Of a DNA stretch of 64,000 bases, positions 1 through 64,000 are shown in pieces (positions within the stretch are counted from its first letter, which is position 1; each line of letters starts with the position of its first letter). Origin of the DNA: Clostridium jeddahitimonense (lineage in GTDB: Bacteria; Bacillota; Clostridia; Clostridiales; Clostridiaceae); the NCBI GenBank assembly GCA_000753455.2, contig LM994669.1:474-64473 (forward strand). The letters are read 5' to 3'. The position numbers were made by a program, and so were the translations under genes. Under the pieces are notes generated by a model. It was not told where the DNA came from. It did not search any database and saw only the letters and a list, made by a program, of their open reading frames with translations.

Positions 1-1493
<1,493 letters not shown>

Positions 1494-1519
1494 AATAAAA
1501 ATATAAAATTCATGTGCAA

Positions 1520-1541
1520 TTTTCAGAGAACACTCTGAAAA
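1520..1541 (+). other. Hairpin in the 23S-5S spacer
   Basis: A perfect 9-bp inverted repeat, TTTTCAGAG and CTCTGAAAA around an AACA loop, lies between the 23S and 5S genes. It has no T-tract, so it is more likely a processing or spacer stem than a terminator. This role is inferred from position only. Confidence 0.5.
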
Positions 1542-1576
1542 GTAAATAACCAAAAAAAATTGGACTATTACTTATA

Positions 1577-1693
1577 TCTGGTAGTGATGGCGTAGAGGAA
1601 ACACTCCTTCCCATTCCGAACAGGAAAGTTAAGCTCTACAGCGCCAATGGTACTGCACGGGAGACTGTGTGGGAGAGTAGGACGTTGCCAGGT
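1577..1693 (+). rRNA. 5S ribosomal RNA
   Basis: A 117-nt sequence about 85 nt after the 23S end carries the conserved 5S blocks: TTCCCATTCCGAACAGG, the following AAGTTAAGCTC, and the closing stem whose two ends (CTGG near 1578 and CCAGG near 1689) pair. Length and position fit a bacterial 5S gene in an rRNA operon. Confidence 0.97.
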
Positions 1694-1698
1694 AATAA

Positions 1699-1775
1699 GG
1701 ATCTTTAGCTCAGTTGGTTAGAGCAACCGGCTCATAACCGGTAGGTCCGGGGTTCGAGTCCCTGAAGGTCCACCA
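1699..1775 (+). tRNA. tRNA with CAT anticodon (Met elongator or Ile2)
   Basis: A 77-nt cloverleaf with encoded CCA. The acceptor arms GGATCTT and AAGGTCC pair, and the anticodon loop is CTCATAA. The initiator-specific run of three GC pairs in the anticodon stem is absent, so it is not initiator tRNA. CAT is read either as elongator Met or, with lysidine at C34, as Ile(AUA). Pairing with tRNA-Ala in an rRNA operon and the acceptor sequence leave Ile2 a real alternative. It begins 6 nt after the 5S gene. Confidence 0.93.
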
Positions 1776-1780
1776 TTTTT

Positions 1781-1856
1781 GGGGGTATAGCTCAGTTGGG
1801 AGAGCACTTGCCTTGCACGCAAGGGGTCAAGGGTTCGACTCCCTTTACCTCCACCA
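1781..1856 (+). tRNA. tRNA-Ala(TGC)
   Basis: A 76-nt cloverleaf with acceptor arms GGGGGTA and TACCTCC, anticodon loop CTTGCAC (anticodon TGC), T-loop GGTTCGACT and encoded CCA. It starts five bases after the CAT tRNA and is the last gene of the rRNA operon. Confidence 0.96.
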
Positions 1857-1857
1857 A

Positions 1858-1888
1858 AGCTACGAAGTATTTCGTAGCTTTTTTATTT
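1858..1888 (+). terminator. rRNA-tRNA operon terminator
   Basis: A 9-bp perfect stem (AGCTACGAA and TTCGTAGCT) around a 4-nt loop is followed directly by a T-rich tract. It lies immediately after tRNA-Ala and closes the operon. Confidence 0.9.
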
Positions 1889-1972
1889 TATTTAAAATAA
1901 TTGGTATTCATAAATTTTATTAATAGTGTTATTATAAATATACAGTAAATGTTAAAGTAAAGGTGAAAATGT

Positions 1973-2476
1973 ATGGCGTTATATAGAGTTAAACAATTCG
2001 TATGGGCAGCAGGATCATATTTTAAGAAGATAGATACAGAGTTTATAAATAAATATTTAGATGAAGATGAAAAGAAATTATTTAGTAGATTAAATCATAA
2101 TGAGAAACATCATTCTATACGTGTTTGCAAAGAGGCTTTAGATATATGTAAAAATAAAAAAACTTCTTTAGATACTAATAGAATTGCAAAGGCAGCTTTA
2201 TTACATGATGTAGGAAAAGGTGAGTTTGGATTAAATATAGTAGAGAAATCCACATTAGTATTACTAAATAGTTTAACTAAAGGAAAAATTAAAAAATATG
2301 ATAATATAAAGCAAATAGATATATATTATAATCATGCACAAAAAGGTGCTGATATATTAAAAGAATTTAAGAGTTATGATCAAGAATTCTTAGATAGTAT
2401 TAGATATCATCATAGTAATAAAAAAATAAGTAATGAATTATTAGATGTAATAAGAGAAAGTGATAATAAGAATTAA
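1973..2476 (+). CDS. HD-domain (HDIG-type) phosphohydrolase
   Basis: 167 residues. The metal-binding signature of the HD superfamily is visible: His46/His47 in EKHHSIR, the central LLHDVGK with His78-Asp79, NHAQKGADIL near residue 120, and RYHHSNK near 147. The family hydrolyses phosphate esters, often of nucleotides, using one or two metals; the substrate here cannot be read. The start ATG follows AAAGGTGA. An overlapping ATG four bases upstream is out of frame. The niaR-type gene starts 15 nt after its stop with its own Shine-Dalgarno, so the two are probably one operon. No membrane segments are seen. Confidence 0.8.
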   Translation: MALYRVKQFVWAAGSYFKKIDTEFINKYLDEDEKKLFSRLNHNEKHHSIRVCKEALDICKNKKTSLDTNRIAKAALLHDVGKGEFGLNIVEKSTLVLLNSLTKGKIKKYDNIKQIDIYYNHAQKGADILKEFKSYDQEFLDSIRYHHSNKKISNELLDVIRESDNKN

Positions 2477-2491
2477 CTTATGAGGTGAAGT

Positions 2492-3001
2492 ATGATTGCA
2501 AATAAGAGAAGGGAAGCAATAGTTGAATTATTACTTAAAGAGAAAGCTCCTATAAAGGGAGTTGATTTAGCAACAAAGTTTAATGTAACTCGTCAAATAA
2601 TAGTTAAGGATATAGCTATTCTAAGGGCAAAGGGGAATAATATAATAGCAACTCCAGATGGATATATGTTTAATGATGATAGTGGCAGCAGAGTAAAATC
2701 AATAATAGCTGTAAATCATAGTAAAGCTGAAATGATAAAAGAGCTAGAGATCGTTATTAAATATGGTGGAATTATAGAAGATGTTATAGTAGAACATCCT
2801 ATATATGGAGAAATTAAGGGGTTACTAATGATTAAAAATCTCAATGATTTAAATAGATTCAGAGAGTCTTTTGAGTTATCAGAAAGCACTCCATTATCTT
2901 CATTAACTAATGGAGTTCACCTCCATACAGTATCAGTGGATACCAAAGAGAATATGGAGTTAATAAAGAAAGAATTAAAAGAAAAAGGGCTTACTTTATA
3001 A
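2492..3001 (+). CDS. niaR: NiaR/YrxA-type niacin-responsive repressor (HTH + 3H domain)
   Basis: 169 residues. Residues 1-60 form an HTH_11-type winged helix with recognition region NVTRQIIVKDIAILR. Residues 70-169 match the 3H domain. His76, Glu84, His143 and His145 fall where the Thermotoga homologue binds metal. In the known family the protein represses NAD salvage and niacin uptake genes when niacin is present. ATG at 2492 sits 6 nt after GAGGTG. The next gene starts 15 nt downstream. No NAD-biosynthesis gene is in the window, so targets must lie elsewhere. Confidence 0.88.
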   Translation: MIANKRREAIVELLLKEKAPIKGVDLATKFNVTRQIIVKDIAILRAKGNNIIATPDGYMFNDDSGSRVKSIIAVNHSKAEMIKELEIVIKYGGIIEDVIVEHPIYGEIKGLLMIKNLNDLNRFRESFELSESTPLSSLTNGVHLHTVSVDTKENMELIKKELKEKGLTL

Positions 3002-3016
3002 TTAGGGAGAGTTTAT

Positions 3017-4429
3017 ATGGATTATGATGTTTTAGTTTTAGGTGGAGGCATAATTGGCTGTGCAGTTGCTTATGAATTATCAAAATATAATTTAAATATA
3101 GCTGTAATTGAAAAAGAATATGATATAGCAGATGATATATCTTTTGTTAATAGTGCAATAGTTTATGATGGTTCAGAGACATCTAATAATGTTATGGCTG
3201 GTTTAGAATACATAGGTAATATATTATTAGAAGACTTATGTGAGAAGTTTAATGTGCCATTTAAGCGTATTGGTGGATTAAGAGTAGTAAATGATGATAA
3301 TGGTGTAATTAAGCTACAAGAAATGCATGAGAGGGCTATTAAAAGAGGAATAGATGGTGTTCATCTTATTGATAGTGACGAAGTATATAAAATTGAGCCT
3401 AATATAAATAAAGGAATAAAAAAGGGGCTATATTCCCAAAATGTAGCGTTGGTGGCGCCATATGATTTAGCATTATCTTATGCAGAGGTAGCTTCAGATA
3501 ATGGAGTTATATTTAGGTTAGAAGAAGAAGTGCTAAATATTATGAATATAGCAAAAGGCTTTAAAGTTATAACTAATAAAAATAAATTTACTTGTAGAGT
3601 AGTTATAAATACTATTGCTAATGAAATGTTTATAAATGAAAGTGGAGTAGTTCAAGAAAAGGATGAATTAGAAAGAGAAAATACATTTAAAAATATGAGT
3701 TATATATTAGTGGATGATAGTTATAAAAATAAATTGTCTAGGATAATAACTCAAACTTTTGATAAAGATACTTTTGTTGTATCCACACCAGTATTAAATG
3801 GTGGTTCATTAATTGGAATAAAGAGTATAGAAAAAACAAGCTTAGATGATAACATATCTTATGCTGTTAGACTTCTTAAAGATTTAGATAAAGATAGTAT
3901 AAACAATTTATTTAGAGAAAGTTATGATAAGGATTCTATTATTGTAGATGATAGTAGAATAGATAAAGGCTTTATAAGTGTTACAGGAACTCATTACGGT
4001 AAAATAACATTAGCGCCTGCTATAGCTAAGATGTTATGTGATACACTAACTAATACCTTAAAGTGTAGTCAAAAGAAACACTTTATAGATAAAAGAAGAG
4101 AATCTTATAAATTTAGAGAAATGAATAAAGATGAGAGAAATGAAGTAATCAAGGTAGATAATAGATATGGTAAAATGATATGTCTTTGTAACAGTGTTAC
4201 TGAAGGAGAAATTGTTGATTCTATAAGAAGACCACTTGGTGCAAGAACAGTTAAAGGTGTAAAGAGAAGAACGGGAGCTGGTTTTGGTAGCTGTCATGGT
4301 GCATATTGTAATGAAAAGATAGTTAGTATTTTAGCTAGAGAACTAGGCAAAAATGTAACAGATATAGTAGATGATTCAAAGGATTCTAGGATAATATCAG
4401 GAAGAATAAAGGAATTTGAAGATATTTAA
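3017..4429 (+). CDS. GlpA-like FAD oxidoreductase with C-terminal BFD-type [2Fe-2S] domain, divergent
   Basis: 470 residues. The N-terminus has a Rossmann FAD motif, LGGGIIGCAVA, at 8-18. The C-terminus has a bacterioferritin-associated-ferredoxin-like cluster site with Cys389, Cys391, Cys426 and Cys431. This is the architecture of anaerobic glycerol-3-phosphate dehydrogenase-like (GlpA) clostridial proteins. The segment around residues 46-54 reads NSAIVYDGS where relatives usually have a His before the DG-like turn, and the C-terminal FAD-contact region around residue 325 is also weakly conserved, so activity is uncertain. In the usual operon an NAD(P)/FAD subunit and a DUF1667 protein follow; here only a shortened DUF1667 gene follows, overlapping by about one base or separated by 11 nt depending on its start. 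Confidence 0.75.
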   Translation: MDYDVLVLGGGIIGCAVAYELSKYNLNIAVIEKEYDIADDISFVNSAIVYDGSETSNNVMAGLEYIGNILLEDLCEKFNVPFKRIGGLRVVNDDNGVIKLQEMHERAIKRGIDGVHLIDSDEVYKIEPNINKGIKKGLYSQNVALVAPYDLALSYAEVASDNGVIFRLEEEVLNIMNIAKGFKVITNKNKFTCRVVINTIANEMFINESGVVQEKDELERENTFKNMSYILVDDSYKNKLSRIITQTFDKDTFVVSTPVLNGGSLIGIKSIEKTSLDDNISYAVRLLKDLDKDSINNLFRESYDKDSIIVDDSRIDKGFISVTGTHYGKITLAPAIAKMLCDTLTNTLKCSQKKHFIDKRRESYKFREMNKDERNEVIKVDNRYGKMICLCNSVTEGEIVDSIRRPLGARTVKGVKRRTGAGFGSCHGAYCNEKIVSILARELGKNVTDIVDDSKDSRIISGRIKEFEDI

Positions 4430-4440
4430 TGGAGGATATT

Positions 4441-4674
4441 ATGGAGAATAAAGCTATATTTACTTCAGTAGTAAGGGTAAAAGGAAATAATAAATATAAG
4501 GTAGTTCCTGTTAGAAGCAGTGAAGAAGTAGATAAGAGTTTATGGATAGAAATATCTAAAGTATTAAGCAGGATTTATGTAAGTGTTCCTATTAAGTTAG
4601 GAAGTATAATATGTAAAAATGTTTTAAATACTGGAATAGATATAATTTCTAGCAGAAATATTGATAAAGCATAA
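4441..4674 (+). CDS. DUF1667-family protein lacking its Cys-rich N-terminus
   Basis: 77 residues from ATG 4441, placed 5 nt after GGAGG (4431-4435); an in-frame ATG at 4429 has no Shine-Dalgarno of its own. The pattern VVRVKGNNKYKVVPVRS, then IYVSVPIKLGSIICKNVLN and GIDIISSRN matches the C-terminal half of DUF1667 proteins. These normally begin with a CPxGC-type cysteine cluster and run to about 115-120 residues. That part is missing, and no open frame upstream could supply it because the preceding gene ends at 4429. It is likely a degenerate partner of the oxidoreductase; whether it still functions is unknown. Confidence 0.65.
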   Translation: MENKAIFTSVVRVKGNNKYKVVPVRSSEEVDKSLWIEISKVLSRIYVSVPIKLGSIICKNVLNTGIDIISSRNIDKA

Positions 4675-4715
4675 ATTCAGAAAAATATGGTATAATAATA
4701 GATAGCGTATATCTA

Positions 4716-4740
4716 TTGACAAAATATAGGATGTTATAAT
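4716..4740 (+). promoter_or_regulatory. Candidate promoter of the serS T-box leader
   Basis: TTGACA at 4716-4721 is followed by an AT-rich -10 region starting at TATAAT (4735-4740). That exact pair gives a spacer of only 13 bp; overlapping alternatives (TAATAT at 4737, TATATT at 4740) give 15-18 bp. The promoter is credible but the exact -10 is not settled. Confidence 0.55.
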
Positions 4741-4759
4741 ATATTTAATATAAAATAGA

Positions 4760-5000
4760 TTAATAAACCGTTGAAAAGGCTAGTAATAAGATAGATGTTT
4801 TAAGAGAGTCAGTGGTTGGTGTGAACTGATAACTATATTTTATGAATCCACCTTGGAGGGACTGTGATGAGCAGTACGGTATAATTCCGTTAAATTATTT
4901 AAGTGGGTAGAAGTGTATATTTATATCACTACTATCAATTAGGGTGGCAACACGGAGTCTTTCGTCCCTTTTATGGGGGATGATAAGGCTCTTTTTTTAT
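4760..5000 (+). promoter_or_regulatory. T-box riboswitch, serine-specific, upstream of serS
   Basis: The T-box sequence AGGGTGGCAACACGG lies at 4941-4955 and is followed by a terminator stem (AGTC...CGTCCC with GGGGAT...GGCT) and a T-run ending near 4999. The specifier on the 3' side of stem I reads GAATCCACC, giving TCC (Ser) at about 4847-4849. The TGGC bulge complements the GCCA 3' end of the tRNA-Ser genes in this window. Known mechanism: uncharged tRNA binds and stabilises the antiterminator, so serS rises when Ser-tRNA charging falls. It fills most of the 4675-5086 gap. Confidence 0.93.
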
Positions 5001-5086
5001 AAATGAATAATTGCTAGTTAATATATTGATATAAGAATCTTTATTTATTAACTATTCACTATTAATTAAGTAAGTTGGAGGATACT

Positions 5087-6364
5087 ATGTTAGATTTAAA
5101 ATTTTTAAGAGAAAATCCAGAAATAGTTAAACAAAATATCAAAAATAAGTTCCAAGATAAGAAGCTTCCTCTAGTTGATGAAGTAATTGCTTTAGATGCT
5201 GAAAGTAGAGCAACACAACAAGAAGCAGATTCATTAAGATCTAATAGAAAGACAATATCTAAGCAAATAGGTGCATTAATGGGCCAAGGTAAGAGAGAAG
5301 AAGCTGAAGCGTTAAAAGCTAAGGTTAGTGAACAAGCAACTCGTCTTGCCGAATTAGAAGCTAAAGAAGTAGAATTAGAAGAAAAGATTAGAGAAATAAT
5401 GTTAGTTATACCTAATATTATTGATCCAACAGTTCCAGTAGGAAAAGATGATAGCGAAAATGTAGAGGTAGAAAAATTCGGTGAACCTGTAGTTCCAGAT
5501 TTTGAAATACCTTACCATACAGAAATAATGGAAAAATTAAATGGTATAGATTTAGATAGTGCTAGAAAAGTTGCTGGTAATGGATTCTATTACTTAATGG
5601 GTAATATAGCAAGATTACAATCAGGGATACTTTCTTACGCTAGAGACTTTATGATCAATAAAGGATTTACTTATTGTATACCACCTTTCATGATTCGTAG
5701 TGACGTTGTTACAGGTGTTATGAGCTTTGCTGAAATGGAATCTATGATGTATAAAATTGAAGGTGAGGATTTATATCTTATAGGAACTAGTGAACACTCA
5801 ATGATAGGTAAGTTCATAGATACTATATTAAAAGAAGAATCTCTTCCTCAAACATTAACTAGTTATTCACCATGTTTCAGAAAAGAAAAAGGTGCTCACG
5901 GTATTGAAGAAAGAGGAGTATATAGAATACACCAATTTGAAAAGCAAGAAATGATAGTTGTTTGTAAGCCAGAAGAAAGTAAAGAATGGTTTGAAAAACT
6001 ATGGACATATACAGTAGAATTATTCCGTACTTTAGATATTCCAGTTAGAACACTAGAGTGCTGTTCAGGAGATTTAGCAGATCTTAAGGTTAAGTCTATA
6101 GACGTTGAAGCGTGGTCTCCAAGACAAAAGAAATACTTCGAAGTAGGAAGCTGCTCAAACTTAGGAGATGCTCAAGCTAGAAGATTAAAAATCCGTGTAA
6201 ATGGAGAAAATGGAAAGTATTTTGCACATACTTTAAATAATACAGTTGTTGCTCCTCCTAGAATGTTAATTGCATTCTTAGAAAACAACTTAAATGAAGA
6301 CGGATCTATTAACATACCAGAGGCTTTAAGACCTTACATGGGTGGAATGGAAGTTATCAGATAA
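5087..6364 (+). CDS. serS: Seryl-tRNA synthetase
   Basis: 425 residues, normal for bacterial class II SerRS. Residues about 25-110 form the charged, coiled-coil tRNA-binding arm. The catalytic core has motif 2, PCFRKEKGAHGIEERG followed by VYRIHQFEKQE, and motif 3 near NGKYFAHTLNNTVVAPPR. The enzyme charges tRNA-Ser with serine in the cytoplasm. The start is ATG 5087, 5 nt after GGAGG; an upstream in-frame TTG at 5075 overlaps that Shine-Dalgarno. A serine T-box controls it, and three tRNA-Ser genes lie within the next 2 kb. Confidence 0.97.
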   Translation: MLDLKFLRENPEIVKQNIKNKFQDKKLPLVDEVIALDAESRATQQEADSLRSNRKTISKQIGALMGQGKREEAEALKAKVSEQATRLAELEAKEVELEEKIREIMLVIPNIIDPTVPVGKDDSENVEVEKFGEPVVPDFEIPYHTEIMEKLNGIDLDSARKVAGNGFYYLMGNIARLQSGILSYARDFMINKGFTYCIPPFMIRSDVVTGVMSFAEMESMMYKIEGEDLYLIGTSEHSMIGKFIDTILKEESLPQTLTSYSPCFRKEKGAHGIEERGVYRIHQFEKQEMIVVCKPEESKEWFEKLWTYTVELFRTLDIPVRTLECCSGDLADLKVKSIDVEAWSPRQKKYFEVGSCSNLGDAQARRLKIRVNGENGKYFAHTLNNTVVAPPRMLIAFLENNLNEDGSINIPEALRPYMGGMEVIR

Positions 6365-6384
6365 AAAACTTAAAAATAAATGTA

Positions 6385-6418
6385 AAAAGTAGCTGTACTA
6401 TAATATAGCTACTTTTTT
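6385..6418 (+). terminator. serS terminator
   Basis: AAAAGTAGCT and AGCTACTTTT form a 10-bp stem around a 12-nt loop, ending in a T-run. It lies 20 nt after the serS stop. Confidence 0.85.
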
Positions 6419-6575
6419 TAAAATAAAAATTAAATATTTTTATAATGTAGGAATATTGATTAAGAAGATTAACATGAAAAGTAAAAGAATAACTAAGATA
6501 TATGATAAATGTGAAGTATATGGATCACCCACAATAACATGTATTTGTAATAAAATAAAAAAATATAAAAAAGTG

Positions 6576-6604
6576 TTGACATAATTATTAATAGTTGATA
6601 AAAT
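6576..6604 (+). promoter_or_regulatory. Promoter of tRNA-Ser(TGA) copy 1
   Basis: TTGACA (6576-6581), a 17-bp spacer, and TAAAAT (6599-6604) lie 14 nt before the tRNA. This is a near-consensus vegetative promoter. Confidence 0.8.
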
Positions 6605-6618
6605 AATAAATGTTCCGA

Positions 6619-6709
6619 GGAGAGATGGTCGAGTTGGTTTAAGGCACCGGTCTTGAAAACCGGCGTGCGTGTGAGCGTACCGTGGGTTCGAATCCCACTC
6701 TCTCCGCCA
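6619..6709 (+). tRNA. tRNA-Ser(TGA), copy 1
   Basis: A 91-nt class II tRNA with a long variable arm (GTGCGTGTGAGCGTAC region), anticodon loop TCTTGAAAA (TGA), acceptor GGAGAGA/TCTCTCC, discriminator G and encoded CCA. It is identical base for base to the copy at 8024-8114. Confidence 0.97.
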
Positions 6710-6710
6710 A

Positions 6711-6742
6711 GAAGTTATTCGTAAGAATAACTTCTTTTTTTT
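6711..6742 (+). terminator. Terminator after tRNA-Ser copy 1
   Basis: GAAGTTATTC and GAATAACTTC form a 10-bp perfect stem with a GTAA loop and an 8-T tail, directly after the tRNA CCA end. Confidence 0.92.
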
Positions 6743-6862
6743 ATATAAAAAAGTATAAAGGTTTTAAATACCTAAATATAGATTTTATATGGTTATCAGA
6801 TTTTTTTAAAATAAAAAGAAAACAGTAAATAAAAGCCATCTACTATTTTCTTTAATTAAATA

Positions 6863-7759
6863 TTATTTTAAACAAATATTATCTGTGCAATTAATACAAG
6901 GTTCAACGTGAATAGTTATTCCTTTTATGAATCTCATACTTTCAATTAAACATTTTTCTAAATTACTAGCTATTTCATGCCCCTCGAAGACAGTTAAGTT
7001 TTTATTAACACAAATAGTTAAATCAAGATATGCCATAGCACCATGCTTTCTTGACTTTAGCTCATCTAAATGAATTACTCCAGCAGTATTTTTTGCTATT
7101 TCGATTATTTTAGATTCTTCGTCTTCACTAATAGAAGAATCCATAAGTTCATTAGCAGAGTCTTTTAATATATCAAAACCTACTTTAGCTACAAAAAGTG
7201 CAACTACTATAGCTGCTAGCGGATCTAAAGCTTTAAATCCTAACATTGATCCACCAATTCCTATAAAAGCAGCAATTGAAGATAAAGCATCGGATCTATG
7301 ATGCCAAGCATCTGCCTTTAATGATGGTGAGTTAATTTTATCAGCTACTTTAATAGTGATTCTATATTGATATTCTTTTATTACTATAGAAATAACAGAT
7401 ACTACTAGAGGTAATATAGTTGGAATTTTAACTTGATTCAAATGAAAAAGGGATTTAAATCCATCATATCCTATTTTGAGTGAAACAAATATTAATAAAA
7501 GTGAAAGTAAAAATGAAACTAGTGTTTCAGCTTTTTCATGACCGTAATTATGATCCTTATCATTTGGAGTTTTTGCTATTTTATTTCCTATTAATACCCC
7601 TATGGAGCTTATTATATCCGATGCAGAATGCATAGCATCTGCAATCATAGAGCTAGATCTACCTAGAATACCAGCTAATAGCTTTATAATAGTTAGTATT
7701 ACATTCCATAAAATAGAGAGTAAAGTAACTTTATTTGCTTCATCAAATCGATTATCCAT
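6863..7759 (-). CDS. Cation diffusion facilitator (CDF/FieF-like) metal exporter
   Basis: 298 residues, six predicted membrane helices then a cytoplasmic domain. The paired metal-site motifs of the CDF family are clear: ADAMHSASD early (helix 2) and KADAWHHRSD (helix 5). Family members export divalent metals such as Zn, Fe or Mn in exchange for protons; the metal cannot be read. The C-terminal tail has CINCTDNIC, extra cysteines that could bind metal. The start ATG is at 7759, 5 nt after GGAGG; an upstream ATG lacks a Shine-Dalgarno. The gene points against its surroundings and sits between two identical tRNA-Ser genes. A 15-bp inverted repeat lies upstream. Confidence 0.9.
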   Translation of the reverse strand: MDNRFDEANKVTLLSILWNVILTIIKLLAGILGRSSSMIADAMHSASDIISSIGVLIGNKIAKTPNDKDHNYGHEKAETLVSFLLSLLLIFVSLKIGYDGFKSLFHLNQVKIPTILPLVVSVISIVIKEYQYRITIKVADKINSPSLKADAWHHRSDALSSIAAFIGIGGSMLGFKALDPLAAIVVALFVAKVGFDILKDSANELMDSSISEDEESKIIEIAKNTAGVIHLDELKSRKHGAMAYLDLTICVNKNLTVFEGHEIASNLEKCLIESMRFIKGITIHVEPCINCTDNICLK

Positions 7760-7824
7760 ATAAACCTCCAAAAATAATTTCAATTGATATTTAAATGATA
7801 ATACATAAGCCTTGTAAAATCAAG

Positions 7825-7863
7825 ATATTATTCTCAATTATAATTATCAATTGAGAATAATAT
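7825..7863 (-). promoter_or_regulatory. Inverted repeat upstream of the CDF gene, possible Fur-family operator
   Basis: ATATTATTCTCAATT and AATTGAGAATAATAT form perfect 15-bp arms around a 9-bp centre, 66-105 nt upstream of the CDF start. The centre, TTATAATTATCAATT, resembles Fur/PerR boxes (TTATAAT-N-ATTATAA) at most positions. No T-tract follows it. A metal-responsive role is inferred from the neighbour gene. Confidence 0.45.
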
Positions 7864-7980
7864 TTGTTATACAGAATTTTTGTTTTCTGTAAAATTGTCA
7901 AAATTAACATTATAATTATTAATCTTGGCAATATAATAAAAATTATGTGAAATGAAACTAAAAAAAGTTTAAAAAATATG

Positions 7981-8009
7981 TTGACAGGATAAAAAAGCGT
8001 TGATATAAT
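7981..8009 (+). promoter_or_regulatory. Consensus promoter of the second tRNA-Ser pair
   Basis: TTGACA (7981-7986), a 17-bp spacer and TATAAT (8004-8009): a perfect vegetative consensus 14 nt before the tRNA. Confidence 0.9.
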
Positions 8010-8023
8010 AACTATTGTAACAA

Positions 8024-8114
8024 GGAGAGATGGTCGAGTTGGTTTAAGGCACCGGTCTTGAAAACCGGCGTGCGTGTGAGCGTACCGTGGGTTCGAATCC
8101 CACTCTCTCCGCCA
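8024..8114 (+). tRNA. tRNA-Ser(TGA), copy 2
   Basis: 91 nt, identical in every base to the copy at 6619-6709, with anticodon TGA, a long variable arm and encoded GCCA. It is transcribed with tRNA-Ser(GCT), which starts 5 nt after it. Confidence 0.97.
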
Positions 8115-8119
8115 AAAGT

Positions 8120-8212
8120 GGAGAATTACTCAAGTGGCTAAAGAGGCTCCCCTGCTAAGGGAGTAGGCTGGGTTAAACCGGTGCGAGAGTTCGAATCTCT
8201 TGTTCTCCGCCA
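8120..8212 (+). tRNA. tRNA-Ser(GCT)
   Basis: 93-nt class II tRNA with acceptor GGAGAAT/GTTCTCC, anticodon loop CTGCTAA (GCT), a long variable arm and encoded GCCA. It reads AGC/AGT codons, complementing the TGA isoacceptor beside it. Confidence 0.96.
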
Positions 8213-8242
8213 AGCAGCATCTAATAAGATGCTGCTTTTTTT
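8213..8242 (+). terminator. Terminator of the tRNA-Ser pair
   Basis: AGCAGCATCT and AGATGCTGCT form a 10-bp perfect stem with an AATA loop and a T-run, starting directly at the tRNA end. Confidence 0.92.
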
Positions 8243-8291
8243 ATGTTCAGAAAAGGTTATTATAAATTTTGATAAAGGATTATACTAACAA

Positions 8292-8320
8292 TTGTAAACG
8301 TAATATTAAAATGGTATACT
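8292..8320 (+). promoter_or_regulatory. Promoter of the ROK kinase gene
   Basis: TTGTAA (8292-8297), 17-bp spacer, TATACT (8315-8320), 40 nt before the start codon. Confidence 0.65.
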
Positions 8321-8360
8321 TAAAATTACTAAAGTGTTTATTAAGTGGAGGGTATATTAT

Positions 8361-9302
8361 ATGGAAAAAAAATATGTTGTAGGTGTAGATTTAGGCGGGA
8401 CTAAAATATACACTGCTCTAGTAGATTTAGAAGGAAATATAGTAAATGAAAAAGTAGTTGAAACTCTTGCTGAAGAAGGACAAGAAGCTGTTTCAGAAAG
8501 AATATTAGATACTATAGCTAATGTTATAGCTGGAGTAGATAATGAGTTAATAAAAGCTATCGGAGTAGGTTCTCCAGGACCTTTAGATGCAAAGAAGGGA
8601 ATTATCTTTGAACCATCTAACTTACCATTTAAGAATTATGAAATAGTTAAGACTATAAAAGATAGATTTAATCTACCAACTTATTTAGATAATGATGCAA
8701 ATGTTGCAACATTAGCAGAATTTATGTTTGGAGCTGGTAAAGGCACAGAAAATATGGTTTATATAACAGTAAGCACTGGAATTGGTGGTGGAGCAATCAT
8801 CAATGGAAAATTATACAGAGGCCATACTGCTAATGCTTTAGAGGTAGGTCATATGACTGTAAGTAAAGAAGGACCAAGATGTGGCTGTGGTAATGTTGGA
8901 TGTGCTGAAAGTTTTGCATCAGGTACTGCAATAGGAAAAAGAGCAAAAGAAGCTGTTGCGAGTAAGGTAGTTACTTCTTTAAAGAAATATGATAATGTTA
9001 CAGCTAAAGAAGTATTTATGGAAGCTGCTGCAGGTGATGCTGAAGCTAAGAGAATATTAGATAATGCTTTATATTACTTAGGAATTACAGTTGGTAATGT
9101 AATGAGTCACTTAGACCCAGAAAAAGTTGTTATGGGTGGTGGAGTAATTAATGGTGGAGATGTAGTAATTGAAACTGTTAAGAAAGTAGTTGGAGAAAGA
9201 TGCTTAAGTGTATTTGCAGAAAACTGTTCAATAGAAAAAGCTAAGCTTGGAGGACAAGCTGGAGTATTAGGAGCAGCAGCATTAGCAATAACAGAAAAAT
9301 AA
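8361..9302 (+). CDS. glcK: ROK-family glucokinase
   Basis: 313 residues. The N-terminal phosphate-binding motif VGVDLGGTKIYTALV and the ROK zinc site GPRCGCGNVGCAE (preceded by EVGHMTV) are both intact. The family phosphorylates glucose, or related hexoses such as N-acetylmannosamine, with ATP; glucose is the commonest substrate for clostridial members of this length. The start is ATG 8361, preceded by GGAGGG at 8347; an in-frame ATG at 8334 lies upstream of that Shine-Dalgarno and is unlikely. It is a single-gene unit with its own promoter and terminator. Confidence 0.88.
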   Translation: MEKKYVVGVDLGGTKIYTALVDLEGNIVNEKVVETLAEEGQEAVSERILDTIANVIAGVDNELIKAIGVGSPGPLDAKKGIIFEPSNLPFKNYEIVKTIKDRFNLPTYLDNDANVATLAEFMFGAGKGTENMVYITVSTGIGGGAIINGKLYRGHTANALEVGHMTVSKEGPRCGCGNVGCAESFASGTAIGKRAKEAVASKVVTSLKKYDNVTAKEVFMEAAAGDAEAKRILDNALYYLGITVGNVMSHLDPEKVVMGGGVINGGDVVIETVKKVVGERCLSVFAENCSIEKAKLGGQAGVLGAAALAITEK

Positions 9303-9318
9303 CATTATATATAATTTA

Positions 9319-9349
9319 AGAGTAAGGTTTTATGCCTTGCTCTTTTTTT
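9319..9349 (+). terminator. Terminator after glcK
   Basis: AGAGTAAGG and CCTTGCTCT pair (one G-T) around a 7-nt loop and are followed by seven T residues. The remaining 9350-9511 holds nothing I recognise besides AT-rich sequence leading to addB. Confidence 0.85.
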
Positions 9350-9511
9350 ATAGTATTTGGTAAAATTATTGATTAGGTAAGCTTAATTATTAAAGAGATA
9401 TACTTTAGTCTATTAAAAGCTTATAGTAAAATGAATGTAAGTACGCTGTATAAGAGATAAAAACAAGAGATTTAGGGAAGTATTAAAATATAAAGTCCAA
9501 AGGAGTTATTT

Positions 9512-12500
9512 ATGGGTATTAGATTTATATTTGGTAGAGCTGGTACTGGGAAAAGTAAGTTTTGCTTAGATCAAATAAGAAAAAAGATTGATAATGATAA
9601 CAATAATAAATTGATTCTTCTTGTACCAGAACAATACACTTTTCAAAGTGAAAAGAAGTTACTGAGTGAAATAGGTGAGAGAGCGTTACTTAGAGCTGAG
9701 GTTTTAAGCTTTAAGAGAATGGCTAATAGAGTATTTGATGAATGTGGTGGAAGAACAAATAAGATAGTAAGTGATTCGGGAAAAAATATGCTTATTTATA
9801 AGCTTTTAAAAGAGAAAGGTGATGACCTTAAATATTTTAATAGAATAAGTAAGCAACAAGGTTTTGTAAGTACAGTATCAAAAACTATTACAGAGTTTAA
9901 AAAGTACAATATTTCCGAGGAAATCTTACAGGAAAAACAAGAGAATATAGAAGATAAAGATTTAAAAGAAAAAGTAAGCGATTTAGTAGATATTTATACT
10001 AATTTTAATGAGACTTTACATAAAAAGTATATCGATGGAGAAGATGTGCTAACACTTCTTGGTGATAAATTAAAGGAATGTACTCTTTATGATAATGCTG
10101 AAATATGGGTTGATGAATTCACAACATTTACACCACAACAATTAGAAGTAATATTATTGTTAGCCCGAAAGTGTAAGACAGTTAATATAACATTATGTAC
10201 TGATAATCTAGAATTATCTAGTGAGGATGATACTGATATTTTTGATGTTATAAAGAATACTGAAAATAGAATTCTTAAAGGTATGGAAGAAAATAATATA
10301 GCCTATATGGAGCCTATAAATTTAAATAAAAAATATCCTTATAGATTTAAGGATAGTGAAGAATTAAAGCATCTCGAAAGACATTTCTTTTCTTATCCAT
10401 TTAGAACCTTTACAGGTAAGTGTAACGATATAAGAATATATAAAGCTAATAATAACTATAGTGAAGTTGAATATGTAGCTCAAGATATACTTAAGCTTGT
10501 TAGAGATAAGGGATATAGATATAGAGATATAGCTGTTGTTTGTAGAGATATAGATAGTTATGAAAAAATAGGGACAGTTATTTTTAATGAGTATGATATA
10601 CCATTTTTCTTAGATAAGAAGAGGGAGATATTAGATAATCCATTAGTAGTATTAATAATATCAGCCTTAGAGGTCATAATATCAAATTGGTCTTATGAAA
10701 GTGTATTTAAGTATGTTAAGAGTGGTCTTATAAAATTAGATCAATATCTTATTGATAAGTTAGAAAATTATATATTAGCTAATGGGATAAAAGGCTTTAA
10801 GTGGACTAGAGATTTGTATGAATCTAATGAAGAGGAAATGTCTGATGAAGATAAGCAAATGGCTGACATTATGGAGGAAATAAGAGAGCCAATAATGGTT
10901 TTATCCCAAAAAATAAAGAATGATGTTACAGTAAGAAAATATTGTGAAGCAATATATGAGTTTCTATTAGATATTAAAGCTTTAGAAACTATGGAAGAAT
11001 GGCTTGAAAACTTTAATGATATAGGATTACAAGATAAGATAAAAGAATATGAGCAAGTACCATCTATAGTTATGGAGATATTAGACCAAGCTGTTGAAGT
11101 ATTAGGGGATGAAGTAATAGATATTAATACTTTTACACGAATACTTAGAACTGGTTTTGAAGAACAAGAAGTTGGTGTAATTCCAATGGCATTAGACCAG
11201 GTTAATATAGGTGATATAGCAAGAATAAAGGGCAGGGATGTAAAAGCTTTATATATTGTAGGGGTAAATGATGGTGTGCTACCTTCTACAAATAAAGATG
11301 AAGGAATATTATCTGATAGAGATAGAATTGAGCTAAGAGAACTTGGAATAGAACTAGCTTCTGATACAAGAAGTAGGGTTTTTGAAGAACAGTTTATGGT
11401 ATATACAGCATTAACTATAGCTTCAGAGTATTTAATGATAACTTATCCTATGGCTGATTTTGAAGGAAAATCATTAAGACCGTCTATAGTTATTCATAGA
11501 ATAAAGAAAATCTTTAAATCTCTAAAGGAAGAAAGCGAGCTTTATAATGAAGGTTTAAAGAATGATGACTACTATAAGATAACAGCACCTACGCCAACTT
11601 TTAATGAGCTTGTTGGAGCTTTGAGAAGAGAGTGTGAAAAAGAAAAAATTGAAGAGTATTGGTTACAAGCTTATAAGTGGTTTGAAAAGAATAACGATTT
11701 TGCAAAAAGAGCAGATACTATCTTTAAAGGATTAAGATATTCAAATCTAGCAGAAAAGATTCCAAGAGAAAAAATCAAAAAGTTATATAGTAATGACAAT
11801 GGAAGGCTTATATTCAGTGTTTCTAGGTTAGAAAAATATGCTCAATGCCCATTTAGCTATTATGTTCAGTATGGATTAAAGGCTAAGGATAGAAAGGTTT
11901 ATGAGTTTTCTGCACCAGACTTAGGTTCATTTATGCATGAGATTTTAGATCAGTTTACAAATAAGATAAAGAAAGAGCATATGTTATGGTCAGAGTTGTC
12001 TAAAGATAAGTGTAGAGATATAGTAAATGAATTAGTAGATACAAAGCTTAAAAATGAATCAAATTCAATTTTAAATAGTAATAAAAAGTATATGTATTTC
12101 TCAGAAAGATTTAAAAAGACAATAACTAAATCAGTCACTGTTATATCTGAACAAATGAGAAGAGGAGAATTTGAAATATTCAAAAATGAATTTGATTTTG
12201 GAGATTTTAAAGACTCTGATCCTATAGAATTAAAGCTACCATCTAATGAGAGTGTTTATTTAAAAGGTAGAGTAGATAGAATTGATAAGGTAGAGCTTGA
12301 TGGTGAAACTTATATAAGAATTGTTGATTATAAAACTGGTTCAAAGAGTTTTGATTTAAGTGAATTATATTATGGGCTTCAAATACAGCTTTTAGTTTAT
12401 TTAGATGCAATATTGAGAAACTCTAAGAAGATTCTTAGTAAGCAATGTATGCCAGGAGCAATTCTCTATTTTAGGATAGATGACCCTATAATAAAGTCTA

Positions 12501-12937
12501 AAAAATCATTATCAGAAGATGAGATAAAAGATGAAGTTCTTAAGAAGTTAAAGATGAATGGATTAATCCTGAAAGATGCTGATTTAGTTAGAGCTATGGA
12601 TAATACAATGGAGACTTATTCATTAATAATTCCTGCCAAATTTAATAAAGATGGAAGTTTTTCAAATAGTAGTTCCGTAATATCTGAAGAGCAGTTTGAG
12701 ATATTAAGAAAATATGTTAATGATAAAATGGTAGAACTGTGTGAAGATATGTTAAGTGGAGACGTTAAAATAGAGCCTTGTAAATCATCAAAGGTTACAT
12801 ATTGTGACTATTGTGATTATTCATCTATCTGTCAGTTTGATACTTCAATAAAGGATAATAAGTACAGAATAATAGTTAAGAAGAATAAAGAAGAAGTTTG
12901 GGAAGCTATAGAAGAAAAGGTTCAGGAGGAGGAATAG
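9512..12937 (+). CDS. addB: AddB, ATP-dependent helicase-nuclease subunit B
   Basis: 1141 residues, the usual length. The N-terminus has Walker A GRAGTGKS at 8-15. The C-terminal RecB-type nuclease domain has [14 protein letters not shown] near 935-950, inside an iron-sulphur staple formed by Cys779, Cys1098, Cys1101 and Cys1107. AddB works with AddA to resect double-strand breaks and generate 3' ends for RecA, degrading DNA until it meets a Chi site. ATG 9512 follows AAAGGAG at a 6-nt spacing. addA begins 7 nt after its stop, in the standard AddBA order. Confidence 0.96.
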
Positions 12938-12944
12938 TAGAGGT

Positions 12945-15900
12945 ATGGGAGAGACTAAATGGACTAAGGAGCAGTCTGAAGCAATATATACAAGAAGATG
13001 TAACTTGTTAGTAGCAGCGGCTGCAGGCTCAGGGAAAACTGCTGTATTAGTAGAAAGAATAATTCAGATAATCACAAATGAAGATAATCCAGTAGATATA
13101 GATAAGTTATTAGTAGTTACATTTACAAGTGCAGCAGCTGCAGAAATGAGAGAGAGAATAGCAAATGCTATATCTAAAAAATTAGAAGATAGACCAGACT
13201 CTAAAAGTCTTCAAAAACAATTAACGCTTCTAAGTAGAGCTAATATTACTACTATGCATTCCTTTTGTTTAGATGTAATTAAAAACTATTTCTATACTAT
13301 AGATTTAGATCCAAGCTTTAGAATTGCAGATGATACAGAATGTACCCTTATGAAAAATGAAATTATTGAAGAACTTTTTGAAGAATTATATGAAAATGAT
13401 GATGATAACTTTAAAACTTTAGTTGAATCATATAGTGGGTCAAGAGATGATGAGAAGTTAAAAGATATGGTTTTAAGATTATATAGTTTTTCTATGAGTG
13501 GACCATGGCCAGAGGTATGGCTTAATGAAAAAGCCGAGGAATTTAATATAAATACAGTTGATGAATTAGATAAAACTGAGTGGATTAATGTATTAAGAAG
13601 CAATTTAGGCGTAGAGTTAAATGGCTTTATAAATATGATGAATAAGGCTATTGAAATAATAAAAGAAACAGATGGCTTAGAGCCATATTTAGAGACATTT
13701 ACAATAGAGCTATCTTATTTAGATAATGCATATGCTTCTTTAAGCGGTGGATTAGAGGAAATGTATAAAGCATTTAAGCTAATAAGCTTTGGTAGAATTC
13801 CAGTAGTAAGAAAGAATAAGGTATCAGATGAAAATGCTCAAGCTACAGTGAAAGGAATAAGAGATTCTATAAAAAAGAAAATTGCAAAGCTTATAGAGGA
13901 TAGCTTTACTTTTACGCCAGAAGAGGCTGTTGAAGGGATAAAGAGAGTTTATCCATGTATGAAAACTTTAGCTAATATCACCTTAGAATTTGGTGATAGG
14001 TTTACGAAAAAGAAGAGGGATAAGAATCTTTTAGACTTTAATGATTTAGAGCATTTATGTTTAAAAATATTAATAACAAAAGATGAGGATGACAATATAG
14101 TTCCTTCACAAGTTGCAGAACATTTTAGAGAATATTTTGATGAGGTTTTAGTAGATGAATATCAAGATTCAAATAATGTTCAGGAAACAATAATAGATTT
14201 GGTTTCTAGAAAAAGCTTAGATCAGCCTAACGTATTTATGGTTGGAGACGTAAAGCAAAGTATATATAGATTTAGGCAAGCTAAGCCAGAGTTATTCTTA
14301 GATAAATACAACAGATATCCTCTTGAAGCTGGTGGAAGAGACAGAAAGATTCAGCTATATAAAAACTTCCGTAGTAGAGAAGAAGTAATTAGCGGCTCAA
14401 ATTATATATTTAAGATGGTTATGTCTACTATAGTTGGTGAACTTGAATATACAGATGAAGAAGCGTTAAATTTAGGTGCTAGCTATAAGGAAAATACTGA
14501 TTCAAATACTGTAGTAGGTGGAGAAATAGAGCTTCATATACTAGATAAATCAGGAATAGCTAAAGTGGAAGAGGTAGATGTAATAGAAGAAAAGGAAGAT
14601 GGCGAAAAATTTGAAGAGGAAGAAGATGTTGATGCTATAGCCTTAGAAGCTAAGATTATAAGTAAAAGAATAAAAAAATTATTTTCTGAGAAGGATGGAA
14701 AGACGTTTAAAGTCTTTGATAAGGATACTAATGAATATAGAAATATAAAATATAAAGATATTGTTATATTACTTAGAGCTACAAAAAATTGGTCAGAGAT
14801 ATTTTTAGAAGAGCTAGGAAATGAAGGCGTGCCAGTATATGCAGATACAGGTAGTGGATATTTTGAGTCTATAGAAATAAGAACAATAATGTCTTTGTTG
14901 AAGATAATAGATAACCCACTTCAAGATGTTCCTATGATAGCAGTGTTAAGATCACCAATAGTAGGCTTCACAGCTGAAGAATTAAGCGATTTAAGGTTAT
15001 TAAATAAAGAGCTATATTTCTATGAGATAATAAAAGAAGTGTCAGAAGGCAATCTAGAAGCTAGTGAAGAGCTAAAGGAAAAATGTATATCTATTATAGA
15101 TAACATAAATATATGGAGGGAAAAATCAGTATATACTCCAATTGATGAATTTATATGGTATTTATACATGGATACAGCCTACTTTGGATATGTTGGAGCA
15201 ATGCCTAATGGTAAGTTAAGACAGGCAAACTTAAAGATTTTATTCCAAAGAGCTAAACAGTTTGAAAGCACAAGCTTTAAAGGATTATTTAACTTTATAA
15301 ACTTTATAAATAAGCTTAGGAAATCCTCAGGAGATATGGGGAGTGCAAAGGTTCTTGGAGAAAATGAAGATGTAGTTAGAATTATGAGTATTCATAAAAG
15401 TAAAGGTCTTGAGTTCCCAGTAGTATTTTGTGCAGGTACAGGAAAGCAATTTAATTTAATGGATTTAAACTCATCTATACTTTATCATGAAGAGCTAGGC
15501 TTTGGACCGGATTATGTAGATTTAGAAAAGAGAAATGCTTATACTACATTAGCAAAGGAAGCTATAAAAAAGAGAATTAGACTTGAAACATTATCTGAAG
15601 AAATGAGAATTCTTTATGTAGCATTTACTAGAGCTAAGGAAAAATTAATAATAACAGGAGCTACTAGAGATTTAGAAAAAGCTATTAATAACTGGGTTTC
15701 TTCAGCATCTTTAGACGAAAATATAATATTACCTTCAGAAGTATTAAAAGGAAAGTCATATTTAGATTGGATAGCATTAGCTATGTGTAAACATGCTGAT
15801 GGAGAAATATTAAGAGATGTAGCAGGCGTAACAAGAGACCTTATTAAAGTTGACTACTCTAAGTGGAAGATTAAATTTTGGAATAAAGATTTATTAATTA

Positions 15901-16697
15901 CTAGCAAGGAAGTTGAAGTGGTAGAGGAAGAGAATGAAAAAAACTTAATTGAAGAGGCTGAAAATATTAAGTATATAGATAAAGAAATAGAAAGAAGACT
16001 TGGATATAAGTATAAATATAAAGAAGGAGCTATGCTCCCTAGTAATGTTTCTGTATCAGACTTAAAGATGAGCGATTATGAATATGATGGAATAACAACT
16101 TTAGAAATATTTAAAGAAAAGCCTCTAATTAAGCCAAAGTTTTTACAAGAAGAAAAAGGATTAAGTGCTGCTGAAAGAGGAACCATAATGCATTATGTCA
16201 TGCAAAAGTTGAATTTAAGTAGAGTTAATTCTATAAGCGAAATAAAAGCACAAATTGAAGAGATGGTGTTAGATAAATCTCTTACAGAACAAGAAGCATC
16301 AACGATCTGGTTTAAAAAGATATATAAGTTCTATACTAGCGATTTAGGGAAAAGAGTATTAAAAGCCTTTAACAATAACTATTTAGTACGTAGGGAGTTT
16401 CCATTCTTTACAGAGATAAGTAGTTTGCAGCTAGGGGAAAACTTAGAAAAGGAAATTTATGAAGATGAGAAAGTAAGACTTCAAGGTATCATAGATCTTT
16501 TCTTCCAAGAAGGTGAAGAGATAGTTCTTGTAGATTATAAAACTGATTATGTTGAAGAAGGAAATGAAGAAGAAATTATAGATAGATATAGAACTCAGCT
16601 TACTTACTATAAAGAAGCTCTAGAAAAAGTAACAGGGAAAAAAGTTAAAGAAAGTTATCTTTATTTATTCTATATTGATAAAGTGATTGAGATATAG
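12945..16697 (+). CDS. addA: AddA, ATP-dependent helicase-nuclease subunit A
   Basis: 1250 residues, UvrD-type superfamily 1 helicase plus C-terminal nuclease. Walker A is [11 protein letters not shown] at 25-35; the DExx-type motif reads VDEYQDSN near 403, followed by [13 protein letters not shown]. Helicase motif V/VI regions are near [15 protein letters not shown] and [12 protein letters not shown]. The nuclease motif VDYKTDY is near 1197 with [13 protein letters not shown] after it. It is the motor and one nuclease of the AddAB repair complex. The start ATG is 7 nt after addB; the strong AGGAGGAGG lies inside the addB 3' end, about 12 nt upstream, so the two are translationally linked. 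Confidence 0.96.
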
Positions 16698-16737
16698 TTA
16701 GAGTTTAATAGTAAGATTCATCGGTTATAATGTTAAA

Positions 16738-16778
16738 AAAGCTGAGTAGAATAATAAAGATTCTACTCAGCTTTTATT
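16738..16778 (+). terminator. addBA terminator
   Basis: AAGCTGAGTAGAAT and ATTCTACTCAGCTT form a 14-bp perfect stem with a 7-nt loop and a T-rich tail. Confidence 0.92.
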
Positions 16779-16825
16779 CTTATGGTATAATTTACATATA
16801 ATAACTGGGGTTAGGGGGGATTATC

Positions 16826-17161
16826 ATGAAAATGGAAAAAACTAAACATATTAAACTTTTAATTTATTTAGCTTATTTAGTAGGTATTATAGCTTTTATT
16901 ATTTGTATGATTACTAAAAGTAAACTTTTTTACTCTATTAGCACTTTAAGTATGATTATTATAGTTTGTTTATCTTTTATTTTTGATAAACTTATTTTAA
17001 AAATAAAAGTTTCAAAAATAAAATTAGTTGCTATATTTATCACGATATTATCAGGGGCTCTTCTATTAATTAGTATTAATAATACTAATATTTATATAGA
17101 TAGTAAACTTATTTATATTGAGGCTATAGTTTTACTTACAGGGTTTAATTTAGCTATCTGA
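16826..17161 (+). CDS. Small four-helix membrane protein, unknown function
   Basis: 111 residues, not recognised. Four hydrophobic segments are visible, roughly at 9-29, 33-53, 64-84 and 93-111, with short lysine-rich loops (DKLILKIKVSKIK at 54-66). The protein ends inside the last helix. The start ATG at 16826 follows a strong AGGGGGG 6 nt upstream. A TATAAT at 16786 overlaps the end of the addA terminator region, so it may have its own promoter. An 8-bp inverted repeat (ACTACGTA/TACGTAGT) lies at about 17170-17194, without a T-run. Alone between terminators, with no functional context. Confidence 0.6.
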   Translation: MKMEKTKHIKLLIYLAYLVGIIAFIICMITKSKLFYSISTLSMIIIVCLSFIFDKLILKIKVSKIKLVAIFITILSGALLLISINNTNIYIDSKLIYIEAIVLLTGFNLAI

Positions 17162-17296
17162 AAAGTAAAACTACGTAAAATAATTCTACGTAGTATAACT
17201 ATATATTTACGTTAAAATAGGTATAACTTTAAGATAAATATATAAGTTTTTTAGATGCATTATATTAGTAAAAAGTTAATGTAATGACATGTTATT

Positions 17297-18643
17297 TTAT
17301 AAGGTACTCAAGTAAGCTTTTGCTAAAGTTATAAGTATATCTTTAGAATTTAAAGTTTTATCATCTAAAACTTTTTCTAATAAATAATTTAAAATATCAC
17401 CTAATATTTTTCCAGGCTTTAGGCCTAAATCTTTTATCAAAATTGAACCGTTTATAGCTAGAGCTTTAATAGTTAATGGTTCTTTATTTTCAAGTATTTC
17501 TCTAGTTTTATTTTCTATATAATCCACTTTATTTAAGAAGGGAATAGGATCCCATAAAGAGTTAATATCAGCTCTTTGTAGATTGTATAATGTATAAATA
17601 TTATTAATACCTACTCTGTTAATTAGTCTTTTAATTTCACCATCAGTGGGCATATAATCAGGTCTTAAAACTAAATGATCATAAATTATTGCACATACAT
17701 TATCTATTGTGCCATTATCAAATTTTAATCTGCGTAATATTTCCTTAGTCATAATTGCACTTTCTATGTTATGTCCAGGAAAATAATGATGACCATTTGG
17801 TAATGATGTTAGAGTGTTAAGTTTACCTACATCATGAAATAATGCTGAAAGTCTAAGTTTTAAATCAGATTCAGTATTATCAATTACCTTTAAGGTATGT
17901 TCAAATACGTCTCTATTATGATTGTTGCATAATGGAGTATATTCAACTAAAGAATTTATTTCAGGTAAAATGATTTCTAAAATTCCTGTATCTCTTAAAA
18001 GTATAAGACCTTTTGTTGGATTATTACTTATGAGCATTTTACATAATTCATCTCTAATTCTTTCAATACTTATATTTTTTATTAAAACACAATTAGTTTT
18101 AATTGCATTAAGAGTATTTTCTTCTATGGTAAAATCTAATTGAGCACTAAATCTAATAGCTCTAAGCATTCTAAGGGCATCTTCTTGAAATCTTTTATTT
18201 GGATCTCCAACGGCTTTAATGATTTTATTATTAAGGTCAGTTAAACCATCAAAGTAATCGACTAAACCATCTCTATCATTATAAGCAAAAGCATTTATAG
18301 TAAAATCTCTCCTAGATAAGTCCTCCTTTATATTGGATACAAATGATACAGATTCTGGACGTCTATTATCAAGATAATTTCCTTCAGTTCTATAGGTAGT
18401 TACTTCAAAATTTTCATTTTCGATAAGTACAGTTATAGTTCCATGTTCTATACCTGTAGGAACTGTTTTTGTAAAAAGACTTTGTGTAATATTAGGTTTA
18501 GCTGAAGTAGTAATATCATAGTCTTTAGGAGAAAGTCCTAATATACAATCTCTAACACAGCCACCTACCATATAAGCTTCATAATTATTTTTATAAAATT
18601 TATCTATAATATATTGAACATTTTTAGGTATATTAATATTCAT
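17297..18643 (-). CDS. cca: CCA-adding tRNA nucleotidyltransferase with HD domain
   Basis: 448 residues. The head domain carries MVGGCVRD and the catalytic DYDITTS; RRDFTINAFAY and EDALRMLRAIRFSAQ follow, all class II CCA-enzyme signatures. A C-terminal HD domain has ALFHDVGKLNT near 270. It adds or repairs the 3' CCA of tRNAs; all tRNA genes in this window already encode CCA, so repair is the likely role. ATG 18643 is chosen because AAGGA sits 8 nt before it; the in-frame ATG at 18652 is directly abutted by that Shine-Dalgarno. A 12-bp inverted repeat (TACTTTTATTTT and its complement, 18669-18701) lies upstream. Confidence 0.93.
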   Translation of the reverse strand: MNINIPKNVQYIIDKFYKNNYEAYMVGGCVRDCILGLSPKDYDITTSAKPNITQSLFTKTVPTGIEHGTITVLIENENFEVTTYRTEGNYLDNRRPESVSFVSNIKEDLSRRDFTINAFAYNDRDGLVDYFDGLTDLNNKIIKAVGDPNKRFQEDALRMLRAIRFSAQLDFTIEENTLNAIKTNCVLIKNISIERIRDELCKMLISNNPTKGLILLRDTGILEIILPEINSLVEYTPLCNNHNRDVFEHTLKVIDNTESDLKLRLSALFHDVGKLNTLTSLPNGHHYFPGHNIESAIMTKEILRRLKFDNGTIDNVCAIIYDHLVLRPDYMPTDGEIKRLINRVGINNIYTLYNLQRADINSLWDPIPFLNKVDYIENKTREILENKEPLTIKALAINGSILIKDLGLKPGKILGDILNYLLEKVLDDKTLNSKDILITLAKAYLSTL

Positions 18644-18820
18644 CAAATTCATCCTTACTATTAAAATATACTTTTATTTTAGCACAACAAAAATAAAAGT
18701 ACCTAATAATGAAGTGTTAATCTCATTAGCATTAACATATTTCATTTAATAAATCCTTGATATATAGTAATTTGAAATTAATAATAAATAATTTAGTAGT
18801 ATTTTATATACTATAAATTT

Positions 18821-18870
18821 GAAAAAGTGATTAATATAGAAATACTTTAAATAGTTTCTATATTAATCAC
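18821..18870 (-). terminator. Terminator of the L,D-transpeptidase gene
   Basis: GTGATTAATATAGAAA and TTTCTATATTAATCAC make a perfect 16-bp stem with a 12-nt loop; read on the minus strand it is followed by TTTTTC. It lies 20 nt after the minus-strand stop. Confidence 0.85.
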
Positions 18871-18890
18871 TAATTATTTTTTCTTAATTA

Positions 18891-20084
18891 TTAATTTATT
18901 ATTACCTTTGTATCATCTGGCATGTTATCAAATAACCATTTAGAATCCTCAACAGCTAATCTGATACAACCATGAGATGCTGGTACACCCAAAGTATAGT
19001 CTACTATTGTACTTTGACTTTCATCATAAGGAAGTGAGTGGAACAAATAGTCACCCCAGAATTGAACCCAGTACTTTCCACCTTGTTCATATTGGTCAGA
19101 GTAGAACCAATCACCACGTCCTGTTACTGTATATACCCCCTTAGGAGTTGCTTCACTTTCTATTCCTGTAGAACAATCGAACTCTTTTTCTAAAGTCCAG
19201 TTGTTACTAGAACCTCCATATACATAAGTTTTTTGAGCGTTTAAATTAACATATACAAAATAAGGTGTATTACTCTCAATATTTAATGTATTTATTGTTT
19301 CAGTATTTAGATTTTGTAATAATGAAGTTGATGTAGTCTGAGCATTGTCTATATAGTAATCTGTTGCTAAATATTCATCACGAGCTATTTCTATAGAAGA
19401 TATTTTATTTTCTATATCTTTATCATTAGAGGACAAAACAGATGTATCAGCACTTGATAATAAATCTATAGCTTTTGTATAGTAATCTTCAGAAGCTAAT
19501 TTATCTGCTTCTTCAAATAGAACTTGCTTATAAGAAGATTTACATTTTTCTATATAGTCTTGAGCTGTATTATAGTATTCAAGCTGAGAATAAGGTATTT
19601 TAGAAAACATATTTATAGCTTCAGAAAATTCACCAGCATTATATTTCTCTAATGCTAAATCTAGATAAGATTTATAAAGTGAAGAGTCCTCTGAAATATA
19701 ATTTTGGTCTAAAGTTAAAATTAATTTATCTAAAGACTCGTCAAGAATATCATAACTCTTTATCTCTTTAAATACAGCAACAGCTTGATCTGAAGCAATA
19801 TTATTATTTTTTAATTCGTTACATAATGTAGTTATAATTGAAGTGAAGTATTTGGATACTTCTGTGGTCATTACTTTCTTTTTTAATTTTAAAATAAAGC
19901 TATTATCCGATAAAGTTTCCTTTGCATCATCAAAATTACATTGATTAAATTCAGAATAAAAAGTGTTTAAGGTTTTAGAATAATTATAGTTAATATAATA
20001 ATTCACTGGTAAAGTTAATAAAAATAAGAATACAACAGATATTAATATTTTTAATATAGTAATTCTAGATTTTTTAAAATCCAA
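18891..20084 (-). CDS. L,D-transpeptidase (YkuD domain) with membrane anchor and TPR-like region
   Basis: 397 residues. One membrane helix at about 10-30 anchors it; residues 35-250 are helical, repeat-like (several A-x-x-x-Y/F-x-x-A units such as EKYNAGEFSEAINMF), and residues about 265-397 are the YkuD catalytic domain with HSLPYD and ASHGCIRL, catalytic Cys373. Known enzymes form 3-3 peptidoglycan cross-links or attach proteins to the wall, outside the membrane. The start is TTG at 20084, 8 nt after AGGAGG; no better ATG exists. It stands alone with its own terminator. Confidence 0.88.
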   Translation of the reverse strand: MDFKKSRITILKILISVVFLFLLTLPVNYYINYNYSKTLNTFYSEFNQCNFDDAKETLSDNSFILKLKKKVMTTEVSKYFTSIITTLCNELKNNNIASDQAVAVFKEIKSYDILDESLDKLILTLDQNYISEDSSLYKSYLDLALEKYNAGEFSEAINMFSKIPYSQLEYYNTAQDYIEKCKSSYKQVLFEEADKLASEDYYTKAIDLLSSADTSVLSSNDKDIENKISSIEIARDEYLATDYYIDNAQTTSTSLLQNLNTETINTLNIESNTPYFVYVNLNAQKTYVYGGSSNNWTLEKEFDCSTGIESEATPKGVYTVTGRGDWFYSDQYEQGGKYWVQFWGDYLFHSLPYDESQSTIVDYTLGVPASHGCIRLAVEDSKWLFDNMPDDTKVIIN

Positions 20085-20237
20085 TAATAATCCCTCCTAA
20101 AATGGCTATATAATAATTTTTGACCAATATACAAAAAACTAAACAATTACTTTTAAATTTACAGAAATTATACATATAGCTTATGGAGAATTATGGTATA
20201 CTAAAGAGTGAATAAATTCTTACATTGTGGAGGAAAT

Positions 20238-21020
20238 ATGAAGAAAAAAATAAATATGATAGATAGATTTAAATGGAGTTTAAATCCTAAAAAGTATATA
20301 TACTTAGCAAAAGATAAATTAGGAAAGGCCTTTTTGTATCTTTTTGTTTTAGCTACTATTTTTGGATTGTTTCAAGGAATAACAGTTGTTAGTACAATAG
20401 GGGTCATAGAAGATGTTATTTCAAAAGCATACCAAGATGGAAAGCTAAATTTTGAAATGAAGAATGGATTATTAGATTTTGAAATATCACCATATAAAGA
20501 AGAACAGGGAAGTACTGTATTATTAGTAGATACAGATAAGACTGTAGATGAAATAGATAGTTTAAGAAATATTACAGTACATAAAGATTTATCTACAGTG
20601 ATTTTAAAAGATGGTATTGTAATAAAAAATGGTAGTGAAGAAATTGTTTATAAATATGCTGATTTTGGTCTAGATAAAGTAAATTTCAATAATGAAGTAA
20701 TAGATATATTTATAAAAGAATTGAGTGTAATAAAATACTTTATGATTCCAGTAATAATTATAATTAAGTTTATAGATATGCTTTTCTATTCATTTATGAT
20801 GTCTTTAGCAGGTATGTTAAGTATGCTATTTAATAAGCAAAGATTATCTTATGGAAATATATTTAAACTTGCAATGTATTCAATAACTGCTCCAACATTA
20901 TTAGGATTAATTTTACCTTTAGGAAAATATACTATGTTTATTGGTGGATTGATATTAATCTTTGGAATAAATTTTGTTGTCTATGATGATATTATAAAAG
21001 TAAATAAAGATAATATGTAA
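20238..21020 (+). CDS. DUF1189-family membrane protein
   Basis: 260 residues. It matches the pattern of DUF1189 proteins: a cytoplasmic start with IDRFKWSLNPKKY, a helix at about 33-55, an extracytoplasmic middle of about 110 residues containing ILLVDT-like sequence, then further helices near 170-195 and 210-250. The function is not established; some DUF1189 members affect maltose utilisation regulators or the cell envelope. ATG 20238 is 4 nt after GGAGG. TATACT at 20197-20202 may be its -10 but the -35 is poor. Confidence 0.75.
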   Translation: MKKKINMIDRFKWSLNPKKYIYLAKDKLGKAFLYLFVLATIFGLFQGITVVSTIGVIEDVISKAYQDGKLNFEMKNGLLDFEISPYKEEQGSTVLLVDTDKTVDEIDSLRNITVHKDLSTVILKDGIVIKNGSEEIVYKYADFGLDKVNFNNEVIDIFIKELSVIKYFMIPVIIIIKFIDMLFYSFMMSLAGMLSMLFNKQRLSYGNIFKLAMYSITAPTLLGLILPLGKYTMFIGGLILIFGINFVVYDDIIKVNKDNM

Positions 21021-21023
21021 AAT

Positions 21024-21052
21024 AAAAAATCCAGCATAGTCTGGATTTTTTT
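21024..21052 (+). terminator. Terminator after the DUF1189 gene
   Basis: AAAATCCAG and CTGGATTTT around CATAGT, followed by T residues, starting 4 nt after the stop codon. Confidence 0.9.
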
Positions 21053-21137
21053 ATTTATAAATAAATCTGAAAATTCATAAAAATTACACAATAATGTAAA
21101 AATAATGATTTAATTTAATATAAAGTTTATTTAAAAG

Positions 21138-21166
21138 TTGTACTAAAAAGAAAAATATGGTAAAAT
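21138..21166 (+). promoter_or_regulatory. Promoter of the histidine kinase gene
   Basis: TTGTAC (21138-21143), a 17-bp spacer and TAAAAT (21161-21166), 57 nt before the start codon. Confidence 0.6.
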
Positions 21167-21222
21167 TTAGAATGTAAGATATTTTTTGGGGTATACGATG
21201 GGGTATTACGGTAGGAGGCATA

Positions 21223-22071
21223 ATGGGTAATAGCATAGGTGAAAATAAATTGGTTACTATAGATGAATTAGAAGAGCTACTTTGCAATTTAAGAAACGAA
21301 AGTGAAAATAAAGAAAATTTTACTTTGAACATAACTCATGATATGAGAAGTCATCTAAATGTTATTATTTCTGCATTACAGTTTATTGAACATAATAGTT
21401 TAAATATAACAACTGAAAAGAAATACATGAATATAATAAAACGAAACAGCTACAAGATATTAAAGTTAATAAATAATTTAATTGATACTAGTAGGTTAGA
21501 AAATAACTTTTATAAATTAGAAAAGAGAAATATTGATATTGTATCAATGATTGAAGGAACTGTAGAATGTATAGAAAAATATTCTTTAGAAAAAAATATC
21601 CAATTAATATTTGATACAAATAAAGAAGAGTGTATAGTTTCAGCAGACCCTGAAGCCATAGACAGAATTGTTATGAACTTATTATCAAATGCAATAAAAT
21701 TTTCACCAATGGATTCAGAAATATTTGTATATCTAAATATAGATAATGAAAATATTAATATTTCTGTAATAGATAATGGAAAAGGAATATCACAAGAAGA
21801 ACAGGATAAAATATTTAATAGATTTTATCAATGTTCAAATAGATCTGATAAAGAATATATAGGAAGCGGAATAGGATTAGATTTAACTAACTATTTAGTA
21901 AAAGCTCATGGTGGAAATATAAGTATAAATAGTGTAGAAAATGAAGGCTCAGAGTTTATAGTTACTATTCCAAGAGTTTTAGAAGAACATATAGAAACTG
22001 TTGATAACAGTATTTCTAGTAAGATACAAATGCTAGAAATAGAATTTTCAGATATTTATCTAAGTGAATAA
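21223..22071 (+). CDS. Soluble orphan sensor histidine kinase
   Basis: 282 residues with no membrane helix and almost no sensor domain. The H-box ITHDMRSHLN has the phosphoacceptor His39; the N-box is VMNLLSNAIKFSP near 150, with VIDNGKGIS (G1) and GSGIGLDL (G2) after it. It should autophosphorylate and pass phosphate to a response regulator, but no regulator gene is adjacent. Orphan kinases without a partner are the type that feed Spo0A in clostridia, so a sporulation role is possible (inference). ATG 21223 follows GGAGG at 5 nt. Own promoter; a tRNA gene follows. Confidence 0.87.
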   Translation: MGNSIGENKLVTIDELEELLCNLRNESENKENFTLNITHDMRSHLNVIISALQFIEHNSLNITTEKKYMNIIKRNSYKILKLINNLIDTSRLENNFYKLEKRNIDIVSMIEGTVECIEKYSLEKNIQLIFDTNKEECIVSADPEAIDRIVMNLLSNAIKFSPMDSEIFVYLNIDNENINISVIDNGKGISQEEQDKIFNRFYQCSNRSDKEYIGSGIGLDLTNYLVKAHGGNISINSVENEGSEFIVTIPRVLEEHIETVDNSISSKIQMLEIEFSDIYLSE

Positions 22072-22129
22072 ATAATCATTTATTCTTGATAAATGTTAAC
22101 CTTTGTGATATTATAGGAATTGTTAATGT

Positions 22130-22204
22130 GGAGCGTTAGTTAAACGGATATAACACGCCGCTACGGACGGCGCATTAAGGGTTCGATTCCTTTACGCTCT
22201 GCCA
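22130..22204 (+). tRNA. tRNA-Arg(ACG)
   Basis: 75-nt cloverleaf with acceptor GGAGCGT/ACGCTCT (first pair G-T), D-stem GTTA/TAAC, anticodon loop CTACGGA (ACG, read as ICG) and encoded GCCA. It reads CGN codons. Confidence 0.95.
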
Positions 22205-22244
22205 AGCACTTATTTATTTTTATAAATAAGTGCTTTTTCTTTTG
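22205..22244 (+). terminator. Terminator after tRNA-Arg
   Basis: AGCACTTATTTAT and ATAAATAAGTGCT make a 13-bp perfect stem with a 4-nt loop and a T-rich tail. Confidence 0.92.
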
Positions 22245-22290
22245 GGTAAATTAATAGTATTAATTTATATAAAGAGAGTAGGTAGTATAA

Positions 22291-23421
22291 GTGGGATTAT
22301 TAATTAATCAATTAGATGAACATAATGAAGGTAACATATTGGCTACAATTAGATATAAGGTTAGTGAAGTCATATTTATTAGACAAAAGGAACAGATAGA
22401 TTTAATAGATAATATAAAAAGCTATTATGAAAAGAATTTTCCGATGGTAAAAATGTATGATGTAATTATTGAAGAAGGAGAAATTGATAAACTATCTGAT
22501 TTAATCAATAAAAATAAAGGCGATGAATTAATAGTTAATCTTACAGGAGGAAAAAGGATAAATTCATTAACTTTGTTAGAGCTTAGTATAAAAAATAATA
22601 TAAAAGCTATATATACAGATATAAAAAATAAAAAGATATATACATTTAATAATGGGATAGATCTAACATATGAAGAGTTTGATGATTTGGATATAAATGA
22701 TATTATTAACGCAGCTGGAGGTGCTTTAGTAGAAGATTCCTCAGATTTGTGTAAGAAAAAAGATTTAATATATTTATCTAAACAGATATATAAGAATTTA
22801 GATATATGGAATAAATATAAGCAAAGGTTATACGATACAAACATATTTAAACATATAGAAGAATCTCCAGACAAAATACAAATTAATATAAAATCTTTAA
22901 CTGAAGAAGAAAAGTTAATATTAAAGAATATATTGAAAAAGCTAAAGGAGATGGATGAATTACAATATGATGAAAAAAATGATGATATAGAAGTAACATT
23001 TTTAAATAAATATATAAAAGGTTTTATATTTAAAAGTGGTACATGGTTAGAGATTGCTACTAATAATTTAATAAATAAAATAAAAGAAATAGATGAATCA
23101 AGAAATGGTGTAGTATTTCTTTGGAGTAATGAAAATAGAACTGTAAGGAATGAAGTTGATGTTGTAGCAGTTAAAGATTCTGTACCTATAATAATATCTT
23201 GTAAAGATAGTGAAAAATATAATGAAATGGCTTTAAATGAGCTAAATGTATATGCCAATAAATTAGGTGGAAAAAATGCATATAAGATTCTTGTTGCTAC
23301 AAGAGAACCATCTAAAGGACCAGTTTCAATAAGAGCAAAGGAGATGGGCATACATATAGTAATATTTGATGGTAATGAAAATAAGTTTATAAGTAATATA
23401 AAAGCAATAATAGACAAATAG
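22291..23421 (+). CDS. Card1/Can2-type (DUF1887) CARF-nuclease, orphan
   Basis: 376 residues. Residues 1-150 look like a CARF domain: LINQLDEHN at 4-12 and the ligand-loop motif NLTGGKRINSL with Thr85. Residues about 250-376 are a PD-(D/E)xK nuclease: GTWLE (Glu254), NEVDV (Asp290), IIISCK (Lys305, with Ser in the ExK slot as I recall for many DUF1887 members), then LNELNVYANKLGG. Known relatives (Card1, Can2) cut DNA or RNA when a type III CRISPR system makes cyclic tetra-adenylate. No CRISPR array or cas gene is visible in this window. The start is GTG with a weak AGGTAG upstream. It lies between a tRNA-Arg terminator and a sugar gene. Confidence 0.8.
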   Translation: MGLLINQLDEHNEGNILATIRYKVSEVIFIRQKEQIDLIDNIKSYYEKNFPMVKMYDVIIEEGEIDKLSDLINKNKGDELIVNLTGGKRINSLTLLELSIKNNIKAIYTDIKNKKIYTFNNGIDLTYEEFDDLDINDIINAAGGALVEDSSDLCKKKDLIYLSKQIYKNLDIWNKYKQRLYDTNIFKHIEESPDKIQINIKSLTEEEKLILKNILKKLKEMDELQYDEKNDDIEVTFLNKYIKGFIFKSGTWLEIATNNLINKIKEIDESRNGVVFLWSNENRTVRNEVDVVAVKDSVPIIISCKDSEKYNEMALNELNVYANKLGGKNAYKILVATREPSKGPVSIRAKEMGIHIVIFDGNENKFISNIKAIIDK

Positions 23422-23448
23422 TCATTTTTGTATCATATTATGGTTTCG

Positions 23449-23465
23449 TTTTCAAAAAATGAAAA
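23449..23465 (+). promoter_or_regulatory. Palindromic candidate operator before the GH4 gene
   Basis: TTTTCA, five A residues, then TGAAAA form a perfect dyad just upstream of a TATAAT (23486-23491). GAAA/TTTC dyads are typical of RpiR/MurR-family operators, and an RpiR-type gene follows at 24977-25783. The link is inference. Confidence 0.5.
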
Positions 23466-23525
23466 TAATATTACAAATATTATTTTATAATAGAGACATA
23501 AGATACGAAAGGGAGATGAAGTACC

Positions 23526-24887
23526 ATGAGTAAAAAAGGCTTAAAGATAGTTACAATTGGCGGAGGGTCAAGCTATACACCAGAACTAGTAGAAGGATTA
23601 ATTAAGAGATATAGTGAATTACCAGTAGCAGAATACTGGCTTGTAGATATAGAAGAAGGAAAAGAAAAATTAGAAATAGTTGGAGCTTTAGCTAAGAGAA
23701 TGGTAGAAAAAGCTGGAGTACCAATGGAAATACATTTAACTTTAGATAGAAAAGAAGCTTTAAAAGATGCTGATTTCGTTACAACTCAATTAAGAGTAGG
23801 ATTATTAAAGGCTAGAGCTAAGGACGAAAGAATCCCTCTAAGTCATGGATTCTTAGGTCAAGAAACAAATGGAGCAGGTGGACTTTTCAAAGCTTTAAGA
23901 ACAGTTCCAGTTATCTTAGACATAGCTAAAGAAATGCAAGAATTATGTCCAAATGCTTGGTTAATTAACTTTACAAACCCAGCTGGAGTAGTTACAGAAG
24001 CTTTATTAAGATACAGCAATCATAAGAAAGTTATAGGGGTATGTAATGTTCCAATAGGAATGGAATTTGGAGCTGCAGATTTACTAGGAGTAGATAAATC
24101 AAGAATAACTATGGACCAAGTTGGATTAAACCACATGGTATATGGTCAAAGAGTATACCTTGACGGAAATGATGTTACTGCTGAAGTAATGGAAAAAATG
24201 TTAAATAGCGATAACTCTCAATCAATGGCTAATATTGCTGCAATGGGATGGGATCCAGCATTCATAAAAGCAACAGGATTAATGCCATGTCCATACCATA
24301 GATATTACTATAAAAAGAGAGATATGCTTGAGCATGAATTAGAAGAATACAAAAAAGGTCAAACAAGAGCTGAAGTTGTTATGGCTGTTGAAAAGAGCTT
24401 ATTTGAATTATATAAAAATGTTGAGTTACAAGAAAAACCTGAAGAATTATCTAAGAGAGGTGGAGCTCACTACTCAGATGTTGCTTGTGAAGTTATTTCA
24501 AGCATCTACAATGATAAGGGAACAGTTTTAGCTGTAAATACTAAGAACAACGGAAGATTAAAGATGTTCGAAGATGAATCAGCTATAGAAATAAGCTGTA
24601 AGATAACTAAGGATGGTCCAGTACCAGTTGATACAGTTACTGATCTTCCAATATTCGCTCAAGGTTTAGTTTCTCAAATAAAGGCATTCGAAAGATTAGC
24701 TGCAGAAGCTGCATATACAGGAGATTACAACACTGCATTATTAGCAATGACAACTAACCCATTAGTATCTGATGATGCTGAAGGAAGAAAATTATTAAAC
24801 GAAATGTTATTAGCTCACAAAAAATACTTACCACAATTCAAGAATGTTATAGAACAAATTGAAAAGGTAGAAAGAGCTGAATTTTAA
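23526..24887 (+). CDS. Family GH4 6-phospho-beta-glucosidase
   Basis: 453 residues, standard GH4 length. The N-terminal NAD-binding motif is VTIGGGSSYTPELVEG; NFTNPAG near 145-155, then CNVPIG (metal-binding Cys region) and GLNHM (catalytic His) follow. GH4 enzymes use NAD+ and a divalent metal in a redox-elimination mechanism to hydrolyse phosphorylated disaccharides, cellobiose-6-phosphate type being likely. Codons are somewhat more GC-rich and biased than neighbours, suggesting good expression. ATG 23526 follows GGGAGATG. No PTS genes are adjacent in the window. A candidate RpiR operator lies upstream. Confidence 0.9.
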   Translation: MSKKGLKIVTIGGGSSYTPELVEGLIKRYSELPVAEYWLVDIEEGKEKLEIVGALAKRMVEKAGVPMEIHLTLDRKEALKDADFVTTQLRVGLLKARAKDERIPLSHGFLGQETNGAGGLFKALRTVPVILDIAKEMQELCPNAWLINFTNPAGVVTEALLRYSNHKKVIGVCNVPIGMEFGAADLLGVDKSRITMDQVGLNHMVYGQRVYLDGNDVTAEVMEKMLNSDNSQSMANIAAMGWDPAFIKATGLMPCPYHRYYYKKRDMLEHELEEYKKGQTRAEVVMAVEKSLFELYKNVELQEKPEELSKRGGAHYSDVACEVISSIYNDKGTVLAVNTKNNGRLKMFEDESAIEISCKITKDGPVPVDTVTDLPIFAQGLVSQIKAFERLAAEAAYTGDYNTALLAMTTNPLVSDDAEGRKLLNEMLLAHKKYLPQFKNVIEQIEKVERAEF

Positions 24888-24917
24888 TTAAGAATTTAAA
24901 GTGAAAAGTTAATGAAT

Positions 24918-24945
24918 AAAGCCAGCATAAGCTGGCTTTATCTAA
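24918..24945. terminator. Hairpin between GH4 and rpiR genes
   Basis: AAAGCCAGC and GCTGGCTTT around ATAA, a 9-bp perfect stem between convergent genes. The T-tract is short in both directions, so termination may be modest. Confidence 0.65.
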
Positions 24946-24976
24946 TTAAAAATTTTTAATTTTAAATTGTAAATTA

Positions 24977-25783
24977 TTAATAGTGGTTATATAAATCTGC
25001 ATATCTTATAAATAGGTATTCAACTAGCATCATAAGGGAATGTTGATTTTCAGGAGAGTATTCATTATTATACTCTGATGGTGCTAGATAAATTATGTAA
25101 TCAGATCCGTCTTTATAAGCATTTTCTCTATTTTCTGTTATAGTAACTATTTTGCAGTCAGTAGATAGAAGGTTATTCCATACACGTTCATGATAAGCTA
25201 TAAATCTACCCGTTGGAGAAATAAGTATAGCTAAGGAATTAGGTGTTAATGAGCTTGCAAGCTTTTCTTGAGCTTGGATATCAGTAGCTATATTTATTAG
25301 TTTTCCTACTCTTGCAAAGTTAGTTTGTAATTGCTGACACATTAACTGAGAAAATAAAGTACCAAATATACAAATATGATCACTTCTATAAATTAAATCT
25401 ATAACTCTATCTATAAGTTTTAAATCTAAAGAATTTTTAGTAAGTGTAAGTTCACTACAAATCTCGTCATGCATTATGCTTAAAATCTCTTCTCTACTTC
25501 TTTTATTTTTAAAGCCCCTTGGTTTAGAAAAGCTATTATCAAAGTTGGTATTGATTGAAATAGATAAAGCTTTTTTAAATTCTGATAGACTAGAGTAGCC
25601 TAGTTTACGACAAAAACGACTTATAGCAGCTGGTGATGTATAGCACATATCTGCTAGTTTATTTATTGTCATATTAGGTATTTCTCTAATATTACGAATC
25701 ATAGTTAGAGCTATAGTATAGTTTAATGTTTCCTCACGACTATCATTTAAAAATAAAAGTAGTCTATAAATTAAATCCCCCAT
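24977..25783 (-). CDS. RpiR/MurR-family transcriptional regulator
   Basis: 268 residues. Residues 1-75 form the HTH_6 domain (INKLADMCYTSPAAISRFCRKLG), and residues about 115-250 the SIS sugar-phosphate-binding domain with ICIFGTLFSQ and LAILISPTGRF. Such proteins control sugar-phosphate catabolism. Convergent with the GH4 gene, which it may regulate. ATG 25783 lies 7 nt after GGAGG. It is 29 nt downstream of psd on the same strand with no terminator between, so the two may be cotranscribed, although that pairing makes little functional sense. Confidence 0.87.
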   Translation of the reverse strand: MGDLIYRLLLFLNDSREETLNYTIALTMIRNIREIPNMTINKLADMCYTSPAAISRFCRKLGYSSLSEFKKALSISINTNFDNSFSKPRGFKNKRSREEILSIMHDEICSELTLTKNSLDLKLIDRVIDLIYRSDHICIFGTLFSQLMCQQLQTNFARVGKLINIATDIQAQEKLASSLTPNSLAILISPTGRFIAYHERVWNNLLSTDCKIVTITENRENAYKDGSDYIIYLAPSEYNNEYSPENQHSLMMLVEYLFIRYADLYNHY

Positions 25784-25812
25784 AAACAATCCTCCATTCC
25801 ATATACTGAAAG

Positions 25813-26703
25813 TTATCTATATTTTTTGCCTATAGTTTCACCCATATTTACTTTCGTTTCAAATCCTAAAGATGATTGAGTCAGGATATCCTCATCTACT
25901 ATTATAGTGTTAGGTTTAAAGAAAAGTATAGTAGTTGAACCACCAAATTTAAAATAACCTTTTTCATCACCTTTAGAAATAGGTGTATTTTCTTTATAAT
26001 TCTGTATTATTGAGCCTACACAAGTAGCTCCAACTTCTACATGAATAATATCTCCGAAGTTTTCAGAATGAAATACACACCATTCTCTCTTATTTTGGCA
26101 ATATAGTTTAGCAACTCTTTCTAAAGCTGTTGGATTAACTGAATAATAATTTCCAGGTATAAAGTTAGTTTTTTCACATGTACCATAATCTACAAAGTGA
26201 AATCTATGATAATCAGTAGGACACAATCTTAATATTAAGCATACTCCACCTTCATATTCATTAGCAATATCATTATCCTGAATAAGTTCTGCTAAGCTAT
26301 AAGTTATATCTTTTACTTGGACCAAATCATTTACAGATATATCGGTATAAGCAAATAAACGGCCGTCTCCAGGGGAGATAAGTTTATCCGTATCCATGTC
26401 TATAGGTCTAGCAGCATCATTTAATTCTCTAATGAAGAAATCATTAAAGTTTCTAAAGTCATTTAAATTATTTTTACAAATAGACATATCTATATCAAAA
26501 TCATTAATAAAGCTAGAAATTTTATTTTTACTAAGATTATTATCACAATATTTACCATAAACCTTAGAAAAAAGTTTTTTCTTTATTAATAGTTCTGTAA
26601 AGCTTTTACCAATAGGAGATTCATAACACCATTTTATGTAGTTTCCACCTGCAACATTTTCAGTATCATATTTTTTTGAGTTTCTATTATATATTTTTAT
26701 CAT
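25813..26703 (-). CDS. psd: Phosphatidylserine decarboxylase proenzyme
   Basis: 296 residues. The self-cleavage motif FGGST lies at about 253-257 with Ser256 expected to become the pyruvoyl group. Other family blocks are ISPGDGRL near 110, [10 protein letters not shown] near 163 and [12 protein letters not shown] near 222. The enzyme makes phosphatidylethanolamine from phosphatidylserine at the membrane. ATG 26703 follows AGGAGA at 7 nt. A phosphatidylserine synthase gene is not in view. Confidence 0.93.
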
Positions 26704-26841
26704 AGTAAATTCTCCTAGAAAAAAATTAAAATTTTATAAGTTTATTATATATTAACATATTTATGTCAAGTTTATATAGATTTAATGATATATATAGATT
26801 ATAATAATAAAGGAATTTTACATAATATAGGGGGATATGGA

Positions 26842-27201
26842 ATGTTAGAACATTTGATGGAACAATTAATACCTTTAGTAATTCATTTATTAGAGGCAAT
26901 GGGTGTAATAGTAATATTAGTTGCTGGTATAAAAGCTTTTGCTCAATATGTTGCTAATATGATAGGAAAAAGAAACTATCCTATAAAGATTGAATTAGGA
27001 CAAGCACTATCATTAGCATTAGAATTCAAGATGGGAGCAGAGATATTAAAGACTGTTCTTGTTAGAACTCTTGATGAAATGTGGATATTAGCTGCAATAA
27101 TCGTTGTAAGAACTGTACTTGCAATTGTAATTCACTGGGAAGTTAATGCTGAAAAAGAGCATCATAAAGAAGAACATAAAAAAGTAGAAGAAGCAGTTTA
27201 A
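26842..27201 (+). CDS. DUF1622-family membrane protein
   Basis: 119 residues from ATG 26842, which follows GGGGGAT at 7 nt; a longer frame from 26785 has no Shine-Dalgarno. Two main hydrophobic helices (about 10-35 and 75-98) flank NYPIKIELGQALSLALEFKMGAEILKT, the signature stretch of DUF1622. The tail is Lys/Glu/His-rich (EHHKEEHKK). The family's function is unknown. Confidence 0.8.
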   Translation: MLEHLMEQLIPLVIHLLEAMGVIVILVAGIKAFAQYVANMIGKRNYPIKIELGQALSLALEFKMGAEILKTVLVRTLDEMWILAAIIVVRTVLAIVIHWEVNAEKEHHKEEHKKVEEAV

Positions 27202-27291
27202 TTAATAATTATAAAAGATGATGTTAAAAAATTGCCTATAAATTATTTAATATAATCTGTGAAAAAGAAAAGTTTACATATAAATTATTAG

Positions 27292-27331
27292 TGAATAAAA
27301 AAGTGGCCATAGTGGCCACTTTTTTATTCAC
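27292..27331. terminator. Bidirectional terminator between DUF1622 and ABC-F genes
   Basis: GTGAAT-AAAAA-GTGGCCA and TGGCCAC-TTTTTT-ATTCAC pair with a single bulged T over almost 40 bases. The A and T tracts let it act in both directions. The TAA of the minus-strand ABC-F gene lies within it. Confidence 0.93.
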
Positions 27332-28913
27332 CGAATTTTTCTAAGAATTCATCATATGTCATAGATCTATCTAAGATTGATCCATTATCGTCAATTTTAA
27401 TTATTCTGTTAGCTACAGTTTGCACAAATTGGTGGTCATGAGACGCAAATAATATGTTACTGTTGTAGTCTCTTAAGCCGTTATTTACAGCCGTAATAGA
27501 TTCAAGGTCAAGGTGGTTAGTAGGACCATCTAAAATTAATACATTAGCATTAGAAAGCATCATTTTAGAAAGCATACATCTAACCTTTTCTCCTCCAGAT
27601 AATACGTTAGCTTCTTTTAAAGCTTCTTCTCCAGAGAATAACATTCTTCCTAAGAATCCTCTAATATAACTTTCAGATTTTTCTTCAGAGAATTGTCTTA
27701 ACCAATCAACTAAACTTAATGAGCAATCGTTGAAGAACTCTGAGTTGTCTTTAGGGAAGTAAGCTGTAGTTATAGTTATTCCCCACTTATATGTACCAGC
27801 ATCTGGTTCCATTTCTCCGTTGATTATCTTAAATAAAGTTGTTATTGCAATTTCGTTTCCGATAAAAGCAATCTTATCTTCCTTATTTACTCTGAAGCTT
27901 ACATTATCTAAAACCTTAACTCCATCAATAGTTTTAGATAATCCTTCAACTACTAATATGTCATTACCAACTTCTCTTTCAGGCTTAAATCCAACGAATG
28001 GATATCTTCTGCTTGATGGTTGGATATCATCTAATGTAATTTTATCTAATAACTTTTTACGAGAAGTTGCTTGCTTAGACTTAGAAGCATTAGCGCTGAA
28101 TCTAGCAATGAAGTCTTGTAATTCTTTAATTTTCTCTTCTTTTTTCTTATTTTGGTCTTTAGCCATAGCAGTAGCTAATTGACTTGACTCGTACCAGAAG
28201 TCATAGTTACCAACGTATAGCTTAATTTTACCGAAGTCAACATCAGCCATATGAGTACATACTTCGTTTAAGAAGTGTCTATCATGTGATACAACTATAA
28301 CTGTACCTTCAAAGTCACCTAAGAAGTCTTGAAGCCACTTGATTGATTTTATATCTAAGTGGTTAGTAGGCTCATCTAGAATTAGTATTCCAGGGTTACC
28401 GAATAAAGCTTGAGCAAGTAATACTTTAACCTTTTCTCCACCTGTTAATTCTGAAATTGTTTTATAGTGAGCATCTGTTCCGATTCCTAATCCTTGTAAT
28501 AATGATGATGCTTCTGATTCAGCTTCCCAACCGTTTAATTCAGCAAATTCACCTTCAAGCTCTGCTGCTTTAATTCCATCTTCATCAGAAAAGTCTGGTT
28601 TTGCATATAAAGCGTCCTTTTCTTTCATTATATCATATAATCTTTTGTTACCCATTATAACTGTTTCTAAAACTTGAAACTCGTCATATTGATAGTGGTC
28701 TTGTTTTAATACAGACATTCTAGTGTTTGGAGCAATTATTACTTCACCAGTATTTGGTTCAACTTCTCCAGATAATATCTTTAAAAATGTACTCTTTCCA
28801 GCACCGTTAGCACCAATAACACCGTAACAGTTACCAGGAGTAAATTTGATATTTACATCTTCAAATAATTTACGAGACCCGTATCTTAAACTTACGTTTA
28901 TTACATTTATCAC
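27324..28913 (-). CDS. ABC-F family ATPase (YkpA/YbiT-like), second site degenerate
   Basis: 529 residues with two ATP-binding domains and no membrane part, as in ribosome-associated ABC-F translation factors. Domain 1 is intact: GANGAGKST near 34-42, LTGGEKVK and LILDEPTNHLD. Domain 2 is altered: the P-loop position reads GNEIAITT with no GK(S/T), and Walker B reads LILDGPTNHLD with Gly in place of the catalytic Glu. The linker carries ASKSKQATSRKKLLDK. The GTG start at 28913 follows GGGG by 8 nt; no in-frame ATG is near. The direct ribosomal effect is inferred from family. Confidence 0.87.
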   Translation of the reverse strand: MINVINVSLRYGSRKLFEDVNIKFTPGNCYGVIGANGAGKSTFLKILSGEVEPNTGEVIIAPNTRMSVLKQDHYQYDEFQVLETVIMGNKRLYDIMKEKDALYAKPDFSDEDGIKAAELEGEFAELNGWEAESEASSLLQGLGIGTDAHYKTISELTGGEKVKVLLAQALFGNPGILILDEPTNHLDIKSIKWLQDFLGDFEGTVIVVSHDRHFLNEVCTHMADVDFGKIKLYVGNYDFWYESSQLATAMAKDQNKKKEEKIKELQDFIARFSANASKSKQATSRKKLLDKITLDDIQPSSRRYPFVGFKPEREVGNDILVVEGLSKTIDGVKVLDNVSFRVNKEDKIAFIGNEIAITTLFKIINGEMEPDAGTYKWGITITTAYFPKDNSEFFNDCSLSLVDWLRQFSEEKSESYIRGFLGRMLFSGEEALKEANVLSGGEKVRCMLSKMMLSNANVLILDGPTNHLDLESITAVNNGLRDYNSNILFASHDHQFVQTVANRIIKIDDNGSILDRSMTYDEFLEKFGE

Positions 28914-29045
28914 TAAACATACCCCATTTCATTTATTATTCTCCCGATATTATAACATAAAGTTTTTAACTTTACATAGAAATATACATTATTCGGCAAG
29001 TGAATTAGTGAGAAAATTACAAAAAATATCTTTGTAAAAATTTTC

Positions 29046-29075
29046 TTGACCCAAATAAAGAAAAAATGATAAAAT
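29046..29075 (+). promoter_or_regulatory. Promoter of the tyrosine leader
   Basis: TTGACC (29046-29051), 18-bp spacer, TAAAAT (29070-29075). The predicted start is near 29082, 24 nt before the leader-peptide ATG. Confidence 0.7.
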
Positions 29076-29105
29076 AAAGAAAATTGATTATTAGGAGCTA
29101 GACTT

Positions 29106-29177
29106 ATGGATAAGATTATTAACTTAGATTTGACTAAAAAAGTTAATACTACTTATTACTTTAGCTATTATAGATAG
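29106..29177 (+). CDS. Tyr-rich leader peptide of an attenuator
   Basis: A 23-codon frame with its own Shine-Dalgarno (AGGAG at 29093-29097) ends in TTYYFSYYR and TAG. Four of the last seven residues are Tyr, encoded TAT TAC ... TAT TAT, with one Phe between. The frame stops one base before a nested set of hairpins and 90 bases before a terminator. It is too short for most gene finders. Role: a ribosome translating it is expected to stall when Tyr-tRNA is scarce and so set transcription of the transporter gene downstream. The peptide itself probably has no other function. Confidence 0.8.
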   Translation: MDKIINLDLTKKVNTTYYFSYYR

Positions 29178-29306
29178 AGCTTGTGTTTAACTTATAGATG
29201 CAAGCTGAAAAGAGTTTGTATCTATATTGGTTAAAGTTAATTGTCGTGCTTTAAAACGAACTTAAGTAGCCATATAGATAAATTAAAAATCTATGTGGCT
29301 TTTTTA
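29178..29306 (+). promoter_or_regulatory. Transcription attenuator (four alternative stems plus terminator)
   Basis: Segment A 29178-29189 pairs with B 29195-29206 (12 bp with G-U pairs). B (29193-29203) also pairs with C 29216-29226 (11 bp, one G-U). C (29220-29230) also pairs with D 29270-29279 (ATCTATAT and GG against CC and ATATAGAT, one bulged T). D pairs with E 29289-29300 (12-bp terminator followed by five T). Stalling at the first Tyr codons leaves A free, so A:B forms, C pairs with D and the terminator is prevented. A ribosome at the stop codon covers A, so B:C forms and D:E terminates. This is the logic of amino-acid attenuators. Confidence 0.8.
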
Positions 29307-29332
29307 TATTCTATAAATTGATTTATATTAAG

Positions 29333-29364
29333 AAGCCTCATAGCAAAAACTATGGGGCTTTTAT
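29333..29364 (+). terminator. Second terminator-like hairpin in the transporter leader
   Basis: AAGCCTCATAG and CTATGGGGCTT (one G-T pair) around CAAAAA, followed by TTATC. It lies 27 nt after the attenuator terminator and 98 nt before the transporter start. Either it adds a second stop, or the transporter also has a promoter in 29365-29445, where a TAAAAT is present near 29439. Confidence 0.7.
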
Positions 29365-29461
29365 CATTTTAATTTAGGATAGTAGTAATAAAGCACAAAG
29401 CAAAAAGTATTTTTAGCAATTAATATTAATTATTTTAGTTAAAATATAGGGGGATATAAAA

Positions 29462-30781
29462 ATGAGTAAAAAGAAAAGAGAAACTTTTACTAACAGTTCG
29501 GGATTTGTTTTATCCTGTATAGGTGCAGCAGTAGGATTGGGAAATATATGGATGTTTCCGTATAAGATGGGACAAAACGGAGGCGCAGTATTTTTAATAC
29601 CATACTTTTTATGTGTAATTTTACTTGGAACTACAGGCTTAATAGCTGAATTTGCTTTTGGAAGAGCGAATGAAGGTGGAGCATTCAAATCTATAAAAGA
29701 TTCCTTCACAGAGAGAAAACTAAAATTCGGAAGTTTATTTGGGATGACACCGGCCATCGGGTTAGTTGGAATTTTGGTGTTTTATAACATTGTAGTAGGA
29801 TGGATAATGAAATATTTTACTATGAGTTTGACAGGGGAAATTAATAAAGTTAATATACCGACATTCTTTGATGGATTTGCAGGAAGTAGTGAAACTGTAG
29901 TATGGACGTTATTAGCAATGTTAATGGCCGCGCTTATAATTGGCTTTGGAGCAGTTAAGGGTATTGAGAAGGTAAATAATATAATTATGCCAGGTCTGTT
30001 TTTAATATTTATAGCATTAGCAGTAAGATCATTAACATTACCAGGTGCTATGGATGGAGTTAAATACTTATTAACACCAAAATGGGAATACCTTTTTAAA
30101 GCAAATACTTGGGTAATGGCTATGGGGCAAGCGTTCTTTTCTGTAAGCTTAAATGGGTGTGGAATGATGGTATATGGAAGCTATATGAAAAAGGAATTTG
30201 ATATACCTAAAATAGCATTTACTACAGCTATATTAGATTCCGCAGCAGCATTATTGGCAGCTTTTGTAATAATGCCAGCGGCATTTGCTTTTGGATTAGA
30301 TCCAGCAGCAGGACCACAATTATTATTTGTAACAGTTCCAACTATTTTTGAAAAAATGCCTGCAGGACGGATATTAGCTATCTTCTTCTTTTTAAGCATG
30401 ATCTTTGCGGCTTTTAGTTCAGCTGTAAATATGTTAGAAGGATCAGTTGAATCTTTTATGACACAATTAAAAAGCAAACGAAAAAATACTGCTTTAATTA
30501 TAGCTTTTATAAGCTTTATAATTGCTATACCATTGAGTTTAAGCATGAACCTATTTGATAACTTTACTAATTTTGTAACAATAGTTTTATCACCATTAGG
30601 AGCTCTAATTACATTTAGTGTATTTTTCTATATTTTTGATAAAGAAAGAGCTATGGATGAAATTAATTTAGGATCATCTTTAAAATTAGGAGAAGGATTT
30701 AGGCTGTTTGGAAAGTATGGATTTGTATTTATTACTATACTTATAATAATTTTAGGCGTTATGTATGGAGGAATAGGATAG
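29462..30781 (+). CDS. Neurotransmitter:sodium symporter (NSS) family transporter, probable tyrosine/aromatic amino acid uptake
   Basis: 439 residues, about 11 membrane helices, the length of bacterial NSS proteins. The helix-1 sodium and substrate site is FVLSCIGAAVGLGNIWMFPY at 15-34; GGAVFLIPYF and the unwound helix 6 region QAFFSVSLNGCGMMVYGSY follow. The family couples amino-acid uptake to Na+; a Fusobacterium member (Tyt1) carries tyrosine. Substrate here is inferred as Tyr from the Tyr-coded attenuator upstream. ATG 29462 follows AGGGGGATATAAAA. It is monocistronic, closed by a terminator. Confidence 0.88.
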   Translation: MSKKKRETFTNSSGFVLSCIGAAVGLGNIWMFPYKMGQNGGAVFLIPYFLCVILLGTTGLIAEFAFGRANEGGAFKSIKDSFTERKLKFGSLFGMTPAIGLVGILVFYNIVVGWIMKYFTMSLTGEINKVNIPTFFDGFAGSSETVVWTLLAMLMAALIIGFGAVKGIEKVNNIIMPGLFLIFIALAVRSLTLPGAMDGVKYLLTPKWEYLFKANTWVMAMGQAFFSVSLNGCGMMVYGSYMKKEFDIPKIAFTTAILDSAAALLAAFVIMPAAFAFGLDPAAGPQLLFVTVPTIFEKMPAGRILAIFFFLSMIFAAFSSAVNMLEGSVESFMTQLKSKRKNTALIIAFISFIIAIPLSLSMNLFDNFTNFVTIVLSPLGALITFSVFFYIFDKERAMDEINLGSSLKLGEGFRLFGKYGFVFITILIIILGVMYGGIG

Positions 30782-30791
30782 AATTAATATA

Positions 30792-30828
30792 AAAAGAGTG
30801 GTTGTTTTTATTCAACCACTCTTTTCTA
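30792..30828. terminator. Bidirectional terminator after the NSS gene
   Basis: AAAAGAGTGGTTG and CAACCACTCTTTT form a 13-bp perfect stem with an 8-nt loop between convergent genes; A and T tracts flank it. Confidence 0.9.
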
Positions 30829-31056
30829 TTTAACTAAAAGAAATACATCTAAATCTTCTAAAGTTTCTAATTCGAAAATTCTTAATGCAATAGAGATAAT
30901 AGTATCATTTTCTAAATCAGTTAATGAATCTATATATTTTTCAGGTATGTGTTTAAATTTTTTCCTTAGTAGTTTAATTAATAAGCTAAAATGACCTTCT
31001 TTTATTCCGTCAGTCATTCCTTCTTCATAAGCTTTAAGTGAATAGGATAAATTCAT
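30826..31056 (-). pseudogene. DUF4351-like C-terminal fragment of an Rpn/PD-(D/E)xK transposase-type protein
   Basis: 76 residues: YEEGMTDGIKEGHFSLLIK and LLRKKFKHIPEKYIDSL resemble the C-terminal tail of Rpn-family putative nucleases (an EGxxxGxxEG linker followed by a DUF4351-like helical unit). The N-terminal nuclease domain, normally about 200 residues, is absent, and hemolysin III begins only 30 nt upstream. An ATG with a moderate Shine-Dalgarno (AAGGCAGG) exists, so a short protein could still be made. It is most simply a remnant. Confidence 0.55.
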
Positions 31057-31085
31057 AATTTTACCTGCCTTATTTCAGTTTGTTT

Positions 31086-31733
31086 TTATAATAAGTAAGT
31101 AAACACACAAGTAAAGTGAGTTAAACTACCTAATAATATGAATACATGAAAGATTTCATGGAATCCAAAGGTACCTATTTTTATTTTTTTAGATTTAGTA
31201 GCGTATATTACACCACCGATTGTATAAAATATTCCACCAAGTACTAATAAGAAGATACTTACAGGTGGCAAAGCAGCATATAGAGGTTTAATAACAAATA
31301 TTGCACTCCAACCCATTGCTATATAAAGAGCTGTTTGTAACCATCTTGGAGCATTAAACCAACAAAGCTTAAATACTATACCTGCAATGGCTATTGAAAT
31401 CATAACTATGAACATATTTCTACCTAATGTTCCACCTAAACCTATTAAGCAGAATGGAGCATATGAACCAGCTATTAATATAAAAATCATTGAATGATCT
31501 AATTTTTGAAAAAATTTAATTATTTTATCAGTTGAAATTATACCGTGATAAGTTCCTGATACTGTATATAAAAGTATTAAGCTAATTCCGAAAATAGTTA
31601 CTGAGATAATAGCTATGTTAGAAGCATTAGTCATAACGCCTTTAGCTACCATTGCAAATAAAGCAATGAATGATAATATGGCACCTAATAAATGAGTAAT
31701 AGAGTTTATAGGTTCTCTTAATTTTTTATACAT
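31086..31733 (-). CDS. Hemolysin III / PAQR-family membrane protein (TrhA-like)
   Basis: 215 residues, seven predicted helices. The PAQR metal-site motifs are present: ITHLLGA near 12, SGTYHG near 82, LDHSMIFILIAGSYAPF near 95-112 and the C-terminal HEIFHVFILLGSLTHF. Bacterial members are linked to membrane fluidity homeostasis; the hemolysin name is historical. ATG 31733 follows GGGGTG. No clear partner gene. Confidence 0.9.
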   Translation of the reverse strand: MYKKLREPINSITHLLGAILSFIALFAMVAKGVMTNASNIAIISVTIFGISLILLYTVSGTYHGIISTDKIIKFFQKLDHSMIFILIAGSYAPFCLIGLGGTLGRNMFIVMISIAIAGIVFKLCWFNAPRWLQTALYIAMGWSAIFVIKPLYAALPPVSIFLLVLGGIFYTIGGVIYATKSKKIKIGTFGFHEIFHVFILLGSLTHFTCVFTYLL

Positions 31734-31917
31734 AAATACACCCCACGATACAACCTAGTTTTTAAAACTATGTGATATTATATTTATATTATTTAGTATT
31801 TGTTACTAAGAGTCAAAGTTCATTTTAGCAGATTTTTCTTACTTATTATTAAATATTTAGCTTTTCCTTGAAATATCTCAAAAATACTATTATTATTAAA
31901 TATGAATAACTATTACA

Positions 31918-31936
31918 AGTAGTTTGAAAAACTACT
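31918..31936 (+). other. Hairpin abutting the DUF1836 ribosome binding site
   Basis: AGTAGTTT and AAACTACT form an 8-bp perfect stem with a 3-nt loop, ending one base before AGGAGG. It may influence translation start or mRNA stability of the downstream gene. Confidence 0.5.
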
Positions 31937-31946
31937 AGGAGGAAAT

Positions 31947-32528
31947 ATGGATATAAAAGAATTAGTAGACAATATTGACTTTATAAATGGAATACCTATG
32001 GATGATATACCAGAGATTGATTTATATATGGATCAAGTAATTCAACTATTTGAGGGAAAGCTATCATCATTAAAGAGAACGGAAGATGATAAAATTCTCA
32101 CTAAGACGATGATAAATAATTATGCTAAAGGAAAGTTATTATTGCCTATTAAAAATAAAAAATATACAAAAGAGCATATAATAATTATGTCATTAATCTA
32201 TAATTTAAAGGGAGCATTATCTATTAATGATATAAAACTAAGTTTAAATAAAATAATAGACAGCTTTTCAGAAGATGAGTCTTATCCTTTAAGAGAATTA
32301 TATAGTGCATTTTTAGACGAATCAGAAAATGATGTATTAGAGTTTAAAAAAGGTGTAGATAATAAGGAAGAAGAAATAGAAAAATTAATAGAAAATAATG
32401 CAGAGCTTAAAGGAGATTTCGAAAAGAAGTTTTTACTCCTTTGTTCATTTATAAATATGAGCAATATGTATAGAAGAGCTAGCGAAAAGTTAATAGATGA
32501 ATTTTTTTCAGAAATAAAAGGTGAATAG
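31947..32528 (+). CDS. DUF1836-family protein
   Basis: 193 residues, soluble. The first 120 residues match DUF1836, a MerR-like helix-turn-helix type fold: DIPEIDLYMDQVIQLFE, then TMINNYAKGKLLLPIKNKKY and HIIIMSLIYNLKGALSI. Likely a DNA-binding regulator (inference). ATG 31947 follows AGGAGG at 5 nt. Its stop lies 1 nt before the ATG of the ABC-class ATPase, so the two are translationally linked. Confidence 0.8.
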   Translation: MDIKELVDNIDFINGIPMDDIPEIDLYMDQVIQLFEGKLSSLKRTEDDKILTKTMINNYAKGKLLLPIKNKKYTKEHIIIMSLIYNLKGALSINDIKLSLNKIIDSFSEDESYPLRELYSAFLDESENDVLEFKKGVDNKEEEIEKLIENNAELKGDFEKKFLLLCSFINMSNMYRRASEKLIDEFFSEIKGE

Positions 32529-32529
32529 T

Positions 32530-34224
32530 ATGAAAAATCAAAATGACTTAAAAAAAGACCTACAAAGAATAGATGGTAAAGGATATAGATCATATAAAGA
32601 TTTAGAAGGCCAATATGATTTTGGAACCTTTATATTAAGTATAGATCATGTCCAAGGAGATCCTTTTGCAGCACCATCAAGAGTAAGAATAATAGTAGAT
32701 AACAATGTAGCTAAATTTCCTAATAACTTACTAGATTTAAAATATAAAAATATAGCTGTATGTGATTTTTTAACTAGGTTATTTAGCAAAAATATAAGAA
32801 AATGCGGAGAAAAGATATTTGGGTCTGGAAAAAGTGGATTAATTGAAATTAGTAGATGTCCTCAAGAAATATTAGATAGAACTTCAGTTGTTTTTAATAA
32901 TGATAAAATAGAAGTTAGATTTTATGTGGGATTTCCTGCAAAAGGTAGAAGCGTATTAGCTAAAGAGTTAGAAAAGATATTATTTAATGTGGTGCCTATA
33001 TTAGTAGAAAAGACACTTATATATAAGAATATAGATAGTAAGATGTTAATAAATAGAGTGAAATTAGTAGAAGATCAAACCTATATTAGAGATAATCTTA
33101 ACAATAGAGGGTTAGTAGCCTTTGTAGCTAATAACTCAATACTTCCTAGAGAAAGTGGAGTATCGTCAAAGCCATTAAGAGATGGAAAAAGATTTGTATC
33201 ACCTAAGGAGCTTGAAGTTGAATTTAATACACCTAATAGAGGTGTTATAAAGGGAATGGGTATACCTAAAGGTATAACACTTATTGTTGGTGGTGGTTAT
33301 CATGGAAAGTCTACTTTATTAAAAGCTTTAGAACTAGGTGTATATAATCATATAGAAGGTGATGGAAGAGAGTTTGTAATAACAGAGGATACTGCCTTAA
33401 AAGTTAGAGCAGAAGATGGAAGAGCTATAACTAACACAGATATAAGTCTTTTTATAAATAATCTTCCTAATGGGAAAGATACAAAGAGTTTTAATACTGA
33501 AAATGCTAGTGGAAGTACGTCTCAAGCAGCTAATATTGTTGAAGGAATAGAATCAGGAGCTAATACTTTACTAATAGATGAAGATACTTCAGCAACAAAC
33601 TTTATGATTAGAGATAGTATTATGCAGCAATTAGTTGCTAAAGAGAAGGAGCCTATAACACCTTATATAGATGTAGCTAAAAGCCTTTATAAAAAATTAG
33701 GAATTTCAACTATACTTGTAGCAGGAAGTTGTGGAGACTTTTTTGATATAGCTGATTTAGTAGTTCAAATGGACAATTATGAACCTTTTGAAGTTACAGA
33801 AAAAGCAAAAGCATTAAGCAGAGGAATAATTAACCATAACAAAGAAATAGAGGTTAAGATTAATACTAAGAGAGTTCTACAAAAAGGAACTATAGAATCT
33901 GGACCAAGGGGTGTAAAAATTAAATCATTAGGAATAGATGGAATTTCTATAAATAAAGAAAATATAGATTTAAGAGCTGTAGAACAAATTGTGGATTCAG
34001 AGCAATTAAATACTATAGGATCATTTATGAAGTATGTAGAAATGAATTTAATGAATAAGAACTTAACAGTAAAAGAAGCTGTAGATAGAGGTTACGAAGT
34101 CTTACAAATTAATCTAATAGATATAGATAAGATAAAAGGTGGCTACGGAAGCTTTGCAATGCCAAGAAAGCAAGAAATAATGGCAGCGTATAATAGGTTT
34201 AGAAAGTTAAGAGTTAGAGGTTAA
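32530..34224 (+). CDS. Predicted ATPase of the ABC class (PF09818-type)
   Basis: 564 residues, soluble. The N-terminal third opens with DGKGYRSYKDLEGQYDF and FILSIDHVQGDPFAAPSR, a block typical of this family. The P-loop GGGYHGKSTLLKALE lies near 252-266; Walker B-like NTLLIDEDTSATNFMIRD lies near 345. Function unproven: the family is widespread but uncharacterised. ATG 32530 overlaps the DUF1836 end and uses AAGGTG inside it; an in-frame GTG at 32521 would remove that Shine-Dalgarno. Operon with DUF1836, then a terminator. Confidence 0.85.
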   Translation: MKNQNDLKKDLQRIDGKGYRSYKDLEGQYDFGTFILSIDHVQGDPFAAPSRVRIIVDNNVAKFPNNLLDLKYKNIAVCDFLTRLFSKNIRKCGEKIFGSGKSGLIEISRCPQEILDRTSVVFNNDKIEVRFYVGFPAKGRSVLAKELEKILFNVVPILVEKTLIYKNIDSKMLINRVKLVEDQTYIRDNLNNRGLVAFVANNSILPRESGVSSKPLRDGKRFVSPKELEVEFNTPNRGVIKGMGIPKGITLIVGGGYHGKSTLLKALELGVYNHIEGDGREFVITEDTALKVRAEDGRAITNTDISLFINNLPNGKDTKSFNTENASGSTSQAANIVEGIESGANTLLIDEDTSATNFMIRDSIMQQLVAKEKEPITPYIDVAKSLYKKLGISTILVAGSCGDFFDIADLVVQMDNYEPFEVTEKAKALSRGIINHNKEIEVKINTKRVLQKGTIESGPRGVKIKSLGIDGISINKENIDLRAVEQIVDSEQLNTIGSFMKYVEMNLMNKNLTVKEAVDRGYEVLQINLIDIDKIKGGYGSFAMPRKQEIMAAYNRFRKLRVRG

Positions 34225-34242
34225 AAGTGATAAATTAATGTG

Positions 34243-34271
34243 GAGACTGCTTAGGCAGTTTCTTTTTTTTT
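34243..34271 (+). terminator. Terminator of the DUF1836-ATPase operon
   Basis: GAGACTGC and GCAGTTTC (one G-T) with a short loop and ten T residues. Confidence 0.88.
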
Positions 34272-34278
34272 GATATAA

Positions 34279-34306
34279 AAAAATCAGCACAAAGGCTGAT
34301 TTTTAT
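34279..34306. terminator. Second hairpin, terminator for the convergent YjiH gene
   Basis: AAAAATCAGC and GCTGATTTTT around ACAAAG, symmetrical A and T tracts, located between convergent genes, about 35 nt after the minus-strand stop. Confidence 0.85.
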
Positions 34307-34340
34307 CATTAATTTATAATTTAGCATTTTAAATTTTTAA

Positions 34341-35720
34341 CTAATAAAGAATGTTTGCTATCAGTACAATAACTGGTAGTGTTATTAATGTTCTTTCTAA
34401 GAAGATGATTAACATCTCTTTTAAGTTTACTGGAACTTTTGATCCTAATAAAACTCCACCCACTTCTGACATATAAATAAGTTGAGTTACAGAAGTACAA
34501 GCTATTATGAACTTAGTCATTTCATTAGTTATTGTAGTTGAAGCTATAACTGATGGTAATAGCATATCAGCAAATCCAACTACTAATGTTTGTGCAGCAG
34601 CTGTTGCTTGTGGAACTTGTAATAAATGTAGAATAGGTATAAATGGTAAACCTAGTATTTTAAATACTGGAGTAAATTCAGCAATTATAAGCGCTAACGT
34701 AGCAAAGCACATAACGATTGGAAGTACACCCATCCACATATCTAATATATTTTTAAATCCATCTATGAAAAATCTTTTTATATCAGAATTTTCATCAGCT
34801 TTTTCTAAAGCACATTTATATCCCCAGCTTAAAGAATTATATCCTTTAGGAATATCTTCAGATGAATTTTCAGCTTTTTTACCTTTATAATAAGTATCTT
34901 TTTTTCTTGAAAGTGGTGGTATTCTTGGAACTACTACAGCAGCCACGATACCAGCTAAAGTTACTGTTAAGTAAAAAGGAATAAACATTCCATCAAGCCC
35001 TATAGTTTGAATAACTATTAAACTAAAAGTAATTGAAACAGCTGAAAAAGTTGTACTAACTACAGCAGCTTCTCTTTCTGTATAAAAACCATCTTCGTAT
35101 TGTTTACTTGTTAATATTATTCCTAGAGTACCATCTCCAAGCCAAGATGTAATACAGTCGATTGAAGAACGTCCAGGTAATTTAAATAAAGGTCTCATAA
35201 CTTTAGTTAAAAGGGAACCAACAAATTCTAATAATCCGAAATTTAATAAAAGTGGTAATAATAAACCTGCAAAAAGGAATATTGAGAAAAGGATAGTTAG
35301 TAAGTCATTAAAAACAAATCCTCCAGTTACATCACTAATTATAAATTCAGGACCAACTTGTAATAAAACTAATATACCAAATATACTACCTACAATTCTA
35401 GAGATAGACCAAAGTGGTGTAGTTTTAAATAAAGTGCTTAAAAATTTGTTATCCAAAATAAACTTAGGTTTAAAAACAAAAGTTATTAATGTCATAATAC
35501 CTGATATAGCTAAAGTAACAGCAATTATATAAGGAAGTGATGAGCCTAATATATCTGTTAACTTACTAGAAAGAATAGCTACAGGAATTGTGATTTCTCC
35601 GTTATAATTTATAGGAATCATGAATAATAATACACCTAATAATGAAGGTATAATGAATTTTATATTATTTTTAAAATTAAATTTATTTTCACTAAATGAC
35701 TTAGAATTTGATAAATCCAT
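34341..35720 (-). CDS. YjiH-type membrane protein with nucleoside-recognition (Gate) domains
   Basis: 459 residues, about 10-11 hydrophobic helices. TSWLGDGTLGIILTSKQYEDGFYTEREA near 190-215 and the repeat-like VGFADMLLPSVIASTTITNEMTKF near 395 are Gate-domain features. Substrate unknown; this family has been associated with transport. ATG 35720 follows AAAGGGGGATG. Monocistronic. Confidence 0.8.
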   Translation of the reverse strand: MDLSNSKSFSENKFNFKNNIKFIIPSLLGVLLFMIPINYNGEITIPVAILSSKLTDILGSSLPYIIAVTLAISGIMTLITFVFKPKFILDNKFLSTLFKTTPLWSISRIVGSIFGILVLLQVGPEFIISDVTGGFVFNDLLTILFSIFLFAGLLLPLLLNFGLLEFVGSLLTKVMRPLFKLPGRSSIDCITSWLGDGTLGIILTSKQYEDGFYTEREAAVVSTTFSAVSITFSLIVIQTIGLDGMFIPFYLTVTLAGIVAAVVVPRIPPLSRKKDTYYKGKKAENSSEDIPKGYNSLSWGYKCALEKADENSDIKRFFIDGFKNILDMWMGVLPIVMCFATLALIIAEFTPVFKILGLPFIPILHLLQVPQATAAAQTLVVGFADMLLPSVIASTTITNEMTKFIIACTSVTQLIYMSEVGGVLLGSKVPVNLKEMLIIFLERTLITLPVIVLIANILY

Positions 35721-35907
35721 TTTGCATCCCCCTTTGTATAAAAATTAATATTTATGCAACAATATTCATTCTATATGCAAAAATATAAAAAATCAATAGT
35801 TTTTATGTATATAGATAAGAAAAAACAGAATGTTGATTTTTATGGTAAAAATTCTTAAAAATAATTATAATATAGAGATAACAATTATAATATAGGAGTT
35901 GAGAATT

Positions 35908-36714
35908 TTGAATTATAGAAATGAACTAAAGAATTGCAACAGAATAGTTGTAAAAGTAGGAACATCAACACTTACTTATGAAAATGGAAATATAAACTTA
36001 ACTAGAATTGAAAAATTAACAAGAGTTATTTCAGATTTAATGAATAGTGGAAAAGAGGTTATTTTAGTAACTTCTGGTGCTGTTGGAGTAGGTGTTAATA
36101 AATTAAAATTAAAAGAAAAGCCAAAGACAATAAAGGAAAAGCAAGCCGCAGCTGCTGTAGGACAATGTGAGCTTATGCATATATATAGTAAGTTTTTTGG
36201 AGAATATAGCCATATTGTTGGACAAGTACTTTTAACAAGAGATGTAGTAGAAGATAATCATATAAGAGAGAATGTTGTGAATACATTTGAAACTTTGATA
36301 GAAAATAAAATAATACCTATAGTTAATGAAAATGATACAGTTGCTATAGATGAGATAGAAAATATAGTTAGATTTGGTGATAATGATAATTTATCTGCGA
36401 TAGTTGCTGGATTAGTTTCAGCAGATCTTTTAATAATTCTTTCGGATATTGATGGATTTTATGATTCAGATCCAAGAAAGAATTTAGATTCAAAACTTAT
36501 TAGAGTAGTAGAAGAAATCACACCAGAATTAGAAGCATGTGCTGGAGGAGCTGGAAGTAGTTTAGGAACAGGTGGAATGGCGACCAAACTAACAGCGGCT
36601 AAGAATGCAACTTCATCTGGTGCACATATGATATTAGCAAATGGTAATGAACCAACTATTCTATTAGACATAATGAATGGTGATGAGATTGGAACATTAT
36701 TTCTTAAACAATAA
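35908..36714 (+). CDS. proB: Glutamate 5-kinase, short form without PUA domain
   Basis: 268 residues. It has the amino-acid kinase motifs [27 protein letters not shown], and the ATP-site block [13 protein letters not shown], with [11 protein letters not shown] near 224. It phosphorylates glutamate in the first step of proline synthesis. The PUA domain of longer enzymes is absent, as in several other Firmicutes. The start is taken as TTG 35908, 9 nt after AGGAG; another TTG at 35899 touches the Shine-Dalgarno. A 13-bp sequence (AATTATAATATAG) is repeated at 35863 and 35883, giving two -10-like boxes upstream. proA follows after 15 nt. Confidence 0.93.
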
Positions 36715-36729
36715 TTAGGAGGATGAATT

Positions 36730-37974
36730 ATGAACGAGTTAATTTTAAAAGGACAAAAAGCAAAAGAAGCTTCCAATATATTAGGTAATTTATCTACAGA
36801 TGAAAAAAATAAAGGCTTATTAGCTATGGCTGACTATCTTGTAAAATATGAAGACTTTATAATTGAAGCAAATAAAATTGATTTACAAGAAGCTGTAAAT
36901 AGAGGAACAGCTAAAACTATGTTAGATAGATTAGCCTTAGATAAAGATAGAGTTCAAGGGATGGCTAATGGACTAAGACAAGTGGCTAGTCTTCCAGATC
37001 CAGTAGGTGAAGTTGTATCAATGTGGACTAGACCAAATGGACTTCAAATAGGACAAAAAAGAGTTGCTATGGGGGTAATAGGAATAATATATGAAGCAAG
37101 ACCTAATGTAACTAGTGATGCAGCAGGACTTTGCTTTAAAGCTGGAAGTTCAGTTATATTAAGAGGTGGAAAAGAGGCTATATATTCTAATAAGGCAATA
37201 GTAAAGGTATTAATAGAAGCTTTAAAATCTGTAAATTTACCAGAAAACAGTATTCAATTAATAGAAGATACTAGTAGAGAAGTAGCTACAGAAATGATGA
37301 GATTAAATGAATACATAGATGTCCTTATTCCGAGAGGAGGAGCAGGACTTATAAAAGCTGTAGTAAATAATGCAACTGTTCCAGTAATAGAGACGGGAAC
37401 CGGTAACTGCCATATTTATATTGATGAAGATTGTGATTTTGAAATGGCTAAAAATATAATTATTAATGCTAAAACTTCAAGGCCATCAGTTTGTAATGCT
37501 GCTGAGAAGCTATTAGTTAACGAAAAGATAGCTGAAGCTTTTATGCCATTTATATTAAAGGAACTAAGAGGAAATGGAGTAGAGGTGAGAGGTGATGAAA
37601 GTGCTATAGCTTATGACAAAGACGTAGTACTTGCATCAGAAGAAGAATGGTACAACGAATATCTAGATTATAAAATAGGGGTAAAGGTTGTTAAAGATAT
37701 AGATGAAGCTATAATGCATATAAATAATTATAGTTCAGGACACTCTGAAGCTATTGTTACTAAAAGTTATGAAAGCTCACAAAAGTTCCTACAAAGAGTG
37801 AATTCAGCAGCTGTATATGTTAATGCATCAACTAGATTCACCGATGGTGAAGAGTTTGGATTTGGAGCAGAGATAGGAATAAGTACTCAAAAGTTACATG
37901 CAAGGGGTCCAATGGGGTTAAAAGAGCTTACTACTATTAAATATATTATTTATGGAAATGGCCAAACGAGATAG
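36730..37974 (+). CDS. proA: Gamma-glutamyl phosphate reductase
   Basis: 414 residues, standard length. Aldehyde-dehydrogenase-like signatures include IIYEARPNVTSDAAGLC near 117, IPRGGAGLI near 200, and the catalytic cysteine segment TSRPSVCNAAEKLL near 250-263; AAVYVNASTRFTDGEEFGFG is near the end. It reduces glutamyl-phosphate to glutamate semialdehyde with NADPH, the step after ProB. ATG 36730 follows GGAGGATG. No proC is visible nearby. Confidence 0.95.
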   Translation: MNELILKGQKAKEASNILGNLSTDEKNKGLLAMADYLVKYEDFIIEANKIDLQEAVNRGTAKTMLDRLALDKDRVQGMANGLRQVASLPDPVGEVVSMWTRPNGLQIGQKRVAMGVIGIIYEARPNVTSDAAGLCFKAGSSVILRGGKEAIYSNKAIVKVLIEALKSVNLPENSIQLIEDTSREVATEMMRLNEYIDVLIPRGGAGLIKAVVNNATVPVIETGTGNCHIYIDEDCDFEMAKNIIINAKTSRPSVCNAAEKLLVNEKIAEAFMPFILKELRGNGVEVRGDESAIAYDKDVVLASEEEWYNEYLDYKIGVKVVKDIDEAIMHINNYSSGHSEAIVTKSYESSQKFLQRVNSAAVYVNASTRFTDGEEFGFGAEIGISTQKLHARGPMGLKELTTIKYIIYGNGQTR

Positions 37975-38051
37975 TTTGGCTTTGCAAAGATAAATATGCC
38001 TTTGGCGAAAATGGGTTATTTAGCGGTACGGTGAAAGGAGTTGAGGAGTTT

Positions 38052-38498
38052 ATGAATTTTGAAATAAAGTCTTTTAATGATTTAACAGTTGATGATATGT
38101 ATGAAATTGCTAAGTCTAGGTTTGAAGTTTTTGTTTGTGAACAAGAAATTACTTCGGAACAGGACTTTGACGATAAGGATAAGAAATGTCATCATGTTAT
38201 GTTAAAGGAAAATGGAAGAGTTGTTGCATATTCTAGAATAGTTCCTAAAGGAATTGGATACGATTATACATCTATTGGAAGAGTATTAGTTCTTGAAAGT
38301 CATAGAAGGAAAGGCATAGCTCAAAAAATGATGGAAGCTTGCTTAGAATTTATAAAAAATGATTTAGATCAAAGTATAGTTGTTTTATCAGCACAACTAT
38401 ATGTTAAAGATTTATATGAAAGTGTAGGCTTTAAAGTGATTTCAGATGTGTATGACGAAGTGAGTATACCACATGTAAAAATGAAGGTTGAATTATAA
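38052..38498 (+). CDS. ElaA-like GNAT acetyltransferase
   Basis: 148 residues. The ElaA-type start pattern RFEVFVCEQEITSEQDFDDKDKKCHH is visible (residues about 19-44), and the acetyl-CoA-binding motif GRVLVLESHRRKGIAQKMM lies near 79-97. Substrate unknown. ATG 38052 follows GAGGAG at 3-4 nt; an in-frame GTG at 38031 precedes it but the GAGGAG falls inside that extension. Located 77 nt after proA; it may share its transcript. Confidence 0.83.
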   Translation: MNFEIKSFNDLTVDDMYEIAKSRFEVFVCEQEITSEQDFDDKDKKCHHVMLKENGRVVAYSRIVPKGIGYDYTSIGRVLVLESHRRKGIAQKMMEACLEFIKNDLDQSIVVLSAQLYVKDLYESVGFKVISDVYDEVSIPHVKMKVEL

Positions 38499-38547
38499 AA
38501 AATCTATTTCTGAATGTTTTGTATCATTCAGAAATAGATTTTTTTAT
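38497..38547 (+). terminator. Strong terminator after the GNAT gene
   Basis: AAAAATCTATTTCTGAATG and CATTCAGAAATAGATTTTT form a 19-bp perfect stem with an 8-nt loop and extra T residues. Confidence 0.93.
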
Positions 38548-38683
38548 TGTTAGAAGATTATTTTTAAAGGAAGGTATTTACAAATAAAGAAACAAAGTGT
38601 AATATATATAACATAAAGAGTTATTAAAAACTATATTTAGTGGAAAGTTATAACTTAATAAGAACGAAATTAGAGTTTAAATA

Positions 38684-38796
38684 GTGGGATTGGGATGATT
38701 AGATGATTACTTAGAGGAGAAAGGGTATAGAATAGAAAATATTAATTAAACTGATGAAATTATAAGCAATTTAAATAACTGATATTCAATTATATA
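38684..38796 (+). pseudogene. Possible decayed UPF0180 (YkuS)-like gene
   Basis: In one frame the sequence reads VGLG-stop-LDDYLEEKGYRIENIN, stop, TDEIISNLNN, stop, YSIIY. DYLEEKGY and the later NN-Y-x-I-I spacing recall small UPF0180 proteins, but three in-frame stops interrupt it. The similarity is short and from memory, so this is tentative. The rest of the 38548-38813 gap shows nothing I can name. Confidence 0.3.
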
Positions 38797-38813
38797 TATG
38801 GAGGAGAATTTGT

Positions 38814-39008
38814 GTGTGGAGAAAATTAGTTTTATATGAAAAAGATTATGAACATTTGGCTAAAGGAATAGCTTCAGGTGTTGGAATAGGAACTATAATC
38901 GGAGCTATAATAGGTGATGTAATTTTATTTTTTTCTATTGGTGGAGTTATAGGAATAATAGTTGCAACTATACTTTCGATTTTTGATAGATTTAAACAAA
39001 AAACCTAG
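38814..39008 (+). CDS. Small glycine-zipper membrane protein
   Basis: 64 residues, not assigned to a family. A short charged start (WRKLVLYEKDYEHLAKG) is followed by two glycine-rich hydrophobic stretches, GIASGVGIGTIIGAIIGDVI and IGGVIGIIVATILSIF, with G-x-x-x-G spacing typical of helix packing, then a basic tail. GTG 38814 follows GGAGGAG at 7 nt. Its stop sits inside the left arm of a large hairpin. Such proteins can be membrane-active, but nothing here proves a toxin role. Confidence 0.6.
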   Translation: MWRKLVLYEKDYEHLAKGIASGVGIGTIIGAIIGDVILFFSIGGVIGIIVATILSIFDRFKQKT

Positions 39009-39039
39009 CACTTTAGTTGGGGGACATTAGTGCTAGGTT
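39002..39039 (+). repeat. Inverted repeat over the stop codon of the glycine-zipper gene
   Basis: AACCTAGCACT and AGTGCTAGGTT make a perfect 11-bp stem around a G-rich 16-nt loop. No T-tract follows, so it is not a standard terminator; the stop codon TAG (39006-39008) lies in the left arm. The following 39040-39243 holds only AT-rich sequence. Confidence 0.6.
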
Positions 39040-39243
39040 AATGTGTAAATTTATAAAAGGGTGGTTTTGGGGGAAAAATTTATTAACTATCTTATGATTT
39101 TATAATATACCTGTTTTGTGGCATTTAAGTGTCAAAAATATATTATTTTAATTACAAAAGGGTAAAGTTATGCATAATAAAATAAGTATACAAAATAATT
39201 GGAAAACACATATCATATAATATAATAATTTTTGGGAGTATTT

Positions 39244-39843
39244 ATGAGGTATATTTTATTGGTATTGCTAGTATTAATAATTTTAATGATATTGTTTATA
39301 GCAACTATATTACTAATAATACAGCATTACGGAAAAAAATATATAATAGATGATTTATCTATATTAGCAAAATTAGATTCTGTAATTGTATTAGGAGCAG
39401 GAGTACGGCCAGATGGAAATCCATGTGATCTTTTAGCGGATAGAATTAAAATAGGGGTGGAAGTGTATTTAAATAATAAGTGCGATAATATTTTACTTAC
39501 AGGTGAAGAAAAAGATGAAACTTATAATGAAGTTTTAGTAATGAAGAGATGGATTAAGAAAAATTATGAGGAAATAGATACTGATGTAATATTGTTAGAT
39601 GGATTAGGGCTTTGCACATATGACAGTATGTATAGGGCAAGATATATTTTTAATATAAATAGCGCAATAATATCAACTAACAGATATCATTTACCAAGAG
39701 CAATCTATATTGCAAGAAGATTAGGAATAAAGGCATATGGAATACCATCAGATTTAAGACCATATGATAGAATGAAAAAATATAGAAGAAGAGAAATGTT
39801 AGCACAAATTAAGGATTTTTTATTAGTAAATATAAAAAAATAA
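39244..39843 (+). CDS. SanA/YdcF-like DUF218 membrane protein
   Basis: 199 residues. One N-terminal membrane helix (about 3-28), then a DUF218 domain with DSVIVLGAGVRPDGNP, LLTGEEKD and IISTNRYHLPRAIYIARRLG. Proteins of this type act at the envelope; E. coli SanA affects vancomycin sensitivity, but the reaction is unknown. ATG 39244 follows GGGAG at 5 nt; an upstream in-frame TTG at 39232 precedes that Shine-Dalgarno. Confidence 0.82.
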   Translation: MRYILLVLLVLIILMILFIATILLIIQHYGKKYIIDDLSILAKLDSVIVLGAGVRPDGNPCDLLADRIKIGVEVYLNNKCDNILLTGEEKDETYNEVLVMKRWIKKNYEEIDTDVILLDGLGLCTYDSMYRARYIFNINSAIISTNRYHLPRAIYIARRLGIKAYGIPSDLRPYDRMKKYRRREMLAQIKDFLLVNIKK

Positions 39844-39857
39844 AAAACATAAATAAA

Positions 39858-39887
39858 TTGTATAGATTGTAATTACAAGTAATACAA
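39858..39887. repeat. 30-bp palindrome, left copy (flank of the ParM-like module)
   Basis: TTGTATA, 2 nt, TTGT, 4 nt, ACAA, 2 nt, AATACAA: a nested dyad with one mismatch. The first 14 bases starting at 39857 (ATTGTATAGATTGT), and TACAAG three bases later, are identical to the copy at 41447-41469. A further AATACAA follows at 39890. Probable binding site for one of the module's small DNA-binding proteins. Confidence 0.7.
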
Positions 39888-39903
39888 ATAATACAAAAAT
39901 TAT

Positions 39904-39940
39904 AACAGCAACAGATGAGATTCACTCATCTGTTGCTGTT
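39904..39940 (-). terminator. Terminator embedded in the 3' end of the ParR-like gene
   Basis: AACAGCAACAGATGAG and CTCATCTGTTGCTGTT form a 16-bp perfect stem around a 5-nt loop. On the minus strand the last codons (Thr-Ala-Thr-Asp-Glu) are in the first arm, the TGA is in the loop, and a T-rich stretch follows after a few bases. Confidence 0.8.
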
Positions 39941-40203
39941 AATGATAATAGCCTGTCTAATTCATCGATTTGAAATTCATCAATTTCTGCTTTAGATTCG
40001 ATAGAAATATCTTCTATAGAGGGAGTAAAAGTATTTGAAGTCGACGAATTTACTGGGTTAATAATATTATAACCACGAAGTTTTTCTGCTATAAGAACTG
40101 TTATGTAAGCAGAAAAATCTAAACCTAAGCTTTCGGCTTCTTTAGATGCAAATTCTTTAATATGGCTAGATAAGGTGATCGTTGTTTTTATTTTCTTATG
40201 CAT
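39922..40203 (-). CDS. ParR-like DNA-binding adaptor
   Basis: 93 residues. The first 50 residues, KIKTTITLSSHIKEFASKEA and then LGLDFSAYITVLIAEKLRG, have the strand-helix-helix pattern of ribbon-helix-helix proteins. A Ser/Thr-rich linker is followed by an acidic tail (EIDEFQIDELDRLLSL), the part that in ParR-type adaptors touches the filament protein. The ATG at 40203 overlaps the actin-like gene by 8 nt, so the two are translated together. Assignment rests on fold pattern and context, not on clear sequence family. Confidence 0.62.
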   Translation of the reverse strand: MHKKIKTTITLSSHIKEFASKEAESLGLDFSAYITVLIAEKLRGYNIINPVNSSTSNTFTPSIEDISIESKAEIDEFQIDELDRLLSLTATDE

Positions 40204-41089
40204 TCTTAGTTCGTCCTATAATATCATAAGTTTTTACGTTAATCATTTGAGCATCATCAAGAACTTTATAATCAGATAAATAATCCTTTAGTAAAAGTGA
40301 TCCACCACCAATAAAAAGCCAGCGAGAGTATTTAGATTGTTCAGGAAAAGATTGTTTTATAGAGTTTATAATTTCTTTAGCTTTAAAGCTTAAAATACTA
40401 CTTATATCCCTAGTAATGTCTATTTCTTTTCCTTCAACATAAACACAATGATCATCAATTAATTCTTGGGCTTTCATACGATTAGAGTAGTTAATTCCAT
40501 ACTTAGATAGTGTTTGAAGTAACGTATCATACATACTGTTAACTCCAATAGGGTAAGTTTTTGCTTCTTTAAACTGACCTTGACTCATATAAGTAATATC
40601 AACAGTACCGCCACCAATGTCCACAACTAAGGTATCCTTTTCTACTAATGATTTATCATACAAAAATAAGCCTGCAGACTGAGGGAAGACTATAACATTA
40701 GTTATAGTAAAGCTTTTGAATTTACCATTAATTTTAAGAGCTACTTGTCTATCTTTTAAAGCTCTTATTAAAGGGAGCTTTTGCTCTGCAAAAAATTGAG
40801 CAGGTAATCCAGTAATTAACCTAACATTGTTATCTATTGTACTGTGCATAGAAGCAGCAATAGCAGTATATAAGCATAGATGGAAGATAGCATCTTTATC
40901 TCTAGATTGTTCAGTGCTGGTAAAACCATCAGTATTTCCTATTAAGTAAGTTTTATTATTATATTCTACTATATATTTAGCTGTTTCTAATTCATGAGTT
41001 TGTTCTTTTATGGTTGAAAGGAAAGAGCCTTCCATATCCTCGCCTATGAAGTTAGTAGTATTGTATCCAATATCGGCGCTGATTCTCAT
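40196..41089 (-). CDS. ParM-type actin-like ATPase
   Basis: 297 residues. Actin/Hsp70-fold nucleotide motifs are visible: phosphate-1 ADIGYNTT at 5-12, phosphate-2 VVDIGGGTVDIT at 155-166, and the adenosine loop FIGGGSLLL near 259-267. LITGLPAQFF near 92-101 is typical of ParM/StbA relatives. Such proteins form filaments that push plasmid copies apart through an adaptor bound to a centromere. ATG 41089 fits the partial Shine-Dalgarno AGGATGTGAT; an in-frame GTG at 41098 abuts it. The 11-bp repeats upstream and overlapping ParR-like gene downstream support a complete segregation cassette on a chromosome. Confidence 0.82.
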   Translation of the reverse strand: MRISADIGYNTTNFIGEDMEGSFLSTIKEQTHELETAKYIVEYNNKTYLIGNTDGFTSTEQSRDKDAIFHLCLYTAIAASMHSTIDNNVRLITGLPAQFFAEQKLPLIRALKDRQVALKINGKFKSFTITNVIVFPQSAGLFLYDKSLVEKDTLVVDIGGGTVDITYMSQGQFKEAKTYPIGVNSMYDTLLQTLSKYGINYSNRMKAQELIDDHCVYVEGKEIDITRDISSILSFKAKEIINSIKQSFPEQSKYSRWLFIGGGSLLLKDYLSDYKVLDDAQMINVKTYDIIGRTKNA

Positions 41090-41117
41090 TTTTATCACAT
41101 CCTTTTATATTCTTTTT

Positions 41118-41150
41118 TATGGTGAATGTATGGTGATTATACATAAGTAT
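41118..41150. repeat. 11-bp direct repeats, cluster 1 (candidate centromere half)
   Basis: Two adjacent units TATGGTGAATG (41118) and TATGGTGATTA (41129), then a weaker TACATAAGTAT (41140), in exact 11-bp phase, 29 nt upstream of the actin-like gene. Confidence 0.7.
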
Positions 41151-41200
41151 ATTTTTTGCAATAAAAAAACTATATTTAAATAATAATTAGTCAAATTTTA

Positions 41201-41244
41201 TATGGCGATTATATGTTGATTGTATGATTCTTATATGCTTAGCC
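41201..41244. repeat. 11-bp direct repeats, cluster 2 (candidate centromere half)
   Basis: TATGGCGATTA (41201), TATGTTGATTG (41212), TATGATTCTTA (41223) and TATGCTTAGCC (41234) run in exact 11-bp phase; each begins TATG. The AT-rich 50 bp between the clusters holds a minus-strand TTGACT (41195-41190) that may be the cassette's -35. Two clusters of 11-bp repeats around a promoter is the layout of parC in plasmid R1. Confidence 0.72.
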
Positions 41245-41427
41245 ATCTTTAGAATTAAGCAAATCTAATGTAACTTCGGAATTTTGGTTAGTTTCGCTAT
41301 CGCTGATTGCTTTCATAAGGCTTAGAAGTGTAAATTCTGTTATTGTAAGTCCAAGCTTTCTAGCTGTACGTTTTATAGCTAATTTCTGCTCTGCCGTAAC
41401 ACGAAGCATTATTGTTGCATCTTTCAT
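41239..41427 (-). CDS. Small ribbon-helix-helix-like DNA-binding protein
   Basis: 62 residues from ATG 41427, which follows GGGGGGA; a longer in-frame extension of 30 residues has no Shine-Dalgarno. KDATIMLRVTAEQKLAIKRTARKLGLTITEFTLLSLMKA has the RHH/DUF1778-like pattern. It lies upstream of the actin-like gene on the same strand, separated by the 11-bp repeats. A perfect 30-bp palindrome covers its upstream region, suggesting autoregulation. Confidence 0.62.
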   Translation of the reverse strand: MKDATIMLRVTAEQKLAIKRTARKLGLTITEFTLLSLMKAISDSETNQNSEVTLDLLNSKDG

Positions 41428-41447
41428 AGAATCCCCCCCTGTATATA

Positions 41448-41477
41448 TTGTATAGATTGTCGGTACAAGATATACAA
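41448..41477. repeat. 30-bp palindrome, right copy (before the small RHH gene)
   Basis: TTGTATA, GA, TTGT, CGGT, ACAA, GA, TATACAA: a perfect nested dyad 21 nt upstream of the ATG at 41427. It shares ATTGTATAGATTGT-N3-TACAAG with the left copy near 39857, in the same orientation, so the two bound a unit of about 1.6 kb. Confidence 0.75.
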
Positions 41478-41606
41478 TAACATAACTAATACTGAAAAAA
41501 ATGTAATAATATGGCATATAATTTAAATAAAATATCGACTATTTTCGTGAATACTACTATGTATTATTAGGTGATATAATAATTTTATAAGGTTTGGAGG
41601 AAGAGT

Positions 41607-42380
41607 ATGGATAATAATTATGTTTTAATTACAGGTGCATCCAGTGGAATTGGATTTGAGTTAGCAAAGCTTTTTAAAAGAGATGGACACAATTTAATAT
41701 TGGTAGCAAGGGATAAAGAGAAGCTGAAGAATGCTACAGATAAATTAAATAATAAAAAAAATAAAATTATTATGTTAGATATTGATTTATCTAAAGAAGA
41801 AGAAATTAATAAACTTATTAATTATATTGATGATAATGAAATTAAGGTTAATATCTTAGTTAATAATGCAGGGATAGGATCATTTGGAAATTTTACAGAA
41901 GTAGATTGGAATATAGAAGAGAAATTAATAGATATAAACATAAAGGCATTAACTAGATTAACTAAATATTTTTTACCAAAGATGATAGAGAACAAATCAG
42001 GAGGAATATTAAATGTTGCATCTACAGCAGCTTTTGCATCAGGACCTAAAATGGCTACTTATTATGCATCTAAAGCTTATGTATTAAACCTTACTGAAGC
42101 AATTCATGAAGAGTTAAGAGCGTTCGGAGTAAAGATATCTTGTCTTTGTCCAGGACCTGTTAGAACTAGTTTTCAAAGTAAGGCTGGAATAAACAAATCA
42201 GAAAAGGCTAAGAAATATCTTATGGATGCTGATATTGTAGCTAAAGTAGGTTATGAAGAATTTAAAAAGGGAAAAGTTATTATAATTCCTGGATTTAAAA
42301 ATAAAATATTAGTAAAGGCAAATAGGTTATTACCAAGAGCTATAAGTAGAAAGATTATTTTAAAAACTAATAAGAAGTAG
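41607..42380 (+). CDS. Short-chain dehydrogenase/reductase
   Basis: 257 residues. The cofactor motif TGASSGIGFELA lies at 8-19, NNAGIGSFG near 90, and the catalytic Ser...Tyr-x-x-x-Lys reads VASTAAF and YYASKAYV. Likely NADP-dependent (Arg after the second strand, VARD). Substrate unknown. ATG 41607 follows GGAGGAAG. The EFR1 gene starts 10 nt later in the same direction. Confidence 0.88.
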   Translation: MDNNYVLITGASSGIGFELAKLFKRDGHNLILVARDKEKLKNATDKLNNKKNKIIMLDIDLSKEEEINKLINYIDDNEIKVNILVNNAGIGSFGNFTEVDWNIEEKLIDINIKALTRLTKYFLPKMIENKSGGILNVASTAAFASGPKMATYYASKAYVLNLTEAIHEELRAFGVKISCLCPGPVRTSFQSKAGINKSEKAKKYLMDADIVAKVGYEEFKKGKVIIIPGFKNKILVKANRLLPRAISRKIILKTNKK

Positions 42381-42390
42381 GTGATTAAAA

Positions 42391-43176
42391 ATGAAGTTTT
42401 ATTTCTCGGGTACAGGAAATTCTTTATATGTAGCAAAAAGTATTGGAGAGAAAGATGAAGAAGTGATTCCTATAGCAAAGTTAATGGATACGAAAGATGA
42501 GGTATATGAATTTATTTTAAAGGAAAATGAGAGTATTGGATTTATATATCCTATATATGCATGGGGACCACCTAAAATGGTAGTTGAATTTATAAGTAAA
42601 ATTAAATTTATAAATTTTAACAACAATTATATTTATGCAGTTGCAACTTGTGGAGAAAACATTGGTAACGCTATGAAGATTATTAATAAAGCTTTAACAA
42701 AACATGAAATGAGTTTAACCAGTGGCTTTTCAGTAGTGATGCCTAATAATTATGTTATCTTTGGGGATATAGATAGTGACGATGTAGCTAAAGAAGTATT
42801 AGTTAAGGCTAACAATAGAATAAAAGAGATAAATAAAATTATAAAAAGTAGAGAAAGTGGTGTTTTTGATGTAATTAAAGGACCTATGCCAGGGATTTTA
42901 ACTGCAATAGTAAATCCTTTATTTACAAAGCAAGCGACGTCAACAAAATCTTTTTATGCAAATGATAATTGCACTGGATGTGGAATATGCGAGAAGGTTT
43001 GTAATTCAAATACAATAAAAGTTAAAGGCAAACCAATATGGGGAAAAGAATGTACAGGATGTTTAGCTTGTTTGCATCTATGTCCTACAAAAGCAATTAA
43101 TTATGGAAAAGGTACTGAGAAAAAAGGAAGATATATAAATCCACTTATAAAAAGAAGTGAAATGAATTTAAGATAA
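42391..43176 (+). CDS. EFR1-type flavodoxin/ferredoxin fusion
   Basis: 261 residues. Residues 1-165 are flavodoxin-like with FMN loop SGTGNSLYVAKSI at 5-17 and GFIYPIYAWGPP near 50. Residues about 190-245 hold two 4Fe-4S motifs, CTGCGICEKVC and CTGCLACLHLCP. Such proteins carry electrons in anaerobes; partners are unknown. It probably shares an operon with the SDR gene (10-nt gap). Confidence 0.88.
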   Translation: MKFYFSGTGNSLYVAKSIGEKDEEVIPIAKLMDTKDEVYEFILKENESIGFIYPIYAWGPPKMVVEFISKIKFINFNNNYIYAVATCGENIGNAMKIINKALTKHEMSLTSGFSVVMPNNYVIFGDIDSDDVAKEVLVKANNRIKEINKIIKSRESGVFDVIKGPMPGILTAIVNPLFTKQATSTKSFYANDNCTGCGICEKVCNSNTIKVKGKPIWGKECTGCLACLHLCPTKAINYGKGTEKKGRYINPLIKRSEMNLR

Positions 43177-43206
43177 TAAATTTGTAAAAAAATGTTGAAA
43201 TATATA

Positions 43207-43235
43207 TTGACCTAGAACGGGTGTTCTGATAAAAT
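43207..43235 (+). promoter_or_regulatory. Promoter of the SOS-box-controlled small gene
   Basis: TTGACC (43207-43212), a 17-bp spacer, TAAAAT (43230-43235). One LexA box occupies the spacer and another covers the start-site region. Confidence 0.8.
43215..43226. promoter_or_regulatory. LexA (SOS) box 1
   Basis: GAAC-GGGT-GTTC, a perfect dyad matching the Gram-positive LexA/DinR site GAAC-N4-GTTC, located between the -35 and -10 boxes. Confidence 0.82.
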
Positions 43236-43242
43236 GATATCA

Positions 43243-43254
43243 GAACAACAGTTC
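43243..43254. promoter_or_regulatory. LexA (SOS) box 2
   Basis: GAAC-AACA-GTTC, a second perfect site 28 bp downstream centre to centre, ending at the ribosome binding site CGGAGG. Confidence 0.82.
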
Positions 43255-43265
43255 GGAGGTGCGAT

Positions 43266-43544
43266 ATGAAAGGTAATAGAGGGATTTTTGTTAAACTAAA
43301 TTATAAGAATATTGGAGAGGTAAATAGCTTTGTTTACGACATGACAAATGGAGTAAATAAAGATGATGATAAATATGTTATGTGTGCAGGAAAATACGAT
43401 AAAAATGGATGGACAATTGTATTTAAAGCGAAAAGCATAAACGAAGCACAAGAATTAGTAACTAGAAATTCTCAAAAGAGAAGTAGAAAAATAGGATCAA
43501 CAATGATTGAAAATGAAAAAGTTACTATTCCATCATGGATGTAA
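43266..43544 (+). CDS. Small protein of unknown function under LexA control
   Basis: 92 residues, not recognised. It is soluble by composition, with no membrane helix or signal peptide, and a basic stretch near the end (NSQKRSRKIGS, residues about 69-79). The segment KYVMCAGKYDKNGWTIVFKAKSINEAQELV suggests a small alpha/beta fold. ATG 43266 follows CGGAGGTG. The promoter carries two LexA boxes, so it should be induced by DNA damage. It does not look like YneA (no membrane segment or LysM). Possible roles are DNA-damage checkpoint, nuclease inhibitor or translesion accessory; none can be shown from sequence. Confidence 0.75.
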   Translation: MKGNRGIFVKLNYKNIGEVNSFVYDMTNGVNKDDDKYVMCAGKYDKNGWTIVFKAKSINEAQELVTRNSQKRSRKIGSTMIENEKVTIPSWM

Positions 43545-43658
43545 AATAATAATTGAACATATAATAAAAAAGTAAGTAGATTTAGTTTCTATAAAGGTAT
43601 AAAATATTTAATAGTAAGGTTTATAAATTTGGACTATGTAAATTGGAGTGAGAATACC

Positions 43659-44432
43659 TTGAATAAGAAAGAGATGCCAATAGGTTTTTTAGATTCTGGA
43701 TTAGGGGGATTAAGTGTATTAAGAGAAGCACTTAAGATAATGCCTAATGAGAATTATATATATTTTGGAGACTCAAAAAATGCACCATATGGGACAAAGA
43801 CAAAAAAAGAAATAAGAGATTTAACTTTTAAGACTGTAGAGTTTTTACTAGAAAAAGGAGCAAAGGGAATAGTTGTAGCTTGTAATACTGCGACTAGTGC
43901 TGCAGTAGCTGAATTAAGAGTGGTTTATCCAGATATACCACTAGTAGGGATAGAGCCCGCTATAAAGCCAGCAGTAGAACTTAATAAAAAAGGTAATATA
44001 TTAATGATGGCTACTCCTATGACAGTAAAACAAGATAAGTTTAAATATTTATTGAATAGATATAAAGATGAAGCTGATATAGTTCCTATACCATGCGAAG
44101 GTTTAATGGAGTTCGTTGAAAATGGAAAGTTTGAAGGGGAAGAATTAGAAGCTTATTTAAGAGAAAAGCTTGCTGGATATGATAGTAGTAATACTTCTTC
44201 TATAGTTTTAGGATGTACCCACTATCCATTTGTTAGCGAAGAAATCAAAAATGTAATAGGAAATGATGTAGATATAATTGATGGTGGATTAGGTACTGCA
44301 AGGGAAATTAAAAGAAGATTAGAGGAAAAGGGTCTTTTAAATGATTCTCATGAAAAAGGGAAGATTGAAGTATATAATTCATCAGATGAAGAGCGATTTA
44401 TAGATTTGAGTTGGAAATTAATAAATTTATAA
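43659..44432 (+). CDS. murI: Glutamate racemase
   Basis: 257 residues. Family motifs: IGFLDSGLGGLSVL, YFGDSKNAPYG, the first catalytic cysteine in VVACNTATS (about residue 75), and the second in VLGCTHYPF. It makes D-glutamate for peptidoglycan. The start is taken as TTG 43659, 10 nt after GGAG; this matches the normal N-terminus. The in-frame TTG at 43629 would add ten atypical residues, and ATG 43674 has no spaced Shine-Dalgarno. Confidence 0.95.
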   Translation: MNKKEMPIGFLDSGLGGLSVLREALKIMPNENYIYFGDSKNAPYGTKTKKEIRDLTFKTVEFLLEKGAKGIVVACNTATSAAVAELRVVYPDIPLVGIEPAIKPAVELNKKGNILMMATPMTVKQDKFKYLLNRYKDEADIVPIPCEGLMEFVENGKFEGEELEAYLREKLAGYDSSNTSSIVLGCTHYPFVSEEIKNVIGNDVDIIDGGLGTAREIKRRLEEKGLLNDSHEKGKIEVYNSSDEERFIDLSWKLINL

Positions 44433-44439
44433 GTATGAG

Positions 44440-44461
44440 GAAGCTGAAAGGCTTCTTTTTT
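44440..44461 (+). terminator. murI terminator
   Basis: GAAGC and GCTTC around a 6-nt loop with a T-run; a short stem 8 nt after the stop. Confidence 0.75.
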
Positions 44462-44505
44462 ATTTATAAAAATAAAATAAACTTATAAAAAATATCGTTA
44501 AAATG

Positions 44506-44537
44506 TTGACAAAGAATATAATGGGGTGTATTATAAT
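44506..44537 (+). promoter_or_regulatory. Promoter of the STAS-like gene
   Basis: TTGACA (44506-44511) with TATTAT at 44529 (17-bp spacer) or TATAAT at 44532 (20-bp spacer). The sense is right and the spacing with the first is ideal. Confidence 0.65.
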
Positions 44538-44589
44538 AACATAAGAAAGAATTTTCAGAAAATTTAAAAAATACCGAGGGGGGTTAATT

Positions 44590-44874
44590 ATGGGAATGGA
44601 TATTAAAGTTAAGGAATTATTAGGAAGCAGTTATTCATGCGAAGATGCTATAGTTTTAAAGGACAGTATAATAAGTAATATAGAGTCAGGTGTAGTGTTA
44701 GATTTTGATGGGTATGATAGAGTTTCATCTACGTTTTTAACTTGCCTTTTCTCAGATTTAATTGAAAAGTTAGGAAGAGATTATGTTTTTAGACATATTG
44801 ATGTTAAAAATTTGACAAATTATTCTGATTACTCAAGAGTTGTTTTAGGAACGACATTTAAATATAACAATTAA
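44590..44874 (+). CDS. STAS-like (DUF4325) protein
   Basis: 94 residues. GVVLDFDGYDRVSSTFLTCLFSDLIEK matches DUF4325, an STAS-related fold often involved in signalling with a kinase or anti-sigma partner. No partner is adjacent. ATG 44590 follows GAGGGGGG. Own promoter and terminator. Confidence 0.8.
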   Translation: MGMDIKVKELLGSSYSCEDAIVLKDSIISNIESGVVLDFDGYDRVSSTFLTCLFSDLIEKLGRDYVFRHIDVKNLTNYSDYSRVVLGTTFKYNN

Positions 44875-44889
44875 TAATAATTATTTATA

Positions 44890-44920
44890 AAGCTTCGAGA
44901 GCATCGAAGCTTATTTTTTT
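44890..44920 (+). terminator. Terminator after the STAS-like gene
   Basis: AAGCTTCGA and TCGAAGCTT around GAGCA, followed by ATTTTTTT. Confidence 0.9.
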
Positions 44921-45015
44921 GAAAATAATTCAATAATTTAGCTCTAAATTATTGAATTGCTGTAGATAAATATGATAATAATAAGTTATAGTAAAATGAA
45001 AGAGAGGTATTTTTT

Positions 45016-45537
45016 ATGAAAAACCCAATAGTAACATTCGAAATGGAAAATGGAGGAGTTATAAAAGCTGAATTATATCCAGAAGTAGCTCCAAATACAG
45101 TAAGAAACTTTGTTGATTTAATAAATAGAGGATTTTATGATGGATTAATATTCCACAGAGTAATACCAGGATTTATGATTCAAGGTGGATGCCCAGAAGG
45201 TATGGGAATCGGAGGACCTGGATACTCAATAAAAGGAGAGTTCTCTAGAAATGGATTTAAGAATGATTTAAAACATACAAAAGGAGTTCTTTCAATGGCA
45301 AGAGCTATGAGTCCAGACTCAGCAGGAAGCCAATTCTTTATTATGGTTGAAGATGCTCCACATCTTGATGGACAATATGCTTCATTCGGTAAGGTTATAG
45401 AAGGAATGGATATAGCTGATAAAATAGTTTCAACTAAAACAGATTACAATGATAAGCCATACGAAGATCAAGTTATGAAGAAAGTAACTGTTGATACATT
45501 TGGTGAAAAGTTTGAAGAACCAGCAATAATAGAGTAA
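45016..45537 (+). CDS. Cyclophilin-type peptidyl-prolyl isomerase
   Basis: 173 residues. Cyclophilin motifs: APNTVRNFVDLINRGFYDGLIFHRVIPGFMIQGG, then GVLSMARAM and SAGSQFFIM and FGKVIEGMDIADKI. It catalyses cis-trans isomerisation of proline bonds in the cytoplasm (no signal peptide). ATG 45016 follows GAGAGG. Codon use is more optimised than neighbours. Confidence 0.95.
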   Translation: MKNPIVTFEMENGGVIKAELYPEVAPNTVRNFVDLINRGFYDGLIFHRVIPGFMIQGGCPEGMGIGGPGYSIKGEFSRNGFKNDLKHTKGVLSMARAMSPDSAGSQFFIMVEDAPHLDGQYASFGKVIEGMDIADKIVSTKTDYNDKPYEDQVMKKVTVDTFGEKFEEPAIIE

Positions 45538-45556
45538 TCTAAATTGGGGGATTGAG

Positions 45557-45919
45557 ATGTTAGATAATAATAAATGTATTTTAGTTTATGGTCTAACTAA
45601 GGATGAGATACAGTGGTTAAATGATCTTAATTATAAGGTTATCAACATATCACCAGATATGTGTGAGATGACTGTAAAAGAGGTACTTGAAGGGTTAAGA
45701 TTTGAGATTATTAATAATAATCCTATAAAGGAAAAAGCAATAATTTATAATAACTTTCCGGAGAGTGAATTAAGAGAAGCTATAGCATTAACTAGAACTA
45801 AAATAAAAGGTGGAGTTTTAGCTATGGTAACGCCAAACTCTATTAATTGGACTTTTAATTATTTAATAAACCATTTAATAGAAGAGCGAGAATGGCATTT
45901 AAGAAATAGAAAGGAATAA
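45557..45919 (+). CDS. DUF3783-family protein
   Basis: 120 residues, soluble. CILVYGLTKDEIQWL and KAIIYNNFPESELREAI match the two halves of DUF3783. Function unknown. ATG 45557 follows GGGGGATTGAG; it lies 19 nt after the cyclophilin stop and 5 nt before the XRE gene, suggesting cotranscription. Confidence 0.78.
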   Translation: MLDNNKCILVYGLTKDEIQWLNDLNYKVINISPDMCEMTVKEVLEGLRFEIINNNPIKEKAIIYNNFPESELREAIALTRTKIKGGVLAMVTPNSINWTFNYLINHLIEEREWHLRNRKE

Positions 45920-45924
45920 ATCAA

Positions 45925-46596
45925 ATGAGTAGAGTTGGGCAAAGAATTAAAGAAGCAAGATTAAAGTCTGGTATGTCTCAAAAAGTACTAGCTAAAAAGT
46001 TAGGAGTTGCTGAAAAATATATAAATGATGTTGAGCTTGGTAGAAAAGTAGTTCAAGAATCATTTATAGGTAAAGCAGCTAAAATATTAAATACAGACTT
46101 AAATGATATAAACATGGTAGTTACTGATGAAGCTCTTATGGAAGAAAGAAAGACATTAGAAGTAAATAAGAGGCCTAAAAAGGTTGAAACATCAGAGGTT
46201 TGGAATGATGCTTTTGCTTCTGTATTAAAGAGTGTACCTGTTTTTGATTATAGTTTAAATAGTATTAAGGGTAAAAAAGAATTACCAGTTCACTCAAATA
46301 AGGTAGAAGGTTTTCCACAGGATAAGGTTTTATATATAGAAGTTCAGGACAATGACATGTCTGGGTTTAGAATGGTTAAGGGCGATTTAGCTTTTGCACA
46401 TTTAGTAAAGGAACCTAGCAATAATGGAATTTTCCTTCTGGATTACAAAGGTGAAAGAATTATAAGACAATTAAAAAGCTTAGGTAATTCCAAGTATCTA
46501 TTAGTTAGTAATGGGGGAGCCTTACTTACAGAAACTGTTACAGTAAAAGACTTCGAAGTGGTAGCTAAATTAGAGAGAATAGAAATTAATTTATAA
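45925..46596 (+). CDS. XRE-family regulator with S24/LexA-like C-terminal domain
   Basis: 223 residues. Residues 5-60 form a Cro/CI helix-turn-helix (IKEARLKSGMSQKVLAKKLG). Residues about 130-220 resemble an S24 peptidase fold: VLYIEVQDNDMSGFRMVKGD carries Ser where S24 proteins have the catalytic Ser, with GERIIRQLKSL later; no Ala-Gly or Cys-Gly cleavage site is obvious. It could be a damage- or ligand-responsive repressor, but also a non-cleaving paralogue. Linked to DUF3783 by a 5-nt gap. Confidence 0.8.
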   Translation: MSRVGQRIKEARLKSGMSQKVLAKKLGVAEKYINDVELGRKVVQESFIGKAAKILNTDLNDINMVVTDEALMEERKTLEVNKRPKKVETSEVWNDAFASVLKSVPVFDYSLNSIKGKKELPVHSNKVEGFPQDKVLYIEVQDNDMSGFRMVKGDLAFAHLVKEPSNNGIFLLDYKGERIIRQLKSLGNSKYLLVSNGGALLTETVTVKDFEVVAKLERIEINL

Positions 46597-46622
46597 AAGA
46601 TGCTGAAAAGCATCTTTTTTTA
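46595..46622 (+). terminator. Terminator of the cyclophilin-DUF3783-XRE operon
   Basis: AAAAGATGC and GCATCTTTT around TGAAAA with a T-run; it overlaps the XRE stop codon. Confidence 0.88.
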
Positions 46623-46687
46623 TTGCAATAAATACAACGTTTTATTAATAAACATATACTAGTACTAGATTATAGAAATTTTTTGGG

Positions 46688-49600
46688 GTGATAATCATAG
46701 TAAATAATGAATATAGACAAGATTTCATAGGAGCATTAAAAAATTTACCAGCACAAGTTCTTAGTAAATTAAACATATCAACTACGTATTTGAATCAAAC
46801 AAGTAACAATTTAATAGAGGTTGTTATTATTTCTGGGGAAAGTGTGGATAAAATTAGACAAACTGTGGATAACTTGGGAGGTACTTATGAAGATCTAGGG
46901 TATAGCTTCGGTTTGGTGAAAATACCTGTGGATAAAGTTGTGGATTTATCTCTTGATCCACAAATTCAATATATTGAATTACCAAAGAGTCTTTATATAA
47001 CAGATTCTCAAGCAAATAGAGCTTCATGCGTGCAAACAGCACAAGGAGCATATAACTTGTTAGGAGAAGGAATACTAGTTGGCTTTATAGATACTGGAAT
47101 AGATTATACGCACCCTGCATTTATGAATGACGATGGAACTACAAGGATAGAGTATATATATGATTTAGATGGAGACGGAAAGATATATAATAAGACAATA
47201 ATAAATGAAGCATTAGCTTCAGACAATCCATTATCTATAGTACCTTCTAATGACATTGTAGGCCATGGAACTCATGTCGCTGGAATAGCTTGTGCAGGAG
47301 GAAGAATAGATCAAAAGTATTATGGGGTCGCGCCTAAAAGTTCAATTGCAATGGTAAAGGTAACAAGAACTCGATTTTCATTAAGTACTCTAATAATGAG
47401 AGGATTAAAATTTCTTGTTGATAGATCAAAAGAACTACAGATGCCATTGGTAGTTAATATTAGTTTGAGTACTAATGATGGGGCGCATAATGGAAGTAGT
47501 CTTTTAGAGCAGTATATCCAAACTGTATCCAGTCTAGAGAAAATAACTATAGTTATTGCAGGTGGTAATGAGGGGGAGGCGGCTCATCACATTGGAGGAA
47601 AGATAACTTCAGAAAATAAAATAGATTTTAATGTAGCTAGAGATGAAACTATAGTTTCTATAAATTTATATAAGTCGGTTTTACCTCAATTGACTTTAGA
47701 GGTGATATCTCCAGATGGAAAAACTAGTGGAATAATTGATGTAGTTGAAGGATTTAATAGTGGAGTTGTGGGATCAACTCGGTATGATATATATAATACT
47801 GGGCCTAAACCATTTGATATAAGTGGTGAGATAGGGATAGTATTACAGGGATTAAGAGGATTCATTACAAGTGGACAATGGACAATTGTTTTAAGAAGAG
47901 TAAATGATTATGAAGGAACTTTTGATATGTGGCTACCTATATCTGAAGGATTAAATATAAGCACAAAGTTTTTAAATCCTACGATATATAATACCTTAGG
48001 TATTCCTGCTACAGTTAGAAATGTGATATCAGTAGGAAGCTATAATTTTTTAACAAATACTATTTCACCATTTAGTGGAAGAGGAAGATTATATAATGGT
48101 GGAGAGATAAAACCAGATGTTGTAGCACCAGGAGAGAATATAGAATCAGCTATACCAAATAGGAGTTTTGGACCTAAGACTGGAACTTCAATGGCTACAC
48201 CTAATGTAACAGGAATATGTGCACTGATGACAGAATGGGGAACTGTTAAGAAAAATGATCCATATCTCTATGGAGAAAGGTTAAGATATTATTTATTGAT
48301 AGGAGCTAAGAGAAATAGAAGAGATGTACTTTATCCAGATCCATCTTGGGGATATGGAGAAGTCTGTGCTTATGATAGCTTAAGTTTAGTGACTGAAGTT
48401 ATAAATAGCTTAGTGAGAGATAAAAATTGTGATAGTAGAAATAGTAGACAAGAAAATGTAAATATAACTGAAAATCCATCTAATGCAACAACGAATAATG
48501 CTCAAAATGTAACTACAGACATAGGTAATATACCTAATACATCTAATAATATTGTTATACCTCCTTCTACAGTGAGTAATATAGATAGTAACGATATATT
48601 TGCATTAGTTGAAGTCCCTAGTAGAAGTGTTTTATCGGAAGTCTTAAGAAGAAAAGGAATTAAAGGGGTATCAATTTCAGATACATTTGGGATAATAATT
48701 GCTCCGGAGTCTGAACTTGTTGATATTGAGAGTTTAGGAGTACAAGTAGTTAATGTAGAAATATCTTCTCTATTAACTTTATGTCAGATTACTCCTTTAG
48801 AAGCTTCTGGAATAAATAATATAAGGAATAATCCTTATTTAAGGTTAAATGGACGAGGAGTATTAGTAGGAATAATAGATACAGGCATAGATTATTTAAA
48901 CAAAGAATTTATGCGGGAAGACGATACGTCAAGAATATTTAGAATATGGGATCAAACTATTCAAGGTGATAAAGAGATTTATGATTTAAATTATGGAATA
49001 GAGTATACACAAGAGCAAATAAATGAAGCAATAAAACTACAAAAAGATGGAGGAAATCCATATAGTATAGTTCAGACCAGAGATACCGTAGGTCACGGTA
49101 CTGAAATGGCTAGCATAATTGGAGCAAGAGGGAGGGATGCAGAATTAACGGGAGCTGCGCCAGATTGTGAATTTGTAGTAGTAAAATTAACACCAGCAAA
49201 TAAAGTAGAATTACAGAGAGCTTTCATAGATTCAAATGTTACAAGTTATACGCCATTAAGCGTATTATTAGCTGTTAGATATATTGGATCTATTGCACAG
49301 CAATTTAATAGACCTTTAGTTATATATATTCCATTAGGAACTAATATTGGTTCTCATACAGGAAATGGTCTTATAGAAGCAACAGTTAATAGTTATACTG
49401 GTAGAATTGCTACTATAGCTGTAATACCAACAGGAAATCAGGGAAATACAGAGACTCATACAGAAGGAGTTATACAAAAAGCAGGAGATTATAAGGATAT
49501 AGAGATAAGGGTCGGAGCAAGGCAAAAAGTTTTGCCCATAGAGATATGGGTGGACAAACCTAATAGAGTAATATTATCAATAGTATCGCCTTCAGGTGAA

Positions 49601-50347
49601 ATTATCCAAGATATGACATCGAAAAATACTACTAATAGAAAAATTAAGTTTACTTATGAAGGAACTGAAATGATAGTTAACTTTACTAACCCAGAGCAGA
49701 GTACAGGTGATGGATTAATATATATACGAGCATCTAATTTAAGAGAGGGTATATGGAAATTTAGATTGACAGGAGAGTATATAGTAAATGGTAATTATTA
49801 TTCATGGATACCTCAAAGAGAGTTATTAGATTCAGAAACTAGATTTTTAAGTCCGGTTGAATATACTACGTTAACACTTCCAAGTACTTCACAAGGAGCT
49901 TTATCAGTGGCATATTACAATCAAAATAATAATTCTGTAGTTGGAGAATCAGGAAGAGGATATACTAGAGATAATAACATAAAACCGGATATTGCAGCAG
50001 GTGGAGTTAATGCAGTAGTAACAAGCACAGGTGGAGGAAAAAAGATAATAACTGGTTCTTCAGTTGCAGGGGCTGTTGTTAGTGGAGGATGTGCGCTAAT
50101 ACTACAATGGGCAATAGTAGATGGAAATGATCCAACGTTATATGCTAGCCAAGTAAGGAGTTATGTAATTAGTGGAGCGAAAGGTAGACAGGGTGATGTA
50201 TATCCTAATAGAGAATGGGGATATGGAATGTTTGACCTAGAAGAAGTGTTTAATGTAATAAGAGATGTATATTCACCTAATTTTACAACCCTGAATAGAT
50301 ATGATGAGTATAGTGTTGGAGATTTATTTGTAAGAAAACCTAAATAA
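46688..50347 (+). CDS. Tandem Csp-type subtilisin-like germination protease (CspBA-like fusion)
   Basis: About 1219 residues with two complete S8 protease units. Unit 1: pro-region to about 125, then Asp135 (GFIDTGID), His193 (VGHGTHVAG) and Ser501 (TGTSMATP). An Asn/Thr-rich linker covers about 595-640. Unit 2: pro-like segment from 645, then Asp731 (GIIDTGID), His803 (VGHGTEMAS) and Ser1125 (ITGSSVAG), with the oxyanion Asn region as PTGNQG. Csp proteases activate the cortex-lytic zymogen SleC during spore germination, and sleC follows by 71 nt. The start is unclear: GTG 46688 lies inside the GGGGTGAT ribosome site, and an upstream stop at 46673 excludes longer forms. Confidence 0.87.
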   Translation: MIIIVNNEYRQDFIGALKNLPAQVLSKLNISTTYLNQTSNNLIEVVIISGESVDKIRQTVDNLGGTYEDLGYSFGLVKIPVDKVVDLSLDPQIQYIELPKSLYITDSQANRASCVQTAQGAYNLLGEGILVGFIDTGIDYTHPAFMNDDGTTRIEYIYDLDGDGKIYNKTIINEALASDNPLSIVPSNDIVGHGTHVAGIACAGGRIDQKYYGVAPKSSIAMVKVTRTRFSLSTLIMRGLKFLVDRSKELQMPLVVNISLSTNDGAHNGSSLLEQYIQTVSSLEKITIVIAGGNEGEAAHHIGGKITSENKIDFNVARDETIVSINLYKSVLPQLTLEVISPDGKTSGIIDVVEGFNSGVVGSTRYDIYNTGPKPFDISGEIGIVLQGLRGFITSGQWTIVLRRVNDYEGTFDMWLPISEGLNISTKFLNPTIYNTLGIPATVRNVISVGSYNFLTNTISPFSGRGRLYNGGEIKPDVVAPGENIESAIPNRSFGPKTGTSMATPNVTGICALMTEWGTVKKNDPYLYGERLRYYLLIGAKRNRRDVLYPDPSWGYGEVCAYDSLSLVTEVINSLVRDKNCDSRNSRQENVNITENPSNATTNNAQNVTTDIGNIPNTSNNIVIPPSTVSNIDSNDIFALVEVPSRSVLSEVLRRKGIKGVSISDTFGIIIAPESELVDIESLGVQVVNVEISSLLTLCQITPLEASGINNIRNNPYLRLNGRGVLVGIIDTGIDYLNKEFMREDDTSRIFRIWDQTIQGDKEIYDLNYGIEYTQEQINEAIKLQKDGGNPYSIVQTRDTVGHGTEMASIIGARGRDAELTGAAPDCEFVVVKLTPANKVELQRAFIDSNVTSYTPLSVLLAVRYIGSIAQQFNRPLVIYIPLGTNIGSHTGNGLIEATVNSYTGRIATIAVIPTGNQGNTETHTEGVIQKAGDYKDIEIRVGARQKVLPIEIWVDKPNRVILSIVSPSGEIIQDMTSKNTTNRKIKFTYEGTEMIVNFTNPEQSTGDGLIYIRASNLREGIWKFRLTGEYIVNGNYYSWIPQRELLDSETRFLSPVEYTTLTLPSTSQGALSVAYYNQNNNSVVGESGRGYTRDNNIKPDIAAGGVNAVVTSTGGGKKIITGSSVAGAVVSGGCALILQWAIVDGNDPTLYASQVRSYVISGAKGRQGDVYPNREWGYGMFDLEEVFNVIRDVYSPNFTTLNRYDEYSVGDLFVRKPK

Positions 50348-50418
50348 ATTTAATATAGTAACTAATTAAGAGTAAAAATCATATTAATATTAATGGAGAA
50401 ATATATTAAGGAGAAATC

Positions 50419-51756
50419 ATGGCTGAAAAGGGAAGGTTAAAAATACAATGTTACGTAAATGATACCTATATACCGATAGATGGTACTAAAGCTATATTGA
50501 GGCCATCAGCAGGACAAGAGGGAGAAAGTAAAGAAGTAAATCTTGTTACGAACTCATCAGGAGAAACAGAAGTAATAGAATTAGATGCACCTCCATTTGC
50601 ATATTCTCAAGAACCATCTAGACCAACACCATATAGTTTATACGATTTAAGAATTGTAAGAGATGGATTCCAAGATCTGCTGATAAATGGTGTTCAAATT
50701 TTTTCACAATCTCTTGCCATTCAACCTTGCTATTTAATTCCATCTAGCGAAATTCTTAGAAGTAATACAAGGGCTGATGTTATAAATATAGCGCCAAATA
50801 CTCTAAATGGTAACTACCCAGCTAAGATACCTGAAGAGGTAGATAAGCCATTACCACCACCAACAAGTGGAGTTGTGTTGCCAAAGCCAGTAGTTCCAGA
50901 GTTTATAACAGTACATGCAGGAAGCCCTAATAATGATTCAGCGCCGAATTATAGGGTGACATATAAGGATTATATTAAGAATGTAGCCTCTTGTGAGATA
51001 TATTCTACTTGGCCGGAAAGTACCATAAGAGCTAATGTATATGCGATAATATCTTTTACTCTTAATAGAATATATACAGAATGGTATAGGGGAAAAGGAA
51101 AAAATTATGATATAACAAATTCAACCGCATATGATCACGCATTTAATTATGGAAGAAATTTATATGATAGCATAAGTGTTATAGTAGATGATATATTTTC
51201 AACCTATATTAGGAGATTTGGAAGAAAACAACCTTTATTAACACAGTATTGTGATGGAAAGAACGTTCAATGCCCTGGTTGGATGACACAATGGGGAAGT
51301 AAATATCTTGGAGACCAAGGTCAAGTACCATTTGATATATTGACCCACTTCTATGGCAATGATATAGAGCTAGTAACAGCGGAAGTTGTTGAAGGATCAC
51401 CTAAATCTTATCCTGGTTATGATTTAACAGTTGGTTCAAGTGGGCCAGAAGTTCAAACTATACAAGAGCAATTAAATAGAATAGCTCAAAATTATCCACT
51501 TATCCCCAAGGTTGCTGTAGATGGAGTTTTTGGTAATTCAACTAGTGAATCAGTAAAAGTATTCCAAAGTGTATTCAATTTACCTCAGACTGGAGTAGTG
51601 GATTACGCAACATGGTACAAGATATCAGATGTATATGTTGGAGTAACAAGAATTGCAGAATTAAGAGGATCAGTTAAGAAGACATTTATACCACCAGTAT
51701 CATTTGATATAATGAACAACAAGAATGTACCTACATTAACTTATTTTGATGATTGA
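50419..51756 (+). CDS. sleC: Spore cortex-lytic enzyme SleC (zymogen)
   Basis: 445 residues. A 150-residue pro-region precedes SGVVLPKPVVPEFITVH (150-166), which matches the site where Csp proteases release mature SleC in C. perfringens (before a VLP-like start). The middle carries the SpoIID-like lytic region (SCEIYSTWPESTIRANVYAI and the QWG block near 296). Residues about 355-425 are a peptidoglycan-binding repeat, VGSSGPEVQTIQEQLN and VDGVFGNSTSESVKVFQ. It degrades spore cortex. ATG 50419 follows AAGGAG. Expected to be made in the mother cell late in sporulation. Confidence 0.9.
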   Translation: MAEKGRLKIQCYVNDTYIPIDGTKAILRPSAGQEGESKEVNLVTNSSGETEVIELDAPPFAYSQEPSRPTPYSLYDLRIVRDGFQDLLINGVQIFSQSLAIQPCYLIPSSEILRSNTRADVINIAPNTLNGNYPAKIPEEVDKPLPPPTSGVVLPKPVVPEFITVHAGSPNNDSAPNYRVTYKDYIKNVASCEIYSTWPESTIRANVYAIISFTLNRIYTEWYRGKGKNYDITNSTAYDHAFNYGRNLYDSISVIVDDIFSTYIRRFGRKQPLLTQYCDGKNVQCPGWMTQWGSKYLGDQGQVPFDILTHFYGNDIELVTAEVVEGSPKSYPGYDLTVGSSGPEVQTIQEQLNRIAQNYPLIPKVAVDGVFGNSTSESVKVFQSVFNLPQTGVVDYATWYKISDVYVGVTRIAELRGSVKKTFIPPVSFDIMNNKNVPTLTYFDD

Positions 51757-51779
51757 AGTCAACTAAGAATGAAAGATGA

Positions 51780-51873
51780 AAAATGACAAATTAATGAATA
51801 AAATTAGCTTTACTGATTTTATTAAATATATTTTTAGAAACTGCATATGCAGTTTCTACATTAATTTGTCATT
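51780..51873. repeat. Nested inverted repeats after sleC
   Basis: An outer pair, AATGACAAATTAATG (near 51782) and CATTAATTTGTCATT (51859-51873), encloses a perfect palindrome AGAAACTGCAT/ATGCAGTTTCT at 51836-51857. Neither strand has a proper T-tract after the inner stem. Related ATTAATG-bearing sequence occurs after the genes ending at 24887 and 34224, suggesting a family of intergenic repeats. Confidence 0.55.
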
Positions 51874-51879
51874 ATAAAT

Positions 51880-52944
51880 TTATAATTTATTAAGTTCTTT
51901 TTTATGTTTAATGTAAAAATAAATACATTGAGATATAAATATTAAACTTAATATACCAAAAAGAGGATAAAGTGTAGATATTAAATTACTAAATCCTATT
52001 TGTGATATAGGTAATGCAAGAGCAAGCACTAAGAAAATTCCATGCTTAAACTTTATATTAAAAGTTTGTTCTAAGCTTTTACTTATAGAGTAAACATCAG
52101 AAACTTCTGTAGAGAACATTTCTAACCATATTATTATTAGTAATACAGCTTGGATTATATGACCGAATCTTTGGGCTACTAATAATAGAGGTATCTCATA
52201 TTGATATATATATGGCTGATTAATAAATAATAATAAGTTAATTATGCAAGAAAGTAATGTCAAACCTAATGCTCCAAAAATAACTCCATAAACCATAATA
52301 TTAGATTTTTTTACTTCATTACTTAAAGGTACTAAAACACCAGAACAGCAAAGGATATTGTAGCCAGCATAAAGAATTGTAGATAAAATAACCCCGTTCT
52401 TCTGTGGTTCAATACTGGTTATAAATTCAAAGTTTAATGTGTCCTTAGCAAATAAGAAATAAAGTATAAATATTACTGTAATTGTAGTTATTAATGCTGG
52501 AACGATAAAAGAGTTTACTTCAATTAAGCCATTTGTATCTCTTAATAAAAAGATAGAAGCTATTGCGAGCATAATTAAAGTTCCGACAATTTTAGGTATA
52601 CCAAAAAATTGATTAATTAAAGCACCACTGCCAGCTAAGATTATAGAGGCGCTAGAAAGTAAATAAACAGTTGTAATTATCCCTGTTATTTTTCCTAAGA
52701 GATTTGGACTAATTACTTTTAATACGTCAGTATAGGAGTTAAGTTTATAGGCGATTCCTATTTTACAAATAATAGAACCCATTATGACATAGAAAATACC
52801 ACAAAATATTATTCCAAAGAAACTACTTAGTCCATATGAAGTAAAAAATTGAGTTATTTCCTTGCCAGAGGCGAGTCCAGCACCTACAATTGTTCCTATA
52901 AACACTACAGCTATCTGAAAAATTTTAGTTAAATCTTTTTTCAA
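51880..52944 (-). CDS. YkvI-family membrane transporter-like protein
   Basis: 354 residues, about 10 helices. The first helix FIGTIVGAGLASGKEITQFF at 16-35 has the unwound G-x-G pattern of LeuT/APC-fold carriers. Substrate unknown. The start is TTG 52944, six nt after GGGGGG; no ATG is nearby. Confidence 0.8.
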   Translation of the reverse strand: MKKDLTKIFQIAVVFIGTIVGAGLASGKEITQFFTSYGLSSFFGIIFCGIFYVIMGSIICKIGIAYKLNSYTDVLKVISPNLLGKITGIITTVYLLSSASIILAGSGALINQFFGIPKIVGTLIMLAIASIFLLRDTNGLIEVNSFIVPALITTITVIFILYFLFAKDTLNFEFITSIEPQKNGVILSTILYAGYNILCCSGVLVPLSNEVKKSNIMVYGVIFGALGLTLLSCIINLLLFINQPYIYQYEIPLLLVAQRFGHIIQAVLLIIIWLEMFSTEVSDVYSISKSLEQTFNIKFKHGIFLVLALALPISQIGFSNLISTLYPLFGILSLIFISQCIYFYIKHKKELNKL

Positions 52945-53091
52945 TTATATCCCCCCAATATATTCCTAATATAAAATATATAAGTTTTACAGTAGTTTTA
53001 TTCTTTATTTATGAATAACATAAAGTTTTATAGAAAAAATAAAATTATATGACTAGTTTTAGAAAGAATAAAATTAAAGGTGGTTATTAAA

Positions 53092-54177
53092 TTGAGAAGA
53101 AATAAATCACTAGTAGTAATTATAATGTTAATGATAACAATTTTACTTGGATGTTCACAAATAGAAAAAAAAGATGATGTAGCTATCAATTTATTTGATA
53201 TGAAGAAAGCGGATGATATAGTGAAAGAATACTTGAATAATATCGTTTCAGGAGATTTAGAGAGTGCTAATAGCTTACTTTCTGAAGAATTATTAACTTC
53301 AAACAAGAACAGTGGGGAAGGTGTTTCAAAAATTATATCATTTAAACCAGACCAATCTATAGAAGGCAGTAATTATGCTTACTTTATTTATAATATTGTG
53401 CGAAGTTCAGACGTTGAGCCAAAAAGTGATCTAGAGAATATTACTTTTAAGATTAGAAAACAAAACAAGGAATATAAAATTGATGAAGTTAAATCAAAAT
53501 CAGAAAAAGAGATTTATATAAAAGGTAGTGGATTACGTATTATTGGTGAGGAGGGTGGAAAAAGTAGCTTAGTTATTAATTTAAATACATTACCTCAAGA
53601 TACATACTTAAGAGATAACAAAATAATGCTCTATAAAGATGTTGTTCCTAAAGATTCTTTTGGAAAGGTATGTTTAAGCTTTACTGGCAATAGGGTAGCT
53701 ATAACAACAACTAATAATAAAGATTCTTATATTTGTATAGCTTATATAGATGAAGCTTTGATGTCTAGTGCTCAACCTGGTGGCGATGGTGGAAATTCAG
53801 AAGCAAGTTTAGGAACTGGAAATATTGACTCATTGGAAGATGTTTTAGAGAAACCTATTGCACAAAAGTTAGTCACAGTAGATTTGTTAAAGGGGAGTAA
53901 AGTAACAAAATTTATCTTTTCTCCAGAAGAAGACATATTACAAGTAAGTTATAACAATGAGTATAATAAGGAACGAATAAAATTATATAAAAGTGATGAT
54001 GGCTCATTAATTCAAACAGAGCTAGATACGATGTTTCCACAAGATAAATATAATATTTCTAATGGAAAGTTTGAAGAAGATGTTTTTAAATTTAAGGTAA
54101 CTGCTTCTGATGGTGAAGAAAATACTAATGGTAACTATATTTTGGATTTAAAAAACTTAGATATTAATAAGTTGTAA
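53092..54177 (+). CDS. Predicted lipoprotein, sporulation/germination-like GerM-type context unknown
   Basis: 361 residues. The signal peptide ends in the lipobox ILLGC with Cys21, so it should be lipid-anchored outside the membrane. Residues 30-100 resemble a helical NTF2- or DUF4878-like module (KADDIVKEYLNNIVSGDLESANSLLS). The middle is beta-rich with a glycine-rich loop PGGDGGNSEASLGTGN. No family assigned. TTG 53092 is 8 nt after AAAGGTGG; an in-frame GTG at 53080 overlaps that Shine-Dalgarno. It is followed after 53 nt by the radical SAM gene. Confidence 0.7.
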   Translation: MRRNKSLVVIIMLMITILLGCSQIEKKDDVAINLFDMKKADDIVKEYLNNIVSGDLESANSLLSEELLTSNKNSGEGVSKIISFKPDQSIEGSNYAYFIYNIVRSSDVEPKSDLENITFKIRKQNKEYKIDEVKSKSEKEIYIKGSGLRIIGEEGGKSSLVINLNTLPQDTYLRDNKIMLYKDVVPKDSFGKVCLSFTGNRVAITTTNNKDSYICIAYIDEALMSSAQPGGDGGNSEASLGTGNIDSLEDVLEKPIAQKLVTVDLLKGSKVTKFIFSPEEDILQVSYNNEYNKERIKLYKSDDGSLIQTELDTMFPQDKYNISNGKFEEDVFKFKVTASDGEENTNGNYILDLKNLDINKL

Positions 54178-54230
54178 TTGATAAACAAGTGTTTTAAAAT
54201 AGTTTTAAAACATAAAAGTAGGAGTTACAC

Positions 54231-55163
54231 ATGAGAAAAGAATGGAATGGTAAAAGATATCATAGTTTAAATTATTTCCTAAGAAATAAATTTAATGAAA
54301 AAATATATAAAATATCATTAGATGGAGGATTTACTTGTCCCAATAGAGATGGAAAAGTAGCTAAAGGTGGATGTACTTTCTGTAGTGCTAGAGGTTCAGG
54401 AGATTATGCTGGTAGTAGAATATTATCTATAAATGAACAATTTAATGATAGAAAAAAAATGATGGAGAAAAAGTGGAAGGATGGGAAATATATTGCTTAC
54501 TTCCAAGCATATACAAACACCTATGCTCCAGTAGAAGAACTGCGACAAAAGTATGAAGAAGCTATAAAACAAGAAAATGTAGTAGCATTATCTATAGCAA
54601 CAAGACCTGATTGCTTAGATGATGATGTAGTAGATTTACTTGAAGAGATAAGTAAAAAAACTTATCTTTGGGTAGAGCTTGGGCTTCAAACTATAAATGA
54701 TGAAAGCGCAAGAAACTTTAATAGAGGATATGACTTCAAAGTTTTTGAAGAAGGAATAAAGAAGCTTCAAGATAGAAATATTGAGATTGTAGTACACACT
54801 ATCTTTGGGCTACCAGGTGAAACTAAAGAGGATATGTTAAAGACCGTTGATTATGTAGCTCATTCAGGAGCGCAGGGAATAAAGTTCCATTTGCTTCATT
54901 TAATGAGCGGAACACAAATGGTTAAGCAATATGAAAGTGGAGAATTAAAATTATTAAGTCAGGAAGATTATATCGATTTAATATGTAAGGGTATAGCTAT
55001 GATACCGCAAGATATGGTTGTACATAGATTAACTGGAGATGCACCAAGAGAAAGTTTAATTGGGCCAATGTGGAGTTTGAAAAAATGGGAAGTTTTAAAT
55101 GCTATAGATAAAGCATTGGTTGATAATGATATTTATCAAGGAAAAAATTATATAGAAAAGTAA
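54231..55163 (+). CDS. TIGR01212-type radical SAM protein (YhcC/YtqA-like)
   Basis: 310 residues. The cluster-binding cysteines lie in CPNRDGKVAKGGCTFC (residues about 34-49), a spaced variant typical of this family. GLQTINDESARNFNRGYDF and VVHTIFGLPGETKEDM are SAM-barrel motifs. The reaction is unknown. ATG 54231 follows AGGAG. Confidence 0.9.
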   Translation: MRKEWNGKRYHSLNYFLRNKFNEKIYKISLDGGFTCPNRDGKVAKGGCTFCSARGSGDYAGSRILSINEQFNDRKKMMEKKWKDGKYIAYFQAYTNTYAPVEELRQKYEEAIKQENVVALSIATRPDCLDDDVVDLLEEISKKTYLWVELGLQTINDESARNFNRGYDFKVFEEGIKKLQDRNIEIVVHTIFGLPGETKEDMLKTVDYVAHSGAQGIKFHLLHLMSGTQMVKQYESGELKLLSQEDYIDLICKGIAMIPQDMVVHRLTGDAPRESLIGPMWSLKKWEVLNAIDKALVDNDIYQGKNYIEK

Positions 55164-55185
55164 AAAAGTTTTATTTTTATAAAGA

Positions 55186-55208
55186 AAGAGTGCATAGCAC
55201 TCTTTTTT
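55186..55208 (+). terminator. Terminator after the radical SAM gene
   Basis: AAGAGTGC and GCACTCTT around ATA, followed by T residues. Confidence 0.87.
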
Positions 55209-55278
55209 AATTTAAAATAAAAATTAAAGGAACAAATTATGAAAATTAAAAGTCTAATTTTTGAAGGGAGCGGATGAT

Positions 55279-55824
55279 GTGGAGGCTTCAGTGGAGACTC
55301 AAAATAACGATGTTATGAGTTTAGATGTAAAAAGAGCAAAGCGTGGAGATAAGGATGCCTTTTGTAATCTTATAAGAATAAATAAGATATCCATGTATAG
55401 GGTAGCAAAATCTATATTAAGTAAAGAAGAAGATGTGGAAGATGCTGTTTCAGAAGCTATATTAAAGGCATATAAGAATATAAAATCATTAAAAGATGAA
55501 AGTTTTTTTAAGACTTGGCTTATTAGAATAGTGATAAATGAGAGTAATACTCTTTATAAAAAAAGAAGCAGAGAAATATCAGTTGAAAATGAGCATTTCG
55601 TAAATCTACAAGTTAATGATAAATACAAAGATGTGACTTTATATAATGCTATAAATGCCTTAGATGATGATTTAAGGACGACAACTATATTATTTTATTT
55701 TGAGGATATGAAATATAAAGATATAGCAAAAGTCTTAGATATAAAAGAAGGAACTGTAAAGTCTAGGTTATCGAGAGCGAAGGAGAAATTATACAATATT
55801 TTAAAGGAGGAGCTTCATGGATAA
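55279..55824 (+). CDS. ECF-type RNA polymerase sigma factor
   Basis: 181 residues. Region 2 covers RAKRGDKDAFCNLIRINK to EDAVSEAILKAYKNI with FFKTWLIRIVINE; region 4 is MKYKDIAKVLDIKEGTVKSRLSRAKEKL at the end. It directs transcription of a stress or envelope regulon. The start is taken as GTG 55279, 8 nt after AAGGGAG; a TTG at 55261 precedes that site. Its 3' end overlaps the anti-sigma gene by 8 nt. Confidence 0.9.
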   Translation: MEASVETQNNDVMSLDVKRAKRGDKDAFCNLIRINKISMYRVAKSILSKEEDVEDAVSEAILKAYKNIKSLKDESFFKTWLIRIVINESNTLYKKRSREISVENEHFVNLQVNDKYKDVTLYNAINALDDDLRTTTILFYFEDMKYKDIAKVLDIKEGTVKSRLSRAKEKLYNILKEELHG

Positions 55825-56512
55825 ATTTGATGAGTTTTTAAAGAAAAGAACTGAAGATGAAAATAAAGATTTTATTTTACCAGAATCTTTTAATTTAAAA
55901 ATAGAAGAGACATTAAGTAGTTTAGAAGATGATAAAAAAGATAAATGGTATATGAATAAAAAAATAGTATCTATGGTAGCTTGTTTTGCATTAGTATTTT
56001 TAGTTGGATTAAGATATTCTATTTTTGATAATAGATTAATTACGGATAAGAGTAGTAGCAACGAGATGGTTATGGATAATGCTCAAAGAAGAGGGATCAA
56101 TGAATCAGAAACCTCTAATTATAGTAGTGAGCCAGAAATAGCTAATTATAGCTTAGAGGATAGTGCAAATGTAAATATTAATAAAGATGAAGTTAAAGGA
56201 TTAACTATTAAATCATTATCTGGAGAGGCAAAGTTTAAGTTTGTTAATGAGGAAGAAGATATTGAAAAGATTATAGATTCTATTAATAATATATATAAAT
56301 CAGAAGTGATAGATCAAGGTATATCAGAATGGGATTTCTTAATACAAACAAGTGGATCAATTAATCATACTATAGAGGTTAGGGGTAATTTAATAAATAT
56401 AGATAATAGGTATTATGAAGCAGAAGAAGATGTTTCTAAAATTATAAAAGACGTTTATTCTAATTTAAATTATGAAGAAAAAGATATAAAGTATTGTAAT
56501 GTCACGTATTAA
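55817..56512 (+). CDS. Probable membrane anti-sigma factor
   Basis: 231 residues. The cytoplasmic part (1-45, FDEFLKKRTEDENKDFILPESF) precedes one membrane helix (about 49-66); the outside part is acidic and Asn/Ser-rich, then a folded domain from about 130 (AKFKFVNEEEDIEKIIDSI). It overlaps the sigma gene by 8 nt with GGAGG inside the latter, the usual sigma/anti-sigma arrangement. No zinc-binding anti-sigma motif is seen. Release would need proteolysis or a conformational signal (inference). Confidence 0.82.
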   Translation: MDKFDEFLKKRTEDENKDFILPESFNLKIEETLSSLEDDKKDKWYMNKKIVSMVACFALVFLVGLRYSIFDNRLITDKSSSNEMVMDNAQRRGINESETSNYSSEPEIANYSLEDSANVNINKDEVKGLTIKSLSGEAKFKFVNEEEDIEKIIDSINNIYKSEVIDQGISEWDFLIQTSGSINHTIEVRGNLINIDNRYYEAEEDVSKIIKDVYSNLNYEEKDIKYCNVTY

Positions 56513-56553
56513 TATAATTAGATTATAAATAACACATTATCATGAGGTTTAAT

Positions 56554-56946
56554 ATGAAAAATAATAAGAGAATTATTTTTATAGCGCTTATAAGCTTAAT
56601 GTTATGGGCAATTTTATTAAGATTTTTTTCAAATTTAACGGGAACGATTTGTTTAATTCGAGGTACTATAGGAATACCTTGCCCAGCTTGCGGAATAACT
56701 AGGGCAATAAGAAGCTTGATAAAATTAAATATTAAGGATGCACTATATTATAATCCTCTTTTTTTAATACCGTTTATTTTTATAGTAGTTTTAATATTTA
56801 AGAGAAAATATATAAAGGTAACAGCTACAATTTGTGCTATTACCTTCATTATTGTTTATATATTTAGAATGAGTTTATATTTTCCTAATACTGAACCTAT
56901 GAAAATAAATGAAGATTCTATATTAATAAAATATTTAATTAATTAA
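56554..56946 (+). CDS. DUF2752-family membrane protein
   Basis: 130 residues, three or four helices. The DUF2752 signature GIPCPACGITRAIRSL lies near 39-54, followed by NPLFLIPFIFIVVL. Function unknown. ATG 56554 follows GAGG at 6 nt. It is 41 nt after the anti-sigma gene and may belong to the same transcript. Its end overlaps the convergent methyltransferase gene by 4 nt, with no terminator between them. Confidence 0.82.
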   Translation: MKNNKRIIFIALISLMLWAILLRFFSNLTGTICLIRGTIGIPCPACGITRAIRSLIKLNIKDALYYNPLFLIPFIFIVVLIFKRKYIKVTATICAITFIIVYIFRMSLYFPNTEPMKINEDSILIKYLIN

Positions 56947-58118
56947 ACTACTTGGAAGATGAAGAACTTTAAGTAGTATGATTCATCTGAATTCCAAAGT
57001 ATAGGATGATCTGAACTTTGAGTTCTAACTTCAATTTGTCTTAGAGTTTTTCTTGCATCATGAGCAGCTTCTAGTACTGTCTTTTTTAGTTGTTCTTCAC
57101 TCATGTAATGAGAACAAGAGCAAGTAGCAAAATATCCGCCTGATTTAACCATTTTTAAGCCTCTAAGGTTAATTTCTTTATAACCTCTTATTGCAGCATT
57201 AACTGTATTTCTAGATTTAGTAAAGGCTGGTGGATCTAAGATAACAACGTCAAATTGTTTACCTTCTCTTGACCAATCTCCAAGAACATCAAAAGCATTA
57301 TGACATTCAAATTTAACTGTATCTTGAAGGTTGTTAAGCTCTGCATTTCTTGTTGCACAATCAATAGCATGTTGAGAAACATCAATTCCTAATACTGATT
57401 TTGCACCAGCTATCCCAGCATTTAAGGCGAATGAACCTGTATGAGTAAAGCAATCTAAAACATCTCTACCTTTACATATTCTATGCATAGCTGCTCTGTT
57501 CTCTTTTTGATCTAAGAAGAAGCCTGTTTTTTGACCATTTTCTAAATCAACTATGTACTTAACACCATTTTCAATTATTTCTATATTAGTATCAAAAGGT
57601 TGGGTTAAGAAGCCTTTAGTTTGTTCTAGACCTTCTATTTCTCTAGTCTTTATATCACTTCTTTCGTAAACCCCTTTAGCATTATACTCTTCAACTAATA
57701 TTTTAACTATTATATCTCTGTATTTATCCATACCTAAGGTTGATATTTGAATTACAAAATAGTCACCAAATTTATCAACTGTTAATCCGGGTAAGAAATC
57801 AGCTTCACCAAATATAAATCGACAAGAAGAAGTATCTATTACAGTTTTTCTATAATCCCATGCTTGAGCAAATCTTTTTTTGAAAAACTCTTCGTTAATT
57901 TCTTCATTTATGTCTCTAGTCATTATTCTAATAGTAATTTTGCTTTGATCATTTATATAACCTTTTCCTATAAAATAATTCTTATGATTATATACTTCAA
58001 CTATATCTCCGTTTTCATATTCACCATCATATTCATTTATTTCATCTATATATATCCAAGGACGACCTTGTTCTGCTCTCTTATTTTTACCTTTATGTAA
58101 ATAAAATTTACAATTCAT
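56943..58118 (-). CDS. RlmI-like 23S rRNA cytosine methyltransferase (PUA + SAM domains)
   Basis: 391 residues. A PUA-type RNA-binding domain covers about 1-75 (GRPWIYIDEINEYDGEYENGD). The methyltransferase has VLDCFTHTGSFALNAGIAGA (SAM motif I), GIDVSQHAI, and VVILDPPAFTKSRNTV (motif IV). ATCSCSHYM carries the catalytic cysteine region. Family members make m5C in 23S rRNA. ATG 58118 follows AAAGGAG by about 9 nt. Confidence 0.88.
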   Translation of the reverse strand: MNCKFYLHKGKNKRAEQGRPWIYIDEINEYDGEYENGDIVEVYNHKNYFIGKGYINDQSKITIRIMTRDINEEINEEFFKKRFAQAWDYRKTVIDTSSCRFIFGEADFLPGLTVDKFGDYFVIQISTLGMDKYRDIIVKILVEEYNAKGVYERSDIKTREIEGLEQTKGFLTQPFDTNIEIIENGVKYIVDLENGQKTGFFLDQKENRAAMHRICKGRDVLDCFTHTGSFALNAGIAGAKSVLGIDVSQHAIDCATRNAELNNLQDTVKFECHNAFDVLGDWSREGKQFDVVILDPPAFTKSRNTVNAAIRGYKEINLRGLKMVKSGGYFATCSCSHYMSEEQLKKTVLEAAHDARKTLRQIEVRTQSSDHPILWNSDESYYLKFFIFQVV

Positions 58119-58318
58119 TTGTAAACATCTCCTTTATGAAATAAGTCTTATAAGATTATAACATAAGTATTAATAAATCAATAATTAAAAGTCGCTTATT
58201 TAATATAAAGTCGCAAAAAACACTATAATATAACAAAATGGAATTAAACAAGCATATTTGATAACAGATTAAGAATAAAAATTAAAAAAAAATATTAAAA
58301 AAATATTAAAATCATAAT

Positions 58319-58346
58319 TGACTTAATAAAATGATTATGGTAAAAT
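58319..58346 (+). promoter_or_regulatory. opp operon promoter
   Basis: TTGACT (58319-58324), 16-bp spacer, TAAAAT (58341-58346). The long 5' leader to 58509 is AT-rich with no stem or riboswitch that I recognise; 58119-58318 shows only AT tracts. Confidence 0.65.
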
Positions 58347-58353
58347 TTTACCA
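58338..58353. promoter_or_regulatory. Palindrome on the opp -10 box, candidate operator
   Basis: TGGTAAAATTTTACCA is a perfect 16-bp palindrome covering the -10 hexamer. Its position suggests repression; it does not match CodY, Fur or LexA consensus sites that I know. Confidence 0.55.
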
Positions 58354-58509
58354 ATACCTATCAATGTAATAAAATGTAAACACAGTAAAATAATAAATTA
58401 AATGAGTATATTTATTAGTTAAGTAATATAATGCTTGCAATTGTAATTATATCTTGTAAGGGATTATATTTATTTATAAAAATACAAGAACTAAAAAGGG
58501 GGAAAAAAA

Positions 58510-60252
58510 ATGAAGAAAAAGCTTATTTCAGCATTAGCTGTTGGTTTAAGTTGTATTATGCTACTTGGGGGATGTGGAAACGGCAATAATGCAGACACAT
58601 CAGACAATGGAAACAGCAATGATACTCAAGCACAAGAATCAACAGGAGAAATATCTGATGCAACAGAAGGATATATTCCAGGATATGATCCTTCAAAGAA
58701 CGTGCCAGCTGCATTAAATAGAAAGGATACATTAGTAATCGGTGTTGAAGCTCCAGATGAAGTTTTCAATCCACTATATGCAGAATCAGCATATGACGTA
58801 TATGTTGTTGAGTCAATGTTCGATGGAATGGTAGGAGTAGACGAAGGTGGTATGGCAATTCCAAACCTAGCAGACTGGACAGTATCAGAAGATGGTCTTA
58901 CTTACACATTCACATTAAAAGATGATCTTAAGTTCTGGGATGGTTCACCATTAACAACTGCAGACGTTGAGTTTACTTATACAATTATGTGTGATGGAAC
59001 TTATGATGGTCCTTCAGACCCAGTAAATAGCACTAAGATTAAAGGTGCTAAAGCTTACCAAGAAGGTACAGCTACTTCAATAGAAGGAATAAAAGTTATA
59101 GATGAAAAGACAATAGAATTTACTTTAGAAGAAGTAAATGCTGATGCTATATATGATTTAAGCGCTGGAATAATTTCTAAAGCTCATTACGGAGCAGAAT
59201 ATACTCAAGGAAATCTTGATTATATAAAGAAATTCCACAAAGATCCATTAGGAGCTGGACAATACAAATTTGTTAGCAGTTCAGCTGGACAAGAAGTTGT
59301 TTTAGAAGCTAATGAAAATTACTTCTTAGGTGCTCCACAAATAAAGAACGTTATTTATAAAGTAACTTCTGCAGACACTAGAATGCAAATGTTACAAAGT
59401 GGTGAAGTCGATATGGATATGGCTACAGTTAACGAAGATAACGTTAATTCTTTAAAAGAAGCTGGATTCTTAGATTTACACATATTCCCAACAAATGGTT
59501 ATGGATATATCGGTATGAATATTTCAAATCCTAAATTCTCAGATCCTAAAGTTAGACAAGCTTTAACTTATGGATTAAACAGAGCAGAAGTTGTTGAAGC
59601 TAGCTTTAGTGGCGGATTTGCAGATGTTATTAATACACCTCAATCTAAGGTTTCATGGTCTTATACAGAACCAACTAACAAATATGAGTTTGACTTAGAA
59701 AAAGCTAAACAATTATTAGATGAAGCTGGTTGGGTAGTTGGATCTGACGGTATAAGAGAAAAAGATGGTGTTAAGTTTGAAATTAAATTTACAGCTTCTA
59801 CTCCAAATGAAGTTAACGAAGCTATCATTCCTATAGCTCAACAAAACTATGCTGAATTAGGAATTAAATTTGAAGCAGAACAAATGGACTTTAATGCAGT
59901 TAGAGAAAAAGTTAACAACGGAAATGCTGAAATGTTCTTCATGGCTTGGGGATTAACTCCATCACCAGACCCATACGGAACTTTAGGAACAACTGGGGCT
60001 CAAAATAAGACATTCTACTCTAATGCAAAAGTTGATGAATTATGTAAGGCTGGATTACAAGAAACAGACCAAACTAAGAGAAAAGAAATTTATGCAGAGT
60101 TATGGCAAACATTAAACGAAGATCTTCCATACATCTTCTTATATCAAAGAAGAGATATGTGGGCTGTAAACTCAAGAGTAAAAGGATTTGAAAACCAAAT
60201 CACTCCATACAAGAAATTTACAGCAAGTCTTTATAAGTTAACATTAGAATAA
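58510..60252 (+). CDS. oppA: Oligopeptide ABC transporter, substrate-binding lipoprotein
   Basis: 580 residues. Lipoprotein signal peptide with LLGGC, Cys22. SBP_bac_5 features include TFTLKDDLKFWDGSPLTTADVEFTY near 137-161 and VRQALTYGLNRAEVVEASF near 350. It captures peptides outside the membrane for OppBCDF. Codon use is strongly optimised, as expected for an abundant protein. ATG 58510 follows AAAGGGGGG. An intercistronic hairpin separates it from oppB. Confidence 0.95.
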   Translation: MKKKLISALAVGLSCIMLLGGCGNGNNADTSDNGNSNDTQAQESTGEISDATEGYIPGYDPSKNVPAALNRKDTLVIGVEAPDEVFNPLYAESAYDVYVVESMFDGMVGVDEGGMAIPNLADWTVSEDGLTYTFTLKDDLKFWDGSPLTTADVEFTYTIMCDGTYDGPSDPVNSTKIKGAKAYQEGTATSIEGIKVIDEKTIEFTLEEVNADAIYDLSAGIISKAHYGAEYTQGNLDYIKKFHKDPLGAGQYKFVSSSAGQEVVLEANENYFLGAPQIKNVIYKVTSADTRMQMLQSGEVDMDMATVNEDNVNSLKEAGFLDLHIFPTNGYGYIGMNISNPKFSDPKVRQALTYGLNRAEVVEASFSGGFADVINTPQSKVSWSYTEPTNKYEFDLEKAKQLLDEAGWVVGSDGIREKDGVKFEIKFTASTPNEVNEAIIPIAQQNYAELGIKFEAEQMDFNAVREKVNNGNAEMFFMAWGLTPSPDPYGTLGTTGAQNKTFYSNAKVDELCKAGLQETDQTKRKEIYAELWQTLNEDLPYIFLYQRRDMWAVNSRVKGFENQITPYKKFTASLYKLTLE

Positions 60253-60260
60253 AAAAATAT

Positions 60261-60292
60261 AATATGCTCAGCTAGGTATGGCTGAGCATATT
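60261..60292 (+). other. Hairpin between oppA and oppB
   Basis: AATATGCTCAGC and GCTGAGCATATT form a perfect 12-bp stem with an 8-nt loop but only three T after it. It likely stabilises the oppA message or partly terminates, giving more OppA than OppBCDF. Confidence 0.75.
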
Positions 60293-60329
60293 TGTCCAAA
60301 AACACAATTTGTAAAAAGGAGGTAAAAAG

Positions 60330-61292
60330 ATGTTTACATACATTACAAGAAGACTTCTTCAAATGATTCCAGTAGTATTAGGTGCTTCATTATTAATATT
60401 TGTTGTAATATCAATGGCTCCTGGAGATTATGTTGATACAAATTCCAACGCCAATATGACAGAAGAGAAGAAGCAAGAATTAAGAGAATTAATGGGACTA
60501 GATAAGCCAATCCCAGTAAGATATGTAAATTGGATGGGAAAAGCTTTAAAAGGAGAATTAGGAGACTCTTTAAAGTTTAAACAACCAGTAGTACAAGTTA
60601 TAAACACTTATATGTGGAACTCATTTTATTTATCAATAGCAGCATTTGTAGCGAGTATATTAATTGCTGTACCAATAGGAATAGTATCGGCAACGAAACA
60701 ATACTCTCTTATAGACGGATTTTTCACGGTTATAGCACTCATAGGTATATCCTTACCGGCGTTTTTCTTAGGGCTATTACTAATTAAAATATTAGCTTTT
60801 GATACAGGCTGGTTCCCGGTTAGTGGAATGACCACAACAGGAATGGGAGCAAGCGGATTCGCATATGTAAAGGACGTAGTTTATCATATGTTCTTACCGT
60901 TTTTAGTATTAACATTAATCCAAATAGGATCTTTAATGAGATATACAAGAACTAGTATGTTAGAAGTTATAAGACAAGATTATATTAGAACAGCAAGGGC
61001 AAAGGGATTAAAAGAATCAGTAGTAATTTATAAGCATGCACTTAGAAATGCTTTAATTCCTATTGTAACTATTTTAGGAATGTCATTACCTGGACTTTTC
61101 GGTGGAGCCCTTATGACGGAAAAAATATTTGCTTGGCCTGGAATAGGTAAAGTAGCTTATGACTGTTTAGTAGCAAGAGATTATCCTTTCTTAATAGCGT
61201 TTAATATGTTCTTAGCTATTTTAATGCTAGTAGGAAACTTAATTGCGGACGTATCTTATGCTCTAGTAGATCCAAGAGTTAGACTAAAGTAA
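60330..61292 (+). CDS. oppB: Oligopeptide ABC transporter permease OppB
   Basis: 320 residues, six helices. N-terminal YITRRLLQMIPVVLGASLLIF at 4-24 and the EAA-like loop LRNALIPIVTILGMSLPGLFGG near 243 are standard for the family. It forms the channel with OppC. ATG 60330 follows AAGGAGG; oppC starts 13 nt after its stop. Confidence 0.95.
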   Translation: MFTYITRRLLQMIPVVLGASLLIFVVISMAPGDYVDTNSNANMTEEKKQELRELMGLDKPIPVRYVNWMGKALKGELGDSLKFKQPVVQVINTYMWNSFYLSIAAFVASILIAVPIGIVSATKQYSLIDGFFTVIALIGISLPAFFLGLLLIKILAFDTGWFPVSGMTTTGMGASGFAYVKDVVYHMFLPFLVLTLIQIGSLMRYTRTSMLEVIRQDYIRTARAKGLKESVVIYKHALRNALIPIVTILGMSLPGLFGGALMTEKIFAWPGIGKVAYDCLVARDYPFLIAFNMFLAILMLVGNLIADVSYALVDPRVRLK

Positions 61293-61305
61293 AGGAGGAA
61301 ACAGG

Positions 61306-62229
61306 ATGAATACAGAACCACAAGTAGTTACAAAAACTCCTAAAGTTAAAAAAGAAAAAATACAATCTCCTGGGAGAGTAGTTTTAAATAGATTATTAAA
61401 AAATAAATTAGCTATGGTTGGGTTAGGGATAATAATATTTATGTTCTTATTTTGCTTTGTAGGACCACTTTTATCACCACATTCACCAGATGCTATGAAC
61501 TTTGCTATGAAAAAGCAACCACCAAGCTCAACTTATTGGTTTGGAACAGACCTTTTAGGTAGAGATATCATGGTTAGACTTATGTATGCAGGAAGAGTTT
61601 CATTAATGGTTGGACTTATTGCTGTATCAATAGAAGTTGTTATCGGAGGAATCGTAGGTGCTGTAGCTGGATTCTATGGAGGATGGGTAGATTCTGTATT
61701 AATGAGAATAGTTGATATTTTCCTAAGCGTACCATTCTTACCTATGATGATTACATTAGGAGCGATGCTTTCAGACTTAGATGTTAGTCCAGATAAAAGA
61801 ATAATATTTGTTATGATTATAATCGGGGTTTTATCTTGGCCTAGTATAGCTCGTCTTGTAAGAGGACAAATTCTTTCTTTAAGAGAGCAAGAATTTATGC
61901 AAGCTGCAGAAGCAGTTGGTTTGAGAGATAGTAGAAAGATATTTAGACATTTATTACCTAATACTATACCTTCAATTATAGTATCAGCAACATTAGGTAT
62001 TGGTGGAGCTATAATGACAGAATCTGCATTAAGTTACCTTGGAATGGGTGTTACACCACCAGCAGCTTCTTGGGGAAATATGATTCAAGCGGTAAATAAC
62101 TTTATAGATTTAATGCAAAGACCTTGGCTTTGGGTACCGCCTGGAACTTGTATCTTCTTAACAGTTATGGCAATTAACTTGTTAGGAGATGGACTAAGAG
62201 ATGCTCTTGATCCAAAACTAAAGAAATAA
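61306..62229 (+). CDS. oppC: Oligopeptide ABC transporter permease OppC
   Basis: 307 residues. A Lys-rich cytoplasmic tail precedes helix 1; FGTDLLGRDIMVRLMYAGR near 82-100 and HLLPNTIPSIIVSATLGIGGAIMTESALSYLG near 214-245 (EAA loop) identify it. Partner of OppB. ATG 61306 follows AAAGGAGG. Confidence 0.95.
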   Translation: MNTEPQVVTKTPKVKKEKIQSPGRVVLNRLLKNKLAMVGLGIIIFMFLFCFVGPLLSPHSPDAMNFAMKKQPPSSTYWFGTDLLGRDIMVRLMYAGRVSLMVGLIAVSIEVVIGGIVGAVAGFYGGWVDSVLMRIVDIFLSVPFLPMMITLGAMLSDLDVSPDKRIIFVMIIIGVLSWPSIARLVRGQILSLREQEFMQAAEAVGLRDSRKIFRHLLPNTIPSIIVSATLGIGGAIMTESALSYLGMGVTPPAASWGNMIQAVNNFIDLMQRPWLWVPPGTCIFLTVMAINLLGDGLRDALDPKLKK

Positions 62230-62242
62230 GGGGGGCTCTGAT

Positions 62243-63229
62243 ATGGAAAATTTAGCACAATTTGAAGAATTGCTAGAATTTAAAAATTTAAGAACTTATT
62301 TTCATACTGAAGCTGGATTAGTTAAGGCTGTTAATGATGTAAGTTTTAAGATAAAAAGTGGAGAAGTAGTTGGCGTAGTTGGAGAATCTGGGTGCGGTAA
62401 AAGTGTTACAGCTATGAGTCTTATGAGATTAGTATCTTCACCAGGTAAAATTGAAGGTGGGGAAATAATTTTTGAAGGTAAAAATCTTTTAGAATTACCA
62501 GAAGGTGAAATGAGATCAATTCGTGGAAATGATATAGCTATGATATTCCAAGAGCCAATGACATCTTTAAATCCTGTATTTACAGTTGGTAAGCAAATAA
62601 TGGAAGCAGTAATGCTACATAGAAAAGTTAATAAAAAAGAGGCAAGAAAAGTTGCTGTAGAAATGATAGATTTAGTAGGTATTCCAGATGCAGAAAGAGT
62701 TGTTGATAGATATCCTCATGAACTAAGTGGTGGTATGAGACAAAGAATTATGATAGCTATGGCATTATCATGTAACCCTAAGCTATTAATAGCAGATGAA
62801 CCTACAACAGCGTTAGACGTAACTATTCAAGCTCAAATTTTAGACCTTATGAGAGGAATAAAAGATAAGCTTAATACATCTATTATGCTTATAACACATG
62901 ATCTTGGGGTTGTTGCAGAAATGGCTGATTATGTAGTTGTAATGTATGCTGGTAAAGTAATAGAAGAAGGACCTGTAGATGTAATATTTAAAAATCCATC
63001 TCACCCATATACTGTAGGATTACTTAAATCAAAGCCTATATTAAACCAAGTTCAAGATAGACTTTACTCAATTCCAGGACAAGTTCCAAGTCCTATTAAT
63101 ATGCCAGATAATTGTTACTTTAGTGGTAGATGTGAGTACTGCTTCGATAAATGTAAAGAAGGACAACCTACATTGAAATTAATAGAACCAGGACATAAAG
63201 TTTCTTGCTGGAAGTATGAGGAGGTATAG
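62243..63229 (+). CDS. oppD: Oligopeptide ABC transporter ATPase OppD
   Basis: 328 residues. Walker [12 protein letters not shown] near 48-58, signature [12 protein letters not shown] near 161, Walker [15 protein letters not shown] near 182, and the C-terminal CxxCxxxC-like block [17 protein letters not shown] of peptide-importer ATPases, which binds an Fe-S cluster in some. ATG 62243 follows AAGGGGGG. oppF starts 2 nt after the stop. Confidence 0.95.
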
Positions 63230-63231
63230 GG

Positions 63232-64000
63232 ATGAATGAAACAATTTTAAAAGTTGAAGGACTAAAGAAATACTTCCCTATAAAAGGTGGAGTTTTTCAA
63301 ACTACAATTGGTAATGTTAAGGCAGTAGATGGAGTATCATTTGAAATAAAAAAAGGTGAAACTTTAGGATTAGTTGGTGAGTCTGGTTGTGGGAAAAGCA
63401 CAACAGGTAGAACTATTCTTAGGTTATTAGAAAAAACTGAAGGTTCAGTTATATATAAAGGTACAGATATTCATGAATTAAAGAAAAAAGAGTTAAGAAA
63501 TCTTAGAACAGATATGCAAATAGTTTTCCAAGATCCATATTCTTCTCTTAATCCAAGAATGTCAATTGGAGAAATAATTAGTGAAGCTGTTATTCATCAT
63601 GGAATAGTTAGCAAAAAAGATGCTAGAGACTTAACTTTGGAAACAATGAGAATATGTGGATTATCAGATTACCAAATAGATAGATACCCTCATGAATTTT
63701 CAGGTGGACAAAGACAAAGAATTGGTATTGCAAGAGCACTTATTTTAAATCCATCATTTATAGTTGCTGATGAACCTGTATCAGCTCTAGATGTATCTAT
63801 TCAGGCACAAATAATAAATCTTTTATCTGATTTACAAGAAAAAAGAGATTTAACTTATTTATTTATATCACATGACTTAAGCGTTGTTGAGCATTTAAGT
63901 ACAAAGGTTGGAGTAATGTATTTAGGATCTATGGTTGAGCTTGCAGATAAAGCTGAAATATACAAGAATCCTATACACCCATATACAAAGGCATTATTCT
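63232..64000 (+). CDS. oppF: Oligopeptide ABC transporter ATPase OppF, 3' end outside window
   Basis: 256 codons are visible. It begins [20 protein letters not shown]; Walker A is [11 protein letters not shown], the signature [15 protein letters not shown], and Walker [15 protein letters not shown]. The reading frame is open to the window edge ([11 protein letters not shown]). ATG 63232 follows GAGGAGG inside the oppD end. It couples ATP hydrolysis to peptide import with OppD. Confidence 0.95.

Follow-up and report, generated by a model that had tools for sequence, protein, structure and literature searches.

The stretch of Clostridium jeddahitimonense DNA analysed here (64,000 nucleotides; hereafter the window) carries a compact cassette of three genes in the order RHH, parM, parR (Table 1), which is probably a chromosomal ParM/ParR/parC-type system that pushes, pulls or holds the origin region. 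At the sequence level this reading is supported by the gene order, the iteron arrays, the occurrence of the same cassette across 12 genomes and further copies of the iteron site in the 11 relatives, which are origin-proximal where the genome is complete. Whether the cassette goes beyond this and forms a second, actin-filament segregation machine, with a multi-site ParR array on both chromosome arms through which sister origins would be separated or anchored alongside ParABS, we regard as an evenly balanced question.

An open reading frame check bore out the layout described in the earlier note, in which an ATPase gene overlaps a parR-like gene by 8 nt (40196-40203) and a second RHH-like gene is added. 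This second gene lies upstream of parM, and its 62-aa product matches the Pfam NikA-like model at 27.0 bits (cut-off 27) and the TacA1 model at 21.1 (cut-off 21) and has an orthologue of 59-66 aa in all 11 relatives. The start codons were set by conservation, as an ATG at 41089 for ParM and an ATG at 41427 for the RHH protein. The flanks that we read were as described, with no replication, conjugation or phage gene seen near the module. The promoter expected to be flanked by the two repeat clusters did not hold up, as a scan of 39800-41700 performed at chance (13 found, 12.3 expected). A scan for terminator-like hairpins found one, with 0.6 expected. No family was returned by an Rfam search, and the PADLOC anti-phage defence models gave 0 families for the three cassette proteins at E <= 1. 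Features absent from the earlier note are the two near-palindromes that bracket the cassette and the ACGAAAnnAGTCGA block, which lies just beyond the segment described there.

Table 1. Genes and sequence features of the cassette in the window.
Feature	Position	Strand	Remarks
parM-like actin-type ATPase gene	40196..41089	-	297 aa
parR-like gene	39922..40203	-	93 aa; RHH, disordered linker and C-terminal helix in the model; 8-nt overlap with parM
RHH gene (NikA-like / TacA1-like)	41239..41427	-	62 aa; Pfam match and orthologues
Distal iteron array, four 11-bp units	41194..41237	-	part of the predicted parC-like site
Proximal iteron array, three 11-bp units	41111..41143	-	part of the predicted parC-like site
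Near-palindrome site A, before RHH gene	41448..41477	.	predicted operator
Near-palindrome site C, downstream of parR	39858..39887	.	13-bp left arm common to sites A and C
ACGAAAnnAGTCGA block upstream of RHH gene	41535..41548	-	from alignment; kept in 12/12 copies
Terminator-like hairpin after parR	39903..39941	-	17-bp perfect stem and T tail

The ATPase matches Pfam ParM-family models above cut-off. Its predicted structure has a ParM-type actin-like fold, in agreement with what had been proposed from the sequence, and superposes on solved ParMs over 278-293 residues. Residues D6, G8, D157, G159, G160, T162 and G261-G263 are invariant in all 32 aligned sequences, and we assign the ATPase as a ParM-type protein based on its predicted actin-like fold and its nucleotide-binding motifs. 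The predicted model of ParR (mean pLDDT 68) has an RHH domain followed by a disordered linker and a C-terminal helix. Its Foldseek matches were weak, the best being to CopG (E 0.38), and no plasmid ParR fold was among the matches listed. An orthologue in which the C-terminal stretch is conserved is present in each of the 11 relatives. Among the ParR clusters at 77-95% is a C. disporicum one. The cassette proteins match actin-like and RHH models and not ParA or ParB, and the cassette is therefore not a ParABS system.

In the relatives ParM is under strong purifying selection, based on dN/dS pairs of 0.003/0.085 and 0.009/0.325 (a ratio near 0.03), and ParR evolves faster than ParM. This constraint on ParM disfavors the suggestion that the cassette might be a silent element.

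The two clusters of 11-bp repeats reported in the earlier note are real and comprise four and three units, both arrays being in exact 11-bp phase. Read on the minus strand, the distal units (41237 down to 41194) are CATATAAGAAT, CATACAATCAA, CATATAATCGC and CATATAAAATT, and the proximal units (41143 down to 41111) are TGTATAATCAC, CATACATTCAC and CATAAAAAAGA. None of 300 dinucleotide shuffles of the gap between the RHH gene and parM reached the observed lag-11 self-similarity (p 0.003; p 0.01 over lags 8-30). The exact two-unit pattern CATAYAANNNNCATAYAA has three occurrences in the 4.08-Mb window genome, all in this cassette, and its one-mismatch matches genome-wide number 21, against 23 for a reversed control. 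A weight matrix trained on the proximal site of 11 relatives alone, without the window genome, placed the window arrays at ranks 1, 2 and 4 of 39,960 positions, and an alignment of nine sites from the relatives revealed two in which the distal array is shorter by exactly 11 bp. Since a matrix from other species finds the window arrays and the relatives vary by exactly one unit length, we consider the iterons to be conserved in other copies of the cassette, so that the repeats came through the comparison on which the earlier proposal had been staked. Taken individually, the cassette sites of the 11 relatives had no significant lag-11 signal (p 0.09-1.0), and their pooled lag-11 score of 43 was below the largest any-lag shuffle value of 54; the case for iterons in the relatives is thus made by the matrix and by the extra (orphan) sites described below, and not by lag-11 at single sites. 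The arrangement found beside parM, which keeps its position in front of that gene in the relatives, is that of the phased-iteron centromere of ParMRC systems, to which ParR would be expected to bind.

The bracketing near-palindromes have the form TTGTATAnnnTGT-N4-ACAnnnTATACAA. The site A palindrome is present in all 12 copies of the cassette at a total mismatch of <=5, its exact core occurs just twice in the window genome, and sites resembling site C are found at the same place in two relatives (G046 and G021). In all 11 relatives the cassette also has such a palindrome internally, in the interval that separates the RHH gene from the iterons, and palindromes of this type adjoin many of the orphan sites. 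An att- or dif-like reading was rejected on account of these locations, which are better fitted by an operator or a part of the site. The 62-aa RHH protein may bind the palindromes and regulate the operon through them.

A ParM of at least 74% identity was found in 12 of the 68 genomes examined in the genus. Besides the window genome, the carriers are 11 members of the C. beijerinckii group, which includes laboratory and industrial strains. A family-wide search detected it in 12 of 206 genomes, all in this genus. All 12 carriers have the same three genes in the same order. In a DnaA tree covering 52 of the 68 genomes (the 16 without a fetched locus were left out), 11 of the 12 carriers fall in one clade of 17, and the window genome is the sole carrier in its group of 22. 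The cassette appears to be dispensable, based on the fact that six of the 17 members of the relatives' clade are without it. Its presence requires six label changes on this tree, at least three of which are forced by starred branches. For the window genome the ratio of ParM to DnaA distances (mean 1.82) is inside the range found within the relatives' clade (0.70-3.24), so that old vertical descent with losses accounts for the cassette as well as a recent horizontal gain does. The phyletic pattern and the changed position of the cassette fit both.

Close relatives of this ParM were not found in plasmid, phage and viral collections, where none of the matches listed exceeded 39% identity. Thirty-six of 72,556 plasmid records matched, all at <60% identity and at 24-28% among the matches listed (25 of 36), as did five of 50,697 phage records (22-28%) and 59 IMG/VR loci (best 39%). 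A protein search returned 134 relatives, some at 46-50% among the best 120 of 134 listed; most of these relatives, including those at 46-50%, may be either chromosomal or extrachromosomal. The nearest extrachromosomal ParMs that we met in the genus are on contigs G023:C32 (37.7 kb; 37% identity) and G064:C30 (38.6 kb; 36%), both of which we consider to be circular because their ends overlap. The first of these encodes a portal protein and a GH25 lysin, as confirmed by Pfam, and the other phage functions were judged by reading. On both contigs parM is followed by a small gene, as in the cassette, but it diverges from a helix-turn-helix gene and there is no RHH-parM-parR triple. The plasmid-derived origin proposed in the earlier note is plausible, with the nearest extrachromosomal kin appearing phage-plasmid-like.

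In all five complete cassette genomes (G002, G012, G013, G021 and G022) dnaA opens the contig, with the cassette site at a distance of 105-233 kb on its left. The dnaA gene of the window genome is on contig C7, and contig C8 is colinear with a G013 region on the right of dnaA that extends from +15 to +137 kb, with the window cassette between the orthologues of the G013 genes at +36.5 kb (proA) and +38.7 kb (SDR). By this synteny the window cassette would be in the right arm at about +50 kb from dnaA (an estimate of +40 to +56 kb with the contig gap). The location of the cassette thus differs, being on the left arm in the relatives and on the right arm in the window genome, and it is origin-proximal in all six genomes in which it could be placed (five directly and the window genome by synteny). 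This pattern, together with the extra sites around the origin in relatives, fits the idea that the module positions origin-proximal DNA, a function that we infer. As in a chromosome-encoded ParM system (cParMR), parM and parR are chromosomal, being on the complete chromosomes of five relatives and on a window contig that is colinear with the chromosome.

The right neighbors of the cassette are common to nine of the 11 relatives. At the locus equivalent to that of the window, ParM was found in none of the 15 cassette-less relatives searched. Five of the 15 have a YdcF-like gene upstream of the SDR gene, at a spacing of 176 bp once, with 0.6 and 1.2 kb of other sequence in two cases and with a GNAT gene between them twice; for the other ten, a search of the 1.5-kb flank did not detect the YdcF-like gene. 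Next to dnaA, the window genome encodes ParA, ParB and another protein of ParB type (Noc-like).

The extra sites came to light through a scan of six genomes for the iteron core, which located cores far from parM. The core pattern RTATAANYRCCATA is unspecific (7-13 matches per genome) and served as a lead only. Of three places found in this way and read, two, in G002 and G012, proved to be full site copies with a palindrome and without par genes; the third, at 4,513.8 kb in G002, was rejected, having no palindrome and being located before a regulator gene. Two profiles of the site were built. Profile R1 was trained on nine cassette sites and no orphan, and was run on the 68 genomes with strict filters and 48 candidates scored per genome, so that its counts are a lower bound. 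At E <= 0.01 it gave 38 matches. The 11 relatives with the cassette account for 36 of these, and the other two, in genomes that lack it, are weak (E 0.0024 and 0.0084). At E <= 2e-8 there were 32 matches, corresponding to the 11 cassette sites and 21 extra sites (one to three per genome), and no copy of this strength in any of the 56 cassette-less genomes.

All 21 extra sites were read individually, and none overlaps an open reading frame of >=80 aa. Eighteen have no par gene within 1.5 kb, and the remaining three (in G021, G007 and G046) adjoin their own cassette. The dominant period in 19 extra sites is lag 11, with a score of 109 in a pool that includes near-duplicates; 100 shuffles gave 18.9 +/- 8.2, and no shuffle exceeded 53 at any lag. 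Profile R2, with 25 training sites that include orphans, was run with looser filters on 12 genomes and gave 15 matches at E <= 4.4e-15 in the five complete cassette genomes and nothing else below 0.03, either there or in six cassette-less controls and the window genome. The window's site was left out of both profiles because the first alignment had shifted it by one unit, and the two score even this site poorly; neither profile gave a match in the window genome within the limits above, and exact patterns found its own site alone and no extra one.

All 15 strong sites in the five complete genomes are within 235 kb of dnaA, and the ten that are not cassette sites are all within 200 kb of it, on both arms (-199.5, -182.8, -165.9, -155.3, -151.4, -145.0, -119.8, -100.4, +96.6 and +98.9 kb). 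These distances exclude three extra sites of G056 and three weaker R1 matches (G056:C39:22881, G007:C10:59250 and G003:C18:43082; E 5e-5 to 0.002). Judged by their neighbors, the ten sites represent eight distinct loci, two of which are common to G002 and G013. The right-arm locus (+97 to +99 kb) is found in G002 and G013, and the same locus is present in G030 and, by fewer neighbors, probably in G048. As a randomly chosen place has by arithmetic a probability of about 0.07 of being no more than 200 kb from the origin, eight distinct loci are far from chance if they are independent. The left-arm extra sites are <=51 kb from the cassette, and local duplication could therefore account for the seven loci on that arm with no origin function involved; the right-arm locus could not have arisen by such spread. 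The relatives thus appear to have an origin-clustered, parS-like array, which is not found in the window genome.

Our proposed mechanism is that ParR dimers would line up on the 11-bp units, at about one helical turn per unit, and that the iteron-bound ParR would hold the ends of ParM filaments. Repression of the operon would fall to the 62-aa RHH protein, acting at the palindrome that precedes its gene. With several loaded sites around oriC, the relatives would offer filaments more than one handle on the origin domain. Since one site, a longer one, was found in the window species, the system there would act from a single point, which synteny puts about 50 kb from dnaA, and the longer array would suffice. 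The filaments may act on sister origins beside ParABS, in an auxiliary role that we expect because ParA, ParB and the second ParB-type protein adjoin dnaA, and which agrees with the absence of the cassette from part of the relatives' clade.

We consider it unlikely that the cassette is instead a transcription-regulatory module, in which ParR or the RHH protein would be a repressor, the dispersed sites the operators of a small regulon and ParM autoregulated. Plasmid ParR proteins also repress their own promoter, and several of the extra sites, among them G002_a, G012_a, G012_b, G022_a, G007_b and G030_a, are followed after 90-200 bp by a gene of the same orientation, as operators might be. However, three others (G002_R, G013_R and G030_b) are between convergent genes, the neighbor genes vary between loci, and the whole element of ~210 bp, with its palindrome and both arrays, is kept, which is more than an operator needs. 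Proximity to the origin is also not required of a regulon.

The circular contigs that carry the nearest extrachromosomal kin, together with the closeness of the left-arm sites to the cassette, would suit a relic of a plasmid or phage-plasmid, persisting as a passenger or as an incompatibility decoy, with the extra sites being debris or a locally duplicated intergenic repeat. This reading seems improbable to us given that no rep, phage or mobility gene was seen beside the cassette, that ParM is so strongly constrained and that most relatives have the same right neighbors. The right-arm locus lies across the origin, and most extra sites stand apart from any par gene; as for a decoy, its targets would hardly be the extrachromosomal relatives, given how divergent these are. 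It is very unlikely that the cassette encodes a ParM-derived cytoskeleton with a non-DNA job, like FcmB/FcmC of filamentous cyanobacteria, since all 12 genomes with the cassette have retained its DNA site, and the site is multiplied around the origin in relatives.

Chromosomal ParMs with ParR and a bound cparC have already been published (JBC 2025, PMC12270681); according to the portion of that paper available to us, ParCMR had not so far been linked to the segregation of chromosomes, and comparison of strains identified no cparC that is conserved. By structural alignment, our ParM is about 24% identical to Cbc-ParM of the Clostridium botulinum Cb-cParCMR system (PDB 7x54) and about 17% identical to Dh-cParM1 of Desulfitobacterium (8x1i), and neither a second RHH gene nor origin-dispersed sites are described for these systems in the same portion. 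A parM is also carried by a C. butyricum megaplasmid, according to the available text of PMC12342839. FcmB/FcmC of Nostoc punctiforme and CorM/CorR of Anabaena (PDB 9rmi) are similar to the cassette in being chromosomal, of the plasmid-partition actin lineage and accompanied by a partner protein, with the likeness of our ParM to CorM being limited to fold similarity. FcmB has a role in cell shape and forms membrane-bound filaments, and the accessible part of the report mentions no DNA site for FcmB/FcmC (PMC12645912), unlike the kept site here.

Compared with ParMRC of plasmid R1, the system described here is chromosomal, has an extra RHH gene and, in relatives, further sites, and a promoter between its iteron clusters is unsupported. 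It resembles ParABS with dispersed parS in having several origin-proximal sites, on both arms in some species, but has an actin-type ATPase and a putative RHH adaptor in place of a Walker ATPase and ParB, and its site is ~210 bp with iterons, whereas parS is a 16-bp palindrome. Our search of the open-licence literature returned no paper that deals with dispersed parC sites or with a C. beijerinckii ParM encoded on the chromosome, and in the literature searched we did not meet cross-species iterons, an RHH gene as third gene or origin-clustered extra sites. The novelty beyond one more chromosomal ParM comes from the relatives and not from the window alone.

ParM filaments are the textbook plasmid-pushing motor, and moving or holding an origin region is a job not yet shown for plasmid-type actin machinery. 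The cognate origin sites, absent from cassette-less relatives, would make a role in chromosome segregation directly testable at the coordinates given here, and they suggest a route by which a chromosome may take over a plasmid or phage-plasmid partition module. If the reading as a second, multi-site segregation machine is true, no actin-type centromere array would have been described before on a bacterial chromosome, and the window species would have a compact single-site version of it on the opposite arm.

An alignment of the 12 copies of the cassette (the window and 11 relatives of the C. beijerinckii group) revealed that the block ACGAAAnnAGTCGA is kept at the equivalent place in all 12, and we take it to resemble two Spo0A-like boxes spaced 10 bp apart. 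In relatives that carry the cassette, searches with R1, the iteron-site profile, also returned matches of lower strength at G056:C39:22881, G007:C10:59250, and G003:C18:43082, with E-values from 5e-5 to 0.002.

Positions of features in the window
Feature	Position	Strand	Remark
ACGAAAnnAGTCGA block	41535-41548	minus	upstream of RHH promoter region; alignment
tRNA-Ser(TGA), first	6619-6709		
tRNA-Ser(TGA), second	8024-8114		

More distant ParM relatives (36–37% identity), each encoded divergently from another gene, are found on contigs G023:C32 and G064:C30 (loci L147-L150). Both contigs are circular (37.7 and 38.6 kb, respectively) and phage-plasmid-like, and the former encodes a portal protein and a GH25 lysin.

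The contamination estimate for the window's genome record, G000, is 6.19%; despite this, the window's contig is colinear with the origin region of a relative. The two tRNA-Ser(TGA) genes in the window are spaced 1.4 kb apart.

The interval between the YdcF-like and SDR genes, which the cassette occupies in the window genome, is a spot with changing content. In the cassette-less relatives G005 (L166) and G009 (L171) this interval holds 1.2 and 0.6 kb, respectively, of other small sequence.
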